Shown: positions 1-25,534 of the stretch, in pieces | Layout of the letters: every line of letters begins with the position of its first letter | Position numbering within the stretch: the stretch's first letter is position 1 | The notes under the pieces: generated by a model | Seen by the model: only the letters and a program-made list of their open reading frames with translations | Database searches by the model: none | Told to the model about the DNA's origin: nothing | Virus record (IMG/VR): IMGVR_UViG_3300037481_000204 | Coordinates: 1-25,534 of that record | Reading direction: 5' to 3' (one strand) | DNA length: 25,534 nt | Source of the DNA: a virus | Made by a program: the position numbers and the translations under genes

Positions 1-56
1 TAAAGCGTCCCTGCCTTGTAGAGGTAAGGGATGTTTAGGAGAGAAGGAGTGGACAT
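1..56 (-). CDS. Partial second tail fibre/adhesin gene (5' end only)
   Basis: An ATG at 54-56 opens a reading frame that runs off the left edge, giving 18 residues beginning MSTPSLLNIPYLYKAGTL. It starts three bases after the stop of the neighbouring fibre gene. Its N-terminus parallels that gene's start (MSNPSLLCVPYRFKTSKL): M-S-x-P-S-L-L-x-x-P-Y-x-x-K matches at the same spacing. I therefore read it as a tandem paralogue sharing the same virion-attachment or start sequence. Only the beginning is visible, so its length and receptor-binding part are unknown. The similarity is seen directly; the fibre role is inferred from the neighbour. Confidence 0.6.
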   Translation of the reverse strand, partial: MSTPSLLNIPYLYKAGTL

Positions 57-59
57 AGG

Positions 60-1334
60 TTATTGCGTGAGAGATTGGAGGGAGTTGGGGCCGGTATTGG
101 GCAGGCGGGTGGGGTAGAGGGTCACGGCACGGATGCGCACATCAGCCATTCTTGTACCGCCTGCGGATGACATATCAATAACACACCTATTCATTGATGT
201 AATGATTTGATTGCCTCCGTTTGGTAGGTTATACTGAACTCCATTAACAAAACAAACAACACCACTTCCATTATATCCCCAAGCGATTTTTACGCCATTA
301 GCTGTAGATGGTGTAGACAAACTGTCACTTTGTCCATTAACAATGCTCCGAACGGAAGTCACCCCAACCCCTAAACCTATGTTATTTGATGTTGGCGTTC
401 CAATTATATAAAGCCAAAGGGTAGCACCTGTTGAGCCTTTTGCAAAATAAGACATATCAAGATAAAAAGTCCCCTCCGTTTGCCCCATCAGCGAAGATAT
501 CCCCGTTCTATCAACGACCTCCGCTCCCCGTGTGACGGGGGAGGCGGCTGTGGGGATGTAGGAGGTGGCGGCCGAGCCTGTTTCAAGTTGTGCGCCAAAA
601 ATGTATGCGCCTTGATTGCCCGTGCCGTTGTAGGTTGTATTCCCCGAAGCATCGCAGAGGCGAATTTGGACATTATGATTTCCCGTAATACTTGAAGTAT
701 AGGTCAATATGCACCTCCACCATCCGTTGCCATAATTCTGCATAGATGCAGAAACGCCCGCAGTTAATGTTGCAATTCCCGTTATTAGGTTAAAGTTTGC
801 GTTTCCACCTCCTCCTGCATTGTTAAATAAATTAATGATTGTCCTTTCAGCCGCTTTTGCAAAAACGCTCAAAGTATAAGTTGTCCCCGATACATTTCCT
901 GCAAAAATGTCAATAATGCCGTGAACAACACTTGCGGCTGAATTTTCTTGAATATAATCAGCGAGATTTGTTCCGTATGGGTCGCGAGTTGCAGTTGTAT
1001 TTGCTACACTACCACTTCCAAAAGCGTTTAGGTTAAATTTCGTATGAAAGGCAGCGGTAAAATCCTCGCTTTGTTGAATTTGATTCTGCGCAAGCGGCTC
1101 AACCAAAAGAGCAGGACACCCTGCCGTAATGCCTCCCAAAGGGTAATCCAAACGAGGCACATTGTCTGCAACGAGTTCAATAAGACCCGCAGCATTGACT
1201 CTCGTAGCCTGACCCGCAGTCGGAGTGGTCGCACGAGTAACGACAAAATCCCCCAAACCCGAATCGGGGATTTGAGAGTATAACTTGCTTGTCTTAAAGC
1301 GATAAGGAACGCAAAGAAGCGATGGATTAGACAT
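60..1334 (-). CDS. Tail fibre / receptor-binding protein with lectin-like domains
   Basis: This 424-residue protein probably forms part of a tail fibre or spike that binds the host surface. Residues about 30-95 carry a signature common at the start of such phage proteins: TRATTPTAG, then a segment with VADNVPRLDYP, then CPALLVEPLAQNQ and a following SEDF. The middle (about 95-265) looks like a carbohydrate-binding beta-sandwich and ends in GAQLETGSAATSYIPT and VTRGAEVV, a recurring junction in this family. The C-terminal 150 residues (GTFYLDMSY, then a final LYPTRLPN) resemble a laminin-G/concanavalin-like jelly roll. Its start overlaps the upstream stop as TGATG. Glycan binding is inferred; no enzyme motif is visible. 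Confidence 0.75.
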   Translation of the reverse strand: MSNPSLLCVPYRFKTSKLYSQIPDSGLGDFVVTRATTPTAGQATRVNAAGLIELVADNVPRLDYPLGGITAGCPALLVEPLAQNQIQQSEDFTAAFHTKFNLNAFGSGSVANTTATRDPYGTNLADYIQENSAASVVHGIIDIFAGNVSGTTYTLSVFAKAAERTIINLFNNAGGGGNANFNLITGIATLTAGVSASMQNYGNGWWRCILTYTSSITGNHNVQIRLCDASGNTTYNGTGNQGAYIFGAQLETGSAATSYIPTAASPVTRGAEVVDRTGISSLMGQTEGTFYLDMSYFAKGSTGATLWLYIIGTPTSNNIGLGVGVTSVRSIVNGQSDSLSTPSTANGVKIAWGYNGSGVVCFVNGVQYNLPNGGNQIITSMNRCVIDMSSAGGTRMADVRIRAVTLYPTRLPNTGPNSLQSLTQ

Positions 1335-1855
1335 CAGGCATTAGGGTTCAAGGGTGAAAATCTCGCAAGAAGGCAGTTGTATGCGCTAACCTCCTTCACG
1401 GTCGCTAAGTCAGTATCGCAACGAAGGTTGAAGTACCAAAAGTCAGCGTAGTCCTCGTCAGCAGTCGGCACAAGCGGTGGGCCAGACATCTCGTAGCGAA
1501 ACTCCCGGCCACAAGTGCTTTCCAACTCAGGAGCAAACGCTCCACCTGCCTTGGCGCGGGCCAAAAAGTTCGCCCATATCTCAAACCAAAAGAGTTGGTT
1601 CACCAACACGCCCTGCAACAAAGCCAAGAACGCAGCAGCACTACTACCTATCGCAACCAAATCGCTGTTCCTCACCGACAAGGTTTCGCTGACCTCCCCG
1701 TGCGGGTAAATCCATACGGTCGTGTCCGTAGTGCGAGGGTCTAACTCAAAGCCAATGATGTGAGCGTAAGACACATAAAAGGTCTGCGAGTTGTCGTAAA
1801 CGAGCGTTAAGAGCCTCGTCCCGAAGGTGAAAGATGTAAGTCTGCCAAGTGCCAT
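1334..1855 (-). CDS. Hypothetical virion-associated protein (173 aa)
   Basis: I do not recognise this protein. It begins MALGRLTSFTFGTRLLTLVY, has a moderately hydrophobic centre (SSAAAFLALLQGVLVNQLFWFEIW, about residues 70-95) and contains three or four scattered cysteines. There is no signal peptide or obvious transmembrane helix. Its start codon abuts the stop of the 184-residue gene upstream, and its TGA stop overlaps the ATG of the tail fibre. That tight packing in the neck-to-fibre stretch suggests a structural, fibre-attachment or baseplate role, which is inference from position only. Its TGA stop also shows that TGA is used as a stop codon in this phage. Confidence 0.75.
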   Translation of the reverse strand: MALGRLTSFTFGTRLLTLVYDNSQTFYVSYAHIIGFELDPRTTDTTVWIYPHGEVSETLSVRNSDLVAIGSSAAAFLALLQGVLVNQLFWFEIWANFLARAKAGGAFAPELESTCGREFRYEMSGPPLVPTADEDYADFWYFNLRCDTDLATVKEVSAYNCLLARFSPLNPNA

Positions 1856-2409
1856 TAGACGCTCATTAAAGAAAGTTGGCCGTTCAAAAGGGTAATCTGA
1901 TTTGCCCCGGTTTCCTGCTCAATCCATATCTCGTAATAAGCCGCGCCCGAAGCAAACAACTCGGTGTAAATCCCGTGAGGGTCGGAAGAGCGCAGGTGAA
2001 CGGTGACTTTCGTAGAGGGGTCTATCACGCCATTCTTTGCAATGTAGAAGTAATACTCGCGTGTATTTGAGCCGCTGAAGTTTATCAAGGCACTCACCCG
2101 GTAAGGCAATCCCGCCAAACCCGTCCATTGAACCCTGGGGCTTGTTTCCGAACTCACATTGTAAGGTGTACTCACAACGCTCGTCATTGGGTAAGTCAGT
2201 TTCTCAGGCGTATCGCCAGTCGTTGGAGTGAAGTTAAAACTTGCCTGCGTAGAAAGGCTTACACAGCCTCTCTCGCGAATCAATGTCGCGGAATCAGCGA
2301 AGTCTTCAAACAAAGTGCCTACCCTTAAAGCGGTATTCAGCGCAGTACCCGTTTCGTCCCTCACCACAACCGAGGACGCATCCAAATTTATCCGTGTCTT
2401 AACAGCCAT
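1855..2409 (-). CDS. Hypothetical virion protein, probable beta-sandwich (184 aa)
   Basis: This protein has no recognised catalytic motif. Residues 1-60 (MAVKTRINLDASSVVVRDET, then GTLFEDFADSATLIRERG) are followed by about 110 residues of alternating polar and hydrophobic segments typical of a beta-sandwich, such as YRVSALINFSGS, EYYFYIAKNG and AYYEIWIEQETG. Such folds are common in fibre tips, head decorations and carrier domains. It is the first gene after a 40-base gap holding a promoter-like TATCTTTG, so it may lead its own transcript with the two fibre-end genes. A virion decoration or fibre-associated role is inferred. Confidence 0.72.
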   Translation of the reverse strand: MAVKTRINLDASSVVVRDETGTALNTALRVGTLFEDFADSATLIRERGCVSLSTQASFNFTPTTGDTPEKLTYPMTSVVSTPYNVSSETSPRVQWTGLAGLPYRVSALINFSGSNTREYYFYIAKNGVIDPSTKVTVHLRSSDPHGIYTELFASGAAYYEIWIEQETGANQITLLNGQLSLMSV

Positions 2410-2428
2410 ATTCGTTTGATTTTAAGTT

Positions 2429-2436
2429 CAAAGATA
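2429..2436 (-). promoter_or_regulatory. Bacteroidetes-type -7 element (TATCTTTG)
   Basis: The minus strand reads TATCTTTG, matching the Bacteroidetes TAnnTTTG consensus. It lies 19 bases before the ATG of the 184-residue gene, inside the short gap after the upstream stop. A TTTA 18 bases further upstream is a weak candidate for the -33 element. Confidence 0.5.
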
Positions 2437-2449
2437 AAGTTTGAGCGAC

Positions 2450-3070
2450 CTAATTAAAGGTTTGGTCAAAAGTCTGGTCAAAGATTCGGGCCACGGGGGT
2501 AGGCGTAGGGACGCAAGGCTCTTCGGTGTTCAAACAAGAAGCATCACCCACCACCTCAACCTCCAAGTCAAGAGTAATGATATACAAGTTCGTGTCCCAC
2601 GCAATCTTCGCCCCCTCAAACTCGCTCTCCAGGTTCTCCTTAATGGAATACCCGGAACTCACACCCAACACATCCACACTCACCGCACCGACAGTCTGCG
2701 CCAAAGACTCGTAGAGGCCCGTAATCTTGCTCTGGACGAGCGAACTCACCTCGTAAGGTCTCTTACCCTTCCTGCGACCGATAATCACAAGGCGCAAGGG
2801 ATAAACGATTCTGAGCAGGTCTTGGCATCCGATGAAGTTGTTTTCCTCCGTGACCTCCGCACGCTCCCGGCCATTGTAGCGAATGAAGGCAATGCCTTCG
2901 TTCCAATCGTAATCGTCAACAACGTGGCGGTACTCTCCGTTGGAGCAGTAAACGGCAGGGATAATCTTGCCATCACGATCCGGCAACAACTCCGCAAAGC
3001 CCGTATGCCGAACGAGTTTGTAGGCGTTCAGTCGGGCGAATATCTCGTCAATAACCTGGGTAACTATCAT
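2450..3070 (-). CDS. Putative tail terminator/neck protein (206 aa)
   Basis: This gene lies where head-tail joining proteins are expected: after the capsid and 334-residue genes and just behind the 149-residue neck-like gene, with a 4-base overlap. The protein begins MIVTQVIDEIFARLNAYK and contains a mixed alpha/beta stretch with a basic turn, VIIGRRKGKRPYEV, near residue 95. A C-terminal beta-rich half (TNLYIITLDLEVEVVG) follows. The far C-terminus is proline- and threonine-rich and ends in a short duplicated FDQTFDQTFN. The small size, fold pattern and location are consistent with a tail terminator or completion protein. No diagnostic residue confirms this. Confidence 0.6.
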   Translation of the reverse strand: MIVTQVIDEIFARLNAYKLVRHTGFAELLPDRDGKIIPAVYCSNGEYRHVVDDYDWNEGIAFIRYNGRERAEVTEENNFIGCQDLLRIVYPLRLVIIGRRKGKRPYEVSSLVQSKITGLYESLAQTVGAVSVDVLGVSSGYSIKENLESEFEGAKIAWDTNLYIITLDLEVEVVGDASCLNTEEPCVPTPTPVARIFDQTFDQTFN

Positions 3071-3516
3071 TTGAAGACTTTAGCGAAAAAGGTTCGGGTC
3101 AATAAATCAACGAAATACTGCTTTTCGGGGGCAGACAACCCAAAGATAGTGCCCCTACGCTTCTCGTTCTCAACGACTTTCTCCTTATTTTCAGCGGTCA
3201 AGACATTGAAGGAGATGGATGGGGTCTTCCCGGTAACTCTACGAGTTGGCTTGCTGAACTCGCTCTTCAACTCACCGCTGAATTTCATATCAATGAACGC
3301 GACCTGCAAGCCTTTCTTGCGCCTCTTTTCCTTGTACTTGTCGCTTGCGTAATTGCCAATCTTGCCCAAATCGGGCTTCAAGCCTTTCTCAAAGATCCGA
3401 GGCAGTACCTGGTCGCTATGGGTTGCAGGCGCAGACTCGTCCAAGGCAGCGACTAAATTGCTCTTCAGAGAAGAACTCTGCCCTTGAATCTTCGTGATAT
3501 ATTCATCAAGTGTCAC
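3067..3516 (-). CDS. HK97 gp10-like neck/tail completion protein (149 aa)
   Basis: This small basic protein has features seen in HK97 gp10-like and related tail-completion families. It has an N-terminal helix (MTLDEYITKIQGQ), a basic loop KEKRRKKGLQ (about residues 62-72), a beta stretch FIDMKFSGEL, and a C-terminal segment with RGTIFGLS followed by a helix (EKQYFVDLLTRTFF). In such families this closing segment often reads G-x-I-F-G-L-S before the last helix. It overlaps both neighbours by four bases, within the connector-to-tail stretch. The family call is from pattern recognition and needs a profile search. Confidence 0.6.
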   Translation of the reverse strand: MTLDEYITKIQGQSSSLKSNLVAALDESAPATHSDQVLPRIFEKGLKPDLGKIGNYASDKYKEKRRKKGLQVAFIDMKFSGELKSEFSKPTRRVTGKTPSISFNVLTAENKEKVVENEKRRGTIFGLSAPEKQYFVDLLTRTFFAKVFK

Positions 3517-4517
3517 GGTATGAAGGAGGCTTGCCGAACCCTCTGCCTACAAGCAAAACAACCGCTCTCCGGCAGGGATGCTTGCTCAAAGTAGCGTTGC
3601 ATATATTGGTCGTATTGGGCTTGATAGTAGTTGCTCAACTCTTGATTCATATCCCGGTTGAACACAATGACACCGTTCAGCCTTTTGGAGAACTCCATCT
3701 CCTTCAACAACAACATCCCGGTCTTGTAAAGCAATGGATAGCCAAGTTGCGCAACGTGGGCGCAGAGCAATGCTTCAAAACTGCAAGCGACTTGGTATTG
3801 AACACTCAAGCCACCGGTGAAGCCACCCCCTGAAATGTTGCTCTCAATCAACTGACCGCCCGTGGGTATCTCAATGGCCCGCTCAAGCATATTCTCCGAC
3901 CAACGATAACCCCGACCGCATCCACCGCATCCGTAGGTCGCATACAGGCTCGTCTGGAAGGAAGCCTTCGTGGTGGCATCGTAAAGCACCGCCAAATTCA
4001 ACATCTGACCGTTGGATTGGTAGGTCTTGTTCACCACAAGCCTCGTCACCGAATTAGCCACCGAGGTGACATTGAAGGTGTCCAGAGTCACGCCCGTCCT
4101 CAAGTCAACCACGCGAACCGGGACAACGCCCGAAGAAGGCAACAAGAGGCTCAAAGAAGTAATCGTCACGGAGATGTAATCCACCTGCCGATAGCGCATC
4201 CCGATGCCTCTCCATACACCCGAAGCAGCCAAAGGCTGAACGGACTCGGCATAGAAGCCCAAATCGCCATTCCAAGATGAAGTGGTATAGTTCCAACGGC
4301 TCTGTAGGTAAGCCAACGACTCAGCCTTCAGCATATTGGCCGCTTGGTCAATCTTGCGCTGAATCAAGGTGTAGGCCGTCTTGTCCTCCTCGTTAACCCC
4401 CGAATCAAGGTCGGCCAGACTAATGCCGGTCAAATCATTGATGTAGAGGCCGCTGATAGGCTCAACAGCAGGGTCGCAGAGGCCGCGAATCCCGATGACA
4501 TTATTCCAACAACTCAT
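3513..4517 (-). CDS. Putative head-tail connector or other structural protein (334 aa)
   Basis: This protein is not confidently assignable. The N-terminal 75 residues (GIRGLCDPAVEPISGLYIND, then LTGISLADLDSG) are followed by a predicted helix (YTLIQRKIDQAANMLKAESL). The centre is a beta-rich domain (about 100-185), then a cysteine cluster CGGCGRG near residue 197, and a helical C-terminal half ending with CFACRQRVR. The cysteine pairs could bind metal or form disulfides in the virion. The gene follows the capsid gene after a terminator-like hairpin and starts four bases downstream of a TAACTTTG motif. Its place between capsid and neck genes suggests an adaptor, connector or stopper role, by inference only. 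Confidence 0.65.
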   Translation of the reverse strand: MSCWNNVIGIRGLCDPAVEPISGLYINDLTGISLADLDSGVNEEDKTAYTLIQRKIDQAANMLKAESLAYLQSRWNYTTSSWNGDLGFYAESVQPLAASGVWRGIGMRYRQVDYISVTITSLSLLLPSSGVVPVRVVDLRTGVTLDTFNVTSVANSVTRLVVNKTYQSNGQMLNLAVLYDATTKASFQTSLYATYGCGGCGRGYRWSENMLERAIEIPTGGQLIESNISGGGFTGGLSVQYQVACSFEALLCAHVAQLGYPLLYKTGMLLLKEMEFSKRLNGVIVFNRDMNQELSNYYQAQYDQYMQRYFEQASLPESGCFACRQRVRQASFIP

Positions 4518-4521
4518 AAGA

Positions 4522-4529
4522 CAAAGTTA
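4522..4529 (-). promoter_or_regulatory. Bacteroidetes-type -7 element (TAACTTTG), very close to the start codon
   Basis: The minus strand reads TAACTTTG followed by only TCTT before the ATG of the 334-residue gene. If this is the -7 element, transcription would begin at or next to the start codon and give a leaderless message. The motif sits just after the capsid-gene terminator, as expected for a fresh transcript. No clear -33 element was seen. Confidence 0.5.
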
Positions 4530-4550
4530 CTAAAAATCAATGGTACAAGG

Positions 4551-4583
4551 TACAAAAAGAAAAGGGGATGCTTTCGCACCCCC
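4551..4583 (-). terminator. Intrinsic terminator after the major capsid gene
   Basis: On the minus strand GGGGGTGC and GCATCCCC form an eight-pair stem, with one G-U pair, closed by a GAAA tetraloop. It is followed by the T-rich tract TTTTCTTTTT. It lies 26 bases past the capsid stop and before the next promoter-like motif, so it would give a discrete or attenuated capsid transcript. Confidence 0.8.
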
Positions 4584-4608
4584 TCTTCACACTAAACCCA
4601 AGCAGAGA

Positions 4609-5667
4609 TTAGTTGCTCACCAATCCGTTAAAGATGTAGTTCACGCCAGCCAAGTCATCGTCATTGAAGAACAAGTCGGCAGGGAGATCAACATACTTAT
4701 AGGAAAGACCCAAGAAGAACTTCCAGGTGTTGCAATCCAACTGAGCGTAGTAGTCAAACTCAAGCCCGGTCTCAGGGTCGGAAATCGTACCCTTTTTGAT
4801 GGACTGGTCATCAATTACGCGGATGCCGGAAGCACCACGGAAAGCATTGTAGCGGATCAACTGAACGCCACCGGGAGCAATCATCGCGAACTCACCTGCA
4901 CCGAAAGTGGTGTCGGCCTTTGGCTCAAAGAAGAAGTAAGACTGAGCGTCTGAGTTCATCATTGACTGAAGGTCAACATTCACGGTAGCACAGCAATGCG
5001 ACTTGAGAGCCGTCATATACTTGTGAGAAAGCTCACCACCGATGATGATAGGGCGATCCCAACCTTCAGCAAGCTGATACTGATAGGTCACATCGGAGAG
5101 ATAATCATCCAAGAACCAACCATTGGTGGTGTTTTTGGTCTTGGTGGTCATCAAGGTGCGCGCTCCGTTTACGGTGGATCCTGCATTGAAGGGGAACTTA
5201 CCGAAGTTGGTAGAGATGTAGTTCACGGCCTCTTCGTTCATAAAACGCTTGAGAGCCTGAAGGTTCATCGCCAACTGCCGAGCGATATAGTTCTCGTCAT
5301 TCTCACAACGAGGAGCCAAATCGTCAAGGCTGACCGACCACCTGCGAGAAGCACCGGTGGCAGGGTCAATGTTGTAAACGGTAGATGTTTCTCCGTAAGT
5401 TGGCCCGGCAGCGCAGTTCAACTCAGCAGAAGTGGAAGTCCCGGCATCGTTCATGCGAGGCTGGTACACGACCTCAACCTGGCGGTAGTGGCCGTTCTTG
5501 GTGTCAATCTGGTTTTGGATGATACCAGATTCGTTCATCGGGGAGGTGATAGCCCGAAGAGTGTTGATGTGTCCGGGGAACATCGTTGGATCGGCATTGA
5601 AATAGCCATCGTCCAAACGACCTTGGATGTCGGGACACGATACGAAAGATGAAAAAGCGTATGACAT
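4609..5667 (-). CDS. Major capsid protein
   Basis: This 352-residue protein has the size, position and character expected of a HK97-fold major capsid protein. It follows the scaffold gene and is followed at once by a strong terminator. The sequence has an N-terminal arm (1-60), a helix-rich stretch with MNLQALKRFMNEEAVNYIST (about 130-155), and a mixed domain with WDRPIIIGGELSHKYMTALK (about 205-225). A loop and strand, FAMIAPGGVQLIRYN (about 265-280), follow. The C-terminal part (DPETGLEFDYYAQLDC, then WKFFLGLSYKYVDLP) is typical of capsid proteins from this type of phage. The 79-base gap before its start contains no promoter match. The call rests on context and length as much as on motifs. 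Confidence 0.78.
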   Translation of the reverse strand: MSYAFSSFVSCPDIQGRLDDGYFNADPTMFPGHINTLRAITSPMNESGIIQNQIDTKNGHYRQVEVVYQPRMNDAGTSTSAELNCAAGPTYGETSTVYNIDPATGASRRWSVSLDDLAPRCENDENYIARQLAMNLQALKRFMNEEAVNYISTNFGKFPFNAGSTVNGARTLMTTKTKNTTNGWFLDDYLSDVTYQYQLAEGWDRPIIIGGELSHKYMTALKSHCCATVNVDLQSMMNSDAQSYFFFEPKADTTFGAGEFAMIAPGGVQLIRYNAFRGASGIRVIDDQSIKKGTISDPETGLEFDYYAQLDCNTWKFFLGLSYKYVDLPADLFFNDDDLAGVNYIFNGLVSN

Positions 5668-5746
5668 TTTTTTGGAATGAAAGAAAGGTTTGTCGGCTAT
5701 TTCTTGCCAAGCCAGGCACTATGGGGCTTATTGTCCCCCCGACACA

Positions 5747-6562
5747 TCATCGTGCGCTAATCTCTTCTCTATGCTTCGCGGCCCTTGGGTGCAAGAACCG
5801 TTCGCGATTTCCTTCTTTTGTGCCAGAGGTCGTTGTCCGAATTGGCTCTCGGTCTTGCTTCCCGGCTTCTCCTGCCTTCTTGAGCATTTGAGCCTTGTCA
5901 GCCTCCGAGCGAACCAACTCTTCAGGTGTCAGATAGCCCGTGCCTTTCTCGTTCTTGATCTGGCTTCCGTTCTTGTCTGTCACCACCAACTTCCCGTCCG
6001 ACAATGCAAAGATATAACGCTCATTCAATTCTAAGTCAAAGCCCTTCTTGGCAAACTGATTGACCGAATCGCTCCACGAAAGGGATGACTTAATCTTCAT
6101 TACCTCTTGGTTAATGATGTAATTGTCAATCGCCTTCTGCGACTCAACCTCCTTCTGCTCAAGCTTCTGCGTCAACTCACCCGCTAAGGTTTCGTATTCG
6201 CTCTTCTGCTTCTTCAACTCAGCGAGTTGGGTCTTGTAGCCCTCATCGTCCTTCCCGGTGTTCTTGGCCTGCTCCTTCAAGTCCTCAATCTGCGTATTGA
6301 TACGCTGTTGGGCAACCTCAAACAGATCGGACAGTTTCTTGCCCTTTACATCGTCCTCGGTCAAGTTGAAAGCCCTCTTGAACTTGGTCTCAAGGCTTCC
6401 GAGAGTCTTGCCTGTTACGCGATTGCGGATGTCCTCATCGTCAACGGCCACCTCACGGGACACATACTTCTTCGCAAGTTCTTCCTTGAACTCGTCAAGG
6501 GATGCAAACTCTTTCTCTTGGTCAAATAGCCATTTGGCCATCTCTTTGGAATCTACGCTCAT
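5747..6562 (-). CDS. Capsid scaffolding protein
   Basis: This 271-residue, highly charged protein is dominated by a coiled coil at about residues 80-165 (QQRINTQIEDLKEQAKN and QLAELKKQKSEYETLAGEL mark it). A compact domain follows (about 165-215), and the tail is basic and low in complexity, ending AAKHREEISAR. A long coiled coil with a basic C-terminus just before the capsid gene is the usual make-up of phage scaffolds, which fill the procapsid and bind the shell through the C-terminus. No serine protease motif is apparent, so a fused prohead protease is unlikely. Its start overlaps the preceding gene by four bases. Confidence 0.75.
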   Translation of the reverse strand: MSVDSKEMAKWLFDQEKEFASLDEFKEELAKKYVSREVAVDDEDIRNRVTGKTLGSLETKFKRAFNLTEDDVKGKKLSDLFEVAQQRINTQIEDLKEQAKNTGKDDEGYKTQLAELKKQKSEYETLAGELTQKLEQKEVESQKAIDNYIINQEVMKIKSSLSWSDSVNQFAKKGFDLELNERYIFALSDGKLVVTDKNGSQIKNEKGTGYLTPEELVRSEADKAQMLKKAGEAGKQDREPIRTTTSGTKEGNRERFLHPRAAKHREEISAR

Positions 6563-6909
6563 TTTCTACGGGTTTTAGTGGTTGGTGTTTCTTCGGTTGG
6601 TATTTCTTGGGGGAGTGACTCTTCAGCCTCTTCCTCTCCAGGTACTTCGGGGGTTTGTTCCATCATCGTTTCGGCAGACTGCGAAACAATAACTTGTGGC
6701 TCTTCTGCCTGAATCATTCTCCTGCGCTTAGGGGCTTCCAAGACCCGTTCGGCCATTTGGTTTTGGGGATTCAAGTAGGCTTCATCCTCAATGCGGATGC
6801 CGTACTTTTTCAAGAACCCGGTGCTTCTTGCGGTCTCACGGCTAATCATTACGACTTGACCGTTTGACTTGATAGCGCGAATGCGCCTGCCTCTCATTTC
6901 GTCATTCAT
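6559..6909 (-). CDS. Small hypothetical protein with acidic tail (116 aa)
   Basis: The function is unknown. The first 45 residues are compact and basic (MNDEMRGRRIRAIKSNGQVV, then ISRETARSTGFLKKYGIRIE). The rest is disordered: a basic patch APKRRRM is followed by an acidic, proline- and threonine-rich run (EVPGEEEAEESLPQEIPTEE) and a final KTRRK. It lies between the Mu F-like head gene and the scaffold and overlaps the scaffold start, so an assembly accessory role is plausible but not shown. A TATATTTG motif lies 20 bases upstream of the ATG, suggesting it leads a transcript with scaffold and capsid. A second ATG four codons in is possible. Confidence 0.7.
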   Translation of the reverse strand: MNDEMRGRRIRAIKSNGQVVMISRETARSTGFLKKYGIRIEDEAYLNPQNQMAERVLEAPKRRRMIQAEEPQVIVSQSAETMMEQTPEVPGEEEAEESLPQEIPTEETPTTKTRRK

Positions 6910-6929
6910 ATATTTAAGGGTTTATGGTG

Positions 6930-6937
6930 CAAATATA
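6930..6937 (-). promoter_or_regulatory. Bacteroidetes-type -7 element (TATATTTG)
   Basis: The minus strand reads TATATTTG, a full TAnnTTTG match, 20 bases before the ATG of the 116-residue gene and inside a 43-base gap. A TTTG lies 16 bases further upstream, slightly closer than the usual -33 spacing. It would drive the small acidic protein, scaffold and capsid genes. Confidence 0.55.
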
Positions 6938-6952
6938 AACAAAAATGGGTAT

Positions 6953-7762
6953 TCAAACTTGCGGAACAAGCCAATGCCTACAACGATAGCCTCCCAAATA
7001 AATGAAAATGGTGGCCTCGTCCGTGCCGGGAATCTTTCCCTTCCAATCGCCCAACCTTCCCCACGAACGAATCGTCCCCTCATCAAAAACCTTGCCATCC
7101 CTTGACACGCAGAAAGGACGCGAATCGTTCACCAATCCCCCGGAATACTTGAACTTCTTAATGCCCAAAGCCTTACCCAAAGCGTAGGTGAAGGAACGGT
7201 CAATCACCGCAAACATCGTGTCAGCAGTCAAGACCGCCATATTGAACAAGCGACCCTTTTTGTCAGGGCCACCTCCAACCATTATCTCGCTAATCCCTCC
7301 CTCCAAAAGCGACCGGGCCGAACCCGAAGCAATGGACGCAAGGACAAAGTTTCGTATATAAGCGTATAGATTCGTCTCAAGGTTGGTCAAATCGTCAAAC
7401 ATTGACCGCATTTGCTCCTCGTAACCGACCTCTGAAGCCGAGTTTACATCAAAGCCCAACTTATCGTAATACTGTTTGGTCAAGTCGGCCTGCGTGTCAA
7501 TCTTCTTCGCCAAAAACACCAACGCATCGTAATAACTGCTCCGCGATACGGCATCCTTAAATTCGGCCATCAGAGCCTCTACACGGGCGTAATTGTCGGT
7601 GGTGGATAGGAGATTGCCTTCGGTGTCGTAGGAGAGCTTAGAGAGCATTAAAAGGAGCAAAGCGAGCAGTTCATCCTGCGACTTGTCAACCTTCTTTCCA
7701 AACTCTTCTCCAATCGTGTCCAAGCCTTCCTGCTTGGAGGCTGCAATCTCTTCTAAAGTCAT
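6953..7762 (-). CDS. Mu F-like minor head / head morphogenesis protein
   Basis: This 269-residue protein sits directly downstream of the portal, where Mu gpF or SPP1 gp7-like minor head proteins occur. The N-terminal 170 residues are helical (EEIAASKQEGLDTIGEEFGK, then ELLALLLLMLSKLSYD). The C-terminal 80 residues carry the family hallmark: NDSRPFCVSRDGKVF, a tryptophan-rich stretch WGRLGDWKGKIPG, and a closing GGYRCRHWLVP, equivalent to the D-x-R-x-x-C ... C-R-H pattern. Such proteins are thought to enter the procapsid with the portal and may leave with the DNA. The gene begins nine bases after the portal stop. No toxin domain is attached. Confidence 0.75.
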   Translation of the reverse strand: MTLEEIAASKQEGLDTIGEEFGKKVDKSQDELLALLLLMLSKLSYDTEGNLLSTTDNYARVEALMAEFKDAVSRSSYYDALVFLAKKIDTQADLTKQYYDKLGFDVNSASEVGYEEQMRSMFDDLTNLETNLYAYIRNFVLASIASGSARSLLEGGISEIMVGGGPDKKGRLFNMAVLTADTMFAVIDRSFTYALGKALGIKKFKYSGGLVNDSRPFCVSRDGKVFDEGTIRSWGRLGDWKGKIPGTDEATIFIYLGGYRCRHWLVPQV

Positions 7763-7771
7763 TGGTTAGGG

Positions 7772-9628
7772 TTAGGTCGTTTCTTCTTCCTCCTCCTCTT
7801 CCTCCTCCTCTTCTTCCTCTTCTTCTTCGGCAGGAACGGCAGTACGAGCATTCATCACGCTCTGCGGAGTCATCGTTCTGGGGGCTTCTTCAGCCGGAAC
7901 AAGCGTCTTTGCGAGGGTCGCAAGGGCTTCCTTCTGCTCTTCCAGGGTGAGTTCAAAGAAGTTGTCGTTTTGGGCAATCGCAGTCTTAATCAGCGACTCC
8001 AACTCAAAGTGCAGAATAGCCTTCCATTTGGGGACAAGCCCGGTAGAAACCAACGCTAAGACATCCTTCGTTTCCAGGTTGAACAACGGATCGGCCTGCA
8101 CCGCCAACTTCATAATCGCTGATTTCTCCTCTTGAATGGGGAATCGGGTATCCAAATACTGCTGTGCCAACATCGCCTTGCTGAAGGTCGGAGCCTTCTC
8201 AATCTCGGCAGTCAACTCGGCATCGGTGCGCATCTCAAAGTTCTGCGGATAGCGAATCGCAGGCATTGCAAAGTCTGCGCCATACCGCATCTCGCCAATC
8301 GTCTTGATAGCGAACTCAAAGTCGTGGAAGACCGTGTTGGCAAAGCGGAGCAGGAAGGAATACAGCTCCTCCCGGTCAATGGCCTTACCCGTGGCGGTCT
8401 CACGGCCAGAAATCTTCTCGTTGTTCATTACATCAATGGACAACAACTCAAAGGCCATCTGGATGTTCGTAATGACCTGCTTGTTCAAGAACTCAAGAAT
8501 CTGCGGATCCAACTCAATGAACCCGGCAGGAGGAATGTTCACCTTCGTCTCTACCTCCGAGGTAAAGCGATTCGGGGTCTGAACCTGGTAAACCGACATC
8601 GGCCCGAACATCCGCTTCGTGCCAGAACCACCACAGTTGGAGCAAGCAATGGCAACCTTCTCCTCAAAGCCTAAAGCCTCCTCGGTGTATCCCGAACCGC
8701 TACACTTATCGCACTCGTCCACATATTCCCACTTCTGCAAGAACGCGTGGCTGTACTTGGACATCTGCAAGGTGCTGAAGTCGCACACGGCTTGGTCAAG
8801 GGCCGGGATAGCAGGGGTGTAGAAGGATTGGAAGTAGTAATCGCCTTGCTCCTGCACCGAAATACCGCCCAAACGAGTGCAGGGCAGTTTGTTCATATCG
8901 TGCTTGTAGTAAAGTTCAATCTCAAAGGTGTAGTCAGCCTTCTTGCCCACCTGCTTGGCAATCTGAATCTCGTTCTTGTCAAAGATGAAGAAGACAAGGC
9001 CATCGTCCGTTTTGGTACGGCCATTCTCCACTTCCGAGCCGTAGTCGGCCTTAATGATGGCGTACTCGTTCTCCTTCCAGGCCCAAACGCGCTTAGAGTG
9101 AAAGCAATGGGCCACAGGGGTCGTTTCAACGGTGTCGTTGAACGTGCCGTCCTCAAAGTATTGCAGGTTCGCAGGCATAATCGCCAAGACCGCGTTGGGG
9201 TCGGTCAAGGTCATAAAGCTCACAATCTGCTGAAAGTAGTTCTCCAAAGAACCAAAGCGAGGGTAGTCCTCGGTGAAGTAGCGCTCCTCGGAAGCGTCAT
9301 CAAAGCGCATCTCGTAGTTCTGCCGGTTCCACACGCGCCCGGCAATGTTTACAGCCTTATGAAAGTAAGGCACGGTGATAGGCTTGTAGATGTTCTTGCG
9401 GTAGTTGAACTCGTGGGGAAGCTCGTTCGGAGCCTTCTCCTTGAACAACTTTTCCGGGAAAGCATCGTAGTCGGAGTGAATACGAAGCCTCATCTCCATT
9501 TCTACGCAGGCCCGGTAGGTCGGGTAGAAATCGGGAATGTAGAATTTGTCAGACTTCTTCTTCACCTCGTACTTCTTGTACTCAGCGATGATGTGGTCTA
9601 ACAAGGGTTTGACCTGTTCATTTGTCAT
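7772..9628 (-). CDS. Portal protein with zinc-finger insertion and poly-Glu tail
   Basis: At 618 residues, with conserved-looking patches such as NYRKNIYKPITVPYFHKAVN (about 75-95) and RVWNRQNYEMRF, this is the best portal candidate. It would form the dodecameric ring through which DNA is packaged. It precedes the Mu F-like, scaffold and capsid genes. Around residues 306-335 lie two DnaJ-type half-sites, CDKCSGSG and CSNCGGSG, about 20 residues apart, predicting a bound zinc. Helical stem-like segments follow (NKQVITNIQMAFELLSIDV). The C-terminus ends in 16 consecutive glutamates and two threonines, encoded by mixed GAA/GAG codons. Its probable promoter lies inside the end of the upstream gene. 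The portal role is inferred from size, order and family resemblance. Confidence 0.75.
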   Translation of the reverse strand: MTNEQVKPLLDHIIAEYKKYEVKKKSDKFYIPDFYPTYRACVEMEMRLRIHSDYDAFPEKLFKEKAPNELPHEFNYRKNIYKPITVPYFHKAVNIAGRVWNRQNYEMRFDDASEERYFTEDYPRFGSLENYFQQIVSFMTLTDPNAVLAIMPANLQYFEDGTFNDTVETTPVAHCFHSKRVWAWKENEYAIIKADYGSEVENGRTKTDDGLVFFIFDKNEIQIAKQVGKKADYTFEIELYYKHDMNKLPCTRLGGISVQEQGDYYFQSFYTPAIPALDQAVCDFSTLQMSKYSHAFLQKWEYVDECDKCSGSGYTEEALGFEEKVAIACSNCGGSGTKRMFGPMSVYQVQTPNRFTSEVETKVNIPPAGFIELDPQILEFLNKQVITNIQMAFELLSIDVMNNEKISGRETATGKAIDREELYSFLLRFANTVFHDFEFAIKTIGEMRYGADFAMPAIRYPQNFEMRTDAELTAEIEKAPTFSKAMLAQQYLDTRFPIQEEKSAIMKLAVQADPLFNLETKDVLALVSTGLVPKWKAILHFELESLIKTAIAQNDNFFELTLEEQKEALATLAKTLVPAEEAPRTMTPQSVMNARTAVPAEEEEEEEEEEEEEEEETT

Positions 9629-9680
9629 AGCTATCGCTTTTTACCGCCTCTGCACTTGCACATTGGAATGGAGTTTATGC

Positions 9681-10346
9681 TTACAAAGTTAAGCAATCAC
9701 CACGACCAATTACTATTGACTTAGCTGCCTCAAGCAGCTTAATCTTGTTCTCAATGCCTTTAGTCCAATTTGCGTGATACATCAATACGTCTTTAGGAAG
9801 GCTTAAATTAGGATTCCCAACGCCATCCCAACCATTGCCGGTTTGACCTATGGTGTAATACCTTTCTGGAAGAAGAATGTGGCCATAGTTCATCTCTGCA
9901 AGGGCCGCATTTAAGGATGGTTGGTCGCAGTTAAAGCGAGTCCCCGTCATTGCGATGGTGCGACTTATCAATTCCAAAACCCTGTCCGTCTTTCTGCAAA
10001 CGAAAAAGCCATTACAAGCCTGTCCACTCGGATGGTCTTTTTGAATGGCAAAATCCTTGTCACCCAAAAGGTTTGTTAAGTCGTGCCGTATCGGGCCAAA
10101 GAACTCAATGTCAATATCGCAATGCAAGAATAGGTCATTGTAATTGAGAGCCTGCAACGCATCAAGAATGTTTATCATCCTCCTCTTCATTGAGTCAGCC
10201 CATCCATCCTCAAAATACTCCCCGGTCTTGCAGTCCTGCGGAATACACCTTACTTCCAGGTTCATTCCGTCTTCAAAAGGAAAAGAACCAAGAAAATAAG
10301 GGGCAAGCGATTTGTGACTTTCGGTTATGCAGGAAAAGACTTTCAT
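9681..10346 (-). CDS. Putative glycosyltransferase (Nucleotid_trans/GT77-like)
   Basis: This 221-residue protein resembles nucleotide-diphospho-sugar transferases with a GT-A fold. DLFLHCDIDIEFFGP (about residues 71-85) contains the metal- and nucleotide-binding D-x-D (D77, D79). CNGFFVCRKT (about 111-120), CDQPSLNAAL (about 140-149) and LPERYYTIG (about 159-167) follow the order seen in the Nucleotid_trans family. MYHANWTKGIENKIKLL closes the domain. There is no membrane segment, so it should act in the cytoplasm on an activated sugar. It is the last gene of the glycan cassette and its start overlaps the methyltransferase stop (TAATG). Donor and acceptor cannot be read from sequence. Confidence 0.7.
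   Translation of the reverse strand: MKVFSCITESHKSLAPYFLGSFPFEDGMNLEVRCIPQDCKTGEYFEDGWADSMKRRMINILDALQALNYNDLFLHCDIDIEFFGPIRHDLTNLLGDKDFAIQKDHPSGQACNGFFVCRKTDRVLELISRTIAMTGTRFNCDQPSLNAALAEMNYGHILLPERYYTIGQTGNGWDGVGNPNLSLPKDVLMYHANWTKGIENKIKLLEAAKSIVIGRGDCLTL
9684..9691 (-). promoter_or_regulatory. Bacteroidetes-type -7 element (TAACTTTG) for the portal gene
   Basis: The minus strand reads TAACTTTG inside the last codons of the glycosyltransferase gene, 55 bases before the portal ATG. It would let the head operon be transcribed independently of the glycan cassette. No clear -33 partner was seen. Confidence 0.45.
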
Positions 10347-10972
10347 TAGGAGTTTGCTTTAATGCGTCTTATGATAGCTATGTTGTTGTCGTATTGGTTC
10401 TTGTCGCTCGGCATAGATACAATGTAGTACACAAAAGATAGAGCCTCGCTCATTTGGTCAAGAGACTGAACATACAGGCTCTTAGCGTAATTGGTGATGT
10501 CCTCAATAATGTAAAGGCCATCGTCTTTCAATTTGTGGATTGAGTTCCTCAAAAAAGCCATATTTGCGCTATGCTCGTGTAGGCCATCGTCTATGATAAT
10601 GTCAAACTGAACCTTATTGATAGCCTTATTCTTCCACATTGCCTTGGTTTTCTCATCGCTTTGTTGGTCGCAGTAGAAAGTCTTTATTCTTTCATCGTCT
10701 TGAAATAAGGACGATTCGTCAATGTCAGCACCATACAAGTTGGCAAAAGGGAAATACTTTGCCCAAGCCTTTAAGGAAGCACCTGGTATTCCATTTGCCC
10801 CCATATTACAAGGTATGTCCAAATTTGAAGTGCCAATGCCTAACTCAAAGATGTTCAGTTGTTTATCTCTAAGATGCCCAAACAACACCGAGTAGATTTC
10901 GGTGTAGTTATGCCAAGACCCACCCTTATCGCTCCCATTGGAGGTCATTAAATTACAGAGTTCAGTTTTCAT
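10346..10972 (-). CDS. SAM-dependent methyltransferase (TylF/MycE-like)
   Basis: This 208-residue class I methyltransferase is read from ATG 10972 (MKTELCNLMTSNGSDKGG). An upstream start at 11020 would bury 59 bases inside the preceding gene. Motif I is NIFELGIGTSN (about 40-50), which binds the SAM cofactor. The acidic strand-2 end is YGADID (about 80-85), and FDIIIDDGLHEHS (about 123-135) is the D-D-G-x-H segment that carries metal-binding residues in MycE and TylF sugar O-methyltransferases. GLYIIEDI follows. The closest family role is O-methylation of a sugar hydroxyl. Placed among four glycosyltransferases, it probably caps or decorates the same glycan. The acceptor is unknown. Confidence 0.75.
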   Translation of the reverse strand: MKTELCNLMTSNGSDKGGSWHNYTEIYSVLFGHLRDKQLNIFELGIGTSNLDIPCNMGANGIPGASLKAWAKYFPFANLYGADIDESSLFQDDERIKTFYCDQQSDEKTKAMWKNKAINKVQFDIIIDDGLHEHSANMAFLRNSIHKLKDDGLYIIEDITNYAKSLYVQSLDQMSEALSFVYYIVSMPSDKNQYDNNIAIIRRIKANS

Positions 10973-11819
10973 TCTTAATGTGGCTTTTGATTTTTGAATA
11001 AATCGTGTACTCCTCAGCATACTTATGAACCCACTCGTTCATCTGCTCAACGATAGGCTGAGGCCGAGTGCAGGTGATAATGCCACTTATCTCTTCCTTT
11101 GCCGTAATCGCTTTGGTATAATGTCTTAGATTCAACGCAAACGGAATGTACTCAAGAACATCGGGCGCACCCACATAAATCGGGATGGCTCGGCAGAGAA
11201 TCGCGTCAATAATCTTGTCGGAGATGTAGCCCGACCAAATGCCGTTCTCCATACATACCGAATAACGGTACGGAATAAGGCCGTCAGCCTTGTTCTGCAA
11301 CTCGCCCTTACCAAGACCAAGGCCGCGCCCATAGACATCGGCATAGGCCGTCTGTGCAAGTTCACGGGCCAATTTAACGCGGTTCAAGTAGAAGCCGTGG
11401 GAGATGCCACTCGTCACCATACTCAGCACCCGGCTCTTGCGGTCGGCAATGGAGTCCTTTAGGTAATCCGTGAGAGGGCCATCCATGTGGTAGAACATCC
11501 CGCAGGGGAAGCCAACCAGGTTGCCTGGAATGCCGTAGGTGCTTGGGTGAGCGCAGGTGTAAACGGTGGAGCAGTACGACCCGATATTGCGGTCAAAGAA
11601 ATCGTGATCGGGCGGTTCTTGAATAAAGCCGATAACCCTTTCCTTTGGTACGCGAGGCTCTGCGCTCCGCTTATCGTTGAACGCCACAAGCCAATCGTAG
11701 GAATCGTCATCCACGAACTGAATGCCATCCGACTCCTTCCAAAGGGACTGCTCCATAATCCTTCGGTTCAAGGACGCTGAATCAGTCCAATTACAAATCG
11801 CCCTTACCTTAATGCTCAT
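10962..11819 (-). CDS. GT10-like (fucosyltransferase family) glycosyltransferase
   Basis: The 285-residue protein carries the C-terminal signature of family GT10, known mainly for alpha-1,3/1,4-fucosyltransferases. YRYSVCMENG (about residues 184-193), SGYISDKIIDAILCRAIPIY (about 197-216) and GAPDV match the pattern F-x-x-x-x-E-N ... Y-V-T-E-K ... P-x-Y-x-G. The N-terminal half, with RVIGFIQEPPDHDFF and VGFPCGMFYHMDG, fits the acceptor-binding domain. It is soluble, without signal or membrane segment. GDP-fucose or a related GDP-sugar is the likely donor, by family; the acceptor is unknown. It starts one base after the GT2 stop and overlaps the methyltransferase start by 11 bases. Confidence 0.8.
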   Translation of the reverse strand: MSIKVRAICNWTDSASLNRRIMEQSLWKESDGIQFVDDDSYDWLVAFNDKRSAEPRVPKERVIGFIQEPPDHDFFDRNIGSYCSTVYTCAHPSTYGIPGNLVGFPCGMFYHMDGPLTDYLKDSIADRKSRVLSMVTSGISHGFYLNRVKLARELAQTAYADVYGRGLGLGKGELQNKADGLIPYRYSVCMENGIWSGYISDKIIDAILCRAIPIYVGAPDVLEYIPFALNLRHYTKAITAKEEISGIITCTRPQPIVEQMNEWVHKYAEEYTIYSKIKSHIKNEN

Positions 11820-11820
11820 A

Positions 11821-12477
11821 TCAAAAGTTTTCGGGGATGCAACTCACAAAATTGGCCTGAATACGCTTATGGTTGTTTTGATTGGTCTTGTATAGGTTCT
11901 TGTCCCGGTAAAAGCGAACCCTGTCCTCGTCATCGTGCTTAATGGTGCTTAGGCCGTTATGGAAGGCTCTTTGCTCAAATCCTTGAGCTTCAATGCGCCA
12001 ATAGAAGTCCACATCGTCAAAGCCCCATCCATCAACCACCTCATTGTAACCACGAACCCGGCTAAACAACTCCCTCCAAACCATACAGCATCCCGTACCA
12101 TCTCCGAAGCCCCAACCGGTCACAAACGAACCTCCAACCATAACCTTTTGCCGATGGTAGTTCACGAACGAGTCATTGGTCATTAAAGCGTCAGCATCCA
12201 TAAAAAGGAAGGTGTCAGCCTTTGGTGAAGCGGCCAAAGCACCCAGGTTCCTTGCGTGGCTCAAGTTGAAGCCTTCAGCCTCGTGCCTTACCGCCCGAAC
12301 CCGGTGATCGCATAGTTCCTCAGCATAATCCGCGCTCTTGTCAGGGTCTCCGTAGTCCACCACGATGATTTCATAGTTGTTACCTACCTGGCTCGTCCAA
12401 GTTGGTAGTGCTTCCTCTAAGTGGTGCATACGGCCCTTACAGGTCGTTATGATAGAAACGAATCCTTCTAATTCCAT
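11821..12477 (-). CDS. Family 2 glycosyltransferase
   Basis: This 218-residue GT-A enzyme starts with the GT2 strand (FVSIITTCKGRMHHLEEALP) and then EIIVVDYGDPDKS (about residues 36-48). ARNLGA and TFLFMDADAL follow, the latter holding the D-x-D metal site (D94, D96). The C-terminal WGFDDVDFYWRIEAQG (about 151-166) matches the galactosyltransferase-type G-[W/F]-G-x-E/D-D-x-D motif that holds the catalytic acid. It should transfer a sugar from a nucleotide donor to a glycan acceptor in the cytoplasm. Its ATG overlaps the end of the upstream gene by ten bases, so translation is probably coupled. Sugar specificity cannot be told. Confidence 0.85.
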   Translation of the reverse strand: MELEGFVSIITTCKGRMHHLEEALPTWTSQVGNNYEIIVVDYGDPDKSADYAEELCDHRVRAVRHEAEGFNLSHARNLGALAASPKADTFLFMDADALMTNDSFVNYHRQKVMVGGSFVTGWGFGDGTGCCMVWRELFSRVRGYNEVVDGWGFDDVDFYWRIEAQGFEQRAFHNGLSTIKHDDEDRVRFYRDKNLYKTNQNNHKRIQANFVSCIPENF

Positions 12478-13415
12478 CGTATCAGTTGCTTTTGCTTTCC
12501 TGCGTGTTTTTGTTTTACAAGACTATGCCATTTGTATTCGTGAGTTAAGCCCATAGCAGCGTGGTACTGCCCTAAAAGCTTGCAGGACATCTCCCAAACA
12601 GAGTTGTGAGAGAATCCGGCTCCTCCGTAAAGTCCGAGGACAAAATAGTTTTCGTAAATCCATTTTACGGTCTTGCCGTTGATAGCATTACGAAACTGAA
12701 AGAATACGGGGTTCAATCCGCACCACGGATCAATGCCGAACTGAGCGCAGGCGATGTTAAAGGCAAGTTCGTCAGGATATGTTCCTCCCCAAGGCATCTT
12801 CAGTTTCTCTACCGGGATGCCATTGTCAATGTTGTCCCTAACCTGCTCAAAGAATTGAGTCAAATTCTTCCCCTTGCGAAGAAACATAAAAGAGCTATTG
12901 ATGGCCGTAACCATCGCATCGTCAGGCAGTTCGTGATACTCCCAAATGGTGTCAAGGGTTGCCCATTGCATCTCCGGGAAGTCGGGGCCATTTTGCTTTA
13001 GGTTTGCCATTGGCGTTCTGCCTTTTGGGTCATTCCACGAGGCGGTTTGCGAATAGAAAAATCCTTCTTTAGGTAGCGCAAGAAGATGATCCACCAAAGG
13101 CCTCAATGAAACAACAGCAACCCCATCAATATCAAAATAAAGGTTGTTGTCAAAGGCCATATACTTGTCCATACGCGTCTTGGCCCTTCCGGGGCTGAAC
13201 ACATTGTTGTGGTACAAGTCCTGCTCGTCAATCAGCGTCAAAATGTCAAAGACCCAGTATTTGTGGCCGATTAAAACGTCATTCTTATCGCAAATCAGCT
13301 GAATCGGCAGGTCTCGGTCAAAATGCTTTACCGATAGGGCGAAGTTGTATGCCATTTCGTGATAGGCTGCCTTCCCGAAGGCCATTATCACTATACCCGT
13401 TGTTTGTTCACTCAT
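12468..13415 (-). CDS. Putative GT8-like glycosyltransferase, first gene of the glycan cassette
   Basis: I read this as 315 residues from ATG 13415 (MSEQTTGIVIMAFGK). A possible earlier ATG at 13457 lies inside the terminator stem and upstream of the promoter-like motif. The N-terminal GIVIMAFGKAAYHEMAYNFA resembles the nucleotide-binding start of GT-A enzymes that act on multiple sugars. DKYMAFDNNLYFDIDGVAVV (about 83-102) contains a D-x-D (D95, D97) after the D-x-x-L-Y-F-D pattern of GT8-type enzymes. GGTYPDELAFNIAC near residue 215 may form the acceptor side. No membrane anchor is seen. Family assignment is tentative but a sugar-transfer role is likely from motif and neighbours. Confidence 0.65.
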   Translation of the reverse strand: MSEQTTGIVIMAFGKAAYHEMAYNFALSVKHFDRDLPIQLICDKNDVLIGHKYWVFDILTLIDEQDLYHNNVFSPGRAKTRMDKYMAFDNNLYFDIDGVAVVSLRPLVDHLLALPKEGFFYSQTASWNDPKGRTPMANLKQNGPDFPEMQWATLDTIWEYHELPDDAMVTAINSSFMFLRKGKNLTQFFEQVRDNIDNGIPVEKLKMPWGGTYPDELAFNIACAQFGIDPWCGLNPVFFQFRNAINGKTVKWIYENYFVLGLYGGAGFSHNSVWEMSCKLLGQYHAAMGLTHEYKWHSLVKQKHAGKQKQLIRWN

Positions 13416-13420
13416 TTGTG

Positions 13421-13428
13421 CAAATATA
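13421..13428 (-). promoter_or_regulatory. Bacteroidetes-type -7 element (TATATTTG) before the glycan cassette
   Basis: The minus strand reads TATATTTG, followed by CACAA and then the ATG at 13415. It lies directly after a strong terminator, so it is well placed to start a separate transcript for the five-gene cassette. The short spacing implies a leaderless or nearly leaderless message. Confidence 0.55.
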
Positions 13429-13438
13429 GGTAAATCCC

Positions 13439-13480
13439 AAAAAAAATCCCCGACCATTGGCCGAGGATTCCTTTTTTTTT
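13439..13480. terminator. Strong bidirectional-looking terminator
   Basis: Positions 13445-13469 form a nearly perfect hairpin: AATCCTCGGCC pairs with a matching arm ending GGGGATT, with two G-U pairs and a loop of three to five bases. It is flanked by eight Ts on the minus-strand exit side and ten As on the other side. It ends the 192-residue gene and separates the tail block from the glycan cassette. Confidence 0.88.
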
Positions 13481-13492
13481 CCGAAGTTTAAC

Positions 13493-14071
13493 TTACACTC
13501 CGAAGATAGCGTCTGCGTTGGAAGGCGCAGGGTACTTCTGGGGCAGTTGGTCGGGGCCGAGGGAAGCACGAGCCGTACAGTTGAACATCTGCAACTCCTT
13601 GTTGGAAGCAGGGACATTCACTGGTAGGCAAACGTAGTTCACGGGCAAGGTGATCACCATAACCTCGTTGGAACCACACAGGTAGAGAATCAACCCCGTT
13701 ACGCGCTTGTTCAGAGCGTTGTAGAAGTCAATAGCACCATCCGTAGTGTTGGCATCCATCCAAGTAGCGGTGAAGTCAAACCCGGCCAAGAGGCTTTGTG
13801 GGCCACAGCCAACAGGGTTGTCAACATCTACGGGAGATGCGTCAGGGACAGTTCCGCGAATGTTCTTGATAATCTTGAGGTCGTTTGCGGCAATAGCAGT
13901 AGCGTATTTCGTGCCATTGCTCCAGTCGGCAGCAGTCGCAAAAGTCGCGCCCGTTCCGAAAGCATCTTCCTCAAGAATACCTATCGCAGAAATGCCGCCC
14001 CGAAGGTAATTGCCACAAAGTACGAGTTCGTGGTTCGGCAAGGCAGAACAGCCGTATTCAAGATAAGCCAT
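13493..14071 (-). CDS. Probable abundant virion protein; candidate tail tube protein (192 aa)
   Basis: I do not recognise a specific family. The protein is beta-rich with glycine and alanine stretches (GTGATFATAADWSNGTKY), a central segment GFDFTATWMDANTTDG (about 97-112) and a strand pair GSNEVMVITLPVNYVCLPVN (about 133-152). Small tail tube proteins of siphoviruses have similar size and composition, and no other tube candidate is present. The gene is isolated in its own unit, with a promoter-like TATCTTTG 67 bases upstream and a strong terminator 12 bases downstream. That is typical for a highly expressed structural protein. An alternative is a head decoration protein. Six cysteines are spread through the sequence. 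Confidence 0.6.
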   Translation of the reverse strand: MAYLEYGCSALPNHELVLCGNYLRGGISAIGILEEDAFGTGATFATAADWSNGTKYATAIAANDLKIIKNIRGTVPDASPVDVDNPVGCGPQSLLAGFDFTATWMDANTTDGAIDFYNALNKRVTGLILYLCGSNEVMVITLPVNYVCLPVNVPASNKELQMFNCTARASLGPDQLPQKYPAPSNADAIFGV

Positions 14072-14138
14072 TTGATTAAAATTGAAAGGATTTTGAGTTT
14101 GTCATTGGATGGCAGACCGGCCACAACGCACGATAGGG

Positions 14139-14146
14139 CAAAGATA
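14139..14146 (-). promoter_or_regulatory. Bacteroidetes-type -7 element (TATCTTTG)
   Basis: The minus strand reads TATCTTTG in the 90-base gap between the 577-residue gene and the 192-residue gene. It leaves a leader of about 60 bases, the longest of this promoter set. No definite -33 element is visible. Confidence 0.55.
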
Positions 14147-14154
14147 ACGGATTG

Positions 14155-14170
14155 ATAGGAATTATCCTAT
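14155..14170. repeat. Short inverted repeat at promoter/stop junction
   Basis: ATAGGA and TCCTAT face each other across the four bases ATTA. The repeat spans the stop codon of the 577-residue gene and lies just upstream of the TATCTTTG element. It could be a weak hairpin or a protein-binding site. Six-base arms can also arise by chance. Confidence 0.35.
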
Positions 14171-15895
14171 TCCCGCACAAGGCTCACAAGTAGTGTCGCA
14201 GTCCGTGGGGTTCACGGGAGTGCCATCGCAACACGGATCCTTCCGCAAGTTCTGCTCCTTCACCTCAATCTCAAGGAATGCAGGGGCCACCGTTCTCGTC
14301 CGAATCCAGGTGGGCGAATAGGTTTCCGAGCGGGTGAAGTAGTCGGCCTGGGGCAGAATGCTATCGTTCAAGTTGAAGATGTCGTGTCTGCAAGCCAAGC
14401 GGAGGAAGTTGTGGACATACTTTGGCGATAGGTTCACGACCATCTCCATAAACTCCCGGCTCTCCGCGTACACCACGCGCTTCCTTCCCGCGCTATCCTG
14501 ATAGGAAACCACCTCGCCATCAAACTGCGGATTCCTCAGTTCGCCATAGATCCGGGTGCGGTGGAAGAAGCCTCCGGTGAACACGCCCGAAGGTGGGTAT
14601 TGGAAGCCAAAGGCACAAGCCCCCTTCTCGTCCGTGACATCTTGGGACGCAAGAACGCGGATGGTATTGCAAGTGTCCGTGACCCATTTGTAGGTCTCCG
14701 TGACGCAATACTGCATCGTGTCGTTGCAGGAATAGTCCTGCGTAATCAAAAGCCTAAAGCAGTCGTACTGCGAATAGGGAGATAAGGTGTCGGAGGTGAA
14801 TCTGAATTGGTAGAAAAAATGGCCTTGGTCGGGCTGAATCGCAGTAAACACCCCGAAGTCATAGCTCGTCTTGAAGTTCTTGGTATAGTCAATGCCCGTC
14901 AGAGAATCGGATGGGAGAAGAGTTACGGTCGCTCCAGATGCCCGGTTGACCTGAATGCTTGTAAGCTTTAGTTTAGCCTTGTAAAGACCGCTGATAAGCT
15001 GTGGTTGAACGCGAACAACAAGAGGGAAAGTTCCCGCGGCCCCAGTCCAAGTAAAGTAGAAGATGTAATCTCCTGGGCAAGAAAGGTTCTCTGCGGTACT
15101 TACAATGGCTCCGTCAAGCAGTATGTCCACATTCCCGCAGAACTCATTTGAAAGTTCGTCAAGCGTTAGGCTAATGGAGTAATGTCCCCCGGTTACAACA
15201 TTAATGTTTCTCGTTGCCGTAGCAGACCAATTTGAGGTCGCTTGGACGGGTGTGCAACCTCCATTGACATACAAATAGCAAGGAATGGCGTGATAGGCAA
15301 TCCAGTTTTGGGCCGCATAAGGCGCGCTCGTTGCGCGAGTCCAAAAGCCATTGTTCGGGCAAAAATTAGGCACAAGGCTCGTTGGGCAGAAAATGCCTTC
15401 CATCTGCAAAGACAAGGAGTCCGTGTTGGTTGGGAGAGTCTTGTTAATTAGGATCGGCTGAGAGTAATCGCCCGTCTTACAGTTGGTGCAGTCTTCCTCG
15501 TCCACGGAAAAGCAGAAAATCTGCATATCGGAAATGGTTATACTGCTATCCCCACAAGAAATAGACACATCAAAAACCGATGCGGTAATTGGTATTTGCC
15601 ACCATCCTGTTGAGGTGATTTGCAAGTCGTTTAACCCATTAATCGTGACCGTGCATCCATCTGAAACGTCAAACGAACTAACATTCACCCGAAGAATGGC
15701 GTTCTTGCAAGGAGGCTTATTGGAGAAAAAACTAACAGTTATCTTCGGTGAGCCACCGCCAAGGACAATAACACCGCCCCCAAGCGTGACATCGCCATTG
15801 TAATATGCCGAATTGGTTTTCCAATCGTCTGGAACCCAATTTTTTGAGTCAAGAGTGCTATCTACGCAGACAATGGGTTGGTTGGGAGTAATCAT
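14162..15895 (-). CDS. Large tail-associated structural protein, cysteine-rich (577 aa)
   Basis: This protein follows the tape measure and 662-residue genes, where distal tail or baseplate proteins are coded. Its N-terminal 130 residues look like a beta-sandwich (NAILRVNVSSFDVS, TVTINGLNDLQITS, WWQIPITASVFDVS), as in carbohydrate-binding modules. A second beta-rich region (about 225-320) includes NVDILLDGAIVSTAENL. A more mixed C-terminal domain follows (about 400-550). The end is cysteine-dense, with DPCCDG, DCDTTCEPC and a final AGIG. Its start overlaps the upstream gene as ATGA. Function is inferred from position and fold style; no depolymerase motif was recognised. Confidence 0.65.
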   Translation of the reverse strand: MITPNQPIVCVDSTLDSKNWVPDDWKTNSAYYNGDVTLGGGVIVLGGGSPKITVSFFSNKPPCKNAILRVNVSSFDVSDGCTVTINGLNDLQITSTGWWQIPITASVFDVSISCGDSSITISDMQIFCFSVDEEDCTNCKTGDYSQPILINKTLPTNTDSLSLQMEGIFCPTSLVPNFCPNNGFWTRATSAPYAAQNWIAYHAIPCYLYVNGGCTPVQATSNWSATATRNINVVTGGHYSISLTLDELSNEFCGNVDILLDGAIVSTAENLSCPGDYIFYFTWTGAAGTFPLVVRVQPQLISGLYKAKLKLTSIQVNRASGATVTLLPSDSLTGIDYTKNFKTSYDFGVFTAIQPDQGHFFYQFRFTSDTLSPYSQYDCFRLLITQDYSCNDTMQYCVTETYKWVTDTCNTIRVLASQDVTDEKGACAFGFQYPPSGVFTGGFFHRTRIYGELRNPQFDGEVVSYQDSAGRKRVVYAESREFMEMVVNLSPKYVHNFLRLACRHDIFNLNDSILPQADYFTRSETYSPTWIRTRTVAPAFLEIEVKEQNLRKDPCCDGTPVNPTDCDTTCEPCAGIG

Positions 15896-17880
15896 TCCGT
15901 TAGAAGTTCAAAGGTAGTCATTCCTGTTTTAATGTCGTGAGCCATATTCAAAATCCAACCCGTAATGCCATTAAACACAATCGGGGCAGGAGGGTCGGAC
16001 AAAATAAGGTTTAATTCACTCCTTGTGAGCGGCACTTCAATACTATAAAGGTATTTGATATGCAAAGAGGATGTATTGTCAACGGTTGAGCCTTTTATCT
16101 TCAAACCATTGGATGTTCGTATGACATAATTCTTGGCTACCAAAGGATGAACCGCTGAACCGGTGTGGGTTAAGAATCTCCCAAAATACGGTGGCCCTGT
16201 CAAAGAATTAAATTCAGACACATACGACACGCTCCCCAAATATTCGTTTGGCGGCAATGGAGCTGGTATTGTGAATGCGCTCCAAAGTAATTGAGGCTGT
16301 GCTGCACTTAATGCCGCAAACCCGCCCCAATCAACCATATAAATGGTTTCATTGTCTATCAATTCTACATCAATAGAAAACCCACCCTGCGGAAACGCTA
16401 AAGAAGTGTTGATTGAAGCCTCATTGTCAGTACAATCATTTGATATGTAAGAAACTTCCGATTGAAGATAGGCCCAGGCATTTTGATTGGTTTGAGAATA
16501 ATTCAATTTAGATATTCCAAACTCACTATCTTTCCTTTTTGAAATAAGCCTTGCGCTATCAATCTGAATGGTTGACCCTGTGGTTGGAAAAAAATAGTCT
16601 TCCTGTTCTATACGGACATATTGAGTACCTGCATCAAAATATGGATACATACTCAAATTATACAAAGACGAAAGCGACCCGTAAAGGTCTTGAAAGCTCA
16701 TATAAACCGAATTGCTCCTCGGATCGTTGGCTTGCGGTGGAGAAGCTGGAGACGGCTTAAATGCTCCCCCATAATTAATGTAAAGATTTGTGCCACCATA
16801 TTTGCCATTGACATCAATGGTTGCAGAACCAATAGTTGCCTCCAACTTTCTTCCCGCTATTTGATAGTAGTCTTGTGATGTGTATAGTAGGGTATTGGAT
16901 GGAAAACTTGATATCTTTATTGAAACATCGGTATTGTGAAAAAAGCGAAACCTCAGCATCGTTTGCCCAACATAAACAACGTCAGCATTTCCGACATTTA
17001 ACCCTTCAATGATTCTGGGATTTACACCTTGCACTAAGTCAATTTCATTTCCAGGAACAGTGCCATCCCATAAAACAGAGACTATTATTTGATTTCCAAC
17101 ATTATTGGAGTCAAGTGGCCCGGCTAAAGTCGTGGTAACGGATTGTGGGTCTCCATAAATATCAGTCCAAGAGGTTACTGCTTGAACAACGGTGTCACCG
17201 CCCGGAACCACTAAATTGCCTGTCCATCCCAAAATCATACCACATATTTTTTCGGTATAGAATTTAGCGGTTGTGCCAACATTGATGCCAGGCCCTATGC
17301 CTAAAAAATCAGATACTATGGTAGCTCCGTTATCCGTTATGTAATCAAGTATTTGTTGCAAAACCTCTGCCACTCTAAATGACTTAAACATTTTTGCAAA
17401 AGGCGGGTCTAATGCTCCTGCTAATGCGGGTGTCAAACTGCTTCCAACCGTTCTAAACGGCATTGGAAAGTCAGATATAGGGGCAAGAACGCTTCCATTA
17501 ACTGTTTTTCCGCAGTTAACCTGAACCTTTGCGTCTTTCAATCTGCTCAATTTCCCATATATCGTATTGTCCTCAATGTTGCACTTGGCAACGCAACGAT
17601 ACAAGTCAAGGTCTATTTCGGACAAGAATATAATTCCGTCTCGGTTTATTCCATTCGTACATTGCTCTTCAATCTTAACCAAAATTTCTCCACATCCAAA
17701 ACCGGTTTCAAATTCCGTTTTTATGATTTCGTAGGCATTCCCATAAAACTCAACATCCGCAATGAAAGTCGTAATAAGTCCCGGAAGATCTGGGTCTCTT
17801 CGGTATTCAAACTTGGAATCCATCCAATTCATCGGCTCCTCAACTTCCGTCCCGTTGAGGTAAAACTTGAATACGGCCAT
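15892..17880 (-). CDS. Large distal tail / baseplate-type structural protein (662 aa)
   Basis: This gene starts within the stop codon of the tape measure gene (TAATG), the usual place for distal tail or tail-associated proteins. The N-terminus (FKFYLNGTEVEEPMNWMDSK, then FEYRRDPDLPGLI) looks like a beta-rich tail-attachment domain, followed by two cysteine pairs between residues about 60 and 130. The central region (about 180-450) alternates strands and loops, with DYFFPTTGSTIQID near residue 430. The C-terminus ends GWILNMAHDIKTGMTTFELL. I cannot assign a catalytic activity. A Dit-like or baseplate hub role is the best inference from order and size. Base composition is more AT-rich than in the head genes. 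Confidence 0.62.
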   Translation of the reverse strand: MAVFKFYLNGTEVEEPMNWMDSKFEYRRDPDLPGLITTFIADVEFYGNAYEIIKTEFETGFGCGEILVKIEEQCTNGINRDGIIFLSEIDLDLYRCVAKCNIEDNTIYGKLSRLKDAKVQVNCGKTVNGSVLAPISDFPMPFRTVGSSLTPALAGALDPPFAKMFKSFRVAEVLQQILDYITDNGATIVSDFLGIGPGINVGTTAKFYTEKICGMILGWTGNLVVPGGDTVVQAVTSWTDIYGDPQSVTTTLAGPLDSNNVGNQIIVSVLWDGTVPGNEIDLVQGVNPRIIEGLNVGNADVVYVGQTMLRFRFFHNTDVSIKISSFPSNTLLYTSQDYYQIAGRKLEATIGSATIDVNGKYGGTNLYINYGGAFKPSPASPPQANDPRSNSVYMSFQDLYGSLSSLYNLSMYPYFDAGTQYVRIEQEDYFFPTTGSTIQIDSARLISKRKDSEFGISKLNYSQTNQNAWAYLQSEVSYISNDCTDNEASINTSLAFPQGGFSIDVELIDNETIYMVDWGGFAALSAAQPQLLWSAFTIPAPLPPNEYLGSVSYVSEFNSLTGPPYFGRFLTHTGSAVHPLVAKNYVIRTSNGLKIKGSTVDNTSSLHIKYLYSIEVPLTRSELNLILSDPPAPIVFNGITGWILNMAHDIKTGMTTFELLTE

Positions 17881-20800
17881 TAGTTTAGTTTTTTGCTTGT
17901 GGCTCTATGCCGAATGGAGTTAGGGAAAATCGCGCTTGCAAGTTCTTTTACATTGTCAATCTTGACCCTCTTATTCTTGCCGATGGCATTTATGATTTCG
18001 GCAGACTGAAGATCAAAAGCATTTACGATGTTCTCGGCAAAAGAGTCTCCCGATTTGCCTAATCCATCTTGCTTACGCATTGAGTCGGTATATCGTTTGG
18101 CTACAAATGTTTCAAATTCGCCATCACGGATTGCCTGAAGAACCGGCCTATATTCTGCGGTTTCTCTTGCAGTCATCACCGATTCGCCACGGGATAGACG
18201 AGCAGGGATGCTATCGGATGTCCCTGTTCCTGGGCCTTGCAAATCAATGACACCATCTTTGAATGCCGGGGGTTGTGCTGCTTGTATGGCTGCTAATTGT
18301 GCGCCTGCCGCAATGGCCGCAATCGCTCCTCCCAAAGCCCCACCGCTACGAAACCCCTGCAAAATAGCCAATGGTATATTCAGCAACGCTTCGGCAATGG
18401 CTGCTTGTTTGTCTTGTTGAAACTGCTTCTTTTTGATTTCGGCAACTTTTTGTTCGTACTGCTCCTCCGTAATCAGTTTATTGTCTAACTGTTTTTGAAG
18501 GTCATTGAGTTCGTTGTCGTTTAATGTCTTTTGAACATTATTCAGTTCACGAAACAAACCCCCTATCCCTGAAAGAGCGTTGGCATAGGTTTGGCCTTTT
18601 TCATTCAATATAGCCTTATCTCTTTCCGCATCAAGCGCGTCCGTTTCCTCCTTCGTTCGTCCGTAGAGAAATGCCTCGGCTTTTAGTTTGCCGTAGTATT
18701 CCCGGATAGCCTTGATTCTGCGTTGCAGGGAATTGCCTTCATAGCCATCCAAGCCATCCTGCAATCGCTTGTAAAACTCAGCATACTCTTTGTCCTTTTC
18801 CTCTTTTTCTTTTAGGATTTTGTCATCCTTCTCTTGTTTGTCCTTTTGAAACTTGTCATCAAGAGCTTTCAGTTTGTTCCTCAACTCACTATTTATCAGT
18901 TTAATCTTTGAGGCTTTCAATTCCTCCGAGTCGCTTGATATGTTCACTTTGAACTTCTCAATTTCTGCGACCTGAAGGGCTAAATTTCTTTCAGCAATCA
19001 ACCGGGCTTCCGTGCCTTCCTCGGTGATTTCAACGCCCCTTTGAGCTATCGTTAAGGCTAAATCAAGTTGGTTCTCAGCGAACTTACGATTCTCTTTATC
19101 CAACTTTTCCCAGGCTTCTACGCTCGGCACATAAATCCCTTCCTCCACGATACCGGCCATTTCGGGGGTGAAGGAGTTAATCATCTTCTTGTACCTCTCC
19201 AATTCCTCGTCAAGTTTTGCGAGGTCAAGACCCATTTGGTTGGGCGTTTTGGCCTTCTCAAGTTTCACCAAGTTCTTGCGAGCCTCAATGACCTTTATCA
19301 TTTGATTGACATAGGCCACGGTGTTTTCCTTGGTTTTGAGCAACAAGGTCTCCTCCAAAGCGATGCGCTCTTTGGCAGCGGCAATGGCATTCGGCCCTTC
19401 GGCTTCTTCTCGCTGTTGTCCAAGCCTGGACAATTCAGATATAAGCCTTTGGGTAGAATCTATCTCTTTTTTCTTCTGCTCTATGAGGGCTTTTTGAGCA
19501 GAAACCGCTTTTATAGCATCCTCCTTTTGCTTTAAGCCTTGGTCTGTTAATGGGGCTTTTCTTGCCTGCTTCTCGGCAATTTCAAGTTTCTCAAGCTGCT
19601 GAATTAGACCTTTCAGCTCTTCCCTTTGCTCTTTAATCCTATCGGTTTCTCCCGAAATTGCTTTTTCCGAAGTGACCCCCTGCTTGAAGTACATCTGCGC
19701 CCTTTGCTCAATCCTCTTCTGCAATTCGGTTTCTTCCCTTTCTGCTTTTATTTGCTCCGCTTCCCGAATGCCTCTAAGCCTCTCAAATTCTGCGGTCAAA
19801 ACGGTAAGGTTACCCGTTGCGGCCAATGCTGCGAGTTTGGTGAAGTTGAAAAAACCCGCCTCCATCATTGTATTCAGGTCATCAAAGAAGTCGCTCAAAA
19901 CATTGAAGACCGTCTTAGTCGGCAGGAAGTTGGCAAGGGACTGCTTGAACCTTTCAAGTTGCGTTGTTACTCTTTGGATGGATGCGTCAAGAGAGTTTTG
20001 CTTTCCAGAAAGGGCAGGCGCAAAGACTTCCTCAATGACCTTGGAGAACTCCGGCAGAATCTCTTTGGAAATAATCTTGCCCTCCTCAAGCATCTTGGTG
20101 AACTGTCGGTTGGTAAGTTCTTGACCTGGATGCAGTCGGTTATAGGCTTGCGTCATCAAGTCGGATGCACCAGGTAAGGCTTCACCTAACTGCCTGCGCA
20201 ATTCTTCCGCGGCAACCACGCCCTTGGAGAGCATCTGTTGCAGGGCATAGAAGGCTCGTTGGGTTTGAAGCGAACCCGCACCCGCAGCGCGAAGACCAAC
20301 GGCCACCCGGCTAAACACCTTTTCGGTTTCAGATGCGGAAAATCCCGCCATCTTCGCGGCAATACCAAACGAGGCAAAGCCTTCGGCAAGGGAGGAAAAC
20401 TCAATGCCGAGTTCCAAAGACATTTTGCGAAGCCTTGTAAAGGCAAGCGAGCCGGCATTGGCCGAGTCAAAGACGAAGTTGATTCGGTTTTGAAGAAGCT
20501 CCATTTTGCGCTCCACGTCCACAACCGAGTTGCCAAAGTTTATGATGGCATTGATACTGAATGCAGCCACCATCCTTGCGGCAAGAAACTGAAACGCCCT
20601 TGTCAAAAGGTCTGCTGAGACCTTGACATTGTTCAGCGTGTTGGATGTTTGCCTGCCGAGATTAACGGTGTTGTTCAGTTGGGCATTAACCTGGGTTAAG
20701 TTGGTGTTCACCTGCGCCAATACGTTCACCGTTGTGTTGAACGAATTGTTGATATTGTTTATGGTGGACAGCCCTTGGGCCGAGGCAATGTTGGATAGAG

Positions 20801-20918
20801 CCTTGGCCGCTGCGGTCGCGTGGGCCGCAAGCTCCTTGTTCTTAGCAATCAGTTCATCAAGCTTCCTCTTGAGGTCATCTACATTCGCATCGTAACTTAT
20901 GGATATTCTATCGGACAT
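17880..20918 (-). CDS. Tail tape measure protein
   Basis: At 1012 residues this is the longest gene and shows the usual tape measure architecture. The N-terminal coiled-coil region (1-105) includes a repetitive asparagine/valine stretch (VNTNLTQVNAQLNNTVNLGR). The conserved tape measure domain (about 110-320) carries AFQFLAARMVAAFSINAI, EGFASFGIAAKMAGFSASE and LRRQLGEALPGASDLMTQAY. A charged coiled coil follows (about 380-790). Near residues 840-880 comes an alanine/glycine hydrophobic segment (GALGGAIAAIAAGAQLAAI). The closing motif is GPGTGTSDSIPARLSRGESV, common at such C-termini. The usual scaling of about 1.5 angstroms per residue would give a tail near 150 nm. It overlaps the chaperone frame by 11 bases. 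Confidence 0.9.
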   Translation of the reverse strand: MSDRISISYDANVDDLKRKLDELIAKNKELAAHATAAAKALSNIASAQGLSTINNINNSFNTTVNVLAQVNTNLTQVNAQLNNTVNLGRQTSNTLNNVKVSADLLTRAFQFLAARMVAAFSINAIINFGNSVVDVERKMELLQNRINFVFDSANAGSLAFTRLRKMSLELGIEFSSLAEGFASFGIAAKMAGFSASETEKVFSRVAVGLRAAGAGSLQTQRAFYALQQMLSKGVVAAEELRRQLGEALPGASDLMTQAYNRLHPGQELTNRQFTKMLEEGKIISKEILPEFSKVIEEVFAPALSGKQNSLDASIQRVTTQLERFKQSLANFLPTKTVFNVLSDFFDDLNTMMEAGFFNFTKLAALAATGNLTVLTAEFERLRGIREAEQIKAEREETELQKRIEQRAQMYFKQGVTSEKAISGETDRIKEQREELKGLIQQLEKLEIAEKQARKAPLTDQGLKQKEDAIKAVSAQKALIEQKKKEIDSTQRLISELSRLGQQREEAEGPNAIAAAKERIALEETLLLKTKENTVAYVNQMIKVIEARKNLVKLEKAKTPNQMGLDLAKLDEELERYKKMINSFTPEMAGIVEEGIYVPSVEAWEKLDKENRKFAENQLDLALTIAQRGVEITEEGTEARLIAERNLALQVAEIEKFKVNISSDSEELKASKIKLINSELRNKLKALDDKFQKDKQEKDDKILKEKEEKDKEYAEFYKRLQDGLDGYEGNSLQRRIKAIREYYGKLKAEAFLYGRTKEETDALDAERDKAILNEKGQTYANALSGIGGLFRELNNVQKTLNDNELNDLQKQLDNKLITEEQYEQKVAEIKKKQFQQDKQAAIAEALLNIPLAILQGFRSGGALGGAIAAIAAGAQLAAIQAAQPPAFKDGVIDLQGPGTGTSDSIPARLSRGESVMTARETAEYRPVLQAIRDGEFETFVAKRYTDSMRKQDGLGKSGDSFAENIVNAFDLQSAEIINAIGKNKRVKIDNVKELASAIFPNSIRHRATSKKLN

Positions 20919-21213
20919 CTTGATTTTGTTTAGCTTTGCGTTGCCTTTCCTCTTGGAAGTGCTTGAGCAAAGTTAAGACATCCTCAACGGATGTTTTCAT
21001 ATACTCCTTGTATAGAAAGATATCGCCATCCGCAAGGAAGACGAAGAACTCACGCCAATTTAGGTCGCTGAAGTAGAGTTCCGAGCCGATAGCTCTGACT
21101 TCAGGAGTTCCTGGGTCGCTTCCAGCCGGGAGGCCGCCATCTCCCAAAAGATTGTCCAATCTTCTTCTAAATGTGCGATATTGGGAAAGTATTGACTCAG
21201 CCCGGCTAAAACG
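20908..21213 (-). CDS. -1 frame extension of the tail assembly chaperone (GT-like T part)
   Basis: This frame is open from just after the slippery site to a TAG ten bases into the tape measure gene. It is offset by -1 from the upstream chaperone. It has no convincing start codon, since the first candidates are TTG and internal ATG. It would therefore be made as a fusion: 164 residues of the chaperone followed by 101 from this frame, continuing RFSRAESILSQY and later EFFVFLADGDIFLYKEYMKT, then a charged helix (LLKHFQEERQRKAKQ). In lambda-like phages the equivalent GT fusion bridges the chaperone and the tape measure during tail assembly. Position, frame and overlap all match that arrangement. 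Confidence 0.75.
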   Translation of the reverse strand, partial: RFSRAESILSQYRTFRRRLDNLLGDGGLPAGSDPGTPEVRAIGSELYFSDLNWREFFVFLADGDIFLYKEYMKTSVEDVLTLLKHFQEERQRKAKQNQDVR

Positions 21214-21704
21214 AAAAAATCATACAACTCCTTGCCCTTGTAGGCGTTTTTGAAGGACTCCACCTTCTTCTGCTCAAACTCCGCATTCCACTCACCGGGG
21301 TTCTGGTCTTCACGAATCAACACCGCACCGGCTAACTCCATCATCACCTCCGGGTGAATCAGCATCTCCTTCCTCTTGCGCATCTCCCCGACCAAAAAGC
21401 CGATCTGCGCCAGGTTCTTGACCGCTGCGCCCGAAACGGAGGCGTTCAAGGCGTTCTCCATATTCTCCAAGAAGATGTCCAACTCCTCCTTGCTCACCAT
21501 CCTCTGCAACTGAATCACCAGGTCTTGGATCCGGCCCATCCGCTCAATGGGGATGTCAAAGATGTTCGGGTAGATGTAGAACTTGTGGCCCTCGCAGACC
21601 AACGCGAATTTCAGCCCCTTCATTGTGTCGGGCTTGTAGGTTTCGTCCCATACCATTTGGGTCAACTCCTTTTTGAAGAGTTTGTAAACGATTTTGTGTA
21701 TCAC
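21060..21704 (-). CDS. Tail assembly chaperone (gpG-like)
   Basis: This 214-residue, largely helical protein lies immediately before the tape measure, where siphoviruses encode the G/GT chaperones. These are usually absent from the finished virion. Notable segments are KGLKFALVCEGHKFYIYPN (about 28-46), IERMGRIQDLVIQLQRMVSK (about 53-72) and ELYDFFVLAGLSQYFPNIA (about 158-176). The slippery heptamer falls inside DFF at codons 162-164, so most ribosomes would make this 214-residue form and a minority the longer fusion. Its start overlaps the small membrane protein stop as ATGA. Family similarity is weak by eye; the frame arrangement is the main evidence. Confidence 0.72.
   Translation of the reverse strand: MIHKIVYKLFKKELTQMVWDETYKPDTMKGLKFALVCEGHKFYIYPNIFDIPIERMGRIQDLVIQLQRMVSKEELDIFLENMENALNASVSGAAVKNLAQIGFLVGEMRKRKEMLIHPEVMMELAGAVLIREDQNPGEWNAEFEQKKVESFKNAYKGKELYDFFVLAGLSQYFPNIAHLEEDWTIFWEMAASRLEATQELLKSELSARNSTSAT
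21213..21219 (-). promoter_or_regulatory. Programmed -1 frameshift slippery site (T TTT TTC)
   Basis: On the minus strand the chaperone frame reads GAT TTT TTC, giving the canonical X XXY YYZ heptamer TTTTTTC in the correct phase. The -1 frame has a TGA three codons upstream and is then open to 20908. No other good heptamer was found in the overlap. No strong stimulatory hairpin is evident downstream. Confidence 0.75.
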
Positions 21705-22015
21705 GATAGTTTGATAAAGATAAAATTGAGAGCCACGCCCATAATCATCACCACGGCCATCTCAAGGGGGTGGAAGCCGAAAATCGGGGCGGTGAGCAGG
21801 TAAAAGATGCCTCCCCAAAACGAAGCCATACACCCCACGCATCCGTAAACCGGTTTGTGGAGCATCGGGTACTTGTTCGGGGGGAGAAGGAATCGCAGTC
21901 GCTTTTGCAGGCCGTGCAGGAGTTGTTCGTCCTCCATAGAAATGGAGAGCGACACGACCATCAAACTCACGACCACGGCCCTAAAGAAAGTCTCCAAGGC
22001 GAAGTAGTCGGTCAT
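21701..22015 (-). CDS. Small membrane protein (104 aa)
   Basis: This is a hydrophobic protein with a first membrane segment near residues 10-26 (FFRAVVVSLMVVSLSIS), a basic loop (HGLQKRLRFLLPPNKYPMLH), and two further segments around 55-77 and 83-101. The middle holds KPVYGCVGCMASFWGG, a C-x-x-C pair just before the second membrane segment. Similar small inner-membrane proteins with a K-P-x-x-x-C-x-x-C-M-x-S motif occur in phages of Bacteroidetes, with no known function. It sits between terminase and tail chaperone with overlapping codons on both sides, so it is co-expressed with late genes. A role in lysis timing or exclusion is speculative. Confidence 0.72.
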   Translation of the reverse strand: MTDYFALETFFRAVVVSLMVVSLSISMEDEQLLHGLQKRLRFLLPPNKYPMLHKPVYGCVGCMASFWGGIFYLLTAPIFGFHPLEMAVVMIMGVALNFIFIKLS

Positions 22016-22290
22016 TGGGGCTTGAAAGAAAATACGATGTGTCTGAATATCAACGAAATAGAGATGATATTATGGTTGATTTCAAATCCAAAAAAGTAGT
22101 TTTTGTATCCAATGCTCAGTCGGACAAATGGCCCGGTGACATTGCCTCGGATGTCTTTTGGTTTGTAGATGTGCAGTCGTTTGGGTTGGTTGGTCATTGG
22201 TTTGGGGGGTGGGGCGGGGTTGGAGGGTTCTTCAACGATTTTGAATCGTTTGGAAGGCTTCGGGCCTTTGCGGTCTTTGGATGTCATCAT
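22012..22290 (-). CDS. Small hypothetical protein (92 aa)
   Basis: The first 45 residues are basic and proline-rich (KDRKGPKPSKRFKIVEE, then SNPAPPPKPMTNQPKRLHIY) and probably disordered. The remaining half is hydrophobic and aromatic (YKNYFFGFEINHNIISISLI), with little charge, and may bury in a complex or a membrane. I do not recognise a family. It is kept as real because its start overlaps the preceding stop (TAATG) and its stop overlaps the next start (ATGA), the rule in this operon. An equally long opposite-strand frame covers the same bases but lacks that context. Confidence 0.55.
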   Translation of the reverse strand: MMTSKDRKGPKPSKRFKIVEEPSNPAPPPKPMTNQPKRLHIYKPKDIRGNVTGPFVRLSIGYKNYFFGFEINHNIISISLIFRHIVFSFKPQ

Positions 22291-22625
22291 TAGGATAGGC
22301 GTTCAAATTGGAAAGAAAAGCAGAACTCTGCATCGGGGTGCAGGTCATTTGTCATTGCTTGTGGGTCGTTGGAGTCGCAGGCGTTGTCGGGGTAGATTCT
22401 GACCTCGTAGGTGCGATTGGGGCTATAAACGCCTTCGTTGGGGGATAGGGTGATATTGCCACTTGCCCCGGTAGTCAGGTCGTAGGTGGTCTTGGAGTTC
22501 AGGCTCACATCGGTGATTACGACCTTGTAGGTAGTGGATGGGTCGGCCTGAGCGAGGGTGATGCTATCGCAGCAGATGTCAAAGGTTCCTACGGATAGGC
22601 AGTCGGTGCATTCAAGGCAGCTCAT
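22290..22625 (-). CDS. Small cysteine-rich hypothetical protein (111 aa)
   Basis: The N-terminus is rich in cysteine: C3, C6, C9, and a C-C pair at about residues 18-19, in MSCLECTDCLSVGTFDICCD. A beta-rich body follows (TYKVVITDVSLNSKTTYDLT, then TYEVRIYPDNAC), ending FCFSFQFERLS. The pattern suggests a small immunoglobulin-like or metal-binding virion protein, but no known family is evident. It directly follows the terminase large subunit with a four-base overlap and begins the string of small genes before the tail chaperone. The cysteines could bind metal or pack by disulfides in the mature particle. Confidence 0.65.
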   Translation of the reverse strand: MSCLECTDCLSVGTFDICCDSITLAQADPSTTYKVVITDVSLNSKTTYDLTTGASGNITLSPNEGVYSPNRTYEVRIYPDNACDSNDPQAMTNDLHPDAEFCFSFQFERLS

Positions 22626-23989
22626 AATTGGTTCGTTTCAGGGATGAAGTTAGGCCCGAACTTGCTGTAACCATTTCGTTTGAGGTGTTTGATGTACCAC
22701 TCGTTCAGGAAGCTGTTGCAAAGATACCGAAAGCAGTCGGCAAAGTCGGACTGCTGACTGATAATAAATCGGTTTCGCTTAATAATCGTCCCGCTCGCAT
22801 CGCACGCCACCATCTTCATATCCCGCGCCATACCGGGGCAGTTTCTTGGGTTCACCTTGATGTCGGGGTGGAATTGAAGGAGGTAGTTGCATTGCGCCCG
22901 GCTGTTCTCGTGCTTCGGGTTGGGGACAATCCGAATCTGCCGTTGGCTTAACCCTAAGCCCCTGGCGAGTTGTTCGTAGTAGTTCGCGTTGTCCCTCTGT
23001 GATAGATCGCCCCGCTTGCCCATCGCGTCCCCGGTGATTTGGCAGGAGAACAGGAAAGGGGCGTACTTGGCCTTTATCGTATCAACCATTTTAGGGATGG
23101 AGCCGTCAACCACGTTGAACTCATCCACGATATGCAGGTGGTCTCCATCTTCATCGCTCCACATTTGGGCAACGATGCCGCAGAATGGCTGCAAGTTGAA
23201 GTCCAGAGAGATGTAGATGGGCAGGTTGGTGCGGAAGGTGGGTTGGAAAGATTCGTGTCGTTTGGCATCATAGGATATAAAGAAAGGGTTTTCGGGTTTC
23301 TCCTGCACCTCCCAATCGCCCTCTACGAATCGCTTGTACTCGTACTCCGGCATATTGTCGCGCAGGGATTTGAGGTAGTCCTCCGGGATATGGGGGTTGT
23401 CGGTAATCTTGGAGGGGATGTAGGCCCAGGTGGGGGGAAGGTTGTTCTCCTTCCATTTGTCGTACACCAACTCCTTCACCCAATTATTGCTTGGGTTGCA
23501 ACTGCCCATCACCACGATGGGCGGTCGGCCTTCGGCATTGAGCCACGAACCGGCACGTTCAAGCACCTTGTAGAGCAAGCCTTCTTGACACTCGTTGATT
23601 TCGTCAATCCCCGCACCGTTGATCTCAAGACCTTTGAACCTATCAAAGTCTTTATCGGTATCGTAGTTCTCGCCCATAAAGAGCAACTCGGATCCGTTCT
23701 TGAAGGTCACAATCTGGCTCTGCTTGTCCCACCCGGCAACGTGCGCCCCAAGCCCTTGGTTCATCAGGGATGTGAAGGTGACCAAAGTGGTTCGCTGAAG
23801 CGTGGGCATACTCTGCCTGATAATCACCCACCTACTGCGCGGATACTTGGAGCAGAGGGAGATGAAGGTGAGTAAGAGGCAATATGTCTTACCGCCTCGT
23901 CACCGGATGGCACCACCGAAGAGAATAAACTGCTTCTCCCCGGATAGCGCCATCCTATACGCTTGCGTTTGTCTGGATGTGAGTTTCAT
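22622..23989 (-). CDS. terL: Terminase large subunit, interrupted by an in-frame TGA in Walker A
   Basis: This is the ATPase/nuclease motor that packages and cuts phage DNA. From ATG 23989 the frame reads MKLTSRQTQAYRM, then QFILFGGAIR at codons 20-29. A TGA at codon 30 (23900-23902) follows, then RGGKTY. The family expects GGAIRGGKT, so two extra codons including a stop split the P-loop. Downstream the frame is intact: a Walker B-like GAGIDEIN with acidic pair at codons 129-130, a coupling motif GSCNPS near 164, and nuclease aspartates at about 263 (ISLDFN), 321 (ITGDAM) and 415/418 (SDFADCFRY). An internal GTG at 23827 could make only a protein lacking the P-loop. The start overlaps the small subunit by 35 bases. 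Confidence 0.85.
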
Positions 23990-24389
23990 TATTGTTGTTT
24001 GGTGATTCGTCTTCCGTTGGTTCGCTTAGTTCAAGCACGAATGGCCCCGTGTCGGGCGCGGTCTGCTGCTGCTGTGGCTTGCCGTACAAATAAGCCAAGG
24101 TCAATTCCATCGCCCGCATATTGCCCCGTATCGCTTCAGTCACCATCCGGGCAATCAACGCATCCATCCGCTTCACCCCGCCAATGGTACGGTCAAGGTC
24201 GGCTTCCAGAAGGTCTCTGATGTCCCTTCTCGTGACATTCTTCGGCATTCGGCTATTCCCCTTCAACAAGACCGGCATAACGCTCTCCACGGGCTTCTCC
24301 GTGGTCGTAGAGACATCCTCCACCTTGTCCTCCTCTACCACTACGACTTCGGCCTTCTTGCGCTTAATGAACTCGTGCTTAATGGGCAT
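23955..24389 (-). CDS. Putative terminase small subunit (144 aa)
   Basis: This protein precedes and overlaps the large subunit, the usual place for the DNA-recognition subunit of terminase. The N-terminus is charged and probably flexible (KHEFIKRKKAEVVVVEEDKV). The core (about 48-110) is helical with a basic face: RMPKNVTRRDIRDLLEADLD, then RTIGGVKRMDALIARMVTEA and MELTLAYLYGKPQ. That segment resembles small subunits of other Bacteroidetes phages. The C-terminus is acidic, glutamine- and asparagine-rich (ESPNNNNETH) and likely contacts the large subunit. Its ATG lies only four bases after a TACTTTTG element. The small-subunit call is contextual; no classic helix-turn-helix is obvious. Confidence 0.65.
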   Translation of the reverse strand: MPIKHEFIKRKKAEVVVVEEDKVEDVSTTTEKPVESVMPVLLKGNSRMPKNVTRRDIRDLLEADLDRTIGGVKRMDALIARMVTEAIRGNMRAMELTLAYLYGKPQQQQTAPDTGPFVLELSEPTEDESPNNNNETHIQTNASV

Positions 24390-24393
24390 TGCA

Positions 24394-24401
24394 CAAAAGT
24401 A
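24394..24401 (-). promoter_or_regulatory. Bacteroidetes-type -7 element (TACTTTTG) before the terminase genes
   Basis: The minus strand reads TACTTTTG followed by TGCA and the ATG at 24389. The four-base spacing would give a leaderless terminase transcript. A TTGACA further upstream is not at a useful distance. Confidence 0.5.
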
Positions 24402-24454
24402 TGCACAAAGAAAGGAAAGGATATCATTTGGGTGGTGTCAACGAAATGATTTTG

Positions 24455-24523
24455 CAGCTATGGCAGGATTTGAACCTGCAAGGACCCATAGTTAAGGGCG
24501 TGTGTGCCTCCCACCACATAGCC
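24455..24523 (-). tRNA. tRNA-like element, Leu-like but degenerate
   Basis: On the minus strand GGCTATG pairs with CATAGCT as a seven-pair acceptor stem with one G-U pair. GCAGG and CCTGC enclose TTCAAAT, a good T arm. The D region (TGGTGGGAGGCACACAC) resembles tRNA-Leu. The anticodon arm is abnormal: only GCCC/GGGT pairs, around the eight-base loop TTAACTAT, and the long variable arm of a leucine tRNA is missing. At 69 bases it is short and encodes no CCA. Aligning the loop to leucine tRNAs would give UAA as anticodon, but this is uncertain. It may be a working odd tRNA, a relic, or part of a structured leader RNA. Confidence 0.5.
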
Positions 24524-24566
24524 GTGTAATCAGGAGAGGACCGATAGTAGGGTATGCGCACTTCCC
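24481..24566. repeat. Imperfect direct repeat inside the tRNA-like region
   Basis: Two copies of about 30 bases, at 24481-24512 and 24537-24566, share AGGACC, ATAGT, AGGG and TCCC in the same order with a few substitutions and small gaps. The first copy is the D-to-variable part of the tRNA-like element. The second has no T arm or acceptor next to it. Confidence 0.45.
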
Positions 24567-24582
24567 GTTTGAAGGACTATCG
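24542..24582 (-). ncRNA. Hairpin in the probable leader RNA upstream of terminase
   Basis: CGATAGT at the 5' side (minus strand) pairs perfectly with ACTATCG across 27 bases, which themselves contain CTTC/GAAG. It lies between a TATATTTG promoter-like motif and the tRNA-like fold, so both would be on one RNA of roughly 150-200 bases. No function is known. The hairpin is seen; transcription is inferred. Confidence 0.4.
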
Positions 24583-24616
24583 TAAGCCGATGCTCAATTC
24601 CTCCACCTGACTGACG

Positions 24617-24624
24617 CAAATATA
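24617..24624 (-). promoter_or_regulatory. Bacteroidetes-type -7 element (TATATTTG) for the leader/tRNA-like RNA
   Basis: The minus strand reads TATATTTG in an AT-rich stretch, about 95 bases before the tRNA-like acceptor stem. There is no coding frame directly downstream, so its product would be a structured RNA that may read on into the terminase genes. A TTTG 12 bases upstream is too close to be a typical -33 element. Confidence 0.45.
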
Positions 24625-24736
24625 TCACAACTCACTCAAAGTCAGTTTGAAATCGTCAAAAAAAAAGGGGGGGTAGGGGTATATTGACAAAAACCGCATT
24701 TTTGGCAGATGACAACAAATCGTAGCCAACTCAATC

Positions 24737-24772
24737 GGTTACAAACCGTAACCTGTACGAATAAATCGTACA
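24737..24772. repeat. Two adjacent perfect inverted repeats
   Basis: GGTTAC-AAACC-GTAACC (24737-24753) is followed immediately by TGTACGA-ATAAA-TCGTACA (24754-24772). Both have five-base spacers. The first can also fold as CGGTT-ACA-AACCG. No T-tract follows either arm pair directly, so protein-binding sites are at least as likely as terminators. They lie about 70 bases from the iterons. Confidence 0.6.
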
Positions 24773-24840
24773 ACTCAACCTTTTTTCAACAAAAGCACTT
24801 TTTTATTTATTCTTCCTTATATATATATATAGATAACTAT

Positions 24841-24904
24841 ACATATAGATATCTATACATATAGACATCTATACATATAGACATCTATACATATAGACAT
24901 CTAT
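24841..24904. repeat. Four tandem 16-bp AT-rich iterons
   Basis: The unit ACATATAGACATCTAT occurs four times head to tail. The first copy has T in place of C at the tenth base, which makes its core ATAGATATCTAT a perfect palindrome. Degraded half units lie on both sides (from about 24831 and to about 24922), after an alternating TA run. Iterons in an AT-rich gene-free stretch are typical of replication origins or partition/repressor binding sites. No initiator gene is in view. Confidence 0.75.
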
Positions 24905-25200
24905 ATTAAATATAACCATCTATATCTCTTTCGCTCAATCTTACTTTTTTGAGCCAACTTTCAGAGGTACGCAAAGACTCTAATCACAGGCCGTTTAGAG
25001 CCACTTAAACTCGCCCCGGCCTACACAACAACCAGAGCCGTGTCAAATTGTGTTAAGGGGGTTGGTGGAGTGGGAGTGGGGGAGAATGTGTTTACCTTAT
25101 ACGATTTGCCCGGGTCTCGCCTATTATCCGCGCTGCTGCTACTTTAGCCGGGTTCGGGCCTTCATTCCTGCAATTTACCTACATTCGGGCCGGGTTGCAG

Positions 25201-25380
25201 GGCTCCCGGTGGACCTGACGATTGACGGGTCCGGGGTGATGATGACAAAAAAAAAGACCCTTTTTTTATTACCTAAGCTTTGGCCCTACTTCAATCTACC
25301 TGGCTCCCGGTGTACTTCTTCGCGGTCGTTCCGCGTTCCGGATCCATCGGTAAAAAAGACCCTTTTCTTATTACCTATGT
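25201..25380. repeat. Imperfect direct repeat of about 100 bp (two copies)
   Basis: Copy A begins at 25201 and copy B at 25302. Both start GGCTCCCGGTG, and about 50 bases later carry AAAAAGACCC, a T-rich run and ATTACCTA (25251-25275 and 25353-25377). The bases in between differ. The A-run/T-run around GACCC gives each copy a weak symmetrical element. Function is unknown. Confidence 0.6.
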
Positions 25381-25447
25381 TTTGGGGACGTTTCACCCAA
25401 AGTTAGGTTTTTGGGGCGGTCGGGGTGTGGTGGGACCCTTCCCCGGT

Positions 25448-25475
25448 CCCTTATCCCTTGACCCTTGACCCTTCA
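25448..25475. repeat. Short tandem heptamer repeat
   Basis: Four consecutive heptamers read CCCTTAT, CCCTTGA, CCCTTGA and CCCTTCA. They sit between two CCGGTC-type sequences (25443-25448 and 25476-25481). This is simple-sequence DNA with no visible function. Confidence 0.55.
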
Positions 25476-25496
25476 CCGGTCAAAAGTATATGCAAT

Positions 25497-25528
25497 AAAA
25501 AAAGGGACCTTTTTAGGGGTCCCTTTTT
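25497..25528. terminator. Bidirectional intrinsic terminator at the right edge
   Basis: GGGACC (25504-25509) pairs with GGTCCC (25518-25523) across an eight-base loop. The stem is extended by five A-T pairs and flanked by a run of As on one side and Ts on the other. It could end a gene lying beyond the right edge or insulate the non-coding region from it. Confidence 0.8.
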
Positions 25529-25534
25529 CGCGGT

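Follow-up and report, generated by a model that had tools for sequence, protein, structure and literature searches.

Glycosylation loci with features of the one described here are known from viruses and bacteria. Chlorovirus capsid glycans are made in the cytoplasm and consist of a conserved core with methylated variable ends (PMC5408694, PMC7826918). In mycobacteriophages, the subunits of the capsid and of the tail tube are glycosylated (Freeman et al. 2023, as summarised in PMC12619734), and in other phages glycosyltransferases (GTs) are reported to glycosylate hypermodified DNA bases (Pyle et al. 2024, as cited in PMC12619734). Enterobacterial flagellin glycosylation islands lie between fliC and fliA and are optional, being present in 15% of strains (PMC4875605). 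Here we describe a glycan cassette in a 25,534-nt stretch of DNA from an uncultured phage (IMGVR_UViG_3300037481_000204, positions 1 to 25,534; hereafter the window). Among open-licence papers we found no published description of such a phage locus.

The likeness to the chloroviruses lies in virus-encoded soluble GTs working in the cytoplasm, and in a core common to all that receives per-virus signature decorations, with a methyltransferase acting on the terminal sugar. Shared GT genes accompanied by variable decorating genes, methyltransferases among them, were what we found, and the comparison is one of analogy with no homology claimed. The two differ in that the PBCV-1 GT genes are expressed early and the chlorovirus acceptor is known, whereas the present locus belongs to a tailed phage and forms one compact operon beside structural genes. 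With the mycobacteriophages the parallel would be phage glycans on virion proteins; for those phages the summary cited mentions neither methylated end modules that can be exchanged nor a constant position of the genes between tail and portal. Flagellin islands likewise hold highly variable sets of GTs, accompanied by acyl transferases and by methyltransferases of the FkbM and other families; they are flanked by genes for the structural parts of a protein filament and are horizontally exchanged (PMC4875605), but they are bacterial and optional, whereas the phage locus was present in every relative found. The glycosylation of DNA in phages (T4; Pyle et al. 2024, as cited above) also relies on phage-encoded GTs but requires a hydroxymethylated base, and no enzyme for making one was found in ten contigs here.

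Layout and enzymes of the cassette

Five open reading frames, all on the minus strand and overlapping or abutting where the initial annotation had placed them, run in the order GT8-fold, GT2, GT10, methyltransferase (MT) and Nucleotid_trans (NT), flanked on the upstream side by a gene of the tail region and on the downstream side by a portal-like gene (Table 1). GT8 and GT2 overlap by 10 bp, GT2 and GT10 are separated by 1 bp, GT10 and MT overlap by 17 bp, and MT and NT by 1 bp. As had been claimed, the cassette proteins tested have no membrane segment (no hydrophobic 19-mer above KD 1.4).

Table 1. Coordinates of the cassette and its flanking features in the window.
Feature	Coordinates	Strand	Basis or remark
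tailprot, tail-region structural gene, 192 aa	13493..14071	-	cassette's upstream neighbour in every relative; 3' of TMP and two large tail genes
Intrinsic terminator hairpin, tailprot/cassette gap	approx. 13439..13475	-	folding energy, conservation
Cassette promoter motif TAnnTTTG (Bacteroidota -7 type), TATATTTG	13421..13428	-	ends 5 nt before GT8 start codon
GT8-fold (GT-A) glycosyltransferase, 315 aa	12468..13415	-	always gene 1 of the locus; model fold, invariant motifs
GT2-family glycosyltransferase with GT7C-type C-terminal motif, 218 aa	11821..12477	-	Pfam, profile matches
GT10 (fucosyltransferase-like) glycosyltransferase, 285 aa	10962..11819	-	Pfam, profile match
MT, MycE/TylE-like sugar O-methyltransferase, catalytic domain only, 210 aa	10346..10978	-	swappable module gene 1
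NT, Nucleotid_trans (PF03407) glycosyltransferase, 221 aa	9681..10346	-	swappable module gene 2
Portal promoter motif TAnnTTTG, TAACTTTG	9684..9691	-	overlaps NT end; downstream edge of exchanged module
Portal-like gene	7772..9628	-	phrog_145 match 6e-4; cassette's downstream neighbour in every relative

The strong terminator and promoter-like motif proposed upstream of the cassette were both borne out. The terminator is a 17-pair hairpin followed by a T-run (-21.3 kcal/mol, z -3.0). It recurs in the clade-1 members inspected, where a C-G pair has been replaced by T-A, a compensatory change. In these members TATATTTG or TATCTTTG follows the hairpin just before the GT8 start codon. The motif TAnnTTTG starts 13 nt upstream of GT8 and again 63 nt upstream of the portal gene, in keeping with the separate portal promoter that had been suggested, and the portal copy is retained regardless of the module that precedes it. 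Across the window, TAnnTTTG occurs within 80 nt upstream of 10 of 26 genes, compared with 1.2 expected by random placement, and on the wrong strand for 1 of 26; a sigma-70 promoter scan gave no useful site at the cassette. TAnnTTTG is the -7 element of Bacteroidota, which suggests that the host is probably a member of this phylum. Elsewhere in the window, a tRNA-Ser gene with an unusual ACT anticodon call lies near the end of TerL (24454-24523). Residues 300-340 of the portal-like protein include a pair of DnaJ-type CxxCxGxG motifs, a cysteine motif retained in clades 1 and 2, and the C-terminus of the protein is a run of glutamates.

The product of the first gene gave no sequence match in Pfam or the PDB, and so none of significance to a GT8 profile or a solved GT8 enzyme. 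An AlphaFold model built from 15 sequences of three clades was good (pLDDT 88, pTM 0.89); an earlier one, based on 12 closely related sequences, reached a pLDDT of 44 and was discarded. The best PDB folds for the good model were LgtC (GT8), UGGT and glycogenin (E 1e-8 to 1e-6, TM about 0.5), and its predicted GT-A fold comes with DxD (D95/D97), NSSF and YPDELA motifs that are invariant across the three clades. The GT8-like call of the initial annotation, invisible to Pfam, thus finds support in the modelled fold, and we file the gene as GT8-fold by this prediction rather than as a member of family GT8. It is under purifying selection (dN/dS 0.06-0.08). Its invariable first place, together with a predicted fold shared with LgtC and the self-glucosylating glycogenin, leads us to propose that it may be the initiating enzyme, carrying out the acceptor-specific step.

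For the next two enzymes and the last, Pfam upheld the families that had been assigned. GT2 matched PF10111 (1e-13) and PF00535 (5e-13), has its DxD as DAD, and by profile matched beta-1,4-galactosyltransferase 7 and GalT1. GT10 matched PF00852 above the cut-off (3e-7) and the alpha-1,3-fucosyltransferase 2nzw by profile (1e-8), and carries the EN and YI(S/T)(D/E)K motifs. NT matched PF03407 (1e-6) with 29 bits against a curated cut-off of 22. MT gave weak Methyltransf matches only in Pfam; the TylF/MycE-like call is nevertheless supported by matches to the sugar O-methyltransferases TylE (8ia9, 3.5e-17) and MycE (3ssm, 4e-11). This putative sugar O-methyltransferase retains the IDDGxH...IED motif and has no counterpart to the N-terminal domain of these two enzymes.

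The substrates of MycE and TylE are macrolide sugars, and the match of MT to these enzymes could point to a small molecule or a lipid as the target of the cassette, instead of a virion, DNA or surface glycan. We regard this as most improbable: no small-molecule scaffold genes were seen, the first enzyme has the predicted fold of LgtC and glycogenin, and FkbM-family methyltransferases, found in many relatives of the cassette, are common in flagellin glycosylation islands (PMC4875605).

An ever-present locus with exchangeable ends

IMG/VR scans yielded three clades of uncultured phages. Among the contigs fetched, 45 span tailprot to portal, namely the window and 44 others (27 of clade 1, 7 of clade 2 and 10 of clade 3); some contigs of the same clade are near-identical, so the independent number is below 45. 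Relative to the window, the portal is 75% identical in clade 2 and 71-77% in clade 3, where tailprot is 42-48% identical. The locus occupies the same place in all 45, which argues against chance. The initial annotation had asked whether the cassette appears as an insertion relative to cassette-free relatives; the IMG/VR scans found no relative without the locus, and a recent insertion is not supported. Outside these clades, a 50,697-record collection of cultured phages held no match to the portal, GT8 or the likely capsid gene g07, and the best cultured relative of TerL was that of Flavobacterium phage 11b (31%). Bacterial genomes gave no match to portal or GT8 in a pattern-based search, which could miss distant relatives.

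The GT8-fold gene comes first in every spanning contig, GT10 is present in 42 of 45 and a methyltransferase in 44, but the gene sets before the portal form at least 13 combinations. All types begin with the GT8-fold gene (domains from Pfam). The window, L006 and L007 continue with GT2-GT10-MT-NT (T1), and T2 with GT2-GT10-Methyltransf_23-GT. T3 to T6 add to GT2-GT10 one or two FkbM methyltransferases, or FkbM and a 200-aa GT-like protein, and T7 reads GT2'-185 aa-GT2-GT10'-FkbM. In T8 the series is GT2'-185 aa-DegT aminotransferase-hexapeptide acyltransferase-unknown-GT2-Methyltransf_24, and in T9, without a methyltransferase, GT2'-185 aa-DegT-PglD-like acyltransferase-unknown. Clade 2 has GT2-GT10-100 aa-FkbM (T10), and clade 3 has GT8-GT10-FkbM, a six-gene form with two FkbM, and GT2-GT10-T2 module-FkbM (T11 to T13). 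One further arrangement occurs in the fragment L029. GT8-GT2-GT10 is the only widely shared part, MT and NT being one of many interchangeable ends, and even this three-gene core is not universal since GT10 is absent from three contigs (T8, T9) and GT2 from 6 of the 10 clade-3 contigs. The view of the locus as a glycan cassette with a methylating step therefore stands on its enzyme families, whereas that of a single five-gene unit fails on the varying gene sets: MT and NT occur together in only 3 of the 45 contigs, and a fixed unit is ruled out.

Two oddities were seen among these contigs. L007 (6567-7121) and L046 have a second, diverged tailprot copy (59-64%) upstream of the normal one, the two being ~630 bp apart with an extra ORF within the gap. 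L037 and L025 (6748-7374 in each) encode a DegT-type aminotransferase of 208 aa, compared with 360 for the Pfam profile, that seems to retain the lysine motif and is possibly a minimal or remodelled enzyme.

Synonymous distances reveal that the modules transfer horizontally, both as end modules and as entire cassettes. Between the window and L007, dS is 0.03 for NT and 0.09 for MT, as opposed to 0.31 for GT10, 1.28 for GT2, 1.54 for GT8 and 0.56 for the portal. Between L024 and L003, the whole stretch from tailprot through FkbM has a dS of 0.03-0.21, whereas outside the cassette the values are 2.29 for fib1, 0.85 for the portal and 1.49 for g10. Across clades 1 and 3 the T2 methyltransferase is 84% identical, in the same comparison as GT8 at about 50% and tailprot at 48%. 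On either side of the island, the window and L005 share about 90% identity or more (portal 99%); they have different caps, and nothing aligns from the GT10 end to the last part of NT. The edges of the exchanged module, at the GT10 end and the portal promoter, are sharp. Distances of the genes on the 5' side of the island (g20-g23) agree with those on its 3' side (portal, g10) at r 0.85-0.99, whereas those of GT2 do not follow the flanking genes (r 0.12-0.19; 0.19 with the portal). A Rad52-like annealase is encoded and we found no convincing repeats at the module edges as a sign of site-specific exchange, so homologous recombination in the shared flanks is the likely route. Purifying selection acts throughout (dN/dS 0.02-0.14). 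Beside tailprot, the two large tail genes fib1 and fib2 (14162-17880 in the window, and relatives) also vary strongly (24-99% identity), independently of cassette type.

The probable glycan acceptor and its alternatives

The sequences show which enzyme families are present, how their genes are ordered and conserved, that selection on them is purifying and that modules are exchanged; from this we infer an order of sugar addition, an acceptor and a benefit. We favour, with moderate confidence, a soluble phage-encoded pathway in which a glycan would be started on an acceptor, most likely a protein of the virion, then lengthened and finished with a methylated cap that is open to exchange. The GT8-fold enzyme would put the first sugar on a phage-made acceptor, GT2 and the fucosyltransferase-like GT10 would elongate the glycan, and the end genes, varying among phages, would add outer sugars and O-methylation, or acylation in some types. 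Nucleotide sugars would be supplied by the host, perhaps except in the types with an aminotransferase and acyltransferase. Conserved first and exchangeable last steps would give virions a common glycan base with differing methylated outer epitopes, and selection for variation might come from what the outer glycan contacts, such as host surface lectins, glycosidases or surfaces on which the phage adsorbs.

A virion protein is favoured as acceptor by the location of the cassette, the lack of membrane segments, the late strand and the obligatory presence of the locus. The co-location with late genes noted in the initial annotation holds: in near-complete relatives the cassette shares the late strand, and the replication genes DnaB, Rad52-like and C5 methyltransferase are on the opposite one. 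With the portal controlled for, GT8 distances correlate with those of several structural genes (g07 0.47, g08 0.41, g06 0.41, tailprot 0.32), none of which is singled out. The sequence is compatible with more than one acceptor, and a late position could also suit a late host-directed function, in which the cassette would alter host surface glycans, the other target named in the initial annotation, for receptor masking, superinfection exclusion or easier release of progeny from receptor-bearing debris. Loci for changing surface polysaccharides often combine GTs with FkbM-type methyltransferases and vary just as much. We nonetheless think this unlikely, as the cassette enzymes tested have no membrane segment, the genes lie on the late strand, no integrase was found in ten contigs, and a locus that no spanning member of three clades lacks, and that always adjoins structural genes, is more in keeping with a role in the particle. 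Lysogenic conversion of the gtr kind, which pairs a temperate phage with a membrane-bound Gtr, is weakened by the lack of an integrase in ten contigs and of membrane segments in the cassette proteins tested.

The enzyme searches covered these ten contigs, mostly fragments, and we place weight on the 43.1-kb G002 and the 44.5-kb G001. G002 is circularly permuted, with both ends meeting in G001 coordinates, and is thus near-complete. The ten held no PF00535 enzyme outside the cassette. They bear also on the idea that the cassette glycosylates hypermodified phage DNA, given that phage GTs are able to build sugars on hydroxymethylated bases and that 3 of the 10 contigs encode a C5 cytosine methyltransferase. 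Neither a Tet/JBP dioxygenase nor a thymidylate-synthase-family hydroxymethylase was found in the ten (mostly fragments, one near-complete), which weakens this idea; the C5 methyltransferase was not found in the other seven, again mostly fragments, and the GTs are grouped with late rather than replication genes. We give DNA as a target very little credence. In L092 the C5 methyltransferase (9096-11198) has its halves split by a long insertion, which is overlapped, in a different frame, by an ORF resembling an HNH endonuclease (10111-10716).

Returning to the virion glycan, this locus bears on why phages glycosylate their particles. It is never lost in three clades and purifying selection on it is strong, yet phages trade its last genes. 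Flagellin glycans and chlorovirus capsids show such a pattern too, which is that of a structure facing outwards and diversifying. Whether this group of uncultured Bacteroidota phages bears a virion glycan with an obligatory base and a methylated tip exchanged by recombination, a serotype-like system of the particle, we judge an even chance. Pairs such as the window and L005, which differ in their caps, would offer near-isogenic comparisons, provided by nature, for learning what the tip of a phage-made glycan does.
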